Under the pieces are notes generated by a model. The model was not told where the DNA came from and did no database searches. It worked only from the letters and a program-made list of their open reading frames with translations. 64,000 nt of DNA from Chakrabartia godavariana. Its GTDB lineage: Bacteria > Pseudomonadota > Alphaproteobacteria > Sphingomonadales > Sphingomonadaceae. Both the position numbers and the translations under genes were made by a program. How positions within the stretch are numbered: the first letter of the stretch is position 1; the number at the start of each line of letters is the position of its first letter. The DNA is taken from assembly GCA_005518185.1 (NCBI GenBank), contig RKSN01000001.1, positions 248,001 to 312,000 of the forward strand. Reading direction: 5' to 3'. This document shows, piece after piece, positions 1 to 64,000 of this stretch.

Positions 1-61
1 GACAGGCATCGGCATCGACGAGGATGCGGGGGTTGGCGGGCGGGGCAGGGGCAGGGTCCAT
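1..61 (-). CDS. UPF0178 (YaiI/YqxD) family protein, N-terminal fragment
   Basis: The reverse strand from 61 opens with ATG and reads about 20 codons to the window edge, a proline/alanine-rich start followed by ILVDADACP. The VDADACP signature is the N-terminal beta-strand of UPF0178 (YaiI/YqxD) proteins, which have a PIN-like fold; their biochemical role is not settled. Only this piece is present, so nothing can be said about the rest of the gene. Confidence 0.7.
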   Translation of the reverse strand, partial: MDPAPAPPANPRILVDADAC

Positions 62-131
62 GCCGCGCCTCTTGCCCGATTGCGCGCGGCCTTGCATCAA
101 AATCTGGCGGGCGGCGCTTGCCCTCCCCCAG

Positions 132-153
132 CCCCTCCCGCCTGCGGGAGGGG
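132..153. repeat. Short perfect inverted repeat in intergenic region
   Basis: A 10-bp stem (cccctcccgc / gcgggagggg) with a 2-base loop lies in the 200-base gap between the UPF0178 gene and the small membrane-protein pair. It resembles the GC-rich dispersed repeats of sphingomonads. It has no T-run, so it is not a convincing terminator. Confidence 0.6.
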
Positions 154-265
154 AGATGCGCCCAAAGCCCCATCCGCCATGCGGGCGGGGCTGCCACGCC
201 CCGCAAACCACGCTATGACGGTGCCGGAGCGCGCGGGCAGGCATCCGCGCGGGAGGGTGCGTGCC

Positions 266-670
266 ATGTCGCAAGCCGAGATCTTCAACCTGATCCAGCA
301 GGTGCAGGATCAATATGCCGCGCTGTTTGCGCAGGTCATAACGATCAACTTCGCGATGATTGTCGCGGTCTTCTACTTCCTGCACCGCACCTCGCTGCGC
401 TTCCGGATGGCGGCGTTCCTGTTCTATATCACGGGGATGCTGGCGCTGGTCGGCATGATGCTCCACGCCGCCAATGTGAAGGCCTTCGCGCTCGCCGCGC
501 TGTCCGCCATTCCCGCGGGGAACCGGGGCAGCGTGGTCGCCGCCTATCTCGCCTTTCAGGACAGCTGGCTGGCCAAGGCGAGCGCGCTGTTTCAGAACGC
601 CTCGGTCTGGCTGCTCCTCGGGGTGGTTTTCTACATGCTCTTTGTCTGGCGCAATCCGGAGGCCCAATGA
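266..670 (+). CDS. Small three-helix membrane protein, unknown function
   Basis: 134 residues. The ATG at 266 was preferred to upstream starts because GGGAGG lies about 10 bases before it and the protein then begins with an amphipathic MSQAEIFNLIQ stretch. Three hydrophobic segments are seen at about 22-40, 48-67 and 113-128. No known catalytic motif is visible. Its stop overlaps the start of the next membrane protein (ATGA), so the two are probably co-translated and may form one complex. Inner-membrane location is inferred from the helices. Confidence 0.7.
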   Translation: MSQAEIFNLIQQVQDQYAALFAQVITINFAMIVAVFYFLHRTSLRFRMAAFLFYITGMLALVGMMLHAANVKAFALAALSAIPAGNRGSVVAAYLAFQDSWLAKASALFQNASVWLLLGVVFYMLFVWRNPEAQ

Positions 671-1017
671 CCAACGCGACCCGCTTGAGCGCCCTCTGGC
701 GCCCCTTTTTCGGCCTTGCCGCCGCCTATAATCTCGTCATCGGCGGCGCGGCGCTCGCCCATGCCGCCGCCCCCGTCAATGACCGCATTGTCGGGCTGCT
801 CGTCGCCTGTTTCGGGATTGTCTATGCGCTCGTCGGCTGGCGGCCGGATCGGTTCGGGCCGGTGCTCTGGGCGGGGATCGCGGGCAAGCTCGGCATTGTC
901 GCGCTGCTGCTGCCTGCGGTGATTGCGGGCGCGGCGCCGGCGGGGACGGGCGTGATCCTTGGCGGCGATGCGCTCTTTACGGCGGGCTTTCTGCTGTTCC
1001 TCTTCCGGCGGCGCTGA
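667..1017 (+). CDS. Small four-helix membrane protein, unknown function
   Basis: 116 residues beginning at the ATG that overlaps the previous stop by four bases. About four hydrophobic segments (roughly 13-33, 40-57, 66-90 and 98-113) fill nearly the whole chain, which ends in RRR, suggesting a cytoplasmic C-terminus. No domain is recognised. The overlap with the preceding membrane protein is the only functional hint: the two are one translational unit. Confidence 0.7.
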   Translation: MTNATRLSALWRPFFGLAAAYNLVIGGAALAHAAAPVNDRIVGLLVACFGIVYALVGWRPDRFGPVLWAGIAGKLGIVALLLPAVIAGAAPAGTGVILGGDALFTAGFLLFLFRRR

Positions 1018-1032
1018 TCGGCGGGCGGGGGG

Positions 1033-1701
1033 CTAGAGCACCTTCCCCAGAATCCTGCCGGGATTGGCGCGCAGCGCGGCTTCCTCATTGCCCATATAGC
1101 TGAAGATGCCGCGCATCGCCTGTGCGGTCACATGGTCGGTGAGCCCGTCGCCTGTCAGGCCGAGGCCGCCGAGCAGTCGCCCCGCGCTGCCCAGCCTGGC
1201 GAGCTGATCGAACGCGCCGACCTTGGTGAGCGCGGACGCGATCAGCGGGCGGACCTTGGTCCCCAGCTCCACACCCGCCGTCCGCTCCAGAAAGCTGGTG
1301 CCGCCACGCCGGTCGGTGACAAGGCCGGGCACATCGGTGATCTTCAGGCCGGAGATCGCGCTGCGGAAGACGGGCTTGGCCTCGCCCGCGGCCAGGCTCG
1401 CCGCATCGTTGAGCGAGCGGGTGAGCTTGGTCGTCAGGCCAAGCCTGTCGCCCCCGTCGAGCAGCTTGCGCGCCAGCTTCCCATTTGTGCCGGGCAGGAG
1501 GATGCGGATCGCCACGTCGCGGTTAAAGCCGTCGGGCGCGGCGAGCTTGGTCAGCGCGCTGTCGGACGCATTGCCGAGCAGCCGGGTCAGCCCCAGCCCG
1601 TCGAGCAGCCCGGCCGCCGTGCCCCGCCCCGGAAGGAGCATCCCGGCCCCCAGCAGAAGCCCGCCCGTCACCGCTGCGCGTCGTGTGAAATCGTCCGTCA
1701 T
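1033..1701 (-). CDS. DUF4197 family secreted protein
   Basis: 222 residues from ATG 1701, preceded by GGGAGAGCGGG. The N-terminus has a twin-arginine-like signal (TRRAAVTGG then a hydrophobic run to about residue 29). The body matches DUF4197: a DALTKL-like start, the AIRILLP segment near residue 65, and a C-terminal block ending in a short hydrophobic tail. Members are periplasmic or envelope-associated proteins without assigned activity. It converges on the membrane-protein pair with only 15 bases between the stops. Confidence 0.75.
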   Translation of the reverse strand: MTDDFTRRAAVTGGLLLGAGMLLPGRGTAAGLLDGLGLTRLLGNASDSALTKLAAPDGFNRDVAIRILLPGTNGKLARKLLDGGDRLGLTTKLTRSLNDAASLAAGEAKPVFRSAISGLKITDVPGLVTDRRGGTSFLERTAGVELGTKVRPLIASALTKVGAFDQLARLGSAGRLLGGLGLTGDGLTDHVTAQAMRGIFSYMGNEEAALRANPGRILGKVL

Positions 1702-1805
1702 CCCGCTCTCCCGCTCAAGTCGCGGGGCGATGCTATGCCGCAGAAATCTGCCGTGCAACGCCGCTGCGTCAAGCCTCTGAAGGCGAACGAAAAGCCCTGA
1801 TCGGA

Positions 1806-1837
1806 AAAGCCCCGCCGGGCGGACCAGGCGGGGCTTT
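1806..1837 (-). terminator. Rho-independent terminator
   Basis: A perfect 11-bp stem (aaagccccgcc / ggcggggcttt) with a 10-base loop, followed on the minus strand by a short T-run. It lies 60 bases downstream of the small secreted protein gene (1897-2184), which it most likely terminates. A/T at the stem base makes it potentially bidirectional. Confidence 0.75.
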
Positions 1838-1896
1838 GCGTGTCCGGCGGCAGGGACACTGGGAGAGGACCCCCCGCCGCCGGAAGGGAGGCTGGC

Positions 1897-2184
1897 TTAG
1901 CGCGCGGCGACTTCGACGATGCCCGTGATCGGCTTCACTTCGGACAGCCTGAAGGCGACCGGCTGATTGTTGAAATGGCCCTCGACCATGTACTTCGACA
2001 CGGCGAGCTTGAAGGGGACGCCGGCCGAGGTTGCGCCCGCGATGATGCGGCCCTTGGCGGTGTCGGTGACGGTGTAGCTGTATTCGGTGCCCTTGTGCGC
2101 GATGGTGACGGTCTCACCCGCGCAGGCGATGCCCGGAATGGCGAGCGAAAGGGCGGCGGCAAAGTTGATGAAAGTGCGGATCAT
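1897..2184 (-). CDS. Small secreted hypothetical protein
   Basis: 95 residues. The first 22 form a signal peptide (MIRTFINFAAALSLAIPGIACA), so the mature protein of about 72 residues should be periplasmic. The mature part is rich in beta-type residues (TVTIAHKGTEYSYTVTD) and resembles small single-domain beta proteins. No family is recognised. GGAAGGA lies about 8 bases before the ATG, and a strong terminator follows, so it is a monocistronic gene. Confidence 0.65.
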   Translation of the reverse strand: MIRTFINFAAALSLAIPGIACAGETVTIAHKGTEYSYTVTDTAKGRIIAGATSAGVPFKLAVSKYMVEGHFNNQPVAFRLSEVKPITGIVEVAAR

Positions 2185-2407
2185 GAGAACATTCCTTCCC
2201 TGCTGGTGAATGAAGTCCTCCTACACGGCCGTTTCTGTTGTGCAGCGCAACATATGGGTCGGTCTTCGGATGCGGCAACTGCATTCTCTGCCTTCGCGGG
2301 TGCAGCAATTGCATCTGAGGAGAAGCGGGCAAGGACCAGCCAGCGTGGACAAATTCGCCTTCACACCACGTCGCCCCATGCCTGACACGGGGCGACGGGC
2401 TTGGGGG

Positions 2408-2453
2408 AGGGAACCGTACAAAGCCCCCGCGCCTCCGCGTCTTCGCGTGAACC
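2408..2453. repeat. Dispersed GC-rich repeat, copy 1
   Basis: The 46 bases here match 5354-5399 closely: the shared core runs from gggaaccg(t/c)acaaagcc to cgcgtgaacc, with repeated cctccgcgt units. The stretch 2185-2459 holds no gene that can be supported; apart from this repeat it contains the upstream region of the secreted protein at 2184. Confidence 0.6.
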
Positions 2454-2459
2454 TGAGGC

Positions 2460-2954
2460 TCAGCCGAACATATACCGCATCTTCACCGCAATCGCGCCGC
2501 CGCCGCCGGGCGCGGTGGAAAAGAGCGACTTGTCCCACCCCGGCATCCCGCCCGGATTGTTGGACACGCCCACCCCTTCGGTCGGCATCCCGATAAAGTT
2601 GTGGCCCATCTTCCCGTCGCCATTCTCGTCATGCTCGATGGTGACGGCATAGCGGCCGGGCGCGACATCGGGAAAGCGGACGTCCATCGACGTGGCCGAC
2701 ACGGGCAGGGTGACGCGCAGCGCCGTCCGGCTCTTCGCGCAGGACGGGAAGCCCGCCTTGTCACGCCACAGGCACGCGATGATCCGCCCCTTGGTCGAAT
2801 GCAGCCCCGACACCGCGACAGAAAGCGACGCACCCCCCTGCGGCCCAACCCCGGCGACCGCCGCCCCGGTGATCAGGGGTGCGGCGAGCAGAGCGACCGG
2901 CAGCACAAAGCCTGCCACCCGCGCAAGGGAGGGGAGAGGGGACAAGGACGACAT
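2460..2954 (-). CDS. DUF2141 domain-containing secreted protein
   Basis: 164 residues with a hydrophobic signal region (about 14-35) and a DUF2141 domain covering the rest. Diagnostic pieces are the GRIIACLW strand, the APGRYAVTIEHDENGDGKM segment and the GVGVSNN motif. DUF2141 proteins are exported beta-rich proteins of unknown role; the DENGDGK segment looks like a calcium-type loop, but binding is not shown. GGAG precedes the ATG by 8 bases. It runs opposite to the AT-richer gene at 3124. Confidence 0.8.
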   Translation of the reverse strand: MSSLSPLPSLARVAGFVLPVALLAAPLITGAAVAGVGPQGGASLSVAVSGLHSTKGRIIACLWRDKAGFPSCAKSRTALRVTLPVSATSMDVRFPDVAPGRYAVTIEHDENGDGKMGHNFIGMPTEGVGVSNNPGGMPGWDKSLFSTAPGGGGAIAVKMRYMFG

Positions 2955-3040
2955 GAATGAGGCTCCGTAAGGTGGGATTACGGAGGTGAGACGGCACGGA
3001 GAGGTGGGCGCCTCAGCTGGGTAAGCTCAAATATCTCTAG

Positions 3041-3123
3041 TTGACTGAATTGCGCGCAATTTCAGACTAGGTTGACCATACCCAAAATAATTATAGGTTG
3101 ATTTAGAACTATGGGGTAAATCA
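3041..3123 (+). promoter_or_regulatory. AT-rich promoter region with 14-bp palindrome
   Basis: The sequence changes from GC-rich to AT-rich here. It contains TTGACT (3041), the perfect palindrome aattgcgcgcaatt (3048-3061), TTGACC (3072-3077) and, 16 bases on, TAGGTT. TTGACC/TAGGTT is a plausible sigma-70-type promoter for the gene at 3124, and the palindrome upstream could bind a dimeric regulator. The binding protein is unknown. Confidence 0.35.
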
Positions 3124-4056
3124 ATGTCCGAGATTAGGCACAAGATAGAATACTCAGCGAGTGGTGTTCCTCTTTCTGACGTAATATCAGCTTTGCAGTC
3201 GCATCAGAGGTTGCTGCCAAAAGCCGTCAATGCACTAACCGCATTGGCCCCCGGGGCCGAGATACGAGTCGTTAGGATTACCGTCGATGAGATTAGAGCA
3301 GGATCACTCATATTCGATCTGCTTCTTGAACTTTATGGAGTATACCAACACGATGTAGATAGAGTCACGGTCGAAGGGATCGAGTCATTGCTCGGGGTTG
3401 ATGTGCCGAAGGAATACGAAGCCTTGGTCACTCTCATGATGATCGGGGTTGTTTTCTTTGTTTCGCGCTGGGCTTATGATACTGTTAAATCAAAGAAAAA
3501 TGAGCCGGCACCGGGAATACACATAACCGGGGACTACAATCGTGTAATCAACATCATTGCTGGGAAACTGCAAATTACGGCGAACGAAGTGGAGGGGGCC
3601 ATCGCTCAAGCTGTTCAGCCTTCACGTGTGCGCACATTGATTAATGCTGTTGCGGCCTTCTTCCGTCCAGCGCGGACCCAACCCGGCAGCACAATCAAAG
3701 GCGGCGGCTTCGAAGTTTCCCCGGATGCGATTGCCGAATTTCCGTCGGAAGCCGATTTGAAGGCAATTGACGAAACGGAGATGATCAATCTGCCGGATAC
3801 GCTCATTGATATACGTGCTCTAGACAAAGACCGTGGTGAGCGAGGATGGGCGGCAAAGATCGTCGGACGGCCCGACTTCGACTTTTCTCGCCTTCCAATG
3901 GACCTCTATCCGACAGTCAATGCTCCTGAACTCGCCAAACTCGACAAGGTGAGGGCGGACCTCGTTGTGGAAATGAAACGTGACGGAAGCGGCGAATTGC
4001 GGCCCAAGCGTCTGCATCTATTGGCCTACAGAGAAATCGAAACGCCGCCAAAATAA
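3124..4056 (+). CDS. Orphan hypothetical protein with one membrane segment (accessory gene)
   Basis: 310 residues; no family is recognised with confidence. The first 95 residues are a mixed alpha/beta region (MSEIRHKIEY..., VRITVDEIRAGSLIFDLLLEL). The layout of short beta-strands followed by a hydrophobic segment at about 103-120 (LVTLMMIGVVFFVSRWAY) recalls uncharacterised accessory proteins often found on islands. The C-terminal 180 residues are soluble, with prolines and acidic residues. Codon use is clearly less GC-biased than in neighbours (many ATA, TTA, AGA), which suggests recent transfer. It stands alone, with its own AT-rich promoter region. Confidence 0.65.
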   Translation: MSEIRHKIEYSASGVPLSDVISALQSHQRLLPKAVNALTALAPGAEIRVVRITVDEIRAGSLIFDLLLELYGVYQHDVDRVTVEGIESLLGVDVPKEYEALVTLMMIGVVFFVSRWAYDTVKSKKNEPAPGIHITGDYNRVINIIAGKLQITANEVEGAIAQAVQPSRVRTLINAVAAFFRPARTQPGSTIKGGGFEVSPDAIAEFPSEADLKAIDETEMINLPDTLIDIRALDKDRGERGWAAKIVGRPDFDFSRLPMDLYPTVNAPELAKLDKVRADLVVEMKRDGSGELRPKRLHLLAYREIETPPK

Positions 4057-4123
4057 CAGTCGAGGCAGCGCTAACGCATTTGTAACTTTCCTACATCGTT
4101 CTCTTTATGTTCTAATCCATCGG

Positions 4124-5113
4124 ATGAGCCACACATCCGAGTCCCCCACCGCCGCCGCCGGTTTCGGCATTCCCTCCACACTTGACCATGACGATCAGCC
4201 CGATCTTCCCTTTGCCTCGCCGCTGCCGCGCGCGGAGCGGCCGTTTCTGGAGGAAGACGAAAACCCTTTCGCCTTTGATCATGTCTCCCTGCGCTTCCGC
4301 CATGATGGCTGGACGCCGGAACGGCAGGAGCGGTTTATCGAGGCGCTGGCGGCGACCGGCTGTGTCGAGCAGGCCGCGCGCGCCGTGGGGAAGAGCGTCT
4401 CGTCCGCTTATGCGCTGAAGACGCGGGCCGAGGCGCGGCCCTTCCGCCTTGCGTGGGAGGCAGCACTTGAGGTCGGCATCAAGCGCCTGTCCGAAGCGGC
4501 CTTGTCGCGCGCGATCCACGGCGTGGCCCAGCCGATCTTCTACAAGGGCGAACAGGTGGGCGAACGCCGCCATTATGATGAGCGGCTGACCATGTTCCTG
4601 CTGCGCTACCGCGACCCTGCGCGCTTCGGCCCCTGGATCGACCGCGTCGACAGCGTCGAAGAGAAATTCGACGGCGCCCCCATGCTGCTCCGCCAGCTCC
4701 TCAACCGCATGGTCGACAAACTCTTCGGGGAGGCCGGGGAGGACGCGTTCGATCGCGCCGTGGCGCGCGGCGAGCTGCCCGAGGACGCGCCGGAGCCAGA
4801 GGACGAGGACGAGGATTGGGACGAGGAGGTCGAAGACGAAAACGAAGACGAAGACGACGCAACGCCGTGCTCTGGACCTGATCCGGAGCCCATGGCGGGG
4901 GCGGTGACGCCGCGGGAAGATGGGCTCCGGCGCGCGCCCGGGGCACAGGGCGATACATATGGGGATGACCGTCGCCCCGGCGCAGGCCGGGGCCACTTTG
5001 AGGAAATGGCGCCTGACTCTCCGAGCGGCCCCGGCCTCCGCCGGGGCGACGGGGTGGGGGCAGACCCCGATCGCCGCTGGCGGGCGCCGGAGCCGCGGGT
5101 GCGGTCGCTTTAG
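4124..5113 (+). CDS. Helix-turn-helix protein with acidic region and repeat-derived tail
   Basis: 329 residues from ATG 4124. Residues about 60-110 (GWTPERQERFIEALA...VEQAARAVGKSVSSAYALKTR) form a putative HTH of the kind seen in many sphingomonad hypothetical proteins. Residues about 110-190 contain a conserved-looking ALSRAIHG/RDPARFGPW block. From about 215 the chain becomes extremely acidic (EDEDEDWDEEVEDENEDED). The last 75 residues are encoded by an intergenic-type inverted repeat (4970-5051), so the ancestral stop has probably been lost. DNA binding is an inference; no target is known. Confidence 0.6.
   Translation: MSHTSESPTAAAGFGIPSTLDHDDQPDLPFASPLPRAERPFLEEDENPFAFDHVSLRFRHDGWTPERQERFIEALAATGCVEQAARAVGKSVSSAYALKTRAEARPFRLAWEAALEVGIKRLSEAALSRAIHGVAQPIFYKGEQVGERRHYDERLTMFLLRYRDPARFGPWIDRVDSVEEKFDGAPMLLRQLLNRMVDKLFGEAGEDAFDRAVARGELPEDAPEPEDEDEDWDEEVEDENEDEDDATPCSGPDPEPMAGAVTPREDGLRRAPGAQGDTYGDDRRPGAGRGHFEEMAPDSPSGPGLRRGDGVGADPDRRWRAPEPRVRSL
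4970..5051. repeat. Long inverted repeat inside the 3' end of the HTH gene
   Basis: The 25-base arms 4970-4994 and 5027-5051 are reverse complements with one mismatch (core gtcgccccggcg ... cgccggggcgac), separated by 32 bases. This is a dispersed repeat type common between genes in sphingomonads. Here it is translated as the C-terminal tail of the HTH protein. Confidence 0.8.
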
Positions 5114-5185
5114 GGCGTGCACGCATTTCTGCGGCGTGAGGCCCTCAACTTCCTCCACTTCCACACCTTCCGGCATAACTTTGGA

Positions 5186-5400
5186 GGGGTTCACGCGGAG
5201 GAGCACAGACGCGGAGGGGTATGTCCCACCTCCCGTCATCCTGAACTTGGTTCAGGATCCATGCCGCACAGGCGGGCGCAGCTTTGAAGGTCGGCGCGTG
5301 CTTCAACGTCACGGCATGGATGCTGAAACAAGTTCAGCATGACGAAAACGCGAAGGGAACCGCACAAAGCCTCCGCGTCCCCGCGTCTCCGCGTGAACCC
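5186..5400. repeat. Nested composite repeat region
   Basis: The 383-base gap 5114-5497 holds no supportable gene. Outer arms 5186-5219 (ggggttcacgcggagg...) and 5371-5400 (cctccgcgt...gcgtgaaccc) are inverted relative to each other, and the right arm is part of the 46-base repeat also present at 2408-2453. Between them lies the 111-base element 5234-5344, described separately. The arrangement looks like one repeat inserted within another. Confidence 0.65.
5234..5344. repeat. Sphingomonad-type 111-bp hairpin element, copy 1
   Basis: The left half cgtcatcctgaacttggttc and right half gttcagcatgacg form a long imperfect inverted repeat with smaller palindromes inside each half (cctgaac...gttcagg). 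A near-identical 112-base copy is at 63561-63672. I recall this repeat type as frequent between genes of many Sphingomonadales. Confidence 0.8.
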
Positions 5401-5497
5401 TCGCGCGGCGTAGAGTGGGAAAAACGGGGTGGCGGAAAAAACGGGGCGGCGGGGTCGCAGGTCGCCGCCCCGGCACGGGCTGGATGGGGCGCGCGGC

Positions 5498-5818
5498 TCA
5501 GTTGCCGCGCTGGCCGTCGTGCTTCTGGTGGTAGATGTTGGCGCTGGCGCGGTCCTGCATCTGTTCCAGGCGCAGGCGTTCGGCCTTGGTCAGGCCCGGT
5601 CCGTCGGCGCGGCTGCGCGCCTCATAGGCGGCGATATGCCCCTGCTGGCGCTGGAGGCGGTTGACCTCGCGCGCGGTGAGGGTGCCGTTGCTGATGCCCG
5701 CGTCGATGCGCTGCTGCTGCTTGGCCTGACGCTGGTTGATGCGGGCCTCGGCCGGGCTGGCAAGCGCGGTCGTCGTCATGCCGGCGATGAGGAAGGCGAG
5801 AAGGGGTCGGGTACGCAT
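5498..5818 (-). CDS. Small secreted glutamine/arginine-rich protein
   Basis: 106 residues. The signal peptide spans about 1-26 (ends SPAEA), so the mature protein is probably periplasmic. The mature chain is almost entirely helical and charged (RQAKQQQRIDAGISNGTLT, RLQRQQGHIAAYEARSRADG, LEQMQDRASANIYHQKHDGQ), with a repeated helix-loop-helix feel that can suggest EF-hand-like pairs, though no complete calcium loop is visible. No function is known. It is a single gene with a 409-base upstream gap. Confidence 0.65.
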   Translation of the reverse strand: MRTRPLLAFLIAGMTTTALASPAEARINQRQAKQQQRIDAGISNGTLTAREVNRLQRQQGHIAAYEARSRADGPGLTKAERLRLEQMQDRASANIYHQKHDGQRGN

Positions 5819-5960
5819 GTGACGTGTCTCCTGTGTCCGGACCGTCGCGGGGTCGCAGATGCGGCGGTCTCTTCCAGCCAAACGGACGGGCCGCAAAAAC
5901 CCTTCACATGCTGGTGCGGATTTTACGGCCCCGGTGTGGAAGCATCGGAAAGGAAAGCGT

Positions 5961-5995
5961 AAAAAAAGGGCGAGGCCAGTTGTGTGGCCCCGCCC
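5961..5995 (-). terminator. Strong rho-independent terminator on the minus strand
   Basis: The stem gggcgaggcca / tggccccgccc (11 bp with one G-T pair, 6-base loop) is followed on the minus strand by seven Ts (the A-run at 5961-5967). It lies 230 bases beyond the stop of the PhnA-like gene, so it ends either a long 3' UTR or a separate small transcript from 6000-6220. Confidence 0.8.
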
Positions 5996-6150
5996 GGGAA
6001 GTGTGTTGGTCGTACAAAGACAGTGCGCCGGAGGGCAAAGGGGGGGGGAGAACGCCTGGCCGAGCGTCTGTCCCTCCGGCAGCCAGAGAAGTGGTTTCCC
6101 GCTTCCGGCACCCTTATCCCTCCAATTCGCAACCAAAGCCTTAAAATCGC
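5996..6150 (-). ncRNA. Candidate structured small RNA or 3' UTR
   Basis: The gap 5819-6227 has no credible coding region. On the minus strand, upstream of the strong terminator, several stems can be drawn: a gaag..cttc hairpin with a GAAA loop and one mismatch (6090s), and a gccggaggg/ccctccggc stem that encloses an acgc/gcgt hairpin. Together with the seven-T terminator this suggests a stable RNA. No convincing -35/-10 pair was found, so the 5' end is undetermined and processing from the PhnA-like mRNA is equally possible. It does not match a 6S, SRP or tmRNA pattern that I know. Confidence 0.3.
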
Positions 6151-6227
6151 AAGGGAAATGGTCCGAAATGGCGTCAATTCCACGTCCATCGAAACCATAA
6201 TGGTGTGAAGGGCGCGGGTGTTGCGGC

Positions 6228-6545
6228 TCAGCGCTTGCGGACGAACTCCGCGCGCAGGACGAGGCCCTTGATCCCGTCAAACTTGCAGTCGATTTCCTGC
6301 GGGTCGCCGGTCAGGCGGATCGACTTGATGAGCGTGCCGCGCTTCAGCGTCTGGCCCGCACCCTTCACGGTCAGATCCTTGATCAGCGTGACCTGATCGC
6401 CATCGGCCAGAAGATTGCCGACCGCATCGCGGACCTCGACGCCGTCGGCCTGGCTGGCTGCGGCCTGCTTTGCCGCCAGCTCGCTCGCCGGCATCCACTC
6501 CCCGCTTTCCTCGTCATAGACATAGTCTTCATCTTCGCCGGACAT
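6228..6545 (-). CDS. PhnA C-terminal domain protein (alkylphosphonate-utilisation family)
   Basis: 105 residues from ATG 6545, preceded by GGGAG. The C-terminal half matches the PhnA domain very well: VRDAVGNLLADGDQVTLIKD, then KGAGQTLKRGT and IKGLVLRAEFV. Classical PhnA/YjdM proteins start with a Cys4 zinc ribbon; here that region is replaced by an acidic segment (SGEDEDYVYDEESGEW) without cysteines. Despite the name, the family is not an established phosphonate enzyme, so a role in phosphonate metabolism should not be assumed, and no phn genes are nearby. Confidence 0.8.
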   Translation of the reverse strand: MSGEDEDYVYDEESGEWMPASELAAKQAAASQADGVEVRDAVGNLLADGDQVTLIKDLTVKGAGQTLKRGTLIKSIRLTGDPQEIDCKFDGIKGLVLRAEFVRKR

Positions 6546-6675
6546 TGGAAACTCCCTTTCGCGCGCTGCCCTAGCCGGTCCCGCCCGCAAACGCCAGAAA
6601 TGCGCGGAAGCGTCTGGAACAATGGCAGAATTCCGGTGTTCGCAATAAAACAGGCGACACAGGAGAAGATGTCAC

Positions 6676-7038
6676 ATGGCAAGGGAAGCGGGTGGCAAGA
6701 CGTCGGGCGGCACGCCTTCGGCCAAGAAAGGTTCGGCCGGGAAGGCTGCGGCAAAGTCCGGCAGCGACCGTCCATCCCGACGGGGCGGGGCCAACAATGC
6801 GCTCAACCAGAAAGTCGGATATTCGGACGAACTGGCAGAGATCGTCGGCAAGCCGCCCATGGCGCGCTCCGAGATCACGTCAAAGCTCTGGGACTATATC
6901 CGCAAGAAGGATTTGCAGGCGAAGGACGACCGCCGCCAGATTGAGCCGGATGCGCCTCTGGCCAAGGTCATCGGCAAGGACCGCATTTCGATGTTCAAGA
7001 TGACCGCCGCGGTCAACAAGCATATCGAGAAGGGATAA
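6676..7038 (+). CDS. SWIB/MDM2 domain protein
   Basis: 120 residues. The first 40 are basic and low-complexity (lysine, glycine, serine, alanine), suited to nucleic-acid contact. Residues about 43-118 form a SWIB domain (ELAEIVGKPPMARSEITSKLWDYI, KDDRRQIEPDAPLAKVIG, ISMFKMTAAVNKHI). Bacterial SWIB proteins resemble those of chlamydiae and plants, where fusions to topoisomerase suggest a chromatin or nucleoid role; the function in free-living bacteria is unproven. AGGAGA precedes the start. Transcribed alone, away from the PhnA-like gene. Confidence 0.85.
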   Translation: MAREAGGKTSGGTPSAKKGSAGKAAAKSGSDRPSRRGGANNALNQKVGYSDELAEIVGKPPMARSEITSKLWDYIRKKDLQAKDDRRQIEPDAPLAKVIGKDRISMFKMTAAVNKHIEKG

Positions 7039-7059
7039 GGGCGCGGGCGCCCTCGTGCG

Positions 7060-7485
7060 TCAGGCGCGGCCGAGGCGGGAGACGAGCGCGACGAAGAAGG
7101 CCGTCGACCAGCCGAGCAGCAGGAAGCCGTTGATCCCCTCGATCGCCGCAACCAGCCGCCAGGCGGGATCGATATAGCGGTCGTCAAAGCCGATCCCGGC
7201 ATAGCTGATCGTCGAGAAATAGACCGAGGTCTCAAGCGTCGGGATCGCGCCGATCATGAGGTAGAGCGCGGCATAGACCCAGATCTCGATCCCGTGCAGC
7301 ACGAAGATCGCGACGACGAGGCACAGGGTGAAGAAGACCGTGCGCAGCGACAGCGCCGGGATGTGGTGCATCCGCTCCACCTGCGCCTCGCCCCGCAGCG
7401 CCCGCCCGAGCAGGGCAAGGCCGAACCCGTGGAAGATCACGGTGACAAAGACCATCACGGTCGACACGGACAGCTGCACGAGCAT
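7060..7485 (-). CDS. Two-pore-type ion channel family membrane protein
   Basis: 141 residues from ATG 7485; a longer frame upstream was rejected because it runs back through the SRAP gene. Hydrophobic segments lie at about 5-28, 48-82 and 112-135, with a pore-loop-like stretch VYFSTISYAGIGFDD at 88-102. The position matches the selectivity filter of bacterial two-TM potassium channels (usually T-x-G-Y-G-D), but the residues are altered (A-G-I-G-F-D). Channel topology is likely; potassium selectivity is uncertain. Ends 21 bases from the convergent SWIB gene stop. Confidence 0.7.
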   Translation of the reverse strand: MLVQLSVSTVMVFVTVIFHGFGLALLGRALRGEAQVERMHHIPALSLRTVFFTLCLVVAIFVLHGIEIWVYAALYLMIGAIPTLETSVYFSTISYAGIGFDDRYIDPAWRLVAAIEGINGFLLLGWSTAFFVALVSRLGRA

Positions 7486-7569
7486 GGTCTGTGCCTTGCG
7501 TCGCAACCACCACCGCGTCAACCGCACATGGCTTGACCATCGGCGGCAAAAGCATCCAGATGCGCCCCG

Positions 7570-8202
7570 ATGTGCAATCTCTATCGCCTTGACGTTCCGG
7601 CCAACCAGATTGCCGACGCCTTTGGTGTCGACGCGGGCAGCGACCCGTGGGTGGGGGATTATGTGGCCCCGGGCAAATATGCGCCCGTCATTGTCCGCGC
7701 CGATGGCCGCAAGGTGCTCGTCCCGCGCGTCTGGGGCGTGCCGCCGCCGCCCAATGGCGACCGGCCCGTCACCAATGTCCGCAATCTCGACAGCCCGTTC
7801 TGGATCGGCACGTTGCGGCACACGATGTTCCGCTGCCTCATTCCGGTCACCAGCTTTCAGGAATGGGGCGGGGAGCGTGGCCGCCGGACGCAGCACTGGT
7901 TCTCGGTGCCGTCCGAGCCGGTCTTCGCAATTGCGGGCATCTGGCGCGACAGCGAAGTGGCGAGCTTTGCGATGCTGACGACCGATCCCAATCAGCTGGT
8001 TGGCAGCGTCCACCCCAAGGCGATGCCCGTGATCCTCCACAGCTATGATCATGATGCGTGGCTCCGCTCTGACTGGGAGGAGGCGCGACAGTTGGTCGTG
8101 TCCTATCCGTCCCAGCTGATGGCGATGGCGGACGCGCCGCCCATCGAGAAACCCAAGGTTTCGGCTGACCCCGCCATTGACCTTTTCAGCCGTTCGGCGT
8201 AG
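7570..8202 (+). CDS. SRAP (HMCES/YedK) family abasic-site protein
   Basis: 210 residues. SRAP proteins use the N-terminal Cys exposed after Met removal to form a stable thiazolidine crosslink with abasic sites in single-stranded DNA, shielding replication forks. The expected residues are visible: Cys2 (MCNLYRL), Asn69 in the NVR motif, Glu98 in FQEW, and His148 in HPKAMPVIL. Length is typical. It is divergent from the ion channel across 84 bases, and is a single gene just upstream of the str operon. No SOS box was identified. Confidence 0.9.
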   Translation: MCNLYRLDVPANQIADAFGVDAGSDPWVGDYVAPGKYAPVIVRADGRKVLVPRVWGVPPPPNGDRPVTNVRNLDSPFWIGTLRHTMFRCLIPVTSFQEWGGERGRRTQHWFSVPSEPVFAIAGIWRDSEVASFAMLTTDPNQLVGSVHPKAMPVILHSYDHDAWLRSDWEEARQLVVSYPSQLMAMADAPPIEKPKVSADPAIDLFSRSA

Positions 8203-8397
8203 TGGCCCGCTCGCCCGTCGGGAATGGTGCGTGTGAGAATCCCTCGCAAACCCCAGGATTTTCGGGCATTACATAGCGCTTGAACACTGTTTGTGCGGGA
8301 ATTGTCCCCGGGCTTTTGCCTTGGGGCCGATTCGTGTTTTCCTTGTGGAAACGCCTACGCCGTGCATCAGAGTAACTTCGTAAAGGTGAAGGGCTTC

Positions 8398-8769
8398 ATG
8401 CCAACGATCAATCAGCTGGTCCGCAAGGGCCGGGCGCCGCAGAAGGCGAAATCCAAAGTTCCCGCGATGGAACAGAACCCGCAGAAGCGTGGTGTCTGCA
8501 CCCGCGTGTATACGACGACCCCGAAAAAGCCGAACTCGGCGCTCCGCAAGGTGGCCAAGATTCGTCTGACCAACGGTCGCGAAGTCATCAGCTACATTCC
8601 CGGTGAAGGTCACAACCTTCAGGAGCACTCGGTTGTGCTTATCCGCGGCGGTCGTGTTCGCGACCTTCCCGGCGTGCGCTACCACGTTCTCCGCGGCGTG
8701 CTCGACACGCAGGGTGTGAAGGACCGCAAGCAGAGCCGTTCGAAGTACGGCGCGAAGCGTCCTAAGTAA
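8398..8769 (+). CDS. rpsL: Ribosomal protein S12
   Basis: 123 residues, the decoding-centre protein of the 30S subunit. The [11 protein letters not shown] loop with Lys43 is intact. The second loop reads [13 protein letters not shown], so residue 88 is arginine where most bacteria have lysine; lysine-to-arginine at this site is a classic streptomycin-resistance change. First gene of the str cluster, with about 195 bases upstream where a promoter must lie, though no clear -35/-10 pair could be chosen. Start ATG 8398 with GAAGGG close before it. Confidence 0.98.
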
Positions 8770-8796
8770 TCTTCCCAATTAGAAGGATAAGCTGAC

Positions 8797-9267
8797 ATGG
8801 CTCGTCGTCGTCGTCCCGAAAAGCGGGAAATCCTGCCCGATCCCAAATTTGGTGATGTGGTGCTGTCGAAATTCATGAACTCCGTCATGCTTGACGGGAA
8901 GAAGTCGGTTGCTGAAGGGATCGTCTATGGCGCTCTCGAGGCGATCGAGGTCAAGGCCAAGAAGGAACCGCTTGGCGTGTTCCATGACGCGCTGAACAAT
9001 GTGAAGCCGGGCATCGAAGTCCGTTCGCGTCGCGTTGGTGGTGCCACCTACCAGGTTCCGGTCGAAGTTCGTACCGAACGTGCCCAGGCGCTTGCGATCC
9101 GCTGGCTGATCAATGCCGCGCGCTCGCGCTCGGAAAACACCATGGCTGCCCGCCTGTCGGGTGAGCTGATGGATGCCGCGAACAACCGTGGCAATGCGGT
9201 CAAGAAGCGTGAAGACACGCACCGCATGGCGGAAGCCAACCGCGCCTTCTCGCACTACCGCTGGTAA
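8797..9267 (+). CDS. rpsG: Ribosomal protein S7
   Basis: 156 residues, a 30S head protein that nucleates assembly by binding the 3' domain of 16S rRNA. It begins [20 protein letters not shown] and contains the typical [11 protein letters not shown] and [11 protein letters not shown] segments. It follows rpsL by 27 bases. The stop is followed by a hairpin (9284-9305). In other bacteria S7 represses its own operon; no E. coli-like operator could be identified here. Confidence 0.98.
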
Positions 9268-9283
9268 TCGCGCTGTAACAATC

Positions 9284-9305
9284 GGGGCGTCTTAGCGGAC
9301 GCCCC
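9284..9305 (+). promoter_or_regulatory. Intercistronic hairpin between rpsG and fusA
   Basis: A perfect 8-bp stem (ggggcgtc / gacgcccc) with a 6-base loop, without a T-run. More likely an mRNA stability or translational element than a terminator, since fusA follows 21 bases later. Confidence 0.45.
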
Positions 9306-9326
9306 ACCCCTTCGGAGTATTCCACA

Positions 9327-11399
<2,073 letters not shown>

Positions 11400-11409
11400 T
11401 CGTGAAAGA

Positions 11410-11456
11410 CGGATTATGGCGCGCGCCTGATTTGGCAGGCGCTCGCCCGCAATCCG
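11410..11456 (+). promoter_or_regulatory. Structured leader upstream of tuf
   Basis: The 93-base gap between fusA and tuf contains an outer stem cggatt / aatccg (11410-11415, 11451-11456) enclosing a perfect gcgcctg / caggcgc stem (11423-11429, 11436-11442). No T-run follows, so it is probably an RNA element or processing site in the tuf leader. Confidence 0.4.
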
Positions 11457-11492
11457 AAACTGTGAACCAATCGAAGAACGAGGTTTAGAACA

Positions 11493-12683
11493 ATGGCTAA
11501 GGCTAAATTTGAGCGGACGAAGCCGCACTGCAACATCGGCACCATCGGTCACGTCGACCACGGCAAGACGTCGCTGACGGCTGCCATTTCGAAGATCCTG
11601 GCTGAAACCAACGGCGGCGTTGCTGTCGACTTCGCCAACATCGACAAGGCTCCGGAAGAGCGCGAGCGCGGCATCACCATTTCGACGGCGCACGTCGAAT
11701 ATGAAACCGCTGCCCGTCACTACGCCCACGTCGACTGCCCGGGCCACGCTGACTATGTGAAGAACATGATCACCGGTGCTGCGCAGATGGACGGCGGCAT
11801 CCTCGTCGTTTCGGCCACGGACGGCCCGATGCCGCAGACCCGTGAGCACATCCTGCTCGCCCGTCAGGTCGGCGTGCCGCAGCTCGTCGTGTTCATGAAC
11901 AAGGTTGACCTTGTTGACGATCCCGAAATCCTCGAGCTCGTTGAAATGGAAATCCGCGAACTGCTCTCGAACTATGACTTTGACGGCGATAACATCCCCG
12001 TCATCCAGGGTTCGGCGACCTGCGCGCTCAACGACACCAACCCGGAAATCGGCCGCGAAGCCATCCTGAAGCTGATGGCTGCTGTCGACAGCTGGATCCC
12101 GCAGCCGGCCCGTCCGCTCGACAAGCCGTTCCTGATGCCGATCGAAGACGTGTTCTCGATCTCGGGTCGTGGTACGGTCGTTACCGGCCGCGTCGAAACC
12201 GGCGTTGTGAAGGTTGGCGAAGAAGTCGAAATCGTCGGCCTCAAGGACACCAAGAAGACCGTCGTCACCGGCGTCGAAATGTTCCGCAAGCTGCTCGATC
12301 AGGGTGAAGCTGGCGACAACATCGGCGCGCTGATCCGCGGCGTTGGCCGTGAAGAAGTTGAGCGTGGCCAGGTTCTCTGCAAGCCGGGCTCGATCACGCC
12401 GCACACCGAGTTCACCTCGGAAGTGTACGTCCTGTCGAAGGAAGAAGGCGGCCGTCACACGCCGTTCTTTGCGAACTATCGTCCGCAGTTCTACTTCCGC
12501 ACGACCGACGTCACCGGTGAAGTCGTTCTGCCGGAAGGCACGGAAATGGTCATGCCGGGCGACAACGTCCAGCTCGGCGTGAAGCTGATCGCACCGATCG
12601 CGATGGAGCAGGGTCTCCGCTTCTCGATCCGTGAAGGTGGCCGGACCGTCGGTTCCGGGGTTGTCGCCTCGATCACGAAGTAA
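11493..12683 (+). CDS. tuf: Elongation factor Tu
   Basis: 396 residues, delivers aminoacyl-tRNA to the ribosome. The P-loop GHVDHGKT is at 19-26, followed by RGITIST and [12 protein letters not shown], with NKVD for guanine recognition; domains II and III are complete and end [11 protein letters not shown]. It is the last gene before a strong terminator. A second tuf copy may exist elsewhere, but only one is in this window. Confidence 0.98.
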
Positions 12684-12699
12684 TATAGCGCAATCAACA

Positions 12700-12735
12700 C
12701 CGCCCGATTCTCCTCGCGAGGATCGGGCGGTTTGC
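12700..12735 (+). terminator. Terminator after tuf
   Basis: The stem ccgcccga / tcgggcgg (12700-12707, 12723-12730) encloses a second palindrome (tcctcgcgagga) and is followed by tttgcttgttt. It separates the str unit from the S10 unit; rpsJ starts 41 bases later, so a promoter is expected between 12731 and 12776. Confidence 0.85.
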
Positions 12736-12776
12736 TTGTTTAAAGTTTTTGGCTCTTTCTCATCGGTAAACGGACT

Positions 12777-13088
<312 letters not shown>

Positions 13089-13114
13089 GGCCGCTCGTCT
13101 CTTAGAGATTCGGG

Positions 13115-13255
13115 ATACCGCACATCCTTCGTGATGTGGCTGCGTCCCCCGTCTTTTCCGCCGGCAACGCGCGGAAAGCCAGCCCGGACGGGGTGACTTC
13201 ATTTTTGGGTTGAACATGCCCGCGGGGAATGGGTCCTCGTGGGCCTCTGTGTTAA
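13115..13255 (+). promoter_or_regulatory. Structured leader upstream of rplC (candidate ribosomal-protein regulatory RNA)
   Basis: The 180-base gap rpsJ-rplC can form several stems: cacatc/gatgtg with a CTTCG-type loop (13121-13138), and ccccgtc/gacgggg (13147-13193) enclosing tttccgc/gcggaaa (13155-13177). After these, gccc...gggc pairing is possible before the AAGGAG site of rplC. In gammaproteobacteria L4 binds a leader at the head of the S10 operon; a comparable role here is inference. Confidence 0.4.
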
Positions 13256-13268
13256 GGAGAAGTAGATC

Positions 13269-14024
13269 ATGCGCACTGGCGTGATCGCGAAGAAGGTCGG
13301 CATGACGCGCATCTTCAAGGAAGATGGCCGTCACGTGCCCGTTACCGTTCTTTCGCTTGAAAATTGCCAGGTCGTGTCGCAGCGCACCCTTGATCGTGAC
13401 GGTTACGTCGCGGTTCAGCTGGGTGCCGGTGCGGCCAAGGCCAAGAACGTCGCAAAGCCGCAGCGCGGCCATTTTGCGAAGGCAGAAGTCGAGCCCAAGG
13501 CTCGTCTCGTCGAATTCCGCGTCGCTGAAGATGCGCTGGTGGATGTGGGTGCGGAAATCTCCGCAGACCATTTCGTCGCCGGCCAGCTCGTTGACGTTGC
13601 CGGTCATACCCAGGGTAAGGGTTTTGCGGGCGCCATGAAGCGTTGGGGCTTCGGCGGTCTGCGTGCCACCCACGGTGTGTCGGTCTCGCACCGCTCGCAC
13701 GGTTCGACGGGTAACCGTCAGGATCCGGGCAAGGTCTTCAAGAACAAGAAGATGGCCGGTCACATGGGTGATCGTCAGCGCACGCAGCAGAACCTCGAGA
13801 TCGTCCTGACGGACGCCGAGCGCGGTCTGCTGTTCGTTCGTGGTTCGGTTCCGGGCGCCAAGGGCACCTGGCTCACCGTCTCGGACGCCGTGAAGGTCTC
13901 GCGCCCCGCCGACGCTCCGTACCCCGCCTCGGTTCGCACCGCTGGCGCGCCGGTCGAAGCTCCCGCAGAAACTCCGGCTGAAGTCGCTGATGCGCCTGAA
14001 GCTGTCGAAAATCAGGAGGGCTAA
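13269..14024 (+). CDS. rplC: Ribosomal protein L3
   Basis: 251 residues, an early assembly protein of the 50S subunit whose central loop reaches the peptidyl-transferase centre. Typical signatures are [32 protein letters not shown] and [20 protein letters not shown]. The last 30 residues are a low-complexity alanine/proline/glutamate tail, longer than in E. coli (209 residues). Preceded by AAGGAG. The gln in the conserved GNRQDPG motif is the usual methylation site of PrmB. Confidence 0.97.
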
Positions 14025-14027
14025 GCC

Positions 14028-14654
14028 ATGAAGCTCAAGGTTCAGACCCTCGACGCCAAGGCAAAGGGCGACATCGACCTTGCGGATACCGTGTTCGGCC
14101 TCGAGCCGCGCGCAGACATCCTGCACCGCGTTGTCACCTGGCAGCTCGAAAAGGCCCGCGGCACTGCCCGTGGTGCCCGCGAGCGCGCCGACGTGGCTCG
14201 CACCGGCAAGAAGTTCGGTCGTCAGAAGGGTGGCGGCACCGCCCGTCACGGCGATCGTCGCGCACCCGTCTTCATCGGCGGCGGCAAGGCGCACGGTCCC
14301 CGCGTCCGTGACTTCAACCCGTCGCTCAACAAGAAGATCCGTGCCCTCGGCCTCAAGATGGCGCTTTCCGCCAAGGCGAAGGCCGGCACGCTGATCGTTC
14401 TCGAAGACCTGGCGCTCAAGGAAGCCAAGACGAAGGCGCTTGTTGGCACGCTCAACAAGCTCGGTTTTGGTCGCACCGCTCTCGTGATTGACGGTGAAGC
14501 CGTTGAAACGAGCTTCGCGCTTGCTGCGGCCAACATCCCCGGCGTCGACGTGCTGCCCGCCATGGGCGCCAATGTTTACGACATCCTTCGCCACGATACG
14601 CTGGTCCTGACCCGCGCTGGCGTTGAAAAGCTGGAGGCGCGGTTCAATGGCTAA
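14028..14654 (+). CDS. rplD: Ribosomal protein L4
   Basis: 208 residues, lines the 50S exit tunnel and in enterobacteria controls the S10 operon. The extended internal loop ([24 protein letters not shown]) is conserved. The start follows the rplC stop by three bases, and the 3' end overlaps rplW by 8 bases, so translation is coupled. Confidence 0.97.
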
Positions 14655-14952
14655 GAAGCAGGCGGATATCCGCCACTATGACGTGGTGCTCGCGCCCCAC
14701 ATCACCGAAAAGGCGACGATGGCCAGCGAACACAACGCTGTTGTGTTCCGCGTGGCCGGCGATGCGACCAAGCCGCAGATCAAGGCGGCGGTCGAAGCGC
14801 TGTTCGACGTCAAGGTGACGGGCGTCAACACGATCGTCCAGAAGGGCAAGACCAAGAAGTGGAAGGGCGAGGCCTATCGTCGTTCTGACTTCAAGAAAGC
14901 GATTGTGACGCTGGCCGAAGGTCAGTCGATCGACGTGACCACGGGGATCTGA
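14647..14952 (+). CDS. rplW: Ribosomal protein L23
   Basis: 101 residues, located at the tunnel exit where it docks trigger factor and SRP. ATG 14647 overlaps the end of rplD by 8 bases; the protein begins [20 protein letters not shown] and contains the loop [20 protein letters not shown]. An in-frame start further upstream was rejected because it lies inside rplD and lacks similarity. Confidence 0.97.
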
Positions 14953-14957
14953 GAACC

Positions 14958-15794
14958 ATGGCACTGAAGCATTATAACCCGACCAGCCCGGCCCGTCGTG
15001 GCCTGATCCTGGTGGACCGCTCTGCGCTGCACAAGGGCAAGCCCGTCAAGGCTCTGACCGAAGGCAAGCGCAAGACCGGCGGTCGCAACAACAAGGGCCA
15101 TGTGACGTCGCGCGGTATCGCCGGCGGCCACAAGCAGCGCTATCGCATCATCGACTTCAAGCGTCGCAAGTGGGACGTGGAAGCGACGGTCGAGCGTCTG
15201 GAATATGACCCCAACCGCACCGCGTTCATCGCGCTCGTCAAGTATGACGACGGTGAGTTGGCCTACATCCTTGCGCCGCAGCGTCTCGCCGCTGGCGACA
15301 AGGTGATCGCAGCCAAGAAGACCGACGTGAAGCCGGGCAACGCGATGGAACTGGGCCAGATGCCGGTCGGCACCATTGTCCACAACGTGGAAATGAAGCC
15401 GGGCAAGGGCGGCCAGATCGCCCGTTCGGCAGGCACCTATGTGCAGGTCGTCGGTCGTGACCGCGGCATGGTCATTGTCCGCCTGAACTCGGGCGAGCAG
15501 CGTTACCTGCGTTCGGACTGCATGGGCACCGTTGGCGCCGTGTCGAACCCCGACAACGGCAACACCAACCTTGCCAAGGCCGGCCGCAACCGCTGGCTGG
15601 GCAAGCGTCCGCTGACGCGCGGTGTCGCGAAGAACCCGGTCGACCACCCGCACGGTGGTGGTGAAGGCCGCACCTCGGGTGGCCGTCATCCGGTGACCCC
15701 GTGGGGCAAGCCGACCAAGGGCGCCCGCACGCGTTCCAACAAGGCGACGGACAAGATGATCATCCGGTCGCGTCACGCGAAGAAGAAGAGGTAA
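14958..15794 (+). CDS. rplB: Ribosomal protein L2
   Basis: 278 residues, essential for subunit association and peptidyl transfer. The C-terminal [20 protein letters not shown] region contains the conserved histidine needed for activity. It begins [16 protein letters not shown] and ends in a basic RSRHAKKKR tail. Five bases separate it from rplW. Confidence 0.98.
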
Positions 15795-15797
15795 GTC

Positions 15798-16076
15798 ATG
15801 GCCCGTTCCGTCTGGAAAGGTCCCTTTGTTGACCTTCATCTGCTGAAGAAAGCAGAAACCGCTGCTGAAGCGGGCACGCGTGCCGGCCCGATCAAGACCT
15901 GGTCGCGTCGTTCGACGATCCTTCCGCAGTTCGTTGGCCTGACGTTCAACGTCTATAACGGCCGCAAGTTCATCCCCGTCCTCGTCAGCGAGGAAATGGT
16001 CGGCATGAAGCTTGGTGAATTTGCGCCCACGCGCACCTTCCCGGGCCACGCCGCTGACAAGAAGGGCAAGCGCTGA
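15798..16076 (+). CDS. rpsS: Ribosomal protein S19
   Basis: 92 residues, 30S head protein that pairs with S13 near the A site. [18 protein letters not shown] at the start and [17 protein letters not shown] at the end are characteristic. Its TGA overlaps the ATG of rplV by one base. Confidence 0.98.
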
Positions 16077-16456
16077 TGTCCAAGTCTGCATCTCCCCGTC
16101 GCGTCGGCGACAAGGAAGCGCTCGCTGTCGGCACCATGATCCGTGGGTCGGCGCAGAAGCTGAACCTCGTCGCGGGCCTGATCCGCGGCAAGAAGGCCGG
16201 TGACGCGCTGAACATCCTCCAGTTCTCGACCAAGGCGATGGCTGTGGACGTCCGCAAGGTGCTCGCTTCGGCGATCGCGAACGCGGAAAACAACCACAAC
16301 CTCGACGTGGACGCGCTGGTCGTCAGCGAAGCGAGCGTCGGCAAGTCGATTGCCATGAAGCGTTTCGCCACCCGCGCTCGCGGTCGTTCGACCCGCATCG
16401 TCAAGCCGTTCAGCCGCCTGCGCGTGGTTGTCCGCGAAGTGCAAGAGGAAGCATAA
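16076..16456 (+). CDS. rplV: Ribosomal protein L22
   Basis: 126 residues, with the long beta-hairpin that lines the exit tunnel and influences macrolide binding ([24 protein letters not shown]). Starts at the ATG overlapping the rpsS stop. Length is slightly above E. coli (110) because of an N-terminal serine/proline extension. Confidence 0.97.
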
Positions 16457-16459
16457 GCC

Positions 16460-17155
16460 ATGGGTCAGAAGAGCAATCCGATCGGCCTTCGTCTCCAGAT
16501 CAACCGGACCTGGGACAGCCGCTGGTACGCCGATGGCGCCGACTATGGCCGTCTCCTCCTGGACGACCTGAAGCTGCGCAAGTACATCATGAAGACGCTG
16601 CCGCAGGCTGCGATCTCCAAGGTGGTCATCGAGCGTCCGGCCAAGACCTGCCGCATCTCCATCTATGCCGCACGCCCGGGCGTGATCATCGGCAAGAAGG
16701 GCGCGGACATCGAAAAGCTGCGCAAGACGCTGGCGTCGATGACCTCGAGCGACGTGTCGCTGAACATCGTTGAAATCCGCAAGCCGGAAATCGATGCCAA
16801 GCTCGTCGCCCAGGGCGTTGCCGATCAGCTGGAGCGTCGTATCGCCTTCCGTCGCGCGATGAAGCGCGCGGTGCAGTCGGCCCTGCGTCTGGGTGCCGAA
16901 GGCATTCGTATCACCTGCGCCGGCCGTCTGGGTGGCGCGGAAATCGCCCGCACCGAATGGTATCGCGAAGGCCGTGTGCCGCTGCACACGCTGCGCGCCA
17001 ACGTCGATTACGCTGAAGCCGAAGCGCACACCGCTTATGGCGTCTGCGGGATCAAGGTGTGGATCTTCAAGGGTGAAATCCTTGGCCATGATCCGATGGC
17101 AACCGACCGTCTGATGCTTGACGCGCAGACGTCCGGCGTCCGTCCGGCCCGCTGA
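16460..17155 (+). CDS. rpsC: Ribosomal protein S3
   Basis: 231 residues, at the mRNA entry tunnel with helicase-like activity together with S4 and S5. The KH domain signature [15 protein letters not shown] is at about 75-89, and the C-terminal half carries [26 protein letters not shown]. Three bases after rplV. Confidence 0.98.
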
Positions 17156-17170
17156 GTTTAGGATAGAGCA

Positions 17171-17605
17171 ATGCTGCAACCGAAACGCACAAAATTCCGC
17201 AAGGCGCACAAGGGCCGTATCCACGGTCTCGCCAAGGGCGGCACCGATCTGAACTTCGGCTCTTATGGCCTGAAGGCGCTTGAGCCGGACCGGATCACCG
17301 CGCGCCAGATCGAAGCGGCCCGTCGTGCCATCACGCGTCACATCCGCCGTCAGGGCCGTTTGTGGATCCGCGTGTTCCCGGACGTGCCGGTGTCGTCGAA
17401 GCCTGCCGAAGTCCGCATGGGCTCCGGTAAGGGCGCTCCCGAATATTGGGCGGCGCGCGTCAAGCCGGGCCGTATCCTGTTCGAACTCGATGGCGTTCCT
17501 GGCCCGATCGCGGCTGTCGCTTTCAGCCGTGCCGCTGAAAAGCTGCCGATCAAGACCAAGGTCGTTGCCCGTCTGGGTGACTTCTCGCACTTGGGAGCTG
17601 AATGA
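17171..17605 (+). CDS. rplP: Ribosomal protein L16
   Basis: 144 residues, organises the A-site tRNA region of the 50S subunit. [17 protein letters not shown] opening and the [22 protein letters not shown]-like centre are characteristic (here [18 protein letters not shown]). The stop overlaps the start of rpmC. Confidence 0.98.
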
Positions 17606-17811
17606 TGACCAAGATTGCCGATCTTAACGTCAAGACCGACGACCAGCTGGTCGAAGAGCTTGTCAACCTGAAGCGTGAGCAGTTCAATCTGCGCTTCCAG
17701 GCGGCGACCAGCCAGCTCGAGAAGCCCGCCCGCATCCAGCAGGTGCGTCGGGACATCGCCCGCATCAAGACGCTTCAGACGCAGCGCGCCGCTGCTTCTG
17801 CGGCCAAGTAA
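17602..17811 (+). CDS. rpmC: Ribosomal protein L29
   Basis: 69 residues of helical-hairpin protein beside L23 at the tunnel exit. The core [20 protein letters not shown] and [11 protein letters not shown] is typical. Two adjacent ATG codons (17602 and 17605) are possible; both overlap the end of rplP, and the second gives MTKIADL, closer to most L29 starts. Confidence 0.95.
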
Positions 17812-17823
17812 GGACCAGGTGAC

Positions 17824-18093
17824 ATGCCCAAGCGCGTGCTGACCGGAACGGTCGTTTCCGACAAGACCGACAAGACGGTTGTGGTCAACGTTGAGCGTAA
17901 GGTGAAACACCCGCTCTACGGCAAGATCATCCGCCGTTCGAAGAAATATCACGCCCATGACGAAGGCAATGCCTTCAAGACGGGCGAAGTGGTGCGCATT
18001 GAAGAATGTGCTCCGATTTCGAAGCTGAAGACCTGGAAGGTCATTGAGAAGGTCGGCGGTGCTGCGGCAATCGTCGATCCGATGGAGGGCTGA
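17824..18093 (+). CDS. rpsQ: Ribosomal protein S17
   Basis: 89 residues, primary 16S rRNA binder with an OB fold. [19 protein letters not shown] at the N-terminus and [21 protein letters not shown] in the middle are characteristic. It lies 12 bases after rpmC and 3 before rplN. Confidence 0.97.
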
Positions 18094-18096
18094 TCC

Positions 18097-18465
18097 ATGA
18101 TTCAGATGCAGTCCAATCTGGATGTCGCCGATAACTCGGGCGCCAAGCGCGTGCAGTGCATCAAGGTGCTCGGCGGCTCCAAGCGTCGTTTTGCCAGCGT
18201 TGGGGATGTGATCGTTGTGTCGATCAAGGAAGCCCAGCCGCGCGGCAAGGTGAAGAAGGGTGACGTGCACCGCGCGGTCATCGTGCGCACCGCCAAGGAC
18301 ATTCATCGTCCCGACGGTTCGACGATCCGTTTCGACGGCAACGCGGCGGTCCTCGTCAACAAGAACGAAGAGCCGATCGGCACCCGTATTTTCGGCCCGG
18401 TCTGCCGCGAACTGCGTGCGAAGAACTTCATGAAGATCATCTCGCTCGCGCCGGAGGTGCTGTAA
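18097..18465 (+). CDS. rplN: Ribosomal protein L14
   Basis: 122 residues, forms an inter-subunit bridge. [20 protein letters not shown] and [26 protein letters not shown] are diagnostic. Stop and rplX start share one base (TAATG). Confidence 0.98.
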
Positions 18466-18785
18466 TGGCTTCGCTGAAGATCAAGAAGGGTGACAAGGTC
18501 GTCGTCCTGTCCGGTAAGGACAAGGGCAAGCACGGCGAAGTGACCAAGAGCCTTCCCAAGGAAGGCAAGGTCATCGTGTCGGGCGTGAACATCGCCACCC
18601 GTCACAAGAAGCCGACCCAGGCAAACCCGCAGGGCGGGCTGGAACGTCGCGAAGCGCCGATGCCAGTGTCGAAGGTCGCGATCGAAGATCCGAAGACGGG
18701 CAAGCCCACGCGCGTTCGCTTCGAAATCAAGGACGGCAAGAAGGTCCGTGTGGCCGTGAAGTCCGGGGAAGTGATCAATGGCTGA
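18465..18785 (+). CDS. rplX: Ribosomal protein L24
   Basis: 106 residues, assembly initiator near the exit tunnel, with a KOW motif at about 5-32 ([20 protein letters not shown]) and the conserved [13 protein letters not shown] segment. Overlaps rplE by 8 bases, so L5 translation is coupled. Confidence 0.97.
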
Positions 18786-19356
18786 CAAGTACAAGGCCCG
18801 TATGCAGGGCATCTACGAAGCAACGATCATCAAGGCGATGACCGAGAAGTTCGGGTACACCAACCCGCTTCAGGTTCCGCGTCTTGAAAAGATCGTCATC
18901 AACATGGGTGTTGGTGAAGCGACGCAGGACAAGAAGAAGGTCGAAATCGCCGCTGCAGAAATGGAGCTGATCGCAGGCCAGAAGCCGGTGATCACCAAGG
19001 CGAAGAAGTCGATCGCGCAGTTCAAGCTGCGTGAAGGCATGCCGATCGGTTGCAAGGTGACCCTGCGCCGCGAACGCATGTACGAATTCCTCGATCGCCT
19101 GATCACGATCGCGCTCCCGCGCGTCCGCGACTTCCGTGGTCTCAACCCGAAGTCGTTCGACGGCCGTGGCAACTATGCCATGGGTCTGAAGGAGCAGCTG
19201 GTTTTCCCGGAAATCAGCTATGACAAGATCGAAAAGATGCGTGGCATGGACATCATCGTCACGACGACCGCAAAGACCGACGACGAGGCGCGTGAGCTGC
19301 TTCGCCTGTTCGGTTTCCCTTTCCCTCAAAATGAAGAGCAGAAGCAGGCCGCGTAA
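18778..19356 (+). CDS. rplE: Ribosomal protein L5
   Basis: 192 residues, binds 5S rRNA and contacts S13 across the subunit interface. Conserved pieces: [31 protein letters not shown] and [22 protein letters not shown] split by a few residues. The C-terminus is a little longer than in E. coli (179), ending NEEQKQAA. Confidence 0.98.
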
Positions 19357-19393
19357 GCGGACTGCTCTGACCGGAAGGAAGAGAACTTAAGTC

Positions 19394-19699
19394 ATGGCGA
19401 AACTGAGTTCGATCAACAAGAACGAGCGTCGCAAGAAGCTCGTTAAGAAGTACGCCGGGCGTTATGCCCGGCTGAAGGCGATCGCAAACGACGAATCCAA
19501 GGACGAAACGGAGCGCCTCATCGCGCGCCTGAAGCTGGCCGAAATTCCGCGCAACGGAAATCCGACCCGCGTCCGCAACCGCTGCGAGCTGACGGGTCGT
19601 CCGCGCGCATACTACCGCAAGTTCCGGCTTTGCCGTGTTCAGCTGCGCGATCTGGCCAATAAGGGCCTGATCCCCGGCGTCACCAAGTCGAGCTGGTAA
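19394..19699 (+). CDS. rpsN: Ribosomal protein S14
   Basis: 101 residues, the long zinc-free form: no CxxC pairs are present, unlike the short zinc-binding type. [19 protein letters not shown] and the C-terminal [11 protein letters not shown] are characteristic. Preceded by GGAAGAG. Confidence 0.98.
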
Positions 19700-19710
19700 G
19701 GGGTAAAAGA

Positions 19711-20106
19711 ATGTCTTTGACCGATCCCTTGGGTGATATGCTCACCCGCATCCGCAACGGCCAGCGTGCCAAGATGGACAGCGTCGTGACGCCGGCTTCC
19801 AAGCTGCGTGTTCGCGTTCTCGATGTCCTTCAGCGCGAAGGCTATATCCGCGGCTATCATGATGAAGCCCTGGGTGCTCACCCGGGCATCCGCATCGAAC
19901 TGAAGTATTTCGAAGGTCAGCCGGCCATCAAGCACGTCGCACGTGTTTCGAAGCCCGGTCGCCGCGTCTACTCTGGTTCGAAGGAACTGCCGGTGATCCG
20001 CAATGGTCTCGGCATCACCATCGTTTCGACGCCGCGTGGCGTTCTCTCTGACGCGGAAGCGCGTGAGCAGAATGTCGGTGGCGAAGTGCTCGCGGAGGTG
20101 TTCTGA
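19711..20106 (+). CDS. rpsH: Ribosomal protein S8
   Basis: 131 residues, central-domain 30S protein that represses the spc operon in E. coli by binding mRNA near rpl[21 protein letters not shown] at the start and [20 protein letters not shown] near the end are typical. Stop overlaps rplF by one base. Confidence 0.98.
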
Positions 20107-20639
20107 TGAGCCGCACTGGCAAAAAGCCGGTCGCCCTTCCGGCAGGCGTGACGGCATCGCTCGACGGTGCCATCATCGAAGTCAAGGGCCCCAAGGGCAC
20201 GCTCAGCATCCCCAAGGAAGCTGAAGTGACCTACGCTCTCGAAGACGGCATGCTCTCGGTTCGCCCGGCGAACGAGACCAAGCGTGCACGGTCCTTCTGG
20301 GGCATGCAGCGCACCCTGATCCAGAACCTGGTGACGGGCGTGACCGAAGGCTTCACCAAGACGCTCGTCATGACGGGTGTCGGCTACCGCGCCAACGCGC
20401 AGGGCCAGAAGCTGAAGCTGCAGCTGGGCTACAGCCACGACATCGACATCGACGTGCCGGAAGGTATCGACATCAAGACTCCGGATCAGACGACGATCGA
20501 AATCTCGGGTATCGACCGCCAGGCGGTTGGCCAGATCGCCGCAGAAATCCGCCGCTGGCGTAAGCCTGAGCCCTATAAGGGCAAGGGTATCCGTTATCGC
20601 GGCGAGTTTATCTTCCGGAAGGAGGGTAAGAAGAAGTAA
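20106..20639 (+). CDS. rplF: Ribosomal protein L6
   Basis: 177 residues in two repeated domains next to the GTPase-associated centre. [21 protein letters not shown] and the C-terminal [19 protein letters not shown] are diagnostic. The stop shares one base with the ATG of rplR. Confidence 0.98.
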
Positions 20640-20995
20640 TGGGTCAGAAGCTTTCATCTTTCGAAAAGCGCCGCCAGCGCGTCCGTACGGCCATCCGTAC
20701 CCGCGCCAGCCAGCGTCCGCGCCTGTCCATTCACCGGTCGGGCCGTCACATCTATGCGCAGATCATCGACGACGCAGCGGGCAAGACCGTTGCAGCCGCG
20801 TCGACGGTCGAAAAGGAAGCACGCAGCAAGTCGGGTGCAAATCTCGACGCAGCGGTTCTGGTGGGCAAGGCTGTTGCCGAGCGTGCCAAGAAGGCTGGCG
20901 TGACCAAGGTCGTGTTCGACCGTGGCGGTTTCCTGTTCCATGGTCGCGTCAAGGCACTTGCCGACGCGGCCCGCGAAGGCGGATTGGAGTTCTAA
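20639..20995 (+). CDS. rplR: Ribosomal protein L18
   Basis: 118 residues, binds 5S rRNA with L5. The [18 protein letters not shown] strand and the C-terminal [19 protein letters not shown] segment are typical. Directly abuts rpsE with no spacer. Confidence 0.98.
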
Positions 20996-21703
20996 ATGGC
21001 TGACGAAACTGAAATCCAGGGCGGCGACGCTGCTCAGGCAGCCGCTCCCGAAGCAACCGAAGGTCGTGGTCGTGGCGGCCGTGGCCGTGGCGGCAATGAC
21101 CGTGGTCGTGGGGGCCGTGATGGCAACCGTGGTCGCCGTGACGACCGTCGCGGTGCGGAAGAAGCGGGTGAGGAGCTGATCGAAAAGCTCGTTCACATCA
21201 ACCGCGTCTCGAAGACCGTGAAGGGCGGCAAGCGCTTCGGCTTTGCGGCACTGGTCGTCGTGGGCGACGGCAAGGGTCGTGTTGGCTTCGGTCATGGCAA
21301 GGCGCGCGAAGTGCCGGAAGCCATTTCCAAGGCGACGGCTGCGGCCAAGAAGGCCATGGTCCGCGTTCCGCTCAAGGAAGGCCGCACGCTGCATCATGAC
21401 GGCAATGGTCACTTCGGTGCCGGCCGCGTGACGCTGCGCACGGCGCCGCAGGGAACGGGCATCATCGCCGGTGGTCCGATGCGCGCTGTCTTTGAATCGC
21501 TCGGCGTTGCCGACGTGGTGACGAAGTCGGTGGGCACGTCGAACCCCTACAACATGATCCGGGCCACCTTCGCTGCTCTGACCGAGCAGACCAGCCCGAA
21601 GTCGGTTGCCCAGCGTCGTGGCAAGAAGATCGCCGATCTTCTGAAGCGCGGTGGTGCGGCTGCGGCGGAAGCCCTGGCTGACGCCGAAGCGGTTACGGAG
21701 TAA
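20996..21703 (+). CDS. rpsE: Ribosomal protein S5 with RGG-rich N-terminal extension
   Basis: 235 residues against about 167 in E. coli. The core starts near residue 60 ([19 protein letters not shown]), continues through [14 protein letters not shown] and the [15 protein letters not shown] segment, and ensures decoding accuracy at the mRNA entrance. Residues about 20-58 are a glycine/arginine/aspartate tract with repeated RGRGG and RGGRDG units. Similar but shorter extensions occur in alphaproteobacteria; here the tract resembles an RGG RNA-binding region. The C-terminus ends in an alanine/glutamate tail. Confidence 0.97.
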
Positions 21704-21708
21704 TCCCC

Positions 21709-21885
21709 ATGGCGAAGATCAAGATCAAGCAGACCGGGTCGCCGATCCGCCGGACCAAGGATCAGCGTGCAACGCTGATCGGTCTCGGCCTCAACAAGAT
21801 GCACCGCGTGTCGGAACTGGAAGACAGCCCGGAAGTCCGGGGCATGATCCAGAAGGTCCGCCACATGGTGGAAGTCCTCGGCTGA
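21709..21885 (+). CDS. rpmD: Ribosomal protein L30
   Basis: 58 residues reading [15 protein letters not shown], a central [17 protein letters not shown] and VRHMVEVLG at the end, a complete L30. The ATG follows the rpsE stop by five bases. It sits in the standard spc-operon position between rpsE and rplO. Confidence 0.97.
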
Positions 21886-21894
21886 CATCCTATT

Positions 21895-21918
21895 CCGCCC
21901 CGGTCTTGACCGGGGCGG
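21895..21918 (+). promoter_or_regulatory. Perfect hairpin between rpmD and rplO
   Basis: An 11-bp perfect stem (ccgccccggtc / gaccggggcgg) with a 2-base loop, followed only by a weak T stretch (tcattt). It could attenuate or protect the mRNA between rpmD and rplO, which are 94 bases apart. Confidence 0.5.
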
Positions 21919-21979
21919 TCATTTCGGGGAAGGCGCGCCCTTCCTCTAGCGCGAACATAGCGAAAGCGAGTGCAACGAC

Positions 21980-22501
21980 ATGAAACTCAACGAAATCCGT
22001 GACAATGATGGTGCCCGCAAGGGCCGGATGCGCGTCGGACGCGGCATCGGCTCCGGCAAGGGCAAGACCGCTGGCCGTGGCCAGAAGGGTCAGAAGAGCC
22101 GTGAAGGCGTTTCGATCGCCGGCTTTGAAGGCGGCCAGATGCCGCTCCACATGCGTCTGCCGAAGCGTGGCTTCAACAACATTTTCGCCAAGGATTATGC
22201 CGAAGTGAACCTCGGTGCGATCCAGAAGCTCGTCGATGCCAAGAAGCTCGACATCAAGGGCACGGTCGATCACGCCGCTCTGAAGGCTGCTGGTGTTGCC
22301 CGTGGCGGCAAGGACGGCGTCCGTCTGCTCGCCAAGGGTGAACTGACGGCCAAGATCAACTTCCTCGTGGCCGGTGCCTCGGCTGCGGCCAAGGCTGCCG
22401 TTGAAAAGGCGGGCGGCGCTGTGGAAGTCATCCACGTTGTTCCGGCTGCCGAAAAGGCCGCTGCCAAGAAGAACACCGTCAAGATCCGGGCGAAAGCCTG
22501 A
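21980..22501 (+). CDS. rplO: Ribosomal protein L15
   Basis: 173 residues, a late-assembly 50S protein. [34 protein letters not shown] opening (glycine/lysine-rich) and [19 protein letters not shown] are diagnostic. The C-terminal alanine-rich tail makes it longer than the E. coli protein (144). A promoter-like and terminator-like stretch follows before secY. Confidence 0.97.
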
Positions 22502-22521
22502 GGAAAACTTGGCTCAGGGCT

Positions 22522-22549
22522 TAGACAAGCGCTGATTAGTCATTATATG
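22522..22549 (+). promoter_or_regulatory. Possible internal promoter for secY-adk
   Basis: TAGACA at 22522-22527 and TATATG at 22544-22549 are 16 bases apart in an unusually AT-rich pocket between rplO and secY. It lies just before a terminator-like hairpin, so a transcript starting here would begin at the hairpin. Prediction from sequence only. Confidence 0.3.
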
Positions 22550-22550
22550 G

Positions 22551-22592
22551 AGCGGCGGGCTGTCCTCGGGGCAAGACCCGCCGTTCTTTTTT
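22551..22592 (+). terminator. Terminator or attenuator between rplO and secY
   Basis: The stem agcggcggg / cccgccgtt (9 bp including one G-T pair) is followed by ttctttttt, a normal rho-independent layout. It ends 16 bases before the secY start, so it either ends the ribosomal-protein transcript or attenuates secY. Confidence 0.6.
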
Positions 22593-22608
22593 CAAGGGTC
22601 CACATCCC

Positions 22609-23970
22609 ATGGCAAGTTCCGCCGACCAGCAAGCAGGCCTGAACCTTTCGCGCTTTTCGCAAGCGTCCGAGCTTAAGAGCCGTATCTGGTTCACCATCGG
22701 GGCGCTCATCGTCTTTCGTCTGCTGAGCCACGTTCCGCTGCCGGGCATCGATCCCAAGGCGCTGGAAACGCTCTTCAACACGACCAAGGGCGGCGTGCTG
22801 GACTTCTTCAACATGTTCTCGGGCGGCTCGCTGCAGCGCATGAGCCTCATCGCACTGGGCGTTATGCCCTACATCACGGCGTCGATCGTCGTGCAGCTTG
22901 GCACTTCGCTTTCCCCCACCTTGGGCGCGCTCAAGAAGGAAGGCGAAAGCGGTCGCAAGAAGCTCAACCAATATACGCGCTACGGCACGGTGGGCCTCAC
23001 GATTGTGCAGGGCTATTTCATCGCCGTCGGCCTTGAAAGCTGGGGCGCGACGCAGGGCCTGTCGGCGGTGGTCGAGCCGGGCCTTCTCTTCCGCGTGGCC
23101 TGCGTGACCGCGCTTCTGGGCGGCACGATGTTCCTGATGTGGCTGGGCGAACAGATCACCAGCCGTGGCATCGGCAACGGCATCTCGCTGATCATCATGG
23201 CCGGGATCGTCTCGACCCTGCCGAAGACGCTCGCGCAGGTGTTCGAAGGCGGCCGCACGGGCACGATGAATCCGCTGATGGTGCTTGGCATCGGGGCGGC
23301 GGTCATCTCGCTCATCGCCTTCATCTGCTTCATGGAACGCGCACAGCGCCGTGTTCTCATCCAGTATCCCAAGCGCCAGACGCAGCGCGGCATGATGCAG
23401 GCGGACAAGAGCTTCCTGCCGCTCAAGATCAACACCGCAGGCGTAATCCCGCCGATCTTTGCCTCGTCGCTGCTGCTGATGCCGCTGACGCTCGTGCAGT
23501 TTGCCGGGCAGAATGCGACGCAGGACACGCGCATGGGCGACTTCATCCTGACGGTCACCAACGCCCTGCAGCACGGTTCGCCGCTGTACATGACGCTTTA
23601 TGCTGCCGGCATTCTGTTCTTCTGCTTCTTCTACACGGCGGTTGTGTTCAACCCCGAAGAGACGGCCGAGAACCTGAAGCGCTATGGCGGTTTCGTCCCC
23701 GGCATCCGTCCGGGCAAGAATACCGAGAACTATCTGGACTATGTGCTGACGCGCATCACCGTGATCGGTGCAGCCTATCTCGCGCTTGTCTGCCTGGTGC
23801 CGGAATTCATGTTCTCGAGCCTCGGTTTCGTCGCCATTGGCGGCACCAGCCTGCTCATCGTCGTCAACGTGACGATGGACACGGTTACTCAGATTCAGAG
23901 CCATCTGCTCGCGCACCAATATGGTGACCTGATCAAGAAGGCGAAGCTCAAGGGGGGAGCGCGGCGTTGA
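22609..23970 (+). CDS. secY: Preprotein translocase subunit SecY
   Basis: 453 residues, the channel subunit of the SecYEG translocon. Ten hydrophobic segments are recognisable from FTIGALIVFRLLSHVPLPG at the N-terminus to LVCLVPEFMFSSLGFVAIGG near the C-terminus, with the cytoplasmic loops YPKRQTQRGM and RYGGFVPGIRPG typical of SecY. It is the last spc-operon gene before adk, and its stop overlaps the adk start. Confidence 0.98.
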   Translation: MASSADQQAGLNLSRFSQASELKSRIWFTIGALIVFRLLSHVPLPGIDPKALETLFNTTKGGVLDFFNMFSGGSLQRMSLIALGVMPYITASIVVQLGTSLSPTLGALKKEGESGRKKLNQYTRYGTVGLTIVQGYFIAVGLESWGATQGLSAVVEPGLLFRVACVTALLGGTMFLMWLGEQITSRGIGNGISLIIMAGIVSTLPKTLAQVFEGGRTGTMNPLMVLGIGAAVISLIAFICFMERAQRRVLIQYPKRQTQRGMMQADKSFLPLKINTAGVIPPIFASSLLLMPLTLVQFAGQNATQDTRMGDFILTVTNALQHGSPLYMTLYAAGILFFCFFYTAVVFNPEETAENLKRYGGFVPGIRPGKNTENYLDYVLTRITVIGAAYLALVCLVPEFMFSSLGFVAIGGTSLLIVVNVTMDTVTQIQSHLLAHQYGDLIKKAKLKGGARR

Positions 23971-24614
23971 ACATCATTTTGCTGGGTCCGCCGGGGGCGG
24001 GCAAGGGCACGCAGGCCAGCCGTCTTCAGGACGAACGCGGCATGGTTCAGCTGTCAACGGGTGACATGCTGCGTGCAGCGGTCAAGGACGGCACGCCGGT
24101 CGGCCTGAAGGCCAAGGCCGTGATGGAAGCCGGGGAACTGGTTTCGGACGAGATCGTCTCCGGCATCATCGGGGAGGCGCTCGACAAGCTGCCCGCCGAA
24201 ACGGGCGTCATCTTCGACGGCTATCCCCGCACGGCTGCCCAGGCGGAATCGCTCGACGAGATCCTGTCGGCACGCGGTCGCAAGCTCGATCACGTGATCG
24301 AACTCGCGGTCGATGAGGACGCGCTGGTGGAACGCATCACTGGCCGCTTCACCTGCGCCAAGTGCGGCGAAGGCTATCACGACCGGTTCAAGCAGCCCAA
24401 GGTCGCAGGCACCTGCGACCAGTGCGGCTCGACCGAGTTCAAGCGCCGTCCCGACGACAATGAGGAAACCGTGCGCACGCGCATGGCCGAGTATCGCGCC
24501 AAGACCGCGCCGATCCTGCCAATCTATGAGGCGCGTGGCCTGTTGAAGCGGGTTGACGGCATGGCAGACATCGATGTCGTCAATGCGTCGATCGAGGCAA
24601 TCCTCGACGCCTGA
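23967..24614 (+). CDS. adk: Adenylate kinase, zinc-LID type
   Basis: 215 residues converting ATP and AMP to two ADP. The start is TTG at 23967, overlapping the secY TGA by four bases, with AGGGGGGAG 8 bases before. P-loop GPPGAGKGT is at 7-15; FDGYPRTAAQAE binds AMP; the LID contains Cys130, Cys133, Cys150 and Cys153, a complete zinc site as in Gram-positive enzymes and many alphaproteobacteria. The secY-adk pairing is conserved, but the rpsM-rpsK-rpoA-rplQ genes that normally follow are absent. Confidence 0.97.
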   Translation: MNIILLGPPGAGKGTQASRLQDERGMVQLSTGDMLRAAVKDGTPVGLKAKAVMEAGELVSDEIVSGIIGEALDKLPAETGVIFDGYPRTAAQAESLDEILSARGRKLDHVIELAVDEDALVERITGRFTCAKCGEGYHDRFKQPKVAGTCDQCGSTEFKRRPDDNEETVRTRMAEYRAKTAPILPIYEARGLLKRVDGMADIDVVNASIEAILDA

Positions 24615-24621
24615 ACCGGAG

Positions 24622-24641
24622 GCGGGCACTGCGGCGCCCGC
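24622..24641 (+). terminator. Weak hairpin after adk
   Basis: The 6-bp stem gcgggc / gcccgc lies 7 bases after the adk stop. It has no T-run, so if it stops transcription it probably does so with Rho. Confidence 0.3.
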
Positions 24642-24705
24642 ACACGTCATGGATATGTCACGCTGACGACATTCGTCTGTCGCTGATGGGTGGTAGAGCG
24701 CGGCT

Positions 24706-24843
24706 ATGACCGATATCGCTCTCAGCCTCTTCCGCAGCGTCCCCAGCCTTCCGGCCCGTCGCCGGACGCGGTCGGCCGCCCCTGCGCGCATCAAGGGTGT
24801 CTGGAGCTATCGCCTGCTCCAGTGGGCATTCCGCAACAGCTGA
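24706..24843 (+). CDS. Possible small basic protein
   Basis: 45 codons from ATG 24706 to TGA, encoding MTDIALSLFRSVPSLPAR then an arginine-rich middle and YRLLQWAFRNS at the end. The composition is plausible for a small regulatory or membrane-surface protein, but the ribosome site (GGTAG) is weak and no family is recognised. It could be non-coding; its stop lies 42 bases from the stop of the convergent helicase gene. Confidence 0.3.
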   Translation: MTDIALSLFRSVPSLPARRRTRSAAPARIKGVWSYRLLQWAFRNS

Positions 24844-24885
24844 GTGCCCCCGCCGCGTCCTGCGGCAGGTCTGTCTTTCCAGTGC

Positions 24886-26256
24886 TTAACTGAAACCGCG
24901 CGACAGGAAGTCGGGAACGGGACCGTTCCAGCCACCCTCCGGTTCGTCCGCTGAACGCGCCTGAACGACCTTGGCGGGTCTGGCTGCCGGCTTTGACTCA
25001 GGGCGGCTCGTCCGGGGCTTGGGATCTTCGGCCTTTTCGGCTTCGACCTTGGCCGGTTCGGCCTTCGGGCCGCGTGACCGCGACGGGCGCTTGGCGGGGG
25101 CTTCCTCACGCGTTTCGTGGCGCGCGTCTGCCCCACCGGTGACGACGCCCTTGATCCGTTCCAGCGTCTGGCCGGTCAGCTTTTCAATGTTCTCGATCGC
25201 TTCGGCATCGGCCGAGGTGACAAAGGTAAACGCCCTGCCGGTGGCTCCGGCGCGCCCGGTGCGACCGATACGGTGAACGTAATCGTCGGGATGCCAGGGA
25301 GCATCGAAGTTGAAGACGTGGCTCACGCCCTTCACGTCAAGGCCGCGCGCGGCGACGTCGGAGGCGACCAGGATGTTGATCTCGCCCGCCTTGAACCGGT
25401 CGAGTTCCTTGATGCGCGACGGCTGGTCCATGTCGCCATGGATTTCGCCGGCCTTGTAGCGGTGCCGCTTCAGGCTGGTCGCGAGTTCGCGGACCGTCGT
25501 CTTGCGGTTGCAGAAGATGATCGCGGTGTTGACGTCTTCATTGTCGAGAAGGCTGCGCAGCGCCTCACGCTTCTTGCGGGCATCCACTTCGAGCAGGAAC
25601 TGGGCGATGTTGACGTTGGTCGTGGCCGGACGGGCGACCTCGATCGTCTTTGGATTGGAAAGGAAACGGTCCGCCAGCTTCTTGATCGGCGGCGGCATCG
25701 TCGCCGAAAACAGTAGCGTCTGCCGGTTGGCGGGCAGCTTGGTGCAGATGTTCTCGATATCGGGGATGAAGCCCATGTCGAGCATCCGGTCCGCCTCATC
25801 GATGACGAGGAGGTTGCACCCGGTCAGCAGGATCTTCCCGCGCTCAAACAGGTCCATCAGGCGGCCCGGCGTGGCAATCAGAACGTCGACGCCCTTTTCA
25901 AGCGCCTTGACCTGATCGCCCATCTGCACGCCACCAATGAGCAGCGCCATGGAGAGCTTGTGATACTTGCCGTATTTCTCGAAATTCTCGGCGACCTGCG
26001 CGGCGAGTTCGCGCGTCGGCTCAAGGATGAGGGATCGCGGCATCAGGGCGCGGGTGCGGCCATGGCCGAGCACATCGATCATCGGCAGCACGAATGCGGC
26101 AGTCTTGCCGGTCCCCGTCTGCGCGATGGCGATCAGGTCGCGCATCATGAGCACGCTGGGGATGGCCTGCTGTTGCACAGGCGTCGGATCGGTATAGCCC
26201 GCTTCGGTTACGGCGCGGAGCAATTCGTCGGAAAGGCCGAGATCGGCAAAACTCAT
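24886..26256 (-). CDS. DEAD-box ATP-dependent RNA helicase (RhlE-like)
   Basis: 456 residues. ATP-driven RNA unwinding, usually in ribosome assembly or RNA decay. Motifs in order: Q motif (PTPVQQQAIP, 24-33), Walker A AQTGTGKT (45-52), PTRELAAQ, DEAD (153-156), SAT (184-186), and in the second RecA domain HRIGRTGRAG. From about 375 the tail is disordered and rich in lysine, arginine, glutamate and proline, typical of RhlE-type helicases that tether to RNA. Single gene, convergent with the ribosomal block, with an upstream AT-rich leader. Confidence 0.93.
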   Translation of the reverse strand: MSFADLGLSDELLRAVTEAGYTDPTPVQQQAIPSVLMMRDLIAIAQTGTGKTAAFVLPMIDVLGHGRTRALMPRSLILEPTRELAAQVAENFEKYGKYHKLSMALLIGGVQMGDQVKALEKGVDVLIATPGRLMDLFERGKILLTGCNLLVIDEADRMLDMGFIPDIENICTKLPANRQTLLFSATMPPPIKKLADRFLSNPKTIEVARPATTNVNIAQFLLEVDARKKREALRSLLDNEDVNTAIIFCNRKTTVRELATSLKRHRYKAGEIHGDMDQPSRIKELDRFKAGEINILVASDVAARGLDVKGVSHVFNFDAPWHPDDYVHRIGRTGRAGATGRAFTFVTSADAEAIENIEKLTGQTLERIKGVVTGGADARHETREEAPAKRPSRSRGPKAEPAKVEAEKAEDPKPRTSRPESKPAARPAKVVQARSADEPEGGWNGPVPDFLSRGFS

Positions 26257-26373
26257 TCAGTCAGTGTCCGGATAATGAGGCAGACATTTGGCCCGCACTA
26301 CGCATTGCGCCTTGGCGTTGGGGAGCGAAAAGTCAAGCAAAAGCGGTTTCCGGGCTCTGCCAACCCGGCAGTT

Positions 26374-26820
26374 TCAGCGCTTGGGCGGCATCAGCAACCG
26401 GAACTTGTCGATCACGCAGGCGCCACCGGTGCGCGAGTGAATCGTGTCCCGGTCCTCGCACAGACGCCCGTCGCGCGTCGGCTCCAGATAGAAGCCCGAA
26501 TAGAAATCGATCGACGGGCAGCCCTTTTCCAGCCGCGCGCGGACCAGCTGCCCATTGCGCAGCACCAGGTCGATGCTGTCGGGCCGGCTGATCGAAATGC
26601 CCCCCAGAGCCGTCATCGGCAGGCATTTGGGTGCCGACTTTTCCTTCCAGTCGCGCAGGGTCTCGCGCGTGCGGGCGCGCTCCTGATGCGGGGTGATGCG
26701 GATGTAGGTGCGCCGCTCGATCACAAGCTGCGCCATTTCCGCCTCATTGGTCGAGTCTGCAGGCATGGCGGCGCCGGCCGCTGCAAGAACGGCTGTCGAC
26801 AGGGCAAGGAGCAGGATCAT
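26374..26820 (-). CDS. Secreted hypothetical protein with four cysteines
   Basis: 148 residues from ATG 26820. Signal peptide about 1-21 (MILLLALSTAVLAAAGAAMPA). The mature part holds cysteines in KCLPM, GCPSI, LCEDR and ACVID, consistent with two disulfides in the periplasm, and the segment FYSGFYLEPTRDGRLCEDRD. Related short proteins occur in sphingomonads without known function. It is divergent from the flavin dehydrogenase at 26930. Confidence 0.65.
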   Translation of the reverse strand: MILLLALSTAVLAAAGAAMPADSTNEAEMAQLVIERRTYIRITPHQERARTRETLRDWKEKSAPKCLPMTALGGISISRPDSIDLVLRNGQLVRARLEKGCPSIDFYSGFYLEPTRDGRLCEDRDTIHSRTGGACVIDKFRLLMPPKR

Positions 26821-26929
26821 CGGGGCGCAACCATGATTCGTCCGGAAGTGAGGCTGGACGGTTGAACAGATCATTAATTGCATGGCAATGGGCAGGCGAC
26901 GTCCCGCGCGGGGACAAGGGAGCAAGTGG

Positions 26930-28351
26930 ATGGTTGACGCAGCGGTGATGGCTGAACTCTCGGCGGCCTTGGGCCCCAAGGGCCTGACGACTGATCCCGC
27001 CGATATCGAGCCCTGGACGACCGACTGGCGCAAGCTCTACCGGGGCAATGCCGCCGCCCTTGCCCAGCCGGCGTCGGTCGCGGAGGTGCAGGCGGTGATG
27101 ACCATTGCCGCGCGCCATGGCATTCCGCTCGTTCCGCAGGGCGGCAACACGTCCATGGTCGGTGGTGCGACGCCCGATGACAGCGGTCGCGCAATCATCG
27201 TCTCGCTGCGGCGGATGAATGCCATCCGGATGCTTTCGCCGGAGGCGGGGATCGTCGTGGCCGAAGCCGGCGTTGTGCTCTCCAACCTGCACGATGCGGC
27301 GCGCGCGCAGGGGATGCGCTTTCCACTGTCGCTCGGCGCGCGCGGCTCGGCAACCGTCGGCGGGCTGGTGTCGACCAACGCCGGAGGCACGCAGGTGCTG
27401 CGCTTTGGCACCATGCGCCGGCTCGTGCTGGGCGTGGAGGCCGTGCTGCCGGACGGGACGGTCTATGAGGGGCTGGCGGCGCTCAAGAAGGACAATCGGG
27501 GCTATGACCTAACCCAGCTGCTGATCGCGTCGGAAGGGACGCTCGGCATCGTCACGGCGGCGAGCCTGTCGATCGTGCCCGATGTGCAGGACCGTGCGGT
27601 CGCGTGGCTCGCTGTGGACAGCCCGGACGCAGCGCTTGACTGCCTGCGGTCGATGGAAGCGGCCTCGGGCGACGCGATTGAGAGCTTTGAGCTGATCCCC
27701 GACACCTCGCTGCGGCTTGTCCTGACCCATATTCCCGGCACGCGGGCCCCGCTTGAGGGAGATCATCCCTGGCATGTGCTCATTGAATATGTGCGCAGCA
27801 ACGCCGATCAGCCTGTGCCTGCCGCGGCGCTTGAAGCGCTGCTGGCGCGCGAGTTTGAGGCCGGACGCGTCCGCGATGCGGCAATTGCAGCGAGCGAGGC
27901 GCAGGCCGAGGCCTTCTGGAAGATACGGGAATCGATCTCGGAGGCCGAACGCGCGCATGGCCCGGCGATGCAGCACGACATTTCGGTCCCGGTGGAGGAT
28001 ATGCCCCGCTTCATCCGTGACGCGAGCGTCGCTGTGGAGCAGGCCTTTCCGGGCGTCTGGGTCAACGCCTATGGGCATCTGGGCGACGGCAATGTCCATT
28101 TCCACGTCCGCGCGCCCGAAGGCTGTGTGGATCCGAACTGGCGGACAACGACCGGCAAGGCGGCAAGCCGCATGGTCTATGACCTTGTGACAGCCGCTGG
28201 CGGGTCGATTTCGGCCGAACATGGCATCGGCCAGATGAAGCGCGATGAGCTGGGCCGTCTGGCCTCGCCCGCCCGGATTGGCGCCCTGCGCGCGATCAAA
28301 TCGGCGCTCGATCCGCGCGGCATCATGAACCCGGGCAAGCTCGTCCCCTAG
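26930..28351 (+). CDS. FAD-linked D-2-hydroxyacid dehydrogenase (GlcD/DLD family)
   Basis: 473 residues; GTG/ATG choices were resolved to ATG 26930, which follows AAGGGAG. N-terminal FAD-binding PCMH domain about 30-215 (VPQGGNTSMVGGATP, SLGARGSATVGGLVSTNAGG), C-terminal FAD-oxidase domain with GHLGDGNVHFHV and EHGIGQMKRDEL. These enzymes oxidise D-lactate, glycolate or D-2-hydroxyglutarate; the substrate cannot be fixed from sequence. The D-2-hydroxyglutarate type, which serves serine synthesis, is a good candidate. Confidence 0.88.
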   Translation: MVDAAVMAELSAALGPKGLTTDPADIEPWTTDWRKLYRGNAAALAQPASVAEVQAVMTIAARHGIPLVPQGGNTSMVGGATPDDSGRAIIVSLRRMNAIRMLSPEAGIVVAEAGVVLSNLHDAARAQGMRFPLSLGARGSATVGGLVSTNAGGTQVLRFGTMRRLVLGVEAVLPDGTVYEGLAALKKDNRGYDLTQLLIASEGTLGIVTAASLSIVPDVQDRAVAWLAVDSPDAALDCLRSMEAASGDAIESFELIPDTSLRLVLTHIPGTRAPLEGDHPWHVLIEYVRSNADQPVPAAALEALLAREFEAGRVRDAAIAASEAQAEAFWKIRESISEAERAHGPAMQHDISVPVEDMPRFIRDASVAVEQAFPGVWVNAYGHLGDGNVHFHVRAPEGCVDPNWRTTTGKAASRMVYDLVTAAGGSISAEHGIGQMKRDELGRLASPARIGALRAIKSALDPRGIMNPGKLVP

Positions 28352-28450
28352 GGCGGTGGAAAGCCTCCGCTTTCCCCTTGCACTGGCGCGCATCGGGCCA
28401 TAGGAGCCGATGCCAATCAGAACCGCCGATACGGCTGCAGGAGATTACAC

Positions 28451-29221
28451 ATGGCCAGCGCGCCGCAAGATGCTCTTCCCTTGTTCTTCAAGGACCTTGT
28501 TCCGCTTTCTTCGGTCGACCACGCCACGTGGAAGGCACGCCCCATCGAAAGCGCGCCCTGGCTGAATGATCAGCACGCCGTGCCGCTGACCGTGGACGAG
28601 TTTGCGAACGCACAGCGCAACTACCCGATCATCTTTTCGTCGGGCAACGCCCCCGTGCCGCTCGCGCTGATGGGCCTCAACGAAGGTGTCAACGTCTTCA
28701 TGGGCGAAGATGGCCGCTTCACCGAGCAGGTCTATGTCCCGGCCTATGTCCGCCGCTACCCCTTCATGCTCGCCAAGCTGCGTCCGGACTCGGAGGATCT
28801 GTCGGTCTGCTTTGACCCGACCGCAGGCGCGATCGGTGAGTTTGAGGAAGGTGACGCCCTGTTCGCCGATGGTCAGCCGACCGAAGCGACCCAGCAGATC
28901 CTCAGCTTCTGCGAACAGTTTGAACAGGCCGGTCAGCGCACCCAGGCCTTCATGAAGGAACTGGTCGACAATGATCTGCTGATGGACGGCGAAATGTCGG
29001 TCCAGCCGGACCCGGAACAGCCGCCCTTCGTCTATCGCGGCTTCCAGATGATCAACGAGGACAAGCTGCGCGAACTGCGCGGTGACCAGCTGCGCAAGAT
29101 GAATCAGTCGGGTCTCCTCCCGCTGGTCTATGCGCACCTGTTCTCGCTGTCGGTCATGCGCGATGTCTTTGCCCGCCAGATGGCGCAGGGCAAGGTTGTC
29201 GCGGGTGACGCAGCCGCCTGA
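28451..29221 (+). CDS. SapC family protein
   Basis: 256 residues matching SapC throughout: LPLFFKDLVPLSSVDHATWK, GLNEGVNVFMGEDGRF, PAYVRRYPFMLAKL and an LPLVYAHLFSL ending. No signal peptide. The name derives from a Campylobacter S-layer locus, but in alphaproteobacteria SapC genes usually neighbour TonB receptors and tryptophan-halogenase-like genes; here it stands alone, about 27 kb from those genes. A hairpin (28358-28375) lies between it and the preceding dehydrogenase. Confidence 0.85.
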   Translation: MASAPQDALPLFFKDLVPLSSVDHATWKARPIESAPWLNDQHAVPLTVDEFANAQRNYPIIFSSGNAPVPLALMGLNEGVNVFMGEDGRFTEQVYVPAYVRRYPFMLAKLRPDSEDLSVCFDPTAGAIGEFEEGDALFADGQPTEATQQILSFCEQFEQAGQRTQAFMKELVDNDLLMDGEMSVQPDPEQPPFVYRGFQMINEDKLRELRGDQLRKMNQSGLLPLVYAHLFSLSVMRDVFARQMAQGKVVAGDAAA

Positions 29222-29269
29222 TTTAACAGGCAAATTGCCTGACCCTTCGGGTCGGCACTGAAGAGATTT

Positions 29270-29305
29270 GGGGCGGTCGCTTCCGGCAAGGGGCGGCCGC
29301 CCCGA
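29270..29305 (+). terminator. Terminator after sapC
   Basis: The stem ggggcgg / ccgcccc with extra pairs is followed by gactttt. It lies about 50 bases beyond the SapC stop and just before the promoter of the small RNA, so it insulates that gene. Confidence 0.5.
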
Positions 29306-29312
29306 CTTTTGC

Positions 29313-29341
29313 TTGAAACCCGCAGGCCCGCGCCCTACATT
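29313..29341 (+). promoter_or_regulatory. Sigma-70-type promoter of the small RNA
   Basis: TTGAAA (29313-29318) and TACATT (29336-29341) are exactly 17 bases apart, among the best housekeeping-type promoters in the window. Predicted transcription start about 29348-29349. Confidence 0.65.
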
Positions 29342-29347
29342 CAGTTT

Positions 29348-29453
29348 TGAGCGGTGGTGCGTGTCCCCCCTTTCGCGCCGCTACTCAGCACGCCCTCGGG
29401 TGTGTTTCCTCCCTGAACCTTGGCCACCCGGTGCGTGCACCGGGTGGTTTTTT
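29348..29453 (+). ncRNA. Small trans-acting-type RNA, suhB/MmgR-like
   Basis: About 105 nt between a good promoter and a perfect terminator, with no coding potential. A first stem pairs agcgg with ccgct and exposes a C-rich loop (gtccccccttt); a second hairpin cacgcc/ggtgtg has a CTCG loop; then an unpaired tttcctccctgaaccttgg and the terminator stem ccacccggtgc/gcaccgggtgg with six Ts. Exposed CCUCC sequences that can pair with ribosome-binding sites, followed by CUUGGCC and a CCCGG terminator, are features I associate with the alphaproteobacterial suhB (MmgR, alpha-r8) family. Family membership is from memory, not from a search. Confidence 0.6.
29424..29453 (+). terminator. Perfect terminator of the small RNA
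   Basis: An 11-bp perfect stem (ccacccggtgc / gcaccgggtgg), loop gt, followed by six Ts. The last Ts overlap the TAA stop codon of the convergent amidohydrolase gene. Confidence 0.9.
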
Positions 29454-30306
29454 ATTCGGCGGCGACGGGCACGGCGAGGTCGAGAATCGATTCGGACAGC
29501 TGCATCGCAACACGGTGCAGCGTGGCGGCCATGTGCGGCGCGCCCGGACCGGCGGAATCGAGGGCGGTGTCCAGATAAAGCCTGCGGTCGACTTCGATCT
29601 GCAGGGCATGAAGCCCCAGATGCGGCGCCGAATGCCGGTCAAGGATGTGGCCGCCGGCATAAGGCGCGTTGAACGCGACACGGAGCCCTTCCGCTTCGAA
29701 GCAGGCCCCGGCGATCGCGCTCAGCACGCGGTCCGCGCTGCGCCCGAAACGGTCGCCAATGACGATCTGCGGGGGCGGGGCGTCGCCTTCCGACGGCAAA
29801 GGCGGCATTGAATGAATGTCGAGCAGGAGCGCTGCCCCATGCCGACGCTTTGCCGCCATCAGGAGCGTCGCCAGCCGGGCGTGATAGGGCCGGTGGTGCC
29901 GCTCGATCCGTGCGGCAATTTCCTGCGGGCTGAAGCGCCGCCGCCAGATCTCGCCCAGCGCCGCCGTCCGCCGGGGCACAAGCCCCAGGCCGCCGCGTGC
30001 CTTTGCCGACAGGATGGGCGGCGGGGCCATCGGGGCGGTGAGCATCCCCGGGTCCATGTCCCGCTCGGCGCGGTTGAGATCAATGAAGGCGCGGGGGGTG
30101 TGGGCAATCAGGCCGGACAGGCCCGCGGCCAGCGCATCCACGGCAAGAAGATCGGCCATCCGGTCCTCCAGCGGCAGCAGGCGGCTGACGGGGAAGCGGC
30201 AGTCATCGGGGAGGTCGGCGGGATAGTCGCGCCCGGCGTGCGGCACCGACAGGATGACAGGCCAGTCCGGGCTGTCGGGGCCATGTTGTCGGAACGGCGC
30301 GCTCAT
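29452..30306 (-). CDS. N-formylglutamate amidohydrolase family protein
   Basis: 284 residues from ATG 30306. Hydrolyses N-formyl-L-glutamate to glutamate and formate in one histidine-degradation route. Family motifs: VILSVPHAGRDYP at the N-terminus (metal-binding His), PRAFIDLNRAERD, LLDIHSMPP (metal ligands), and PYAGGHILDRHS near the end. No hut genes adjoin it, so a different formyl-amide substrate is possible. The stop codon lies in the T-run of the convergent small-RNA terminator. Confidence 0.87.
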   Translation of the reverse strand: MSAPFRQHGPDSPDWPVILSVPHAGRDYPADLPDDCRFPVSRLLPLEDRMADLLAVDALAAGLSGLIAHTPRAFIDLNRAERDMDPGMLTAPMAPPPILSAKARGGLGLVPRRTAALGEIWRRRFSPQEIAARIERHHRPYHARLATLLMAAKRRHGAALLLDIHSMPPLPSEGDAPPPQIVIGDRFGRSADRVLSAIAGACFEAEGLRVAFNAPYAGGHILDRHSAPHLGLHALQIEVDRRLYLDTALDSAGPGAPHMAATLHRVAMQLSESILDLAVPVAAE

Positions 30307-30461
30307 CGCCCTGACCCTAGGCAGCGGGCGAGCGGCTGGCAATCACTTGTGTGGGAAACCCCAAGCGTCGCCAATCGTTATGAAAAATGTTAATCTGTGC
30401 GCTGTAGAGTCGGCAAAGTGACAGACCGGCGCGATCCGCTGCGCGGCACAAGAGGACCCTG

Positions 30462-30845
30462 ATGATCCATATCCTGCTGGCCGAAGATGATGATGTGATG
30501 CGCCAGTATCTGGTGCGTGCGCTTGAACGCGCGGGCTATCGCGTCACGTCGGTCGACCGCGGCACCCATGCGCTGGAACTGGTGGAGTCGGGCGGCACCT
30601 TTGATCTTCTGCTCACCGACATCGTCATGCCCGAAATGGACGGCATTGAGCTTGCCCAGAAGGTCACGCTGCTCCACGCTGACATGAAGGTCATGTTCAT
30701 CACCGGCTTTTCCGCCGTGTCGCTGAAGGCGGGGCAGGCGATGCCCAACGCCAAGGTCCTCTCCAAGCCCTTCCACCTGAAGGACCTTGTGGCCGAAGTG
30801 GACCGCACCTTCCAGTTCGGGACGGTGACCTCCGAAGGGCTTTGA
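30462..30845 (+). CDS. cpdR: CpdR-type response regulator
   Basis: 127 residues, a single receiver domain without output. MIHILLAEDDDVMRQYLVRALERAGY is the CpdR-type start; phospho-acceptor Asp53 is in LLTDIVMPEMDG, and Lys in SKPFHLKDL near 102. In Caulobacter unphosphorylated CpdR localises ClpXP and primes degradation of cell-cycle proteins, with phosphate supplied through CckA-ChpT. Transcribed divergently from the amidohydrolase, across 155 bases. Confidence 0.9.
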   Translation: MIHILLAEDDDVMRQYLVRALERAGYRVTSVDRGTHALELVESGGTFDLLLTDIVMPEMDGIELAQKVTLLHADMKVMFITGFSAVSLKAGQAMPNAKVLSKPFHLKDLVAEVDRTFQFGTVTSEGL

Positions 30846-30968
30846 CCCGCCATCCACGCAGATGCGCATCGGGCCTTGCCAGCGGCCAAACTCATCGCTA
30901 TTGGCGCCGGACCCCGACGGTTTCGCCGAGTCATCCGACGCTTCGAAACCGCTCTTGAAAATGAGTGT

Positions 30969-31043
30969 GGGCGTGTAGCTCAGTGGTAGAGCACTGTGTT
31001 GACATCGCAGGGGTCGCAAGTTCAATCCTTGCCACGCCCACCA
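30969..31043 (+). tRNA. tRNA-Val (GAC)
   Basis: Complete cloverleaf: acceptor gggcgtg/cacgccc, D arm gctc/gagc, anticodon stem ctgtg/cgcag with loop ttGACat, T arm gcaag/cttgc with loop ttcaatc, discriminator A and encoded CCA. The anticodon GAC reads GUC and GUU valine codons. A pyrimidine-rich stretch (ttttcttctcttcttcc) follows and may act in termination. Confidence 0.97.
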
Positions 31044-31183
31044 TTTTCTTCTCTTCTTCCTCGACATCCTTTTTCCCGGCGTGGTCCTGACGCACCTATC
31101 AGCTTGACGTTTGCGTCACCTTCCCAAATGAAGGGGCCGACGCCCGCTGCGGCGGGAACCACCAAGGAAATTGGGGAGAGGAT

Positions 31184-32152
31184 ATGTTCAAGACACGCCT
31201 GACCGAAATGTTCGGAGTCGAAACGCCGATCTGCATGGGCGGCATGACCGGGGTTGGCTATGGCGAGCTTGTCGCCGCGGTCGCCAATGCGGGCGCGCTG
31301 GGCTTCATCACGGCGCACATGTTCCCGAGCGGCGAGGCGCTGCTTGAAGAGATCGAGAAGACCAAGGCCCTGACCGACAAGCCGTTCGGCGTGAACCTTA
31401 CCCTGCTGCCGTCGATCAACCCGATTCCCTATGACGATTACCGTGAGGCGATCATCCAGTCGGGCGTGAAGATCGTCGAGACGGCGGGCCGCGCGCCGAC
31501 CGACCACCTGCCGCGCTTCAAGGAGAACGGCGTCAAGGTCATCCACAAATGCACCTCGGTCCGTCACGCTGTCTCGGCGGTGAAGAAGGGCGTCGACGTC
31601 ATCAGCATCGACGGCTTTGAATGCGCCGGCCACCCCGGTGAGGACGATGTGGGGCTGATCGTGCTGCTCCCCGCGACGGTCGATGCGCTGCCCGATACGC
31701 CGATCATCGCCTCGGGCGGTATGGCCGATGGCCGCAGCCTGGTCGCCGCCCTCGCGCTCGGCGCGGATGGCGTCAACATGGGCACGCGCTTCTGCGCGAC
31801 GGTCGAAGCCAAGATCCACCAGAATGTGAAGCAGGCGATCGTCGACAGCACCGAACTCGATACCGTTCTGGTCGGCCGCACGCTGCGCAACACGGCGCGC
31901 GTCGCGAAGAATGCGGTGTCGGTGGCCGTTGCCGAAATCCAGCGCGATCCGACCAAGACGTTCGAGGATGTGAAGGCCCTGATGGCGGGCCAGCGCGGGC
32001 GCGACAATGTGCTGCGCGATGGCGACATTGACGGCGGCATCTGGACGAGCGGACAGAGCCAGGCGCTCATCCACGACATCCCGACCTGCGACGTGCTGGT
32101 AAAGAACATCATGGCACAGGCCGAAGCGGTCCGCGCCAAGTTCTGCGCCTGA
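31184..32152 (+). CDS. Nitronate monooxygenase
   Basis: 322 residues, FMN-dependent enzyme of the 2-nitropropane dioxygenase superfamily that oxidises toxic nitronates such as 3-nitropropionate. The TIM-barrel motifs are present: TPICMGGMTGVGYGEL near the start, HKCTSVRHAVSAVKKGVD, the GFECAGHPGEDDVG segment with the active-site His, and IASGGMADGRSLVAALALGADGVNMGTRF. Preceded by GGGGAGAGG. The short-chain dehydrogenase follows by 19 bases and is probably co-transcribed. Confidence 0.88.
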   Translation: MFKTRLTEMFGVETPICMGGMTGVGYGELVAAVANAGALGFITAHMFPSGEALLEEIEKTKALTDKPFGVNLTLLPSINPIPYDDYREAIIQSGVKIVETAGRAPTDHLPRFKENGVKVIHKCTSVRHAVSAVKKGVDVISIDGFECAGHPGEDDVGLIVLLPATVDALPDTPIIASGGMADGRSLVAALALGADGVNMGTRFCATVEAKIHQNVKQAIVDSTELDTVLVGRTLRNTARVAKNAVSVAVAEIQRDPTKTFEDVKALMAGQRGRDNVLRDGDIDGGIWTSGQSQALIHDIPTCDVLVKNIMAQAEAVRAKFCA

Positions 32153-32171
32153 TCGACAGGGGACAACGCGC

Positions 32172-32963
32172 ATGAAGATTGATGCCAGCACCGCCGCCGT
32201 CGTCACCGGCGGCTCCTCCGGCCTTGGCCACGCCACCGCCGTCGGCCTGGCCGCCGCCGGGATCAAGGTCGCCATATTCGACGTGAATGCGGAGAAGGGC
32301 GAGGAGATCGCCCAATCCATCGGCGGCGTCTTCTGCAAGGTCGATGTGACCAGCGAGGAAAGCGTGGTCGCCGGCTTTGAAAAGGCCCGCGCGGCGCATG
32401 GGCAGGAGCGCATCACCGTCCACTGCGCGCAGATCTCCCGCCGCGGCAAGACGGTTGGCTGGGACAAGGAGAAACAGGCGTTCACCCGCCTGTCGACCGA
32501 GGACTATGCCTTTTCGGCGCAGGGCATCCTTGTGGCGAGCTACCGCGTTGCGTCGCTCTCAGCACTCGGCATGGCAACGCTCGCGCCGCTGGAGGATGGC
32601 GAGTGCGGTGTCATCACGCTGACGGCCTCTGCCGCCGCGCAGGACGCGCAGATCGGGCAGGTGGCTTATGGTTCCTGCAAGGCGGGCGTGAACGGGCTCG
32701 TGCTGCCCATGGCGCGCGACCTGATGGATCTGGGCATCCGCGTGAACTCGATCATGCCCGGCATCTTCGCCACGCCGCCGATGCTGGCGATGAAGGACCG
32801 GATGCCCGCGATGTTTGACCATCTGGCCGCCTCGGTCCCGTTCCCCAAGCGCCTCGGCAAGCCCGAGGAGTTTGCGAGCCTGTGCCTTGAACTGGTCCGC
32901 AACAGCTACTTCAACGGGCAGAACCTCCGCCTCGACGGCGCCATCCGGATGCCGCCGCGCTAA
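32172..32963 (+). CDS. Short-chain dehydrogenase, 3-hydroxyacyl-CoA (HSD17B10-like) type
   Basis: 263 residues, Rossmann fold with the NAD motif TGGSSGLGHA at 13-22 and an acidic residue after strand 2 (FDVN), pointing to NAD(H). The catalytic Ser and YxxxK (AYGSCKAG) are present. The usual NNAG motif is replaced by HCAQ, and the Asn in helix 4 (normally in a vNlxGtf context) is not seen (FSAQGILVASYR). Family members act on short 3-hydroxyacyl-CoA, including in isoleucine breakdown. Activity with an altered proton relay is uncertain. Confidence 0.78.
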   Translation: MKIDASTAAVVTGGSSGLGHATAVGLAAAGIKVAIFDVNAEKGEEIAQSIGGVFCKVDVTSEESVVAGFEKARAAHGQERITVHCAQISRRGKTVGWDKEKQAFTRLSTEDYAFSAQGILVASYRVASLSALGMATLAPLEDGECGVITLTASAAAQDAQIGQVAYGSCKAGVNGLVLPMARDLMDLGIRVNSIMPGIFATPPMLAMKDRMPAMFDHLAASVPFPKRLGKPEEFASLCLELVRNSYFNGQNLRLDGAIRMPPR

Positions 32964-33027
32964 GGGGACGGTTTGCCGATACGCCGTGAGACGTTAGGCT
33001 GCGGCGCGACTCAGGGCAGGGGGCAAG

Positions 33028-34062
33028 GTGATCGATCGTCGGACAGCGTTGGCAGGGTTCGGGGCCGTGGCGGGCGCTTTAGCGCTTCCGGCCATGGCTG
33101 CTGCGCCCAAGGCGGTGCGCAAGCCGTCCCGCCTGCGCGAGGGCGACACCGTCGGCCTGATCGAACCGGCGGGCTTTACCGCCGACAGCTTCAGCCTGGA
33201 CGAGATTGTCGCCGGCATCCGCGCCATGGGGCTGGTGCCCAAGGTTGCGCCGCATGTCATGCAGCGGAGCGGCTATCTGGCGGGCAGCGACGCCGACCGC
33301 GCGGCGGACGTCAACGCGATGTTTGCCGACAAGGATGTGAAGGCGATCTTCGCGATCCGGGGTGGCTGGGGCTGCGCGCGCATCCTGCCCTTGCTCGATT
33401 TCGACCTGATCCGCGCCAACCCGAAGCTGCTGACCGGGTTCAGCGACATCACCGCGCTCCACATGGCGATTGCGGCGAAGGCCGGTTTCCCGACGATCCA
33501 CGGCCCCAATGCATCGAGCAGCTGGGGCAAGTTCAGCGTCGATGCGTTCCGCGCGGTGGCCTTTGACGGTGCGACGCCGACGTTCAGCAACCCGACCGCT
33601 GCTGAGGACCGCCTCGTCCCGCGCATCGGCAGCATCCGCACCATCGGCAAGGGGCGCGCGCAGGGGCCGCTGTACGGCGGCAATCTGACCGTGCTGGCCG
33701 CGCTCGTCGGCACGCCCTATCTGCCGAGCTTTGACGGCGCGATCCTGTTTCTGGAGGACACCAACGAAGCCGAATACCGGATTGACCGGATGCTGACGCA
33801 GCTCTCGCTGGCGGGGATCCTGAAGCGCCTGTCGGGTGTCGTCTTCGGCCAGTGCACCGACTGCTTCGCGCGCGATGTCTCCTATGGCGGGTTTACGCTC
33901 TCAGAGGTGCTCGTGCATCATCTGAAGCCGCTTGGTATCCCCGTCTATCAGGGCGCGCAGTTCGGCCATGTCGCCAACCAGTTCAGCCTGCCCCAGGGCG
34001 TCCGCGCCGAAATCGACGCGGATGCGGGCACGATCCGGATGCTTGAGGCGGCGGTCGTTTAG
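33028..34062 (+). CDS. LD-carboxypeptidase (S66 family), exported
   Basis: 344 residues from GTG 33028, preceded by CAGGGGG. A twin-arginine-type signal (MIDRRTALAGFG then alanine-rich to about 27) directs it to the periplasm. S66 enzymes remove the terminal D-alanine from murein tetrapeptides. Visible elements: RGGWGCARILPLLD, the Ser in GFSDITALH, Glu in FLEDTNEAEY and His in QFGHVANQ, a complete Ser-Glu-His set. Standard cytoplasmic LdcA lacks an export signal, so murein editing at the wall is likely. Confidence 0.85.
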   Translation: MIDRRTALAGFGAVAGALALPAMAAAPKAVRKPSRLREGDTVGLIEPAGFTADSFSLDEIVAGIRAMGLVPKVAPHVMQRSGYLAGSDADRAADVNAMFADKDVKAIFAIRGGWGCARILPLLDFDLIRANPKLLTGFSDITALHMAIAAKAGFPTIHGPNASSSWGKFSVDAFRAVAFDGATPTFSNPTAAEDRLVPRIGSIRTIGKGRAQGPLYGGNLTVLAALVGTPYLPSFDGAILFLEDTNEAEYRIDRMLTQLSLAGILKRLSGVVFGQCTDCFARDVSYGGFTLSEVLVHHLKPLGIPVYQGAQFGHVANQFSLPQGVRAEIDADAGTIRMLEAAVV

Positions 34063-34089
34063 GGGTTTGAGGCCGCCTTTTACCCTGCA

Positions 34090-34161
34090 CCGTTCGTCCC
34101 GAGCGAAGTCGAGGGACGCTCAAAGGCACAATGTGTCTCGACTTCGCTCGACACGAACGGG
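34090..34161. repeat. Dispersed inverted repeat (72 bp)
   Basis: Left arm ccgttcgtcccgagcgaagt and right arm acttcgctcgacacgaacgg are imperfect reverse complements around a short spacer. This is a well-known type of sphingomonad intergenic repeat and lies between two convergent genes, where it may help termination. Confidence 0.75.
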
Positions 34162-34181
34162 TTCAGTTAGATGATCCGGGG

Positions 34182-35375
<1,194 letters not shown>

Positions 35376-35465
35376 TCATTGTCCCTGCGCGCGCGGGCCG
35401 CTTTAGGCGAGACAGGTTTCGCACTTTGACTTGGACTTTTCGGACAAGTCGGGCAAAGCCGCGCC

Positions 35466-36362
35466 ATGGAGATGGCAGGGCAGGATATCGCGCGTTTCGC
35501 GCTTTATGGGGAAGACAGCGCCCCCGTTGCGCCCGAGTTCCTGCACATTGAAGACATTCCGTCGCGCTCGGCCTTGTATGATTGGGTCATCGCGCCGCAC
35601 ACGCATCAGGGCATCTTTCAGATGCTGATGGTTACAGACGGGACGGCGCGGGTCCGTCTGGACGGCGTCGAGACCGATGTTCGCGCGCCCGCGCTGATCT
35701 GTGTGCCGAGCAGCTGCGTCCACGCCTTTCACTTTGGCGCGGGAACGCAGGGCTGGGTCCTGTCGCTCGCGACCGGCCTGTTTCGCGATCCCCGGCTGCT
35801 CGGGGCCGATGCCCGCCATTTCCATGCCGCGCCAACGGGGCATATCGTCCGCCTTGAAGGACGCGCCGAAGACAGTGCGCGCCTGGAATGGCTCCTGCTG
35901 GACATCGCCCTGCGCATGGCGGACCAGCATGGGACGGTGCCGGGCGTGGTCATCTCGCTGCTCGCTGTCTGTCTCGATATCGTCCAGTCTTGCCGGGCCG
36001 AGACCGATGTCGCGACGCAGCCGACCGACCGGCGCGTGACGCTGGTACGCCGCTTTGAGGCGTTGGTGGACGCGCATTTCCGGGACCATTGGGGCGTGCC
36101 CGATTATGCTGCCGCGCTCTCGGTCACGCCGGTCACGCTGACGCGTGCGTGTCGTGCGATTACAGGGCGTGCGCCGGGCCACATCATTCAGGACCGGCTG
36201 CTGCTGGAAGCGATGCGCTATCTGCGGCACACGGCGGCGTCGGCCAAGCAGATTTCAGACCGGCTCGGCTTTGCAGACCCGGCCTATTTCGCGCGCTTCT
36301 TCAAGGCGCGGTCGGGCATGACGATGCGCGATTTCCGGCATAGGGCGGTGACGTCGGGCTAG
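35466..36362 (+). CDS. AraC family transcriptional regulator (PobR-like)
   Basis: 298 residues. N-terminal cupin-type sensor (HTHQGIFQMLMVTDGTARVRL, about 45-75) and C-terminal double HTH about 195-295 (YAAALSVTPVTLTRACRAITG and SAKQISDRLGFADPAYFARFFK). Divergent from pobA across 114 bases, matching the arrangement of pobR and pobA in other bacteria, where 4-hydroxybenzoate is the inducer. Its 3' end overlaps the convergent GGDEF/EAL gene by four bases. Confidence 0.88.
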   Translation: MEMAGQDIARFALYGEDSAPVAPEFLHIEDIPSRSALYDWVIAPHTHQGIFQMLMVTDGTARVRLDGVETDVRAPALICVPSSCVHAFHFGAGTQGWVLSLATGLFRDPRLLGADARHFHAAPTGHIVRLEGRAEDSARLEWLLLDIALRMADQHGTVPGVVISLLAVCLDIVQSCRAETDVATQPTDRRVTLVRRFEALVDAHFRDHWGVPDYAAALSVTPVTLTRACRAITGRAPGHIIQDRLLLEAMRYLRHTAASAKQISDRLGFADPAYFARFFKARSGMTMRDFRHRAVTSG

Positions 36363-38590
36363 ACGGCGACCTGCATGAACTGCGGCGGCGTGCTTGGTCC
36401 GGCGGGCATCGCCTCGACCGGATATTTGCCCGGCGGCAGCGCGGTCAGCGGCATCCCGGCAGCGGCGAGCGCGTAGGGCGAGACACGGTGACGCGTGCAC
36501 AGTCCGCCCGCGCCGTCGCTGACCAGGGGCGTTTCAAACTCGACCGCGATGGTGGCTTCGCTTGAGCGGGTGACGACGCCCACGGCGAGCTGGCCGCCGC
36601 CCAGATCGAGCACCAGTCCGGTGTCTACGGGCACGCCGAGCAGCCCTTCGATCCGCGCGCCTGTGGTCGACAGATCGCGCAGCAGCGCCTCATAGCGGTG
36701 GTCCAGATGGATGACACCGATCCGCCGGAACATGGAGCGCCGCTCCGGCCGGTGCCGGTCAGGGCCTTCGGGTTCGATCCGGAATTCGCCCGAGGACATG
36801 CGTTCAAGCGCGGCCTCCAGCTTGAGCGGCTTGGAATAGATATAGCCCTGGATGAAGCGCGCGCCCTTGGAACAGACGAGGTTGAACTGGTCGAACGCCT
36901 CCACGCCCTCAACGGTCGTTTCCATGCCGAGTGCGTCCGACAGGCCGATGATGGCAGCGATGATCTTGGCGCTGTTCTGGTCTTTCTGGGTGCAGCTGTC
37001 GACAAAGCTCTTGTCGACCTTGAGCTTGTCGAATGGCGCGGAGCGCAGATAGCTGAGCGAGGAATAGCCCGTCCCGAAATCATCGAGCGCGAGACGGACG
37101 CCAAGACCCTTCAGCGTTCGAAACGTCTCGTCGACGGTCTCGCTGTCGCCCATGAAGACGCTTTCGGTCAGCTCCAGCTCCAGCCGGTCGGGCGCCAGCC
37201 CGCTTGAGGCGAGCGCATTCATGACGATGGCTGGAAAGCCCGGCGTCGCAAACTGGACGGCGGAGACGTTGACGGCAACGCGCACCGTCTCTGGCCAGGC
37301 GGCCGCATCCTGACAGGCGCGGCGCAGCGCCCATTCGCCCAGCTGGTTGATGAGGTTGGACCGCTCGGCAATCGTGATGAAGACGCCGGGGCTGATGAAG
37401 CCGCGCTCGGGATGTTCCCAGCGCATCAGCGCTTCCAGCCCAACGACCATGTGATCCTTGGTGCGGACGACCGGCTGGTAATGCAGCTCCAGCTCATCCT
37501 TGACCAGCGCAGTGCGCAGGTCGTCTTCCAGAATCCGGGCTTCTTCCGCCTCATCCTTCAGGTCGGCCGAATAGAAACGGAACTGCCCGCGCCCGCCATT
37601 TTTCGCGGCATAGAGCGCAAGGTCCGAATTGCGGATCAGATCGTCCTTCTCCAGCCCGTCATAAGGCGCAATGGCGAGGCCGACCGATGTGCCGATGATC
37701 GCCCGCTCCTCGCCCAGCGCATAAGGCAGCGACACGATCTGGATCAGCTTGGTGGCAAGGTCCCCCAGCTTTCCGCGGTCATCAAGGTCCGGCAGGATGA
37801 TCTGGAACTCATCGCCGCCCAGCCGCCCGATCTCGCCGCGGTCCCCGATGATGCGGCCAAGGCGTTCGGCCACCTGTTTCAGGAGCTCGTCGCCCGCCTG
37901 ATGGCCGAGCGTGTCGTTGACGTGCTTGAACCGGTCGAGATCAAGCATCATCAGCGTGCAACTGCGCTTCGCCGCCTTGAAGGAGGCGAGTGTCGTCTCC
38001 AGCTTGCGGTTCATGCGGTGGCGGTTGGCAAGGCCCGTCAGCGAATCGAACTCGGCCAGCCGCGAATCCTCAAGCTTGCGCTCATATTCGGTCGTGATGT
38101 CTTTTGCGCTGCCGCGATAGCCGATGAAGTCGCCATTTGCGTCAAACTTGGGATGGCCGGAAATCGACCACCAGGTTTGCCGCTCCGCCTGCTTGGCCCG
38201 GCCGGTCGCGAAACGGACGGTCAGGTCGGTGATCTTGTTGCGCGCGCTCAGCTGAAACGCCAGCGGCCGGTCCGACCGCTCACCCGGATTATAGGGATCA
38301 ATTTCGAACAGGCTTGTCAGCGGCTGGGCCAGCAGCGTTTCCAGCGGCGTTCCAAGCCTTTGGACGGCGTTTTCGGAAATATAGATGAGACGCCCTTCGG
38401 CATCCGACGCCCACAGCCAGCCAATGCCCGCTTGCTCAATATCCTCAAGGACTTCCAGGCGACGCTTCATGTCGCCCGGCAGAATGACGGCGACGTCGCC
38501 AAAGTCCTGCCGGTCTTCGGGCACCATCACCGGACTGCGTTCGCCCAGACCTCGAAAGAAACTTCTTACTGCCATGCCGACCTGTTTCAT
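36359..38590 (-). CDS. PAS-GGDEF-EAL-PilZ cyclic-di-GMP protein
   Basis: 743 residues with ATG 38590 chosen (MKQVGMAVRSFF). PAS domain about 48-165; GGDEF domain 180-345 with intact GGDEF at 258-262; EAL domain from about 350 with EAL at 386-388, LDDFGTGYSSL and KVDKSFV, i.e. residues needed for phosphodiesterase activity; PilZ-like domain from about 640 (RRSMFRR then DLSTTGARI). No RxxD inhibitory site stands before GGDEF. Thus one protein may make, cleave and bind c-di-GMP. No transmembrane helix is seen, so it senses a cytoplasmic signal. Confidence 0.9.
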   Translation of the reverse strand: MKQVGMAVRSFFRGLGERSPVMVPEDRQDFGDVAVILPGDMKRRLEVLEDIEQAGIGWLWASDAEGRLIYISENAVQRLGTPLETLLAQPLTSLFEIDPYNPGERSDRPLAFQLSARNKITDLTVRFATGRAKQAERQTWWSISGHPKFDANGDFIGYRGSAKDITTEYERKLEDSRLAEFDSLTGLANRHRMNRKLETTLASFKAAKRSCTLMMLDLDRFKHVNDTLGHQAGDELLKQVAERLGRIIGDRGEIGRLGGDEFQIILPDLDDRGKLGDLATKLIQIVSLPYALGEERAIIGTSVGLAIAPYDGLEKDDLIRNSDLALYAAKNGGRGQFRFYSADLKDEAEEARILEDDLRTALVKDELELHYQPVVRTKDHMVVGLEALMRWEHPERGFISPGVFITIAERSNLINQLGEWALRRACQDAAAWPETVRVAVNVSAVQFATPGFPAIVMNALASSGLAPDRLELELTESVFMGDSETVDETFRTLKGLGVRLALDDFGTGYSSLSYLRSAPFDKLKVDKSFVDSCTQKDQNSAKIIAAIIGLSDALGMETTVEGVEAFDQFNLVCSKGARFIQGYIYSKPLKLEAALERMSSGEFRIEPEGPDRHRPERRSMFRRIGVIHLDHRYEALLRDLSTTGARIEGLLGVPVDTGLVLDLGGGQLAVGVVTRSSEATIAVEFETPLVSDGAGGLCTRHRVSPYALAAAGMPLTALPPGKYPVEAMPAGPSTPPQFMQVAV

Positions 38591-38770
38591 ACCGGCGCGT
38601 CGGGGGACTGTGCGCGCTCTCGGCTGGTCATAGCGCGGCATGGTTTACTTAACGCTAATCCCCACAGGCGTGGCGGCGCCCCGGGTGCATCCCCTTGGCT
38701 TGTGCCGACAGGATCGCCTATCGTTGGCCTTTCGCTCCGGCGTGGCCGGAGGGTTCCTGAAGGATCGAGA

Positions 38771-39934
38771 ATGCGTGCTACCCCTGACTTTGATTTCGCG
38801 CTGACCGAAAGTGCGACGATGATCCGCGAGGCTGCGGGCCGCTTTGCGGATGAACAGATCTTGCCGATCGCAGCTGAAATTGACCGTAATGACCGCTTCC
38901 CCCGCGAATTGTGGGAACCGATGGGCGCGCTCGGCCTGCATGGCATTACGGTGGAGGAGGACTGGGGCGGTCTCGGGCTCGGCTATCTCGACCATGTCAT
39001 CGCAGTGGAGGAAGTCAGCCGCGCGTCGGGCGCTGTCGGCCTGTCTTATGGGGCGCACTCCAACCTGTGCGTCAACCAGATCCGCCGCTGGGGCAATCCG
39101 GACCAGAAGGCCAAATATCTCCCCAAGCTGATTTCGGGCGAACATGTCGGCAGCCTTGCCATGTCAGAGGCGGGCGCCGGTTCTGACGTCGTCTCGATGA
39201 AGCTGCGGGCGGACAAGGTCGATGGCGGCTGGCGGCTCAATGGCACCAAATTCTGGATCACCAACGGCACCTATGCCGATACCCTGGTGGTCTATGCCAA
39301 GTCCGACCCCGACAGCGGCAGCCGGGGCATCACGGCGTTCCTGATCGAAAAGGACATGCCCGGTTTCTCCATCGGCCAGAAGATCGACAAGATGGGCCTG
39401 CGCGGCTCCCCCACGGCGGAGCTGGTGTTCGACGACTGCTTCGTGCCCGACGAACATGTCATGGGCCCCGTCCATGGCGGCGTTGGCGTGCTGATGAGCG
39501 GGCTCGACTATGAACGCGTCGTGCTGGCGGGGATGCAGATCGGCATCATTCAGGCCTGTCTGGACGTCGTCATTCCCTATGTCCGGGAGCGAAAGCAGTT
39601 CGGCAAGCCCATTGGCAGCTTCCAGCTGATGCAGGCCAAGGTCGCCGACATGTATGTCGCGATGCAGTCCGCGCGGGCCTATGTCTACGCGGTCGCCAAG
39701 GCCTGCGACGCCGGACAGACCACGCGCTTCGATGCGGCGGGCGCGATCCTGCTCGCCAGCGAAAATGCCTTCCGCGCAGCGGGTGAGGCCGTGCAGGCGC
39801 TGGGCGGGGCAGGCTATACCAAGGACTGGCCGGTCGAACGCTTCCTGCGCGATGCCAAGCTGCTGGACATTGGGGCGGGAACGAACGAAATTCGCCGGAT
39901 GCTGATCGGCAGAGAACTGATCGGCGCCAGTTGA
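38771..39934 (+). CDS. ivd: Isovaleryl-CoA dehydrogenase
   Basis: 387 residues, acyl-CoA dehydrogenase that oxidises isovaleryl-CoA to 3-methylcrotonyl-CoA in leucine breakdown. Start ATG 38771; longer frames to the left were rejected because they run antisense through the GGDEF gene. Signatures: LSYGAHSNLCVNQIRRWG, SEAGAGSDVVSMK, FWITNGTYADTLVVYAK and the base-containing GLDYERVVLAG typical of IVD rather than short-chain dehydrogenases. First gene of the operon with the carboxylase subunits. Confidence 0.95.
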   Translation: MRATPDFDFALTESATMIREAAGRFADEQILPIAAEIDRNDRFPRELWEPMGALGLHGITVEEDWGGLGLGYLDHVIAVEEVSRASGAVGLSYGAHSNLCVNQIRRWGNPDQKAKYLPKLISGEHVGSLAMSEAGAGSDVVSMKLRADKVDGGWRLNGTKFWITNGTYADTLVVYAKSDPDSGSRGITAFLIEKDMPGFSIGQKIDKMGLRGSPTAELVFDDCFVPDEHVMGPVHGGVGVLMSGLDYERVVLAGMQIGIIQACLDVVIPYVRERKQFGKPIGSFQLMQAKVADMYVAMQSARAYVYAVAKACDAGQTTRFDAAGAILLASENAFRAAGEAVQALGGAGYTKDWPVERFLRDAKLLDIGAGTNEIRRMLIGRELIGAS

Positions 39935-39945
39935 GGGAGTTGGGG

Positions 39946-40932
39946 ATGCTGAAGAAGATCGTCGCGGCGCTTGTCGCGCTGTCGGCCGGGCTGGCCGCGC
40001 CCGCGCTGGCGCGGGTCGAAAAGATGACCGTGCACAGCGCTTCGGTTGAGGGCAATCTGGAGGGCAATACCGCAGACCGCACTGTCTTCGTCATCCTGCC
40101 CGACAGCTATGACAGCGCCAGAAAGACGCGCTACCCCGTGCTTTACTTCCTCCACGGTTTCAACTCGACCGCCGCGTCCTACATGGAACGCACGAAGTTC
40201 GATGAGGCGCTCAGGGCGTCGAAGCTCGACCTCATCATTGTCGTGCCCGACAGCATGACCAAATGGGGCGGGTCGATGTATTCCAACTCGCCTACGATCG
40301 GGAATTTCGAGGACTTCATCGCCAAGGACCTTGTCGCCTGGGTCGATGGACGCTACCGGACGCGGGCGGATCGCGCGTCGCGCGGCCTCGCCGGGCATTC
40401 GATGGGCGGATATGGCACGCTCCGGCTCGGCATGAAGCATCCCGACACTTTCGGCGCGCTCTATGCCATGAACCCGTGCTGCATGATCCCCCGCACGGAC
40501 GCGCTGGCGGATCCCAAGTTTGAGAAGATGACGGTGGACGAGGCCTTGCAGGCGCCGTGGATGGAGCGCGGCAACTTCGCGGTCGCCGCCGCATGGTCGC
40601 CCAACCCCGCCAAGCCGCCCTTCTACGCCGATCTCGCGACCAAGGATGGCAAGGCAGACGCGTTCGTGCTCGCGCAATGGGCGGCCAATTCTCCGGCGGC
40701 CTTTGCCGCGCAATATGTCCCCGCCCTCCGGCAGATGGCGGGCATCGGCATCGACACGGGCGACACCGACTTTGTGAAGGCGGACGACATCCTGATCCAC
40801 GAGCAATTGCTGAAGCTTGGCGTCGCGCATGATTGGGAACTCTATGTCGGCGACCATGGCAACCGGGTCACTGAACGCTTTGGCACCGTGGTGTTGCCTT
40901 TCTTTGCCAAGCATCTGAAAGCGGGGAAATGA
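39946..40932 (+). CDS. Exported alpha/beta-hydrolase (esterase D-type)
   Basis: 328 residues with a signal peptide (cleavage after ALA, residue 22). The nucleophile elbow [12 protein letters not shown] carries Ser152, a putative Asp lies in GIDTGDTDF and a His in GDHGN. It resembles putative esterases of the PF00756 family, which include trehalose/mycolyl-type and feruloyl esterases. It lies between isovaleryl-CoA dehydrogenase and the carboxylase beta subunit (start 12 bases after ivd, stop overlapping mccB by four bases), an unusual member for this pathway; a link with ester-type leucine-derived compounds is inference. Confidence 0.8.
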
Positions 40933-42530
40933 CAGCACCCGTCCTTCCCACCAATTACACGCCCGAAGACCCCGAGACGCAGGCCCGCGCGGCGCACAAC
41001 CGCGCGCTGCGCGATGAGCTTCGCGCGCGTGTCGCCAAAGCCGCATTGGGCGGCGATGAAAAATCCCGCGACCGGCATGTCGCACGCGGCAAGCTGCTTC
41101 CCCGGGACCGCGTCGAGCATCTGCTCGATCCGGGATCGCCACTGCTCGAAATCGGGCAACTCGCGGCCAACGGCATGTATGGGGACGAAGTGCCGGGCGC
41201 GGGGATCATCACCGCCATCGGCCGCGTGTCGGGCCGCCAGTGCATGATCTTTGCCAATGACGCGACGGTCAAAGGCGGCACCTATTTCCCGATGACGGTG
41301 AAGAAGCATCTCCGCGCGCAGGAGATCGCGATGGAGAACCGGCTGCCGTGCATCTATCTGGTCGATAGCGGCGGCGCGAACCTGCCCAATCAGGCAGAGG
41401 TCTTCCCCGACCGCGATCATTTCGGGCGCTTCTTCTACAATCAGGCAAACATGTCGGCGCGCGGCATTCCGCAGATCGCCAGCGTCATGGGCAGCTGCAC
41501 GGCGGGCGGCGCCTATGTGCCGGCCATGTCCGACGAAACCGTCATCGTCCGCAATCAGGGCACGATCTTCCTCGCGGGCCCGCCGCTGGTGAAGGCCGCG
41601 ACGGGCGAGGAAATCAGCGCCGAAGATCTGGGCGGCGGCGATCTCCACGCGAAGAAGTCAGGCGTGGTCGATCATCTGGCGGAGAATGACGAACATGCGC
41701 TGACCATCGTGCGGGACATCGTCAGCCATCTGGGCGCAGGCGAGACATTCAAGGTCGAAACGCGTGATCCGCGCCCGCCCAAATATGATCCCGAAGAGCT
41801 GTACGGCATCATCCCGCAGGACGTGCGTGCGCCCTATGACGTGCATGAGGTGATCGCGCGCATCGTCGACGGCAGCGAGTTCCATGAATTCAAGGCGCAT
41901 TATGGCAGCACGCTTGTCTGCGGCTTTGCCCATATCTGGGGGATGCCCGTCGCGATCCTTGCAAACAACGGCGTGCTGTTCAGCGAAAGCGCGCAGAAGG
42001 GCGCGCACTTCATCGAGCTGGCGCAGCAGCGGCGCATCCCCCTCCTCTTCCTCCAGAACATCTCTGGCTTCATGGTCGGCGGCAAATATGAGGCGGAAGG
42101 CATTGCCAAACATGGGGCAAAGCTCGTGACGGCCGTTGCCACCGCGTCGGTGCCCAAGATCACCGTGCTCATCGGTGGGTCATTCGGCGCGGGCAATTAC
42201 GGCATGTGCGGCCGTGCCTATCAGCCGCGCTTCCTCTTCACCTGGCCCAATGCGCGCATTTCCGTGATGGGTGGCGAGCAGGCGGCCAGCGTGCTGGCGA
42301 CCGTCCACCGCGATGCCGACAAATGGTCACCCGAGGAGGCAGAGGCCTTCAAGGCGCCGATCCGCCAGAAGTACGAGGATGAGGGCAACCCCTATTACGC
42401 CACCGCGCGGCTTTGGGATGACGGGATCATCGATCCGGCGCAGACACGCGATGTGCTGGGGCTGGCGCTGGCGGCTGCGCTGAACGCGCCGATGGATGAG
42501 GGGGCACGCTTTGGCGTGTTCCGGATGTGA
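40929..42530 (+). CDS. mccB: Methylcrotonyl-CoA carboxylase, carboxyltransferase (beta) subunit
   Basis: 533 residues. Transfers CO2 from biotin to 3-methylcrotonyl-CoA, giving 3-methylglutaconyl-CoA. The oxyanion-hole region [42 protein letters not shown] and [19 protein letters not shown] match MCC beta rather than propionyl-CoA carboxylase. Starts in the ATGA overlap with the esterase. The alpha subunit is separated from it by the DUF559 element. Confidence 0.94.
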
Positions 42531-42553
42531 GAAGCGGGCCGTCGCCACGTTCA

Positions 42554-42612
42554 ATCCTCCCCGAGCTTGCCTCGGGGAGGGGGACCGCCGCCATCGGCGG
42601 TGGTGGAGGGGC
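42554..42612. repeat. Left inverted repeat of the DUF559 element
   Basis: The 59 bases read as two consecutive hairpins: tcctccccgag/ctcggggagga and ccgcc/ggcgg. Apart from one base, the first 36 bases match the reverse complement of the right repeat (42986-43046). Confidence 0.9.
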
Positions 42613-42617
42613 CTTCC

Positions 42618-43064
42618 GTGCTTAAGGATCAAGCGCCGAAAGCAGACAATCGCACTGTCGCCCGTGCGCGGAGGTTGCGCCGCGAGATGAGCTTGCCCGA
42701 AGTCCTCCTTTGGCGCTTGCTGCGGGGACAACCGCAGGGAATGAAGTTTCGGCGGCAGCATCCCTCAGGCGATTTCATCCTGGACTTCTATTGCAGCGAT
42801 GCACGGCTGTGCGTTGAGATTGATGGGATTTCCCACGACATGGACAATCGTCCGGCGCGCGATGAGCGGCGCGATACATGGCTAAAGGCGGAAGGAATTG
42901 AGACGGTGCGCATTGCGGCAGAGGATGTGCTGAGAGATGCGACGGCTGTTGCCGACGGCCTCATTGCGATCGCACGATCGCGCCTGCCCCTCCACCACCC
43001 TGCAAATGCAGGGCGGTCCCCCTCCCCGAGACAAGCTCGGGGAGGATGGGAGGCAACCGCATGA
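42618..43064 (+). CDS. DUF559 (Vsr-like PD-(D/E)XK nuclease fold) protein
   Basis: About 148 residues from GTG 42618; TTG at 42567 and ATG at 42687 are alternatives. The core runs LRREMSLPEVLLWRLLRGQ, FRRQHPSGDFILDFYC and LCVEIDGISHDMDN, with the DFxxDFY and EID acidic residues typical of the endonuclease-like DUF559 fold related to Vsr. The reading frame begins just after, or inside, the left inverted repeat and its last 25 codons are written by the right repeat. Its stop overlaps the start of the carboxylase alpha gene. Function of the family is unknown. Confidence 0.78.
   Translation: MLKDQAPKADNRTVARARRLRREMSLPEVLLWRLLRGQPQGMKFRRQHPSGDFILDFYCSDARLCVEIDGISHDMDNRPARDERRDTWLKAEGIETVRIAAEDVLRDATAVADGLIAIARSRLPLHHPANAGRSPSPRQARGGWEATA
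42986..43046. repeat. Right inverted repeat of the DUF559 element
   Basis: Reverse complement of the left repeat (42554-42612) with one mismatch in the outer 36 bases; the inner hairpin differs in loop sequence (ccctgca/tgcaggg in place of ccgcc/ggcgg) but still pairs. Confidence 0.9.
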
Positions 43065-44905
43065 TCACCTCTCTCCTCATCGCCAATCGCGGGGAAATTG
43101 CCTGCCGGATCATCCGCACGGCGCGGGACATGGGCATTCGCACCGTTGCCGTCTTTTCGGATGCGGACCGCAACGCGCTGCATGTGCGGGAAGCGGATCA
43201 GGCGGTGCATATCGGGCCATCGCCGGCGCGCGAAAGCTATCTGGTCGGGGAGCGCATCATCGCTGCCGCCCGGGCTGCGGGTGCCGAGGCGATCCATCCC
43301 GGTTACGGCTTCCTGTCCGAAAATGCCGCCTTTGCGCAGGCCGTCCTTGATGCAGGGCTGATCTGGGTCGGGCCGCGCCCTGCCAGCATCACCGCGATGG
43401 GCCTGAAGGATGCCGCCAAGGCACTGATGGCGGAGGCGGGCGTGCCCGTGACGCCGGGCTATATGGGGGACAATCAGGACCCGGCCTTCCTTGCGGCCGA
43501 GGCGGAGAAGATCGGCTATCCCGTCCTCATCAAGGCGGTCGCGGGTGGCGGCGGGAAGGGGATGCGCAAGGTCGAGGCGGCAGCGGACTTTGCAGATAGC
43601 CTTGCGTCCTGCCAGCGCGAGGCGGCGGCCTCGTTCGGCAACGATCATGTGCTGATCGAGAAGTATATCCAGACGCCGCGCCATATCGAGGTGCAGGTGT
43701 TCGGCGATACGCATGGCAATATCGTCCATCTGTTTGAGCGCGACTGCTCGCTGCAGCGCCGCCACCAGAAGGTGATCGAGGAAGCGCCTGCGCCGGGCAT
43801 GGACGCGGCCACCCGCGCGCAGCTCTGCGCCGCGGCCGTCCGGGCGGCCAAGGCGGTCGATTATGTCGGCGCGGGCACGATCGAATTCATCGCCGATGCG
43901 TCCGAAGGCCTGCGCGCCGACCGCATCTGGTTCATGGAAATGAACACGCGGCTTCAGGTCGAGCATCCGGTGACCGAAGAGATCACGGGCGTCGATCTCG
44001 TCGAATGGCAGCTGCGCGTGGCCTCGGGCGAACCGCTGCCGGTGTCGCAGGATGCGCTTTCCATCAACGGCTGGGCGATGGAAGCGCGGCTTTATGCCGA
44101 AGACCCGGCCAAGGGCTTCCTGCCCTCGATCGGGCGGCTTGATCTGTTCCAGCCGGGCGAGGGGCTGGGCGGGCGCGTCGATACGGGCGTCACCGAAGGC
44201 GCGGAGGTCTCGCCCTTCTACGATCCGATGATCGCCAAGCTGATCGCGCATGGCGACACGCGCGATGAGGCGCGGGAGCTTCTGTCAGAGATGCTGCATG
44301 AGAGCGCCATCTGGCCGGTGAAGACCAACGCGGCGTTCCTTATCAACGCGCTGGCACATCCCGACTTTGCGGCAGGCGCGGTGGATACCGGGCTGATTGG
44401 CCGCGACGGGGAGGCGATGGCAGCGCAACCCGTTCCGTCCGCCCATGCGCTGACGCGCGCGGCGATGGCGATGGTGCCCAAGTCCGCTTTTGCCGGGTTC
44501 CGGCTCAACGCGCCCGACAAGCGCGCGGCACCGTTCCTGCTCGATGGAGAACGGGTTGAAGTAGCGCTGCACGGCCCCGGTGAGGATGCGCCTGCGCCCT
44601 CCATGCTGGTGGCGGAAGGCGGCGCGGTCTGGGTGCTCGCGCCCTATCGCTTTGATGGCAGCCATGGCGGCAGCGCGGCGGATGGCGACATCCTTTCCCC
44701 CATGCCGGGCAAGGTCATTGCCGTTATGGTGGCGGCAGGGGCGGCGGTTACCAAGGGGCAGAAGCTCCTCACGCTCGAAGCGATGAAGATGGAGCACACG
44801 CTTGTCGCGCCATTTGATGGCGTGGTGGCGGAGCTCAACGCCGCGGCCGGCGCGCAGGTGCAGGTGGAGGCGTTGCTCGCCCGGATCGAACCGACGGCCG
44901 CCTGA
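43061..44905 (+). CDS. mccA: Methylcrotonyl-CoA carboxylase, biotin carboxylase/BCCP (alpha) subunit
   Basis: 614 residues from ATG 43061 (GGGAGG seven bases before; an in-frame ATG at 43046 is less likely). Biotin carboxylase domain about 1-450: ITSLLIANRGEIACRII start, GGGGKGMR ATP-grasp loop, and the FMEMNTRLQVEHPVTE motif. C-terminal biotinyl domain with EAMKMEHT; the biotinyl lysine is Lys576. With mccB it forms the leucine-pathway carboxylase. Hydratase and HMG-CoA lyase genes are not adjacent. Confidence 0.95.
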   Translation: MITSLLIANRGEIACRIIRTARDMGIRTVAVFSDADRNALHVREADQAVHIGPSPARESYLVGERIIAAARAAGAEAIHPGYGFLSENAAFAQAVLDAGLIWVGPRPASITAMGLKDAAKALMAEAGVPVTPGYMGDNQDPAFLAAEAEKIGYPVLIKAVAGGGGKGMRKVEAAADFADSLASCQREAAASFGNDHVLIEKYIQTPRHIEVQVFGDTHGNIVHLFERDCSLQRRHQKVIEEAPAPGMDAATRAQLCAAAVRAAKAVDYVGAGTIEFIADASEGLRADRIWFMEMNTRLQVEHPVTEEITGVDLVEWQLRVASGEPLPVSQDALSINGWAMEARLYAEDPAKGFLPSIGRLDLFQPGEGLGGRVDTGVTEGAEVSPFYDPMIAKLIAHGDTRDEARELLSEMLHESAIWPVKTNAAFLINALAHPDFAAGAVDTGLIGRDGEAMAAQPVPSAHALTRAAMAMVPKSAFAGFRLNAPDKRAAPFLLDGERVEVALHGPGEDAPAPSMLVAEGGAVWVLAPYRFDGSHGGSAADGDILSPMPGKVIAVMVAAGAAVTKGQKLLTLEAMKMEHTLVAPFDGVVAELNAAAGAQVQVEALLARIEPTAA

Positions 44906-44924
44906 CCGGCCCCGTGCGGCAAGA

Positions 44925-46154
44925 TCAGGCGAGCAGGTCTTTCAAAGGCACCGTCGTATCGGCGAGCTTGGCGGGATCGATCACGGCGCCCGCTTCCACG
45001 AGCTTGCGGCCCTGTACATAGTCCTTGACCACGTTGACACAGTCGAGCGCGATCAGGCGACCCGCCTTCAGGTAAAGCACCGAAAACGCGCGCGTTGCAG
45101 GATCGCCGCGCAGGACGGTCTGGTCATAGCCGACCGAGAGGCCCGCCGTCTGGAGCTTGAGGTCATACTGGTTGGACCAGAACCAGGGGAAGGCGTGATA
45201 GGGCTGCGCGTCGCCGCAGATCGCCTTGGCGACGCAGGTGCCCATGTCATTGGCGTTCTGCACCGACTCCACGCGCATCACCGCGCCTTCGGCATAGGCG
45301 CAGGCAAAGGCCGCGCAGTCACCGATCGCATAGACATCGGGCAGCGTCGTCCGGCACTGGTCATCGACATTGACGCCATTGCCACCTTCCGCACCCGCTG
45401 CGATCAGCGGCGCGACCGAGGGAATGATGCCGATGCCGACAATCACGACCTCGGCAGGAAGGACGCTGCCATCGGCGAGCTTGACGCCGGTGACCTTGCC
45501 TGCCTCACCGACAAGGCTGTCGACCGCTACATTGGTGCGCAGGTCGACGCCGTGTACGCGGTGGTCCGCTTCGTAAAAGGCCGAGATTTCGGGGCCGGCC
45601 ACACGCGCGAGGATGCGCGGCAGCGCCTCCAGCAGTGTCACCGAACAGCCAAGCTTGGTAAGGACGGCGGCGGCTTCGAGCCCGATATAGCCGCCGCCGA
45701 TGACGACGACCTTCTTCGCGCCCGCATCGAGTTCGCCCATCAGCCGGTCAACGTCGGCGCGCGTGCGCACGGCATGGACCCCGGCCAGATCGGCTCCGGC
45801 GCAGGACAGCTTGCGCGGATCGCCGCCCGCCGCCCAGATGAGCTTGCCATAGGTCACGGCGGACCCGTCATCGAGCGTGACCTGATGCGCGGCGGCATCG
45901 ACCGCAGTGACTTCGGTGCCGAGCTTCAGCGTGACGTTCTTGTCCACCCAGAATTGCGGCGGACGGATGTAGAGCCGCTCAAATTCCTTGTCGCGGGCGA
46001 GATATTCCTTGGACAGAGGCGGGCGTTCATAGGGCGGCTCGCTTTCGCGGCCGATCATCAGGATCGAGCCTTCAAAGCCGTTGGTGCGCAGCGCCAGCGC
46101 GACCTGCGCCCCGCCATGCCCGGCTCCCACGATCACGACATCCGCCTGCGTCAT
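44925..46154 (-). CDS. NAD(P)H-dependent ferredoxin/rubredoxin reductase-type flavoprotein
   Basis: 409 residues with two Rossmann motifs, [16 protein letters not shown] (5-20) and [16 protein letters not shown] (about 147-162), an ATG-type link and the GDCAAF segment. Similar to putidaredoxin reductase and related electron-transfer partners of P450 or Rieske oxygenases. No ferredoxin or oxygenase gene is near, so the partner is unknown. It converges on mccA with 19 bases between. Confidence 0.86.
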
Positions 46155-46216
46155 ATCCCGAATCCTCCCGTACTGCCGCGCGGGATTGAGGCTTCGTGGC
46201 CTCGGGTCAAGTGGTT

Positions 46217-46666
46217 TCAGCCGCGCTTCTTGACCAGCGCCGAGCGCAGGCAGCGGCAGACGACCTCGTCGCGCTGGTTGATCAGCTCATGCGCGAAGGT
46301 GACGATGCCTGCATTGGGGCGGCTCTTCGACTCTTTCAGTTCCACGACCTCGCTCGTCGCGCGCATCGTATCGCCGATGAAAACGGGCTTGGGCATGACC
46401 AGCCTGTCATAGCCCAGATTGGCGACGAGCGTGCCGAGCGTGGTGTCGCCGACCGACAGGCCCACCATCAGCGCGAAGGTGAAGGTGCCGTTGACAAGGA
46501 TCTGCCCGAACTCGCTGGCGCGCGCGGCTTCCACATCGAGGTGAAGCGGCTGCGGATTGTGCGTCATCGTGGAGAAGAGCAGATTGTCGGTCTCGGTCAC
46601 GGTGCGACGGATTTCATGCGTCATCCGGTCGCCGACCGTCCAGTCTTCGAAAAAGCGGCCTGCCAT
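46217..46666 (-). CDS. MaoC-like hotdog-fold dehydratase
   Basis: 149 residues from ATG 46666. The hydratase-2 signature is recognisable as [20 protein letters not shown], with the usual Asp-x-Asn-Pro altered to His-Asn-Pro plus a Gln insertion, followed by [14 protein letters not shown] and KPVFIGDT. Members hydrate enoyl-CoA thioesters (mesaconyl- or crotonyl-CoA types). It lies upstream of the ferredoxin reductase-like gene, with a 62-base gap. Confidence 0.83.
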
Positions 46667-46743
46667 TGTGTCTGTCCTCGCCTTGTGTCGATCGGGCCTA
46701 GCAGAAGCGCGCCGCCCGGCAAACGGGGGCACGGGCAAAGCGG

Positions 46744-48036
46744 CTAGCGCGCGGTGAAGGCGTAGCCCCAGGCGGGCAGCATCTGCGCGCGCAGGCCCGG
46801 CAAGGCGGGGAGATTTACCTGCCGGTCGGACAGGTTGACCGCCACGGTGACCGCATGGCGGCCGACCGCGCGGCGGAAGGCGAAGATGTCGGGATTGCCG
46901 GCATCGAGCATTTCGGGCGCCCCCCCGGCGGCACCGTTGGCCAGCGCCGGATTGCGCGCCTTCAGCGTCAGCAGCTGGCGATACAGGGCGGCATGGCGAT
47001 AGGCGCCCCAGACGATGGGGTCTTTCTCAAAAAAGGCGATGCGCCGGTCGAGCCCGGCTTCCTGCCCGGAATAGACGAGCGGCATCCCCGGCAGCGTCGC
47101 TGCGAGCACCGCAAAGGCCGGGAAGCGCGGGCCATATTTCTCCGTGTCGCCCCAGCGCCAGCTGTTCACATCATGGTTGCTGGTGAAGGTCATCCGGTAA
47201 TTGTCGGCCGGAAAGCCATGGTCCCGCGTGGCGAGCCAGCGGCGCAGCGCATCGGCCCCGGCCTTGCCATCGGCGATGTCGGCAAAGGCATCGAGCAGGC
47301 CCCAGTCATAGGTCATGTCGAATGCGGCATGGATGGCGGGGTCATTCGATTCCGCGAGCATGAACATCGGCTTCAGCCGGTCGAGCTGCGCGCGGGCCTT
47401 GATCCAGAAGGGGATGGGCATCAGGCTGGCAACGTCGCAGCGGAAGCCGTCAATATCTGCTTCCTTCACCCAGAAGGCCATGGCCGCGATCTGCGCGTCC
47501 CAGACGGCGGGGTTGCGATAGTCCAGCCCGACGACATCGGTCCAATATTCGATCTCGCGGCCATTATCATATTCATAGGACGTCAGCTCGCCCTGCGCAT
47601 TGCGCTTGAACCAGTCGGGATGCGCGATCGCCCAGCGGCTGTCCCACGCGGTGTGGTTCGCCACCCAGTCGAGGATGACCTTCATCCCGCGGGCGTGCGC
47701 GGCTTTCACCAGACGCCTGAAATCCGCCATCGTCCCGAATTCGGGGTTCACGGCGGTATAGTCGCGGATCGAATAATAGCTGCCTTTGCTGCCCTTGCGG
47801 TTCTTTTCGCCAATGGGCTGGATGGGCATGATCCAGAGGATCTTCACGCCCATCTTCTGCAGGCGGGGCAGGTGCGCCTCAAACGCGGTCAGCGTGCCCT
47901 CCGGCGTATATTGCCGGATGTTGACCTCATAGATCGTCGCATTGCGCGACCAGGCGACATGGGGGTGCTGGACAGACTGTGCGGCGGCGGGCGTGGTGAT
48001 AAGAAGCGCCAGCAGCACGCATAGCCGGACAATCAT
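46744..48036 (-). CDS. GH13 alpha-amylase, exported (last gene of the glucan operon)
   Basis: 430 residues from ATG 48036 with a signal peptide (about 1-20, ending AAAQ). GH13 regions: nucleophile Asp in DGFRCDVAS, acid Glu in LAESND, and Asp in TSNHDVN; ends with a short C-terminal beta domain. It cleaves alpha-1,4 bonds in starch or maltodextrin in the periplasm. ATGA overlap with the antiporter gene places it in the seven-gene operon. Confidence 0.88.
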
Positions 48037-49286
48037 CGGGCGAGGTCTCCACGGGCGCGTGCCGCGCGGCCATAAAAGAGTTCGAACAGAGGGGACGCCA
48101 TCAGCGTCGTCACGATCGCCATGACGACCAGCATGGCGAAGAGCGCGGGTGTGATGATGCCGCGCTGCAGGCCGATGTTGATGATGATGAGTTCCATCAG
48201 GCCGCGCGCGTTCATAAGCGCGCCGATGCCCATGGCGGTCGCATGATCCTGCCCCGAAAGGCGCGCGCCCAGATAGCTCGCCCCGCCCTTGGCAAGAATG
48301 GAGGCGGCAAGGATCGCGACCGTCACGAGGATCAGGTCCGCCGAATTCACGACGAGAAGCTCGGTGTTGAGGCCTGAATAGGTGAAGAACATCGGCAGCA
48401 GGAAGACGACGGTGAACGGCTCCAGTCGGGCGCGCAGCTCTTCGGTCAGGCGCCCGCGCGGCATCGCTGTGCCAAGAAGGAAGCCGCCGAACACCGCATG
48501 GATGCCAACCGCGTCCATCGCGAAGGCGGACAGCAGAAAGAGGATCAACGTGATTGCGATGACCTTGTCGCTTGCGCCTTCGCGCGCGGCGAGTTGGCCG
48601 AGGGGCATCAGCAGGCGCGGCGCGACCCAGACCATGAAAAGCGCGAAAGACAGCCCGCCGCCAATTGCGAGGAGCGCAACGTGCGCGCCCGCGCCGAGCG
48701 AGGCCAGCACCAGGGCGACAACGGCCCATGCGCCTGCATCGCCGATGGCACCTGCGGAAAGGGAAAGCGTGCCAAGCTTCGTGCCGGCAATGCCGCGTTC
48801 ATGGATGATGCGCGCCAGCATCGGAAAGGCTGTGATCGCGATCGCGGCCCCGAGGAAGAGCGTCGCCTGCCAGCTTTCGACCTGCGGTGTGAAGAGCCCG
48901 CCGACGTTCATGATCCACGGGATCATCAGCGCCGCGACCGCAAAGGGCGCGACCATCCCCGCCACCGAGACGGCGGCCGCGCTGCGCGCATTCTCGCTGA
49001 ACTCGCGCCGGTCAAAGGTCAGGCCGACGAGGAACATGTAAAGTCCGACGCCAAGCTGCGCGCCGACAAACAGCACCTTCTTCGTTTCGGGCGGAAAGAG
49101 TGCTGCCTCCAGACCCGGGGCGAGCCAGCCGAGAATGGAGGGGCCGAGCAGCACACCGGCGATCATCTCCCCCACCACCTGCGGCTGGCCGAGATAGCGG
49201 TGCGCCACCCAGCCGATCGCGCGGGCAGCGGCAATGATGACCGCCATCTGGATGAAGAAATGGATGCTGAGTTGGGCGGCTGTCAT
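48033..49286 (-). CDS. CPA2-type cation/proton antiporter
   Basis: 417 residues, almost entirely hydrophobic with about 12 helices. VVGEMIAGVLLGPSILGW at the N-terminus and the internal GAIGDAGAWAVVALVLAS segment mark a KefB/GerN-like CPA2 exchanger; no C-terminal RCK/TrkA domain is present. It exchanges Na+ or K+ for protons in the inner membrane. Placed inside the amylolytic operon by overlaps on both sides (halogenase and amylase). Its relation to glucan use could be pH or ion balance; this is inference. Confidence 0.85.
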   Translation of the reverse strand: MTAAQLSIHFFIQMAVIIAAARAIGWVAHRYLGQPQVVGEMIAGVLLGPSILGWLAPGLEAALFPPETKKVLFVGAQLGVGLYMFLVGLTFDRREFSENARSAAAVSVAGMVAPFAVAALMIPWIMNVGGLFTPQVESWQATLFLGAAIAITAFPMLARIIHERGIAGTKLGTLSLSAGAIGDAGAWAVVALVLASLGAGAHVALLAIGGGLSFALFMVWVAPRLLMPLGQLAAREGASDKVIAITLILFLLSAFAMDAVGIHAVFGGFLLGTAMPRGRLTEELRARLEPFTVVFLLPMFFTYSGLNTELLVVNSADLILVTVAILAASILAKGGASYLGARLSGQDHATAMGIGALMNARGLMELIIINIGLQRGIITPALFAMLVVMAIVTTLMASPLFELFYGRAARARGDLAR

Positions 49287-50800
49287 GCCGCACCCTGTGT
49301 CATGGCTGCGGCCCGTCCGTCCAGCAGCGTGCGGTGATCCTGAAAGTTGAGCGCGCAGCGACGCAGAAACTCGTCAATCTGCACCATGTCATAGCGGGTG
49401 ATGTCTTCGCCCGGCGGCGTCATCCGCGCGTCGGGCGGGAAGGTGCCATAGCCCGCAAAGAGGCAATGCCACGACAGCGAGGCATAATAGCCGCCAATGT
49501 CGAGATCGGCGATCACCGCGTCCATGTCCTGCGCGCGGAACCACGCGGTCATCATCGCCTTCAGATTGTCGGACAGCGCCTGATTTTCGGCATTGGCGCG
49601 CCAATAGTCGGTGTCGGTCCGCTGGTTCATCCGGTAATGCGCGACGATATAGTCACGGATGCCGTCATACCGCTTGCCGATGGCCGTGTTGAACCCGGCG
49701 CGGTCCCCCGTGTCCCACGCGTCCAGGAACTGTTCGACCGTGGTCTGGACGATGTGGAGCGCGGTTGCCTCCAGCGGTTCGATGAACCCCTGCGACAGGC
49801 CGACGGCAAGGCTGTTGCGTGACCAGCTCTCTTCCACGCGGCCGACGCGCATCTTGATCCGCCGTGTCGGCGTCGGGTCATCCAGCGTGCCCAGATGCCG
49901 CCGCAGCTCGGTTTCCGCCGCATCGTCCGACAGGAAGGCGGAGGCATAGACATAGCCATTGCCGGTCCGGTTGGTCAGCGGGATGTTCCACGCCCAGCCG
50001 TTGGACAAGGCGGTTGCGCTGGTGTGCGGATTGAGGCCGGTCGCGTCGCACGGCGTTGGCATGACGACCGCGCTGTCGTTGAACAGGTTGTCGGCGAACG
50101 ATCGGAACGGCACGCCCAGCGCCTTTTGATGGATGGTCGCGCCAAACCCGCTGCAATCGACGAAGAAGTCCGCCGGGATGTCGGTGTCATCGCGGACGAC
50201 AAGTGCTGCAACGTCACCGCTCTCGGTCCGGATGACGCCCTCGACATGGCGCTGGAGATGGTGGACGCCGCGCGACAGGGCATGATCCCGCAGCACATCG
50301 CCGACCAGATGGGCATCGAAATGATAGCCGTAAGAGACGTCGAACGGGAAGCTCTCGGCGGGCAGGGGCGCAAGGCGCCGGTCGGACAGGACAGCGGGCA
50401 GGAAGAAGCGGTCGGGATGCGCCCAGACGTCGCGGCCCGTGCGCCGGGCAAGGCAATTATAGGTGAAGACCGGCTGCGTCTGCGCATCGAGCGCGGTCAC
50501 AAAGGGGTGGTAATAGCTTTCAAAGCCCGGCCGTTCCGACCAGCCGGTAAAGCGGATGCCGTTCTTGTAGGTCGCGTTGCAGCGCGGCATCCAGTCGGCT
50601 TCGTCCAGCCCGAGCGTCCGGAAGAAGGCGCGCAGTTGCGGGGTGGATCCTTCGCCGACGCCGATGATCCCGACCTCGGGGGACTCGACCAGCGTGATGC
50701 GGTCCCCACCCCAGCGCGCGGCGAGCAGGCAGGCCGCCATCCATCCGGCGGTCCCGCCGCCGAGGATGACGATGCTGTCCGGCGCGGGGCGCGGCGTCAT
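49283..50800 (-). CDS. Flavin-dependent tryptophan-type halogenase 2
   Basis: 505 residues. FAD motif GGGTAGWMAACLL at 14-26; the halogenase lysine is at residue 79 in YKNGIRF (the position of Lys79 in PrnA); the halogenase-specific WxWxIP motif is WAWNIPL. The active-site Glu of the PLES motif is retained but the next Ser is Ala (EPLEATAL). Halogenases of this group act on indoles in vitro, but those next to TonB receptors have no established natural substrate. Start and stop overlap neighbouring genes (ATGA). Confidence 0.88.
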   Translation of the reverse strand: MTPRPAPDSIVILGGGTAGWMAACLLAARWGGDRITLVESPEVGIIGVGEGSTPQLRAFFRTLGLDEADWMPRCNATYKNGIRFTGWSERPGFESYYHPFVTALDAQTQPVFTYNCLARRTGRDVWAHPDRFFLPAVLSDRRLAPLPAESFPFDVSYGYHFDAHLVGDVLRDHALSRGVHHLQRHVEGVIRTESGDVAALVVRDDTDIPADFFVDCSGFGATIHQKALGVPFRSFADNLFNDSAVVMPTPCDATGLNPHTSATALSNGWAWNIPLTNRTGNGYVYASAFLSDDAAETELRRHLGTLDDPTPTRRIKMRVGRVEESWSRNSLAVGLSQGFIEPLEATALHIVQTTVEQFLDAWDTGDRAGFNTAIGKRYDGIRDYIVAHYRMNQRTDTDYWRANAENQALSDNLKAMMTAWFRAQDMDAVIADLDIGGYYASLSWHCLFAGYGTFPPDARMTPPGEDITRYDMVQIDEFLRRCALNFQDHRTLLDGRAAAMTQGAA

Positions 50801-52830
50801 TTGCCTGCAGCGATGCGGACGGCAGCACCCCCGCCCGGGGCAAGCCAGAGCGACAGGCTGTCGCCCTTCTTCACCTTGCGGGTTTCCACGACGATGTTGT
50901 GGCGTGCCTCGGTCTCATAGGTGGCCCCCGGACCGTCGCGGTAGATGGTGGCGGTATAGGTCTTGCCGGCATCGAGGAAATCGAGCTTCGCGTCGATGGT
51001 GCGCGGCGTCGCATCGTTCACGCCGCCCACATACCAGTCGGCGCTGTTGCGGTCCTTGCGCGCAAAAATGGCATAGTCGCCCACTTCGCCCGCGATCAGG
51101 TGAGACTGGTCCCAGTCGGCCGGAACCTTGCTGATGAAGTCCAGCTCGCGCGGATATTTGCCCAGTTCCTCGATGAAGTCCGCCGCCATCTGGATCGGCG
51201 AATATAAAGCGAGATAGAGGCCCAGTTGCTTGGCGAGCGTGGAGGCGAGCTTCACATCGCCGCTGCCGCGCAGCGACAGGATGCCCGGCGTAAAGTCCAT
51301 CGGGCCGGACAGCATACGGGTATAGACGAGCGTCGGTTCATGGTCCGGGCCGTTCGCGAACTGGCCCCAGGCGTTATATTCCATGCCGCGCGCGCCTTCA
51401 CGGGCGACCCAGTTCGGATAGGTGCGGCGCAGGCCCGTGTCCTTCACCGGCTCATGCGGGTTGACCGCGACGTGATATTTGGCGGCGGTCTCCACGACCT
51501 TCAGATGGTGTTCCACCTGCCGCTGGCCGTCATGATATTCCATGCGGGTTTCGCCGGGCGCGTCGCCGGGGGCGATGATGCCGCCCATGTCCGCGACATA
51601 GCCCGTTTTCACCACGTCGACGCCGAGGCTGCTGTAGAGCTTGAAGGCCTCCTCCAGCTGCGGCTCATAGACGGCGATGTTGCCGCCGGTTTCGTGGTGC
51701 CCGATCAGGTGGACGCCCTTCTTGCGCGCATAGTCCGTCACGGCCTTCAGGTCGAAATCGGGCGTGGCTTGGGTAAAGCTGAATTCATCGCCATGGCCGA
51801 ACCAGTCGCCATTCCAGCCCTTGTTCCACCCTTCGACCAGCACGCCACGGAAGCCGTGTTTGGCGGCAAAGTCGATATATTGCTTGGTGCGTTCGGTCGT
51901 CGCGCCGTGGTTGGGGCCTTCGGCCCAGCTCCACTTGCCGGTGATCATGCCCCACCAGATGCCGATATATTTGGCGGGCTTGAACCAGCTGACATCGCCC
52001 AGCTTGTTGGGTTCGTTGAGGTTCAGCTCAAGGTCGTTTTCGACAAGGCCCGCCGCGCTGTCGGCCATGCGGATCGTGCGCCACGGCGTGGTGAAGGGCG
52101 TGCCGCGCACGACCTTGGGCCCGCGTGACGACGGCGAGAGCATGGCGCGGAACTTCTGCCCGTCCGCCCGTTTGAACCACATGCCCGCATAATCGACGAG
52201 TGCCGCCTCGTGGAAGGACAGGTGCGTTCCATCGTCCAGCCGCATCGTGATCGGCGTGTGCGCGACCGACACCGCGTCGATCGGCGTGTTCTGATAGACC
52301 TGTTCGTAGCGGTTCCATTCACCGCCCGGAATCCACCAGGCCTTGCCGGCCGGCGCGATGACGAACTCGGTGCTTTCGTCCGCGATGTTCATCGTCTTCA
52401 GGCTCGGCTGGTCCGGGATTTCATAGCGGAAGCCAACGCCATCGTTGAACACGCGGAAGCGCACGTTCATCTGGCGCTTGAGATAGGCTGTCTGCCGGAA
52501 CTTCACGAGCAGGTCGGTGTGATTGTCGCGCACATAGCGGCGCTCACCCCAGGGCTGTTCCCAGGTGCTGTCGCTCTTGGCCGTCTCGGTGCCGTCGGCG
52601 GTGAAGCCGCGCACCATGTTGTAGCTGTCGGTCAGGATGAAGCCGAGCAGCGACGGCGCGATGAGCAGCTTGCCCTTGCGCGAAATCTGGTAGTTCGGCC
52701 GACCGTCGCGGTCGATGTCCACCGTGACCTTGATGCTGCCGTCGGGCGAGGAAATCTCGGCGACGGGTGCCGCGAGCGCGCTGCCCGCCATCAGCGACGC
52801 CGCGAGAAGGGCAAGAGCCGGTTTCAGCAT
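50797..52830 (-). CDS. GH97 alpha-glucosidase (SusB-like), exported
   Basis: 677 residues with signal peptide 1-20 (ends SALA). GH97 domains in order: N-terminal beta-sandwich, TIM barrel from about 270 (KYIGIWWGMITGKWSW, GFRGVLVEGWNKGW), and a C-terminal beta domain. The DVVKTGYV segment and the HEPVKDTG/REGARGMEYN glutamates indicate the inverting alpha-glucosidase subtype rather than the retaining one. It releases glucose from maltooligosaccharides in the periplasm. Overlaps the second halogenase start. Confidence 0.92.
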   Translation of the reverse strand: MLKPALALLAASLMAGSALAAPVAEISSPDGSIKVTVDIDRDGRPNYQISRKGKLLIAPSLLGFILTDSYNMVRGFTADGTETAKSDSTWEQPWGERRYVRDNHTDLLVKFRQTAYLKRQMNVRFRVFNDGVGFRYEIPDQPSLKTMNIADESTEFVIAPAGKAWWIPGGEWNRYEQVYQNTPIDAVSVAHTPITMRLDDGTHLSFHEAALVDYAGMWFKRADGQKFRAMLSPSSRGPKVVRGTPFTTPWRTIRMADSAAGLVENDLELNLNEPNKLGDVSWFKPAKYIGIWWGMITGKWSWAEGPNHGATTERTKQYIDFAAKHGFRGVLVEGWNKGWNGDWFGHGDEFSFTQATPDFDLKAVTDYARKKGVHLIGHHETGGNIAVYEPQLEEAFKLYSSLGVDVVKTGYVADMGGIIAPGDAPGETRMEYHDGQRQVEHHLKVVETAAKYHVAVNPHEPVKDTGLRRTYPNWVAREGARGMEYNAWGQFANGPDHEPTLVYTRMLSGPMDFTPGILSLRGSGDVKLASTLAKQLGLYLALYSPIQMAADFIEELGKYPRELDFISKVPADWDQSHLIAGEVGDYAIFARKDRNSADWYVGGVNDATPRTIDAKLDFLDAGKTYTATIYRDGPGATYETEARHNIVVETRKVKKGDSLSLWLAPGGGAAVRIAAGK

Positions 52831-52847
52831 GACAGTCTCCAAAAAGT

Positions 52848-54476
52848 TCAGGCGATCTTGCGCAGGACGAGGCCCGACAGCGGGGCGAGCAGGCCGGGTT
52901 CGGAGCCCCCGACGCTGCGGAGCGCGCGCCAGCGGTCGGGCTGTGCGGGCGTCCAGTCGAGGGGCGTCGTGCCGAAGTTGAACGCGCACAGCAGATGTTC
53001 GTCCGCCGTCGTGCGTTCAAAGACGAGCAGGTCGCCGGTTGCGGCGAGGACCTTCATCGTCCCGACCAGCAGCGCGTCATGATCGTTGCGGAAGGCCACG
53101 AGGTCGCGCGTGAGGGTGAGGAGCGAGTCCGCAACGCCCTCCTGCTGGTCGACCGCGAGCGCGGCGTGATCCGGGCCGAAGGGCAGCCACGGCGTGGCGG
53201 TCGAAAATCCGCACTGGGGCGCATCCGCCGCCCAGGGCATCGGCGTGCGCGTGCCGTCGCGGCTGAGCGTGAGCGGCCAGTTCGCAATCGCTTCGGGGTC
53301 CTGCAGATGCTCGAACGGAATGTCGACCTGCGTCAGGCCCAGCTCCTCGCCCTGCCACAGGATGATGTTCCCGCGCAGGCAGACAAAGAGGAGCATCGCC
53401 ATCCGCGCAAAGGCGTCGCGATGGTCGGGGGCGGCCCAGCGGCTGATCCAGCGGGGCGCATCATGGTTGGAAAAGGCCCAGGCGGGCCAGCCCATGCCAG
53501 CGGCGTCGGGCCAGGCCTCGACGGCTTCGCGCACCAGTGCCGGGGTCAGCTGATCGGCGTAGAGGAAGTTGAAGCCATAGGCGCTGTTGAAGCGGTCATT
53601 GCCGGAGGTGTACGCCTTCATCTCGCGCTCGCTATGGTCCCCGCCGACCTCCGCTACGGTGAAGCAGGCGCCATATTCATCAAGCAGCGCGCGGATGCGC
53701 TCGATAAAGCCGATGACTTCGGGCTGCGACTGGTTGTGAATGCGCAGCTGATAGTCAAACGGACGCGTGCGCGGCTTGTTGCTTTCGGGCGCGGGGGGAT
53801 TGTCGGTCAGGTCGCGGTTGTGCATCGCGAAGTTGATCGCATCGACGCGGAAGCCATCGACCCCGCGATCCAGCCAGAAACGTGCCGAGGCCAGCAGCGC
53901 GTCCTGCACGGCCGGATTGTGGACGTTCAGCTGCGGCTGGCTCGCCAGGAAATTGTGCATGTAATATTGGCGGCGGCGCGCGTCCCAGGTCCAGGCGGGG
54001 CCACCGAACACCGATTGCCAGTTGTTGGGCGGCGATCCATCGGGCTTGGGATCATGCCAGACATACCAGTCGGCCTTCGCATTGGCGCGGCTCGCGCGGC
54101 TTTCGGCAAACCAGTCATGCTGGTCCGACGTATGGGCATAGACCTGATCGATCAGGACCTTGAGGCCGAGCCCGTGTGCCTTGGCGACGAGCGCGTCGAA
54201 ATCCGCCAGCGTGCCGAAGATCGGATCCACATCGCAATAATCGGCGACGTCATAGCCAAAGTCGCACATGGGCGACTTGAAGAAGGGCGACAGCCAGATC
54301 GCATCGACGCCGAGGGCGGCGACGTAGTCCAGCTTGGCCGTGATGCCGGGCAGATCGCCGACGCCATCGCCGTTGGAATCGGCAAAGCTGCGCGGATAGA
54401 TCTGATAGATCGATGCGCCGCGCCACCATTCGCGCTGGCCATCATGTACGGGTCGGGATTGGGGCGCTGTTGTCAT
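52848..54476 (-). CDS. GH13 alpha-glucosidase (cytoplasmic)
   Basis: 542 residues from ATG 54476, no signal peptide. Opens WWRGASIYQIYPRSFADSNG and DGVGDLPGI, the signature of the oligo-1,6-glucosidase/alpha-glucosidase group; nucleophile Asp in DGFRVDAINFA, acid Glu in VAEVGGDHS and Asp in FSNHDAPRW. The HDAPRW and FRVDAINFA types indicate alpha-1,4-glucosidase. It would finish imported maltodextrins to glucose. The stop of the upstream amylase overlaps its start (ATGA). Confidence 0.9.
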   Translation of the reverse strand: MTTAPQSRPVHDGQREWWRGASIYQIYPRSFADSNGDGVGDLPGITAKLDYVAALGVDAIWLSPFFKSPMCDFGYDVADYCDVDPIFGTLADFDALVAKAHGLGLKVLIDQVYAHTSDQHDWFAESRASRANAKADWYVWHDPKPDGSPPNNWQSVFGGPAWTWDARRRQYYMHNFLASQPQLNVHNPAVQDALLASARFWLDRGVDGFRVDAINFAMHNRDLTDNPPAPESNKPRTRPFDYQLRIHNQSQPEVIGFIERIRALLDEYGACFTVAEVGGDHSEREMKAYTSGNDRFNSAYGFNFLYADQLTPALVREAVEAWPDAAGMGWPAWAFSNHDAPRWISRWAAPDHRDAFARMAMLLFVCLRGNIILWQGEELGLTQVDIPFEHLQDPEAIANWPLTLSRDGTRTPMPWAADAPQCGFSTATPWLPFGPDHAALAVDQQEGVADSLLTLTRDLVAFRNDHDALLVGTMKVLAATGDLLVFERTTADEHLLCAFNFGTTPLDWTPAQPDRWRALRSVGGSEPGLLAPLSGLVLRKIA

Positions 54477-56266
54477 TCTTTTCCTGCGCAAATCATGAAA
54501 TCGAGGGGAGGAAGGGTGATGGCGACCGATCCGGGCGCCGAAGCCGTGGCCGGGCATTGGCCATAAAGCGTCTCAAAGCGGGCGCTGTGTGTTGAAACCT
54601 CCACGTTCGCCTTGAGCGGCTGTGTCGAGGTGTTGAACACAATGACGACCTCGCGTCCAGTGCCGGGGTCGATGCGCGAGACCGCGAACAGCCCCGGGGT
54701 GGTCGCATAATTGCGCACGATCTGACGCCCGCGCTGCAGCGCCGGGTGCGACGTCCGCAATGCGGCCAGCTCCGAAATCAGGCGGTAAAGCGGATGGCGC
54801 GTGTCGAAATTGCTTTCGGCCGTCGTCGCCGTCGTGCCGAGCAGCCGGTTGTCATTGTAGGAGGCGACGCGCGAAGGGAACATGTCCTCGCGCGCATCCT
54901 GATCCCAGCCATCGCCGGCAAAGCCCTGCTCATCGCCCGCATAGATGGTCGGCACGCCGCGCAGCGTCAGCAGCATCGCGTGCGCCAGCCGGACCCGCGC
55001 CAGCACCTCCGCGTCGTCCGCCTGCGGAAAGGCCTTGCGGACGAAATAGGCAAATCGGCCATTGTCATGGTTCGAAATGAAGGTTGGCTGGATGCGTGCC
55101 TTGTCCGCGCCGCCTTCATAGAGCGGATCCTGAAAGAACAGTTCCCACAGCTTGTCGGTGCCGCCGGTCCCCGCGACGGTGTCGATTGCCGCCTGCCGGA
55201 AGGCAAAGTCGAGCACAGCGGGGAAGCCGTCGACGCGCGTGTGCGTGGCGAGCTTGCCCGGCTCCAGCCCGATGCCGCCAATCTCTCCGAAGATGTGGAA
55301 ATTGGGGATGCCCTTGGCCTTGGCGCGCGCCAGCATGGCGGGCACGAAGGCCTGCCAGAATTCGGGGTTCACGTGGCGCGCGGTGTCGACGCGGAAACCG
55401 TCAATACCGAACCGGTCAATCCACGATCCATAGATGTCAATCATGCCGGACACGACGCGCGGATGCTCGGTCATCAGATCATCGAGGCCGACAAAGTCGC
55501 CCATCGTGGCGGATTCGTTCCAATAGGTCGTCTCGCCGCGATTGTGATAATAAGGCGGATCGTTGAGCCAGGCAGGCACCTTCACCTTCGCCTCGGCCTT
55601 GGGCACCGTCACGGTATAGGCGTAGTCCGGATCCGTCAGCTTGGCGAAGTTCTCCGGCGTCTGGACGCCGTCGCCCGCAAAGCCCGGATTGATCGCACGG
55701 CCATCGGCGGCGCGGCGCTGATAGGGATAGTCGGCGCGGTTGCGATAGACGCAGCCGCTTGCCGGGCAGTCGGCATATTGGATGACATCCGCCGTGTGGT
55801 TGGCGATGATGTCCATATAGACCTTCATGCCCCGCGCATGGGCCGCTTCGACCAGCGCCTTGAAGTCGGCCTCGGTGCCGAAATGCGGGTCGACCGTCGT
55901 GAAATCGGTCACCCAATAGCCGTGATAGCCGGCGCTCTCATCGCCCGGCTTGCCCTGAACGGGCTTGTTCTTGAAGATCGGGGCGAGCCAGATGGCGGTC
56001 GCACCAAGGCCCTTGATATAGTCGAGACGCTGGATCAGCCCCTTGATGTCGCCGCCATGGAAGAAGCCCTTGTGCGTCGGATCATAGCCGGTCTTCAGCC
56101 GGTCGCCCTTGATCCCGCCGGTGTCGTTCTTGGTGTCGCCATTCTCGAACCGGTCGGGCAGCAGGAAGTAAATCACTTCGTCTTCGGGCAGGCGATCGCG
56201 CAGCGTCTGCGCGCTCACCGGGGCGATAGCCATGCAGGCAGCGGCGAGGGCGAGCAGCGTCTTCAC
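54473..56266 (-). CDS. GH13 alpha-amylase / cyclomaltodextrinase-like, exported
   Basis: 597 residues with a signal peptide (about 1-19, ends PVSAQ). Family features: LPDRFENGDTKNDTGG, the GYHGYWVTDFTTVDPHFGT segment, nucleophile Asp in DGFRVDTARH, acid Glu in IFGEIGG and Asp in ISNHDNGRF. Size and the calcium-like N-terminal part fit the periplasmic alpha-amylases of sphingomonad and Xanthomonas maltose loci. Overlaps the halogenase above (ATGA). Confidence 0.9.
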   Translation of the reverse strand: MKTLLALAAACMAIAPVSAQTLRDRLPEDEVIYFLLPDRFENGDTKNDTGGIKGDRLKTGYDPTHKGFFHGGDIKGLIQRLDYIKGLGATAIWLAPIFKNKPVQGKPGDESAGYHGYWVTDFTTVDPHFGTEADFKALVEAAHARGMKVYMDIIANHTADVIQYADCPASGCVYRNRADYPYQRRAADGRAINPGFAGDGVQTPENFAKLTDPDYAYTVTVPKAEAKVKVPAWLNDPPYYHNRGETTYWNESATMGDFVGLDDLMTEHPRVVSGMIDIYGSWIDRFGIDGFRVDTARHVNPEFWQAFVPAMLARAKAKGIPNFHIFGEIGGIGLEPGKLATHTRVDGFPAVLDFAFRQAAIDTVAGTGGTDKLWELFFQDPLYEGGADKARIQPTFISNHDNGRFAYFVRKAFPQADDAEVLARVRLAHAMLLTLRGVPTIYAGDEQGFAGDGWDQDAREDMFPSRVASYNDNRLLGTTATTAESNFDTRHPLYRLISELAALRTSHPALQRGRQIVRNYATTPGLFAVSRIDPGTGREVVIVFNTSTQPLKANVEVSTHSARFETLYGQCPATASAPGSVAITLPPLDFMICAGKE

Positions 56267-57771
56267 GCCGCGGCCTTTGCCGAGCAGTGCTTGCGGATGA
56301 AGTCCATGTGCGACGGCATCTGCCGGACTTCGCGTGCGATCAGCAGTTCGAGCGTTTCCATATAGTCCGCCAGATCCTTTTCCTCGACATCATCGGCAAG
56401 CGGGTGGTGCCCTTCGGGCAGCACGCCCTGACCCACAAAGACCTGCAGCCAGCCCACTTCGGTGAACAGTTCCTCATGTTCGCGGAAGATGTGGCCATTG
56501 GCGCGGAACAGCTCGATCTTCGCGGTGAGCGTGTCGGGGATCGCCATGTCGCGGCAGTGCCGCCAGAACGGCGTGTCGTCGCGCTCGGTCGCCTTGTAAT
56601 GGAGGATCAGGAAGTCGCGGATGCGCTCATATTCGAAATCCGCCTGCCGGTTGAACTCGTCGGCCACGGCCGGATTGACCTGCTTGCCGGGCAGCATCTT
56701 CAGCAGACGCGACAGGCTCGACTGGATCAGGTGGATGCTCGTCGATTCAAGCGGTTCCATGAAGCCGCTGGCGAGGCCGACCGCGATGACATTCTTGTTC
56801 CAGAACTTGCGGCGCTTGCCTGTCACGAACTTCAGCAGGCGCGGTTCGGCCTGGGCGGCGCCATCGAGATTGGCGAGCAAGGTCGCGCGGGCGTCGTCCT
56901 CGCTGATGAAGTCCGAACAGAAGACATAGCCATTGCCGATCCGGTGCTGGAGCGGAATGCGCCACTGCCAGCCCGCGTCGCGTGCGGTGGACCGGGTATA
57001 GGGCGTGATCTCGCCGCTGCCATGCGCGCAGGGCACCGCCAGCGCGCGGTTGCACGGCAGCCAGTGGGTCCAGTCGTCATAGCCCGTCTTCAGCGCCTCT
57101 TCGATCAGGAGCCCGCGAAAGCCCGAACAGTCGATGAAATAGTCGGCGGAAACGCTCTGGCCGTCCTCCAGACGCACGCAGGTGACGTGCCCCGTTTCCG
57201 GGTCGAGGTCCGCCGTCGTGATCTTGCCTTCAATGCGCTGGGCGCCGCGCGCTTCGGCATAGCGCCGCAGATAGGCGGCATAGAGCCCGGCATCGAAATG
57301 GAACGCATAGGGCATGTCGCCCAGCCGGTCGGTCGTGCGCAGCGGCCCGCGCTGCATCCGGCCACCCAGCGCCGCCATCTCATTGAGCGCATAATGCCGC
57401 AGGTCCTTCGCCTTGCCGAGGCTGTGCGCACGATGCCAGTAATGCTGGAAGGGGACAATGCCGATGTCGCGGCCAACCGCGCCAAAGGCATGCATATAGG
57501 CGGCACCCTTGCGGTGCCAGTCGACAAACTCGATGCCGAGTTTGAAGGTGCCCTGCGTCTCGCGGACGAACTCGTCCTCGTCGATGCCAAGGGCGGTATT
57601 GAACAGATTGATCTGCGGAATGGTCGCTTCGCCGACGCCGACCGTGCCGATGTCCTCAGACTCGACGAGGATGACCTTGTAGCCATTTTCCGAAAAGCGG
57701 GAGAGGAGCGCAGCGGACATCCATCCCGCTGTGCCGCCGCCGATGATCGCGAATGTTACTGGTTCCTTCAC
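56263..57771 (-). CDS. Flavin-dependent tryptophan-type halogenase 1 (first gene of the glucan operon)
   Basis: 502 residues. FAD motif GGGTAGWMSAALL at 11-23; catalytic Lys77 in TFKLGIEF; WxWxIP motif WQWRIPLQHRIG; active-site MEPLESTSIHL with the canonical Glu-Ser. Everything required for flavin halogenation is seen. It heads the operon, 152 bases beyond the TonB receptor stop; a small hairpin (57859-57873) lies between them, so it may receive read-through from the receptor gene or use an unseen promoter. Confidence 0.9.
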   Translation of the reverse strand: MKEPVTFAIIGGGTAGWMSAALLSRFSENGYKVILVESEDIGTVGVGEATIPQINLFNTALGIDEDEFVRETQGTFKLGIEFVDWHRKGAAYMHAFGAVGRDIGIVPFQHYWHRAHSLGKAKDLRHYALNEMAALGGRMQRGPLRTTDRLGDMPYAFHFDAGLYAAYLRRYAEARGAQRIEGKITTADLDPETGHVTCVRLEDGQSVSADYFIDCSGFRGLLIEEALKTGYDDWTHWLPCNRALAVPCAHGSGEITPYTRSTARDAGWQWRIPLQHRIGNGYVFCSDFISEDDARATLLANLDGAAQAEPRLLKFVTGKRRKFWNKNVIAVGLASGFMEPLESTSIHLIQSSLSRLLKMLPGKQVNPAVADEFNRQADFEYERIRDFLILHYKATERDDTPFWRHCRDMAIPDTLTAKIELFRANGHIFREHEELFTEVGWLQVFVGQGVLPEGHHPLADDVEEKDLADYMETLELLIAREVRQMPSHMDFIRKHCSAKAAA

Positions 57772-57858
57772 GCCCGTTCTCGCCGCCCAAGTCTGTTCCG
57801 CACCATGAAAGCGTCCGGCGTGTTCAGATACAAGCCGCCCGCATTGCTATTCACGAAA

Positions 57859-57873
57859 GAAAGCGAGGCTTTC
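57859..57873 (-). terminator. Weak hairpin between TonB receptor and halogenase operon
   Basis: The stem gaaagc / gctttc with a 3-base loop has a short T-containing tail on the minus strand. It may lower, not abolish, transcription from halogenase genes into the receptor (or act as an mRNA 3' end signal). Confidence 0.3.
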
Positions 57874-57922
57874 CCTTGCTGTCGAAAGCAAACGAAAACC
57901 CCGCCATCCCCCCTTTTCAGGT

Positions 57923-60733
57923 TCAGAACTTGTAGGACAAGCTCAGATAGTAATCGCGGCCATAGCGCTGATAGTCGATCACCTGGCGCGGATCGTTGTT
58001 CGCGTAGGTGATGAACGGCCGGTCAGTCAGGTTCTTGGCCTGCAGCAGGATCGACAGACCCTGAAGCGTGGAGCCTTCCTGGAACTCATAGCCAATCTGG
58101 GCATCGACGATCGATTCCGCCTTGGCCTGACGGAAGTCGGGGTTGGCCGAAAGGCCAGCGACTTCACCCAGGAACTTCGAACGGTAGCGATAGCTCACGC
58201 GGGCCTGGAACCCGGCCTTTTCGAAATAGGCTTCGGCGGTGCCGACATATTTCGAAAGACCCGGCACCGTGATCGCCTGCGTCGGGTTGCTGCCCAGCTT
58301 CACGCTGCTGTTCGTGTGCGAGATGCTGCCGAAGAAGCCGAGGCCGTCCAGCGAGTCCGACAGGTTGGCAAATGGCAGGGAGAGCGAGGCTTCCTGACCG
58401 AAGATATAGCCCTTGCCGTTGTTGGCCGGCTGGCTTGCCGCACCGATCGGCGTGCCGACCTGCGCCCGCAGGGCCGCCGGCAGAGCCGCCAGAACCGGCG
58501 AGAAGTCGAACAGCGTCGCGTTGCGCGAGTCCACGAACTCGGTCAGGCTCTTATAGTAGCCCGAAAGCGCGATGTAGCCGCCCTTTGCGAAGTACTTTTC
58601 AAGCGAGAGATCGATGTTCGTCGATTCATAGGGACGCAGGCGGAAGTTGCCGCCGCTCGAGCTGAAGAAGCTGTCGCCCGGCGTGGTCGAACCCAGCTTG
58701 CTGAAGTTGAAGCTCAGTTCCTGGTTGATGCGTTCCTGATCGAGACGCGGACGCACGATGGTGTGCGAGGCGCCCATCTTCACGAAACCACCATCAATCA
58801 GCTCGACCGAAAGCGACGCGCTCGGCAGCCAGTTGGTGTAGCTGGTCTTGCCCGCAGCGGGGGCAACGACGACTTCCGGAACGCCATCATTGTTGGTGTC
58901 CTGGAAGGCCGAGATCGTGCCGGCCGACTTCTGGTTGGTGTGGACCACCTGCAGGCCGATCGAGCCCGACACCGGCTTGCTGCCGACATCGCCATCGAGC
59001 TTCAGCATCGCATAACCGGTCAGCACGCCTTCGGTGATCGTGTTGTCACGCACCAGCGACACCGGACGGTTGTCAAAGACCGAGTTCAGCGAGTTGTTGT
59101 ACAGATACAGCGGGTTGAGCGTCAGCATTGCCGGAACGCCGAGATAGTCGAGCGCGACGTTGCTGCCGACCTTGGCTTCCGACGGCACCGGCGCGAACGT
59201 CGGCGTGCCGCTGCTGACCGTGCAGTTCGTCCCCGCACCCTTCGGGCACAGGAAGTAGGACTTGAACGCGCTGGTCTTCTTGCGGCGGCTGTAGTTGGCG
59301 CCGATTTCCCAGCCCTTGATGATGCCCGAATTCACTTCGCCATCAAGGCTGGCGCGCAGGGCCTTCAGATCGTCCTTGAAGTCAGGACGGTTGAGGAAGC
59401 CGGCCTGAATGACCGGTGCCGTGCCGTTATAGCCCCAACCGCGCGGGTCGGTGATGCCGAACAGATTGGTGTTGGTGTAATCGAGCGTCGGGACGATGTT
59501 GAACGTGCCGTTCTCATTGGCCGAGATGCGGATCGTGTCCGCAGCACCTGCCGTTGCGTAGCCCGTGCCGGTATAGGTTTCGAGCAGGAAGTCCGTGCGG
59601 GTCGCCTTGGACCAGCTGGCATCGACGTTCAGGTTGATCGTGTCCGACAGGCCGATGACGTTGTTCCAGCCGATCGACAGGTTGTCGGCGTCACGACGGT
59701 TGAGGTCGTTGCGCTGCACCGCGTGCACGCCGGTCAGCGTTGCGGCCGTCACAAGGCCGTTGGTGACCGTGTAGCCCGGCTGCACCGTCGCGCCCGAACC
59801 CCAGCCGGGGTTGATCGGGAATTCGATGCCGCGCAGGTGCTGCGTTTCCTTGAACTTCGAATAGAGCACGTCGAGCGTGGAGTGGAAGTTGTCGGTCGGC
59901 TGATATTCGACGGTCGCAACCGCACCATAACGCTTCAGCAGGTTGGACTGCACATAGGGCTTGGCACCACCGAGGATGAGGTTGCCGCCCACCGAACCTT
60001 CGTTCGGGAAGCCCCAGGCATTGTAGCGCTCGTTCTGCGACGGCGCGTGCGAGGCGGAAACGCCGATCGCGATGCCGAGCGTGTCATCGGCGAACTTGTC
60101 GACATAGGTGGCCGACCCGCGGAAGCCATAGCGCGGCGAATCCGGGTTCAGCGACTTCTGGCCGTTCATCTGGCCACGCACGTTGAGGGCGAGGATGCGG
60201 TCCTTCTGGGCGAGCGGACGCAGCATGCGCAGGTCGACCGTACCGGCGATGCCGGCGGGGACGAGGTTCGCGCTCGCCGACTTGTGGACGACGACGTTGC
60301 GGAAGAATTCCGCCGGATACTGGTCATATTCAACGCCGCGGTTGTCACCGACGGTGACCTGTTCGCGACCGTTGAGCAGCGTGACGCCGAAATCGGGGCC
60401 AAGGCCGCGGATCGAGAGGCGCTGGTCGCGGCCTTCAAGACGCTGCGACGTGACGCCGGGCAGGCGCGACAGCGAGTCGGCAATCGAGACGTCCGGCAGC
60501 TTGCCGATGTCTTCCGCCGTGATCGATTCGACGATCGTCGGCGTTGCCTTCTTCAGTTCTTCGGATGCCTGAAGCGAGGCGCGAATGCCGGTCACGACGA
60601 TTTCGTCAGCAGATTCGGCACCTGCGTCCTGCGCAAAGGCGGGCGTTGCACCGGCGGCCATGGCGAGCGCAAGGGCGCTTGCCGACAGGGCCAGACCGGA
60701 CGTCCGCCGCATGGATGTGTTGAGGTTTTTCAT
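57923..60733 (-). CDS. TonB-dependent outer-membrane receptor (maltodextrin type)
   Basis: 936 residues. Signal peptide to about 34 (PAFA), TonB box region DEIVVTGI (43-50), plug domain about 57-180 (DVSIADSLSRLPGVTSQR, RGLGPDFGVTLLNGREQV), and a 22-strand beta-barrel ending in the C-terminal Phe of SYKF. This is the Xanthomonas/Caulobacter sub-family that imports plant or starch oligosaccharides. Position next to amylases and LacI/MFS genes points to maltodextrin. It is transcribed divergently from the LacI gene. Confidence 0.93.
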   Translation of the reverse strand: MKNLNTSMRRTSGLALSASALALAMAAGATPAFAQDAGAESADEIVVTGIRASLQASEELKKATPTIVESITAEDIGKLPDVSIADSLSRLPGVTSQRLEGRDQRLSIRGLGPDFGVTLLNGREQVTVGDNRGVEYDQYPAEFFRNVVVHKSASANLVPAGIAGTVDLRMLRPLAQKDRILALNVRGQMNGQKSLNPDSPRYGFRGSATYVDKFADDTLGIAIGVSASHAPSQNERYNAWGFPNEGSVGGNLILGGAKPYVQSNLLKRYGAVATVEYQPTDNFHSTLDVLYSKFKETQHLRGIEFPINPGWGSGATVQPGYTVTNGLVTAATLTGVHAVQRNDLNRRDADNLSIGWNNVIGLSDTINLNVDASWSKATRTDFLLETYTGTGYATAGAADTIRISANENGTFNIVPTLDYTNTNLFGITDPRGWGYNGTAPVIQAGFLNRPDFKDDLKALRASLDGEVNSGIIKGWEIGANYSRRKKTSAFKSYFLCPKGAGTNCTVSSGTPTFAPVPSEAKVGSNVALDYLGVPAMLTLNPLYLYNNSLNSVFDNRPVSLVRDNTITEGVLTGYAMLKLDGDVGSKPVSGSIGLQVVHTNQKSAGTISAFQDTNNDGVPEVVVAPAAGKTSYTNWLPSASLSVELIDGGFVKMGASHTIVRPRLDQERINQELSFNFSKLGSTTPGDSFFSSSGGNFRLRPYESTNIDLSLEKYFAKGGYIALSGYYKSLTEFVDSRNATLFDFSPVLAALPAALRAQVGTPIGAASQPANNGKGYIFGQEASLSLPFANLSDSLDGLGFFGSISHTNSSVKLGSNPTQAITVPGLSKYVGTAEAYFEKAGFQARVSYRYRSKFLGEVAGLSANPDFRQAKAESIVDAQIGYEFQEGSTLQGLSILLQAKNLTDRPFITYANNDPRQVIDYQRYGRDYYLSLSYKF

Positions 60734-60847
60734 GAATACTCCCCTTTGAACCGGCAGGACGCGCCACGGGCGTCGGCCTTCTTTTTCTTCCTGGCATCAG
60801 GTGCAGGCGCACGACGCTGGATGATGGGTGCCTATTCCCGCAATCAT

Positions 60848-60877
60848 TTGCATGCCAGCTTGTCACATACGTATACT
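60848..60877 (+). promoter_or_regulatory. lacI promoter with overlapping operator candidate
   Basis: TTGCAT (60848-60853) and TATACT (60872-60877) are 18 bases apart. The palindrome ATACGTAT (60867-60874) overlaps the -10 region, as an autoregulated repressor site should. The region between 60734 and 60877 also serves the divergent receptor gene. Confidence 0.5.
60867..60874. promoter_or_regulatory. Candidate LacI operator 1
   Basis: The 8-bp perfect palindrome ATACGTAT in the context tcacATACGTATacta. A second identical copy lies at 61979-61986, between lacI and the MFS gene. Both flanks share a c-rich left side (tcac/tccc). Confidence 0.45.
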
Positions 60878-61969
60878 ATGCCCTATTCCATGCTGGACAG
60901 GGCCGAGAACCCGTCGCCTGGAGAGGATGGAGCCGCACCCCAAGTGGCTGGAAAACCAACATCTTTTGACATCGCGCATCTGGCGGGCGTGTCCCAGCCA
61001 ACGGTGTCGCGCGCGCTGCGTGGCAGCCCGACTGTGTCCGAACAGACACGCAAGCGCATCGAAGCGATCGCGCGGCAGCTCAATTACACCGTCGACAAGA
61101 ACGCCTCGAGTCTGCGGCGGCGCGAAACCAACACGCTCGCCCTGCTGTTCTTCGAAGACCCGATGCCCGACGACACGATGATCAACCCCTTCTTCCTGTC
61201 GATGCTGGGGTCGATCACGCGCACCTGTTCGCAGCTCGGCTATGATCTCCTCATTTCGATGCAGCAGTTTTCGAGCAACTGGCACGCCGATTTTGAGGAA
61301 AGCCGCAAGGCCGATGGCATCATCCTGCTTGGCCATGGCGACTTTGAACCATACCGCGCCAAGCTTGAATATCTGATCGAACAGGGGACGCACTTTGTCC
61401 GCTGGGGCCATGTCAGCGACGACAATCTGGGGACGGTCATCGGCTCCGACAATTTCCGGGGCGGCTATGACGCGACCCAGCATCTGATCTCGCTCGGCCG
61501 CCGCCGCATTGCCTTTCTGGGGGATGCCAACAGCCATTATCCCGAACTCTATGGCCGGTATCGCGGCTATTGCGAGGCGCAGCGCAACAACGGCATCAAG
61601 GTCATGTCCGCGCGGCAGGTCGATGCGATCACGACCGAACAGTCGGGCCACGACGCCTGCCTCGACCTCATCCGCCGCAATGTGAAGTTCGATGCGATCT
61701 TTGCCGGAAGCGACCTGATCGCGATCGGTGCGATGCGCGCGCTCGAGGAAAACGGGCTCGACGTGCCGGGCGATATTGCGGTGGTCGGCTTTGACAATCT
61801 GCCTGCCGCCAGCCTGACGCGCCCGCCGCTCACCACGATCGAACAGGACTATAACCGCGCGGGCGAACTGCTCGTTCGCTCGCTGGTGCGCCAGATCCGC
61901 AATGAAAGTTCGGCGCATGAGGCGCTGCCCGCGCGGCTCGTCGTCCGCCGGTCGTGTGGCGCGCGCTGA
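60878..61969 (+). CDS. LacI family transcriptional regulator of the glucan locus
   Basis: 363 residues from ATG 60878; ATG 60890 and GTG 60944 are also possible, and the predicted transcription start near 60884 would favour the later ones. HTH at about 29-50 (SFDIAHLAGVSQPTVSRAL), then the hinge YTVDKNASSLRRRETNTLALLF and periplasmic-binding-type sensor domain to the end (GSDLIAIGAMRALEE, VVGFDNLPAASLTRPPLTT). Expected to repress the receptor, amylase operon and transporter until a maltose-type sugar binds; the sugar is inferred from neighbours. Confidence 0.9.
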   Translation: MPYSMLDRAENPSPGEDGAAPQVAGKPTSFDIAHLAGVSQPTVSRALRGSPTVSEQTRKRIEAIARQLNYTVDKNASSLRRRETNTLALLFFEDPMPDDTMINPFFLSMLGSITRTCSQLGYDLLISMQQFSSNWHADFEESRKADGIILLGHGDFEPYRAKLEYLIEQGTHFVRWGHVSDDNLGTVIGSDNFRGGYDATQHLISLGRRRIAFLGDANSHYPELYGRYRGYCEAQRNNGIKVMSARQVDAITTEQSGHDACLDLIRRNVKFDAIFAGSDLIAIGAMRALEENGLDVPGDIAVVGFDNLPAASLTRPPLTTIEQDYNRAGELLVRSLVRQIRNESSAHEALPARLVVRRSCGAR

Positions 61970-61978
61970 CCGGCTCCC

Positions 61979-61986
61979 ATACGTAT
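61979..61986. promoter_or_regulatory. Candidate LacI operator 2 upstream of the MFS gene
   Basis: Identical ATACGTAT palindrome (context tcccATACGTATtcat), 75 bases before the MFS start. No strong -35/-10 pair was found near; CATAAA at 62038 is a possible -10. Confidence 0.45.
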
Positions 61987-62060
61987 TCATCGCCGTCCGA
62001 GTTGCGGGGGGACAGGTGCTCTGTCACGGTCGTTGCACATAAATAGGGGAGCGCGTTCAG

Positions 62061-63536
62061 ATGGAAAAGCCGCGGCAGGGCTTTTGGGGCCTGTGGAATA
62101 TCTCGTTCGGCTTTTTCGGTATCCAGATGGCCTTCGGGCTGCAGAACGCCAATGTCAGCCGCATCTTCCAGTCGCTTGGCTCCAATGTTGATGACCTCGC
62201 CATATTGTGGATTGCAGGGCCGGTCACCGGCCTGATCGTCCAGCCGCTCATCGGCCATTTCAGCGACCGGACCTGGGGCCCGCTGGGCCGCCGACGTCCC
62301 TTCTTCCTTGCAGGCGCCATGCTTGCCGCCGCCGCGCTGATCGGCATGCCGCACGCCTCTGCCCTGCTGGTCGCTGCGGTGCTTCTCTGGCTCCTCGATG
62401 CGTCGCTCAATGTCTCGATGGAGCCGTTCCGTGCCTTTGTCGGCGACATGACGCGCGAGGATCAGCGGGCGCAGGGCTATGCCGTGCAGACGATGTTCAT
62501 TGGCGCGGGCGCCGTGCTCGGCTCGCTCGCCCCCTTTGTGCTGACCGCCATGGGCGTGCCCAACACCGCGCCCGAAGGGATCATCCCGCCTTCGGTCCGC
62601 TATGCCTTCTATATCGGCGCCGCCGCCATCTTCCTGGCGGTGCTGTGGACCGTCGTCACCGTCCGCGAATATGCGCCCGACGAAATGCGCGCCTTTTCCG
62701 GCCGGACAGAAAGCGACACGGCGGACCGTCCGCCGGTTGCAAAGGCCAATGGCCCCTATTGGCTTGCCGCAGGCGTGCTGGTGCTGGCGGTGATCGAGGA
62801 GTTGCAGCTTGACCGGCAGCTCTACATTCTGGGGGCGGGCCTTGCCGTGTTCGGGCTGGCCCAGATCATCAACCGCCTCATCGTCCGCCGGGGCGGCAAG
62901 GCCGGCGTGCTGACCGACATCCTGACCGACATTGCCGACATGCCGCAGGCGATGCGGCGGCTTGCGGTCGCGCAATTCTTTAGCTGGATCGCGCTGTTCA
63001 TCATGTGGATCTACACGACGCCGGTCGTGACCCATTATGTGTTCCACAGCACCGATGTGGCGTCCAAGGCGTATAATGACGGGGCGGACTGGGTCGGCGT
63101 GCTGTTTTCCATCTACAATGGCGTCGCTGCGCTCGCGGCCTTTGCGCTGCCCCTGTTCGTCCGGCGGATCGGCGCGGTGCGCACGCATATGGTGGGGCTG
63201 CTGATCGGCGGCGCCGGCTATGCGAGCCTGCTGGTCATCCGCGATGCGCACATGCTGGTGCTGCCGATGATCGGCGTGGGCATCGCCTGGGCCTCGATCC
63301 TGACCATGCCCTATGTGATTCTGGCGGGGGCTCTGCCGCAGCAGAAGCTGGGCATCTACATGGGCATCTTCAACTTCTTCATCGTGCTGCCGCAATTGCT
63401 CATCGCAACGATCATGGGCGGCATTATCCGCGCCTTCTTCCCGGCCGATCCCATCTGGACGATGCTCGTTGCCGCCATCGTCATGGGCGTCGCGGCACTC
63501 GCCATGCTGCGCGTGCCGGAGCCGGGCAAGCCGTAG
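62061..63536 (+). CDS. MFS sugar transporter (SLC45/GPH-like)
   Basis: 491 residues, 12 predicted transmembrane segments. The N-terminal WNISFGFFGIQMAFGLQNAN and HFSDRTWGPLGRRRPFF motif mark the sucrose/maltose proton symporters of the SLC45-like subgroup. It would carry maltose or maltodextrin across the inner membrane. AGGGGAGCG precedes the ATG by a normal distance. It follows lacI by about 90 bases and carries its own operator candidate. Confidence 0.88.
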   Translation: MEKPRQGFWGLWNISFGFFGIQMAFGLQNANVSRIFQSLGSNVDDLAILWIAGPVTGLIVQPLIGHFSDRTWGPLGRRRPFFLAGAMLAAAALIGMPHASALLVAAVLLWLLDASLNVSMEPFRAFVGDMTREDQRAQGYAVQTMFIGAGAVLGSLAPFVLTAMGVPNTAPEGIIPPSVRYAFYIGAAAIFLAVLWTVVTVREYAPDEMRAFSGRTESDTADRPPVAKANGPYWLAAGVLVLAVIEELQLDRQLYILGAGLAVFGLAQIINRLIVRRGGKAGVLTDILTDIADMPQAMRRLAVAQFFSWIALFIMWIYTTPVVTHYVFHSTDVASKAYNDGADWVGVLFSIYNGVAALAAFALPLFVRRIGAVRTHMVGLLIGGAGYASLLVIRDAHMLVLPMIGVGIAWASILTMPYVILAGALPQQKLGIYMGIFNFFIVLPQLLIATIMGGIIRAFFPADPIWTMLVAAIVMGVAALAMLRVPEPGKP

Positions 63537-63560
63537 GCCCAGCTAAAGTTCATCTCTGAT

Positions 63561-63672
63561 CGTCATCCTGAACTTGTTTCAGGATCCATGCCGTGACCCA
63601 GGTGCAAAGTGCCAACCGGCGAGATTGGGCCCGCCTTTGAGGCATGGATGCTGAAACACGTTCAGCATGACG
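63561..63672. repeat. Sphingomonad-type 112-bp hairpin element, copy 2
   Basis: Matches the element at 5234-5344 in both arms (cgtcatcctgaactt... and ...ttcagcatgacg), with a diverged middle. It fills most of the 148-base gap between two convergent genes and may double as a termination structure. Confidence 0.82.
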
Positions 63673-63684
63673 AGATTGGAGAGG

Positions 63685-64000
63685 TTACTCCGGGATCAAC
63701 ACCATCTTGAGCGCGCCGGCCTCACGCGCCTCGAACAGGCGATAGGCCTCCGCCCCCTCGCTCAGTGGCATGCGGTGGCTGATATATTTTTCCGGGCGCA
63801 GGCGGTCGGACTGGACGAGCGGGAACAGCGCGGGAAGCTCCTCGGGTACCGAGCACGTCCCGGTGCGGAAGGTGAGGCCTGCGGCAAAGGCGCGTTCAAG
63901 CGGGAAGGGGAAGCGGCGTGACTGCTGCACGCCGATGACCGACACCGTCCCGCGCGGGCGGACGAGGCGGAGCGCAAAGTCCACCGTCGCATCGCTGCCG
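63685..64000 (-). CDS. Zinc-type alcohol dehydrogenase, C-terminal part
   Basis: The last about 104 codons of a medium-chain dehydrogenase, open at the window edge. The visible reading (VDFALRLVRPRGTVSVIGV... then FRTGTCSVPEELPALFPLV and HRMPLSEGAEAYRLFEAREAGALKMVLIPE) is the end of the Rossmann domain and the return to the catalytic domain typical of glutathione-independent formaldehyde or threonine-type dehydrogenases. The catalytic N-terminus is outside the window, so the substrate cannot be assigned. Confidence 0.85.
   Translation of the reverse strand, partial: GSDATVDFALRLVRPRGTVSVIGVQQSRRFPFPLERAFAAGLTFRTGTCSVPEELPALFPLVQSDRLRPEKYISHRMPLSEGAEAYRLFEAREAGALKMVLIPE

Follow-up and report, generated by a model that had tools for sequence, protein, structure and literature searches.

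The window analysed here, the whole stretch of 64,000 nucleotides from Chakrabartia godavariana, contains a DUF559 gene that is enclosed by inverted two-hairpin repeats and occupies the mccB-mccA gap of an operon (Table 1). Do the gene and the repeats belong together, and, if so, what kind of element do they form? A sequence-only reading had described a compact element that ties a Vsr-like nuclease to REP-like palindromes, in a layout resembling that of REP/RAYT systems but with an unrelated nuclease. The results below support this description.

Table 1. Features of the DUF559 unit and its neighbours; positions refer to the window.
Feature	Position	Strand	Basis and remarks
mccB-like carboxyltransferase subunit gene, left neighbour	40929..42530	+	ORF list; name by reading and from the sequence-only reading; C-terminus matched beside mccA in the loci of 11 relatives plus the own locus
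Left REP-like repeat	42554..42612	+	59 nt; inverted-repeat search, DNA fold z -4.63
Left hairpin A	42556-42580
Left hairpin B	42584-42601
Left G-rich tail	42602-42612		faces the gene
DUF559 (PF04480) nuclease gene, longest frame	42567..43064	+	ORF list, Pfam E 1.2e-25, sequence
DUF559 domain	42654..42962	+	predicted fold nearest NGO0050, homing endonuclease I-Bth0305I, Vsr
Right REP-like repeat, inverted	42986..43047	-	62 nt; inverted-repeat search, DNA fold z -5.22
Right G-rich tail	42986-42993		faces the gene
Right hairpin B	42994-43017
Right hairpin A	43021-43045
mccA-like biotin carboxylase subunit gene, right neighbour	43061..44905	+	ORF list, relatives

The DUF559 unit in the mccB-mccA gap

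The arms, the folds and the Pfam match all uphold the claimed arrangement, in which inverted two-hairpin repeats enclose a DUF559 gene in the space between mccB and mccA. The outer inverted arms (42554-42589 and 43012-43047) are 36 nt long and 97% complementary, confirming the reported agreement in 35 of 36 outer bases, and the inner arms (42599-42612 and 42986-42999) are 14 nt long and 100% complementary. Repeat lengths of 59 and 61 bases had been given; the left value held, and the right repeat measured 62 nt. Both repeats form two hairpins each, and none of 200 shuffled sequences folded equally well. The inverted-repeat (IR) score, defined as the best inverted repeat from 250 nt upstream to 250 nt downstream of the domain, was 39.5 for the window unit versus a maximum of 11.0 over 20 shuffles. 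Hairpin A is near-identical on the left and on the right. Hairpin B had been said to differ in sequence while staying paired by compensatory change; this held, and its length differs too. Among 32 window-type repeats, whose selection criteria included their hairpin A, compensatory changes were found in three of the four predicted hairpin B pairs.

The DUF559 frame has a length of 498 nt. As had been claimed, it starts within or beside the left repeat, and its C-terminal tail is encoded across the right one. The longest form uses a TTG at 42567, inside the left repeat; in our reading, the GTG at 42618, directly past this repeat, is the likelier start. The stop codon TGA (43062-43064) overlaps the mccA ATG at 43061, giving an ATGA at window positions 43061-43064, and the mccA start lies 13 nt beyond the right repeat. 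It is conceivable that, through translational coupling at this overlap, the insert preserves the translation of mccA.

With 89.9 bits against PF04480, for which the curated Pfam cut-off is 20.6, the window protein qualifies as a member of the family. The conserved putative active-site residues are intact, as all eight positions that are invariant across 54 sequences are kept (R38, E45, D73, F74, E84, D86, H90, and D99); nuclease activity itself is inferred. An AlphaFold2 model of the protein (mean pLDDT of 82.6) matched NGO0050 (3hrl) with a Z score of 14.3, the catalytic domain of the homing endonuclease I-Bth0305I (3r3p_A) with a Z score of 12.1 (rmsd 2.6, 96 residues), and Vsr with a Z score of 10.0. 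Mitoribosomal chains also scored highly, which we read as a common fold only. The model predicts a PD-(D/E)XK enzyme with the fold of Vsr and EDxHD homing endonucleases, and catalysis remains an inference.

Among 30 mccA-like loci, 29 of them from relatives, the mccB C-terminus lay within the fetched flank in 12, namely the own locus and those of 11 relatives; the other 18 had no mccB C-terminus in reach and were left out. The gaps in the 11 relatives measured 7, 9, 16, 18, 67, 322, 507, 511, 526, 813, and 814 nt. The statement that mccB and mccA are normally adjacent therefore held only partly, for the five relatives with gaps of 7 to 67 nt. A tblastn search with the window DUF559 protein at 1e-4 gave no match in the gap of any of the 11 relatives. 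The six gaps of 322–814 nt contain, as judged by eye, other open frames. In those of 507 and 511 nt, a GIY-YIG gene is oriented antiparallel to the operon and lies between inverted CTGAACTTGTTTCAGG-type repeats, and the 511-nt gap additionally contains one solitary window-type repeat (all by eye). The corresponding GIY-YIG profile matches are at G013:C1:955470 and G033:C2:106652. Since the gaps of relatives hold a GIY-YIG gene or a solitary repeat, the site accepts several kinds of insert.

DUF559 genes and their repeats across genomes

We scored the flanks of DUF559 domains at an IR threshold of 16. IR flanks were present at 82 of the 93 distinct domains sampled from the family (83/94 before removal of a duplicate) and at 18 of the 29 sampled from the class; four of the 127 family and class domains had been left out for too short flanks. 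By comparison, the threshold was reached by only 9 of 3100 virtual domains, that is, windows placed elsewhere within DUF559 loci, and by 2 of 152 other frames of 270–1000 nt in these loci. The two top-scoring control windows and the best of the 152 frames turned out to be GIY-YIG genes between inverted repeats. With flanks of 700 nt, 80 of 91 DUF559 domains were IR-flanked. The duplicate is one gene listed under two names (L073 and L121), which affects the IR-flank, synteny, orientation, and REP-similarity counts and was dropped in the 82/93 recount. The family sample was drawn from the strongest Pfam hits first and is not random. A further set of 67 loci came from a search of named genomes with the window protein; here, 51 of the 61 scorable domains reached 16, and six were excluded for short flanks. 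This set extends to Caulobacter and to Bacteroidota, for which 7 of 11 loci so labelled passed the threshold. Three of these seven (L222-L224) are near-identical syntenic orthologs.

The arms also have a preferred orientation. In 133 units scoring at least 20, the G-rich end faced the gene in 240 of 266 arms and pointed the opposite way in 8. The inverted arrangement outscored the direct one in 77/101 and 43/51 units with scores of at least 16, and the direct one was superior in 24/101 and 8/51. Some units without an inverted advantage bear one doublet per side. The constant layout, the inward orientation, and the enrichment over controls are thus shown. Of the 133 units, 21 have the stop codon of the DUF559 gene before the right arm, 39 within it, and 73 past it, indicating that reading into the right repeat is common.

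The genome of C. godavariana encodes three DUF559 genes, each with palindromic repeats on both sides and with three distinct repeat sets. The second gene (L010; G000:C3:125683-125997) is an example of a unit with one REPIN-like doublet per side, the doublets being in direct orientation. A separate observation concerns the DUF559 gene ycjD of E. coli K-12 (L263:5041-5828), which has a REP pair at its 3' side only. The 55-nt repeat on the ycjD side is present in 5100 of 5426 E. coli genomes, with a median of 4 places among those.

Repeats without the gene, which the sequence-only reading had named as a point to check, are common as inward pairs. The pattern of the window-type hairpin, ATCCTCCCC N(2-14) GGGGAGG, matched 24 + 22 times on the two strands of the own genome, against none for the reversed-pattern control. 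Because a perfectly symmetric hairpin is picked up once per strand, these matches correspond to anything from 24 to 46 distinct hairpins, and the other strand sums given here contain the same double count. A stricter repeat pattern recovered the two window copies alone from the own genome. The window-type pattern occurred in 77 of 149 family genomes, and the reversed control in one of the 149 listed (one match, G087). Neighbouring matches less than 700 nt apart, taken from a subset of places in seven other genomes, faced inward in all 25 pairs examined. Symmetric matches that overlap themselves were left out of this count, as were genomes with matches given for one strand only (e.g., G143). 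Nineteen pairs were spaced by 85–152 nt, one by 269 nt, and five by 425–467 nt. As predicted beforehand, each of the five widest pairs contained a DUF559 gene, and the 269-nt pair did not. Those short inward pairs that were inspected are gene-less, REPIN-like doublets. The repeats are short palindromes present as numerous inverted doublets, which satisfies the REPIN definition used for comparison (PMC3116915).

One gene-less window-type doublet lies in the own genome, 0.8 kb past the window end (L305; G000:C1:312700-312960), and its halves belong to two different hairpin-B subtypes (GGCAG..CTGAC and GACC..GGT). Further REPIN-like doublets were seen inside a trmD-like frame (L307; G069:C1:1324200-1324460) and a murD-like frame (L304; G129:C1:274180-274450), the names being assigned by eye. 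These two doublets apparently contribute an in-frame peptide, although this reading is tentative. Rickettsia palindromic elements likewise insert in-frame peptides.

At the level of whole genomes, the repeats co-occur with DUF559. Hairpins of the CCCTCTCCC type numbered on average 7.1 (median 2) where DUF559 is present (127 genomes) and 0.45 (median 0) where it is absent (22 genomes), a difference with a Mann-Whitney p of 1.6e-4. Window-type strand matches averaged 21.1 per genome (median 3.5) where the best DUF559 hit reached E 1e-30 (74 genomes) and 5.8 (median 0) in 53 genomes with weaker hits only, of which the 20 with DUF559 weaker than 1e-21 had none. The 22 DUF559-less genomes averaged 1.0 (median 0), with 1–8 matches in six of them. 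The difference between genomes with and without DUF559 was significant (p 0.0019), and the number of window-type matches correlated with that of DUF559 genes (Spearman 0.62). Neither phylogeny nor genome size was corrected for in these tests. Every one of the 36 REP-rich genomes (≥10 matches) had DUF559, and 12 of the 36 had Y1_Tnp, the RAYT-family domain. Co-occurrence at genome level is shown by these counts.

Cognate repeats and movement

Similar nucleases are accompanied by similar repeats. Over 8114 non-syntenic pairs, REP similarity rose with DUF559 identity (rho 0.364; maximum of 300 permutations, 0.083), from a mean of 0.245 at 30–40% identity to 0.635 above 65%. Within single genomes, the correlation was non-significant (49 pairs, rho 0.23, p 0.11); there, the two arms of one unit matched at 16 or more in 54 of 60 cases, and arms of different units in 52 of 196. 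Among DUF559 pairs at least 70% identical, 60 of 72 share both flanks (59/71 without the duplicate). Because close pairs are mostly syntenic, we conclude that gene-bearing units rarely move and are mostly inherited in place.

Genome G158 departs from this pattern and carries three copies of a unit at unrelated sites. Two of them are 96.3% identical over 491 nt. Their likeness stops 28 and 13 nt outside the hairpins, and the flanks are unrelated. In the sister genome G079, the flanks of one of these sites are matched with 92 and 94% identity up to 8 and 23 nt short of the unit. G079 has no DUF559 unit there but different DNA that contains an open frame. Unit duplication with unrelated flanks and unit-less sites in relatives are thus shown, and so is the association of DUF559 with the repeats; cutting and copying are inferred. 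Other small open frames occupy the mccB-mccA gap and the G158 site in relatives (L017, L023, L267; G002, G035, G079), and both places may possibly be intergenic insertion hotspots.

A precise empty allele was not found for any gene-bearing unit, neither at the G158/G079 site nor at the E. coli ycjD site. The former was rejected as such an allele, as the sister's other DNA documents absence only. In E. coli, 3333 of 5426 genomes cover 80% or more of the fabI-ycjD-sapF query. A clean empty allele was rejected here as well, as a TetR/RND efflux cluster adjoins fabI, which amounts to a replacement; this rests on two inspected strains, both matching fabI only. For the REPIN in the trmD-like frame, an empty allele was sought in its genus (three genomes only) and the matter remained unresolved. 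Target-site duplications of 3–9 nt showed no excess over shuffled flanks in 102 units. The unit ends are known to a few nucleotides only, so that short duplications could have escaped notice.

Mobility, which the sequence-only reading had merely inferred, is now supported by the near-identical G158 units at unrelated sites, by the absence of the unit from one of these sites in G079, and by the many gene-less doublets. The same reading had named empty alleles ending exactly at the repeats as a further check, and these were not found for gene-bearing units. Two outcomes would have refuted it. The first, DUF559 at the same place in all relatives, is excluded by its absence from the gap in all 11; the second, a lack of statistical association between repeats and DUF559, is excluded by the strong association in several counts.

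Explanations and related systems

On balance, we favour a REPIN-type system with DUF559 as its enzyme, and we hold this view with modest confidence. It is the simplest account of the layout, the orientation, the gene-less doublets, the co-occurrence, and the G158 copies. Several results weigh against it: the synteny of most close DUF559 pairs, the non-significant correlation within single genomes, the units in which the direct arrangement scores higher, the enrichment of Y1_Tnp in REP-rich genomes and the inverted repeats at some Y1_Tnp loci, the lack of a target duplication, the matches in six DUF559-less genomes, and the one-sided REP pair of ycjD. The REP-DUF559-REP unit would be one copy of a short nuclease-bearing element, and the dispersed gene-less inverted doublets in the same genomes would be its non-autonomous derivatives. 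The DUF559 protein would recognise the folded REP pair and cut there or at a target. Through host replication and repair, a copy of the doublet, or on rare occasions of the unit with its gene, would arise at another intergenic site, with no target duplication left behind. That the nuclease acts on these repeats and drives their spread, as well as the copy step itself, is inferred.

Like REPIN/RAYT systems, the DUF559 system combines short palindromic repeats in inverted doublets and many copies with one small enzyme gene beside or between its own repeats, and the gene is inherited mostly vertically. It differs in the enzyme, which is of the PD-(D/E)XK type and not an HUH Y1 transposase. TnpA-REP REPs carry a GT[AG]G 5' of the hairpin foot (PMC6006769), which, as judged by eye, is absent from both window repeats. 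No PF01797 (Y1_Tnp) match was found in the own genome, so that the HUH Y1 transposase expected of a REP/RAYT system is missing. As both the enzyme and the hairpin-foot tetranucleotide were tested and differ, we regard the DUF559 system as analogous to REPIN/RAYT and not as a member of it. Alphaproteobacteria have no or only few tnpA-Y1 genes per genome (PMC6006769).

The Y1_Tnp loci themselves were inspected for repeats. Neither of the two searched REP types was present in the fetched flanks (up to 1.5 kb) of 28 such loci. None of 20 loci was IR-flanked within 250 nt of the domain, and 6 of 20 were within 700 nt, compared with 57 of 1409 control windows. We dropped these loci as a gene-family control, as the gene is longer than the searched domain and the 700-nt flank reveals the six. 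Given the absence of the two REP types from the 28 loci, the inverted repeats of Y1_Tnp must be of other sequence, as might be expected if RAYTs own separate REPs.

The alternative that survives best, and which remains possible, is that a RAYT/TnpA-REP or an unknown enzyme moves the REPs, and that DUF559 is cargo that, like some insertion sequences, settles or survives within REPINs already present. The gene occupies the spacer of the doublet, where insertion into a REPIN would equally place it, and close DUF559 homologs are mostly syntenic. Moreover, Y1_Tnp is enriched in REP-rich genomes (12/24 versus 24/125, p 0.0031), for which we offer no explanation. Against this alternative, a Y1_Tnp match is missing from 24 of the 36 REP-rich genomes, among them that of C. 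godavariana, whereas all 36 have DUF559. The two searched REP types are missing from the fetched flanks of 28/28 Y1_Tnp loci, the flanking REPs follow DUF559 identity across genomes, and the window repeats lack the tetranucleotide of TnpA-REP REPs (PMC6006769; by eye).

A second alternative, which we consider unlikely, is a homing-like or gene-drive DUF559. It would cut alleles that lack it, and recombination between homologous flanks would copy it in. The REPs would then serve as recombination ends or protect the carrier, and the REPINs would be scars or decoys, not independent movers. In its favour, I-Bth0305I is among the nearest solved folds, and a DUF559 gene has been placed in the EDxHD homing family (PMC9403480). 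The E-x-D-x3-H-x8-D pattern of these endonucleases is conserved in DUF559, along with the predicted fold. In evolving Legionella pneumophila, intergenic GIY-YIG flanks are recombination hotspots, and so are segments with a transposase and DUF559 (PMC12308824). In contrast to EDxHD homing endonucleases, DUF559 is free-standing between REPs and was not seen in an intron or intein. Homing alone targets one allele, which argues against this alternative in view of the REPIN-like doublets and the G158 copies at unrelated sites.

Even less probable is a mismatch or VSP-type repair nuclease that has been domesticated and resembles VsrA of Caulobacter; on this view, the REPs merely end transcription or stabilise mRNA next to a small gene of the host. 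VsrA (CCNA_02930) bears a DUF559 domain and is linked to DNA damage when a cytosine methyltransferase is absent (PMC12907096), and the predicted fold of the window protein matches that of the Vsr mismatch endonucleases. A text search of that paper for 'palindrom' gave no match. Terminators, however, need neither matching inward arms on both sides nor a genome-wide tracking of DUF559 numbers, and the three DUF559 genes of the own genome carry three different repeat sets. Finally, a chance or selection effect, by which any small gene would look flanked where GC-rich palindromes are common between genes, can draw on the frequency of REP-like palindromes in many genomes and on a family sample taken from the strongest Pfam hits, but is refuted for the association by the 9/3100 control windows and 2/152 similar-size frames and is practically ruled out.

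The favoured REPIN-type unit also shares features with MITEs and insertion sequences with terminal inverted repeats, i.e., a gene between inverted repeats and gene-less derivatives. It differs from them by the lack of a transposase, by hairpin-rich REP ends, and by the absence of a detectable target duplication. Searches of one open-access library turned up no report that ties DUF559 or GIY-YIG genes to REP-like repeats; subscription papers and bioRxiv preprints fell largely outside their scope. The nearest item was the Legionella study (PMC12308824).

If DUF559 maintains REP-like repeats, the palindromes of RAYT-less genomes gain a candidate engine, and a large 'domain of unknown function' family gains a predicted substrate, its own flanking hairpin pair. 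The spread of REPINs would become approachable via a small enzyme unrelated to transposases. The association itself consists of counts with controls and can be repeated on any genome collection.

The GIY-YIG genes show a parallel layout. Stand-alone GIY-YIG genes lay between inverted palindromic repeats in 23 of 29 scored family loci (L233-L262), as judged against controls drawn from DUF559 loci. They resemble DUF559 in these flanks and in filling the same mccB-mccA gap in two relatives (G013, G033), but differ in the repeat sequences, which belong to other families, e.g., CCGTTCGTCCTGAGC..., GTCATGCTGAACTTGTTTCAGCATCC, and GTCATTCCCGCGAAGGCGGGAATCC. The GIY-YIG fold is unrelated to that of DUF559. 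The layout hints at a wider class of nuclease-repeat arrangements, a suggestion that we make with caution. A bolder reading, for which the evidence seems to us evenly balanced, is that REP/REPIN populations arose not on the HUH RAYT alone but also on two or more other, unrelated nuclease folds. Among these would be the Vsr/homing-type PD-(D/E)XK fold of DUF559 and GIY-YIG, and it is just as undecided whether each nuclease acts on its own family of hairpin repeats. If true, this would account for the many palindromic repeats found in alphaproteobacteria with few RAYTs, with DUF559 versions reaching Bacteroidota and GIY-YIG as a second candidate engine. GIY-YIG units of this layout include those in the L020 and L024 gaps, at L102:550, and at L088:7550. 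The own genome contains nine GIY-YIG matches, one of them within a 652-aa frame.
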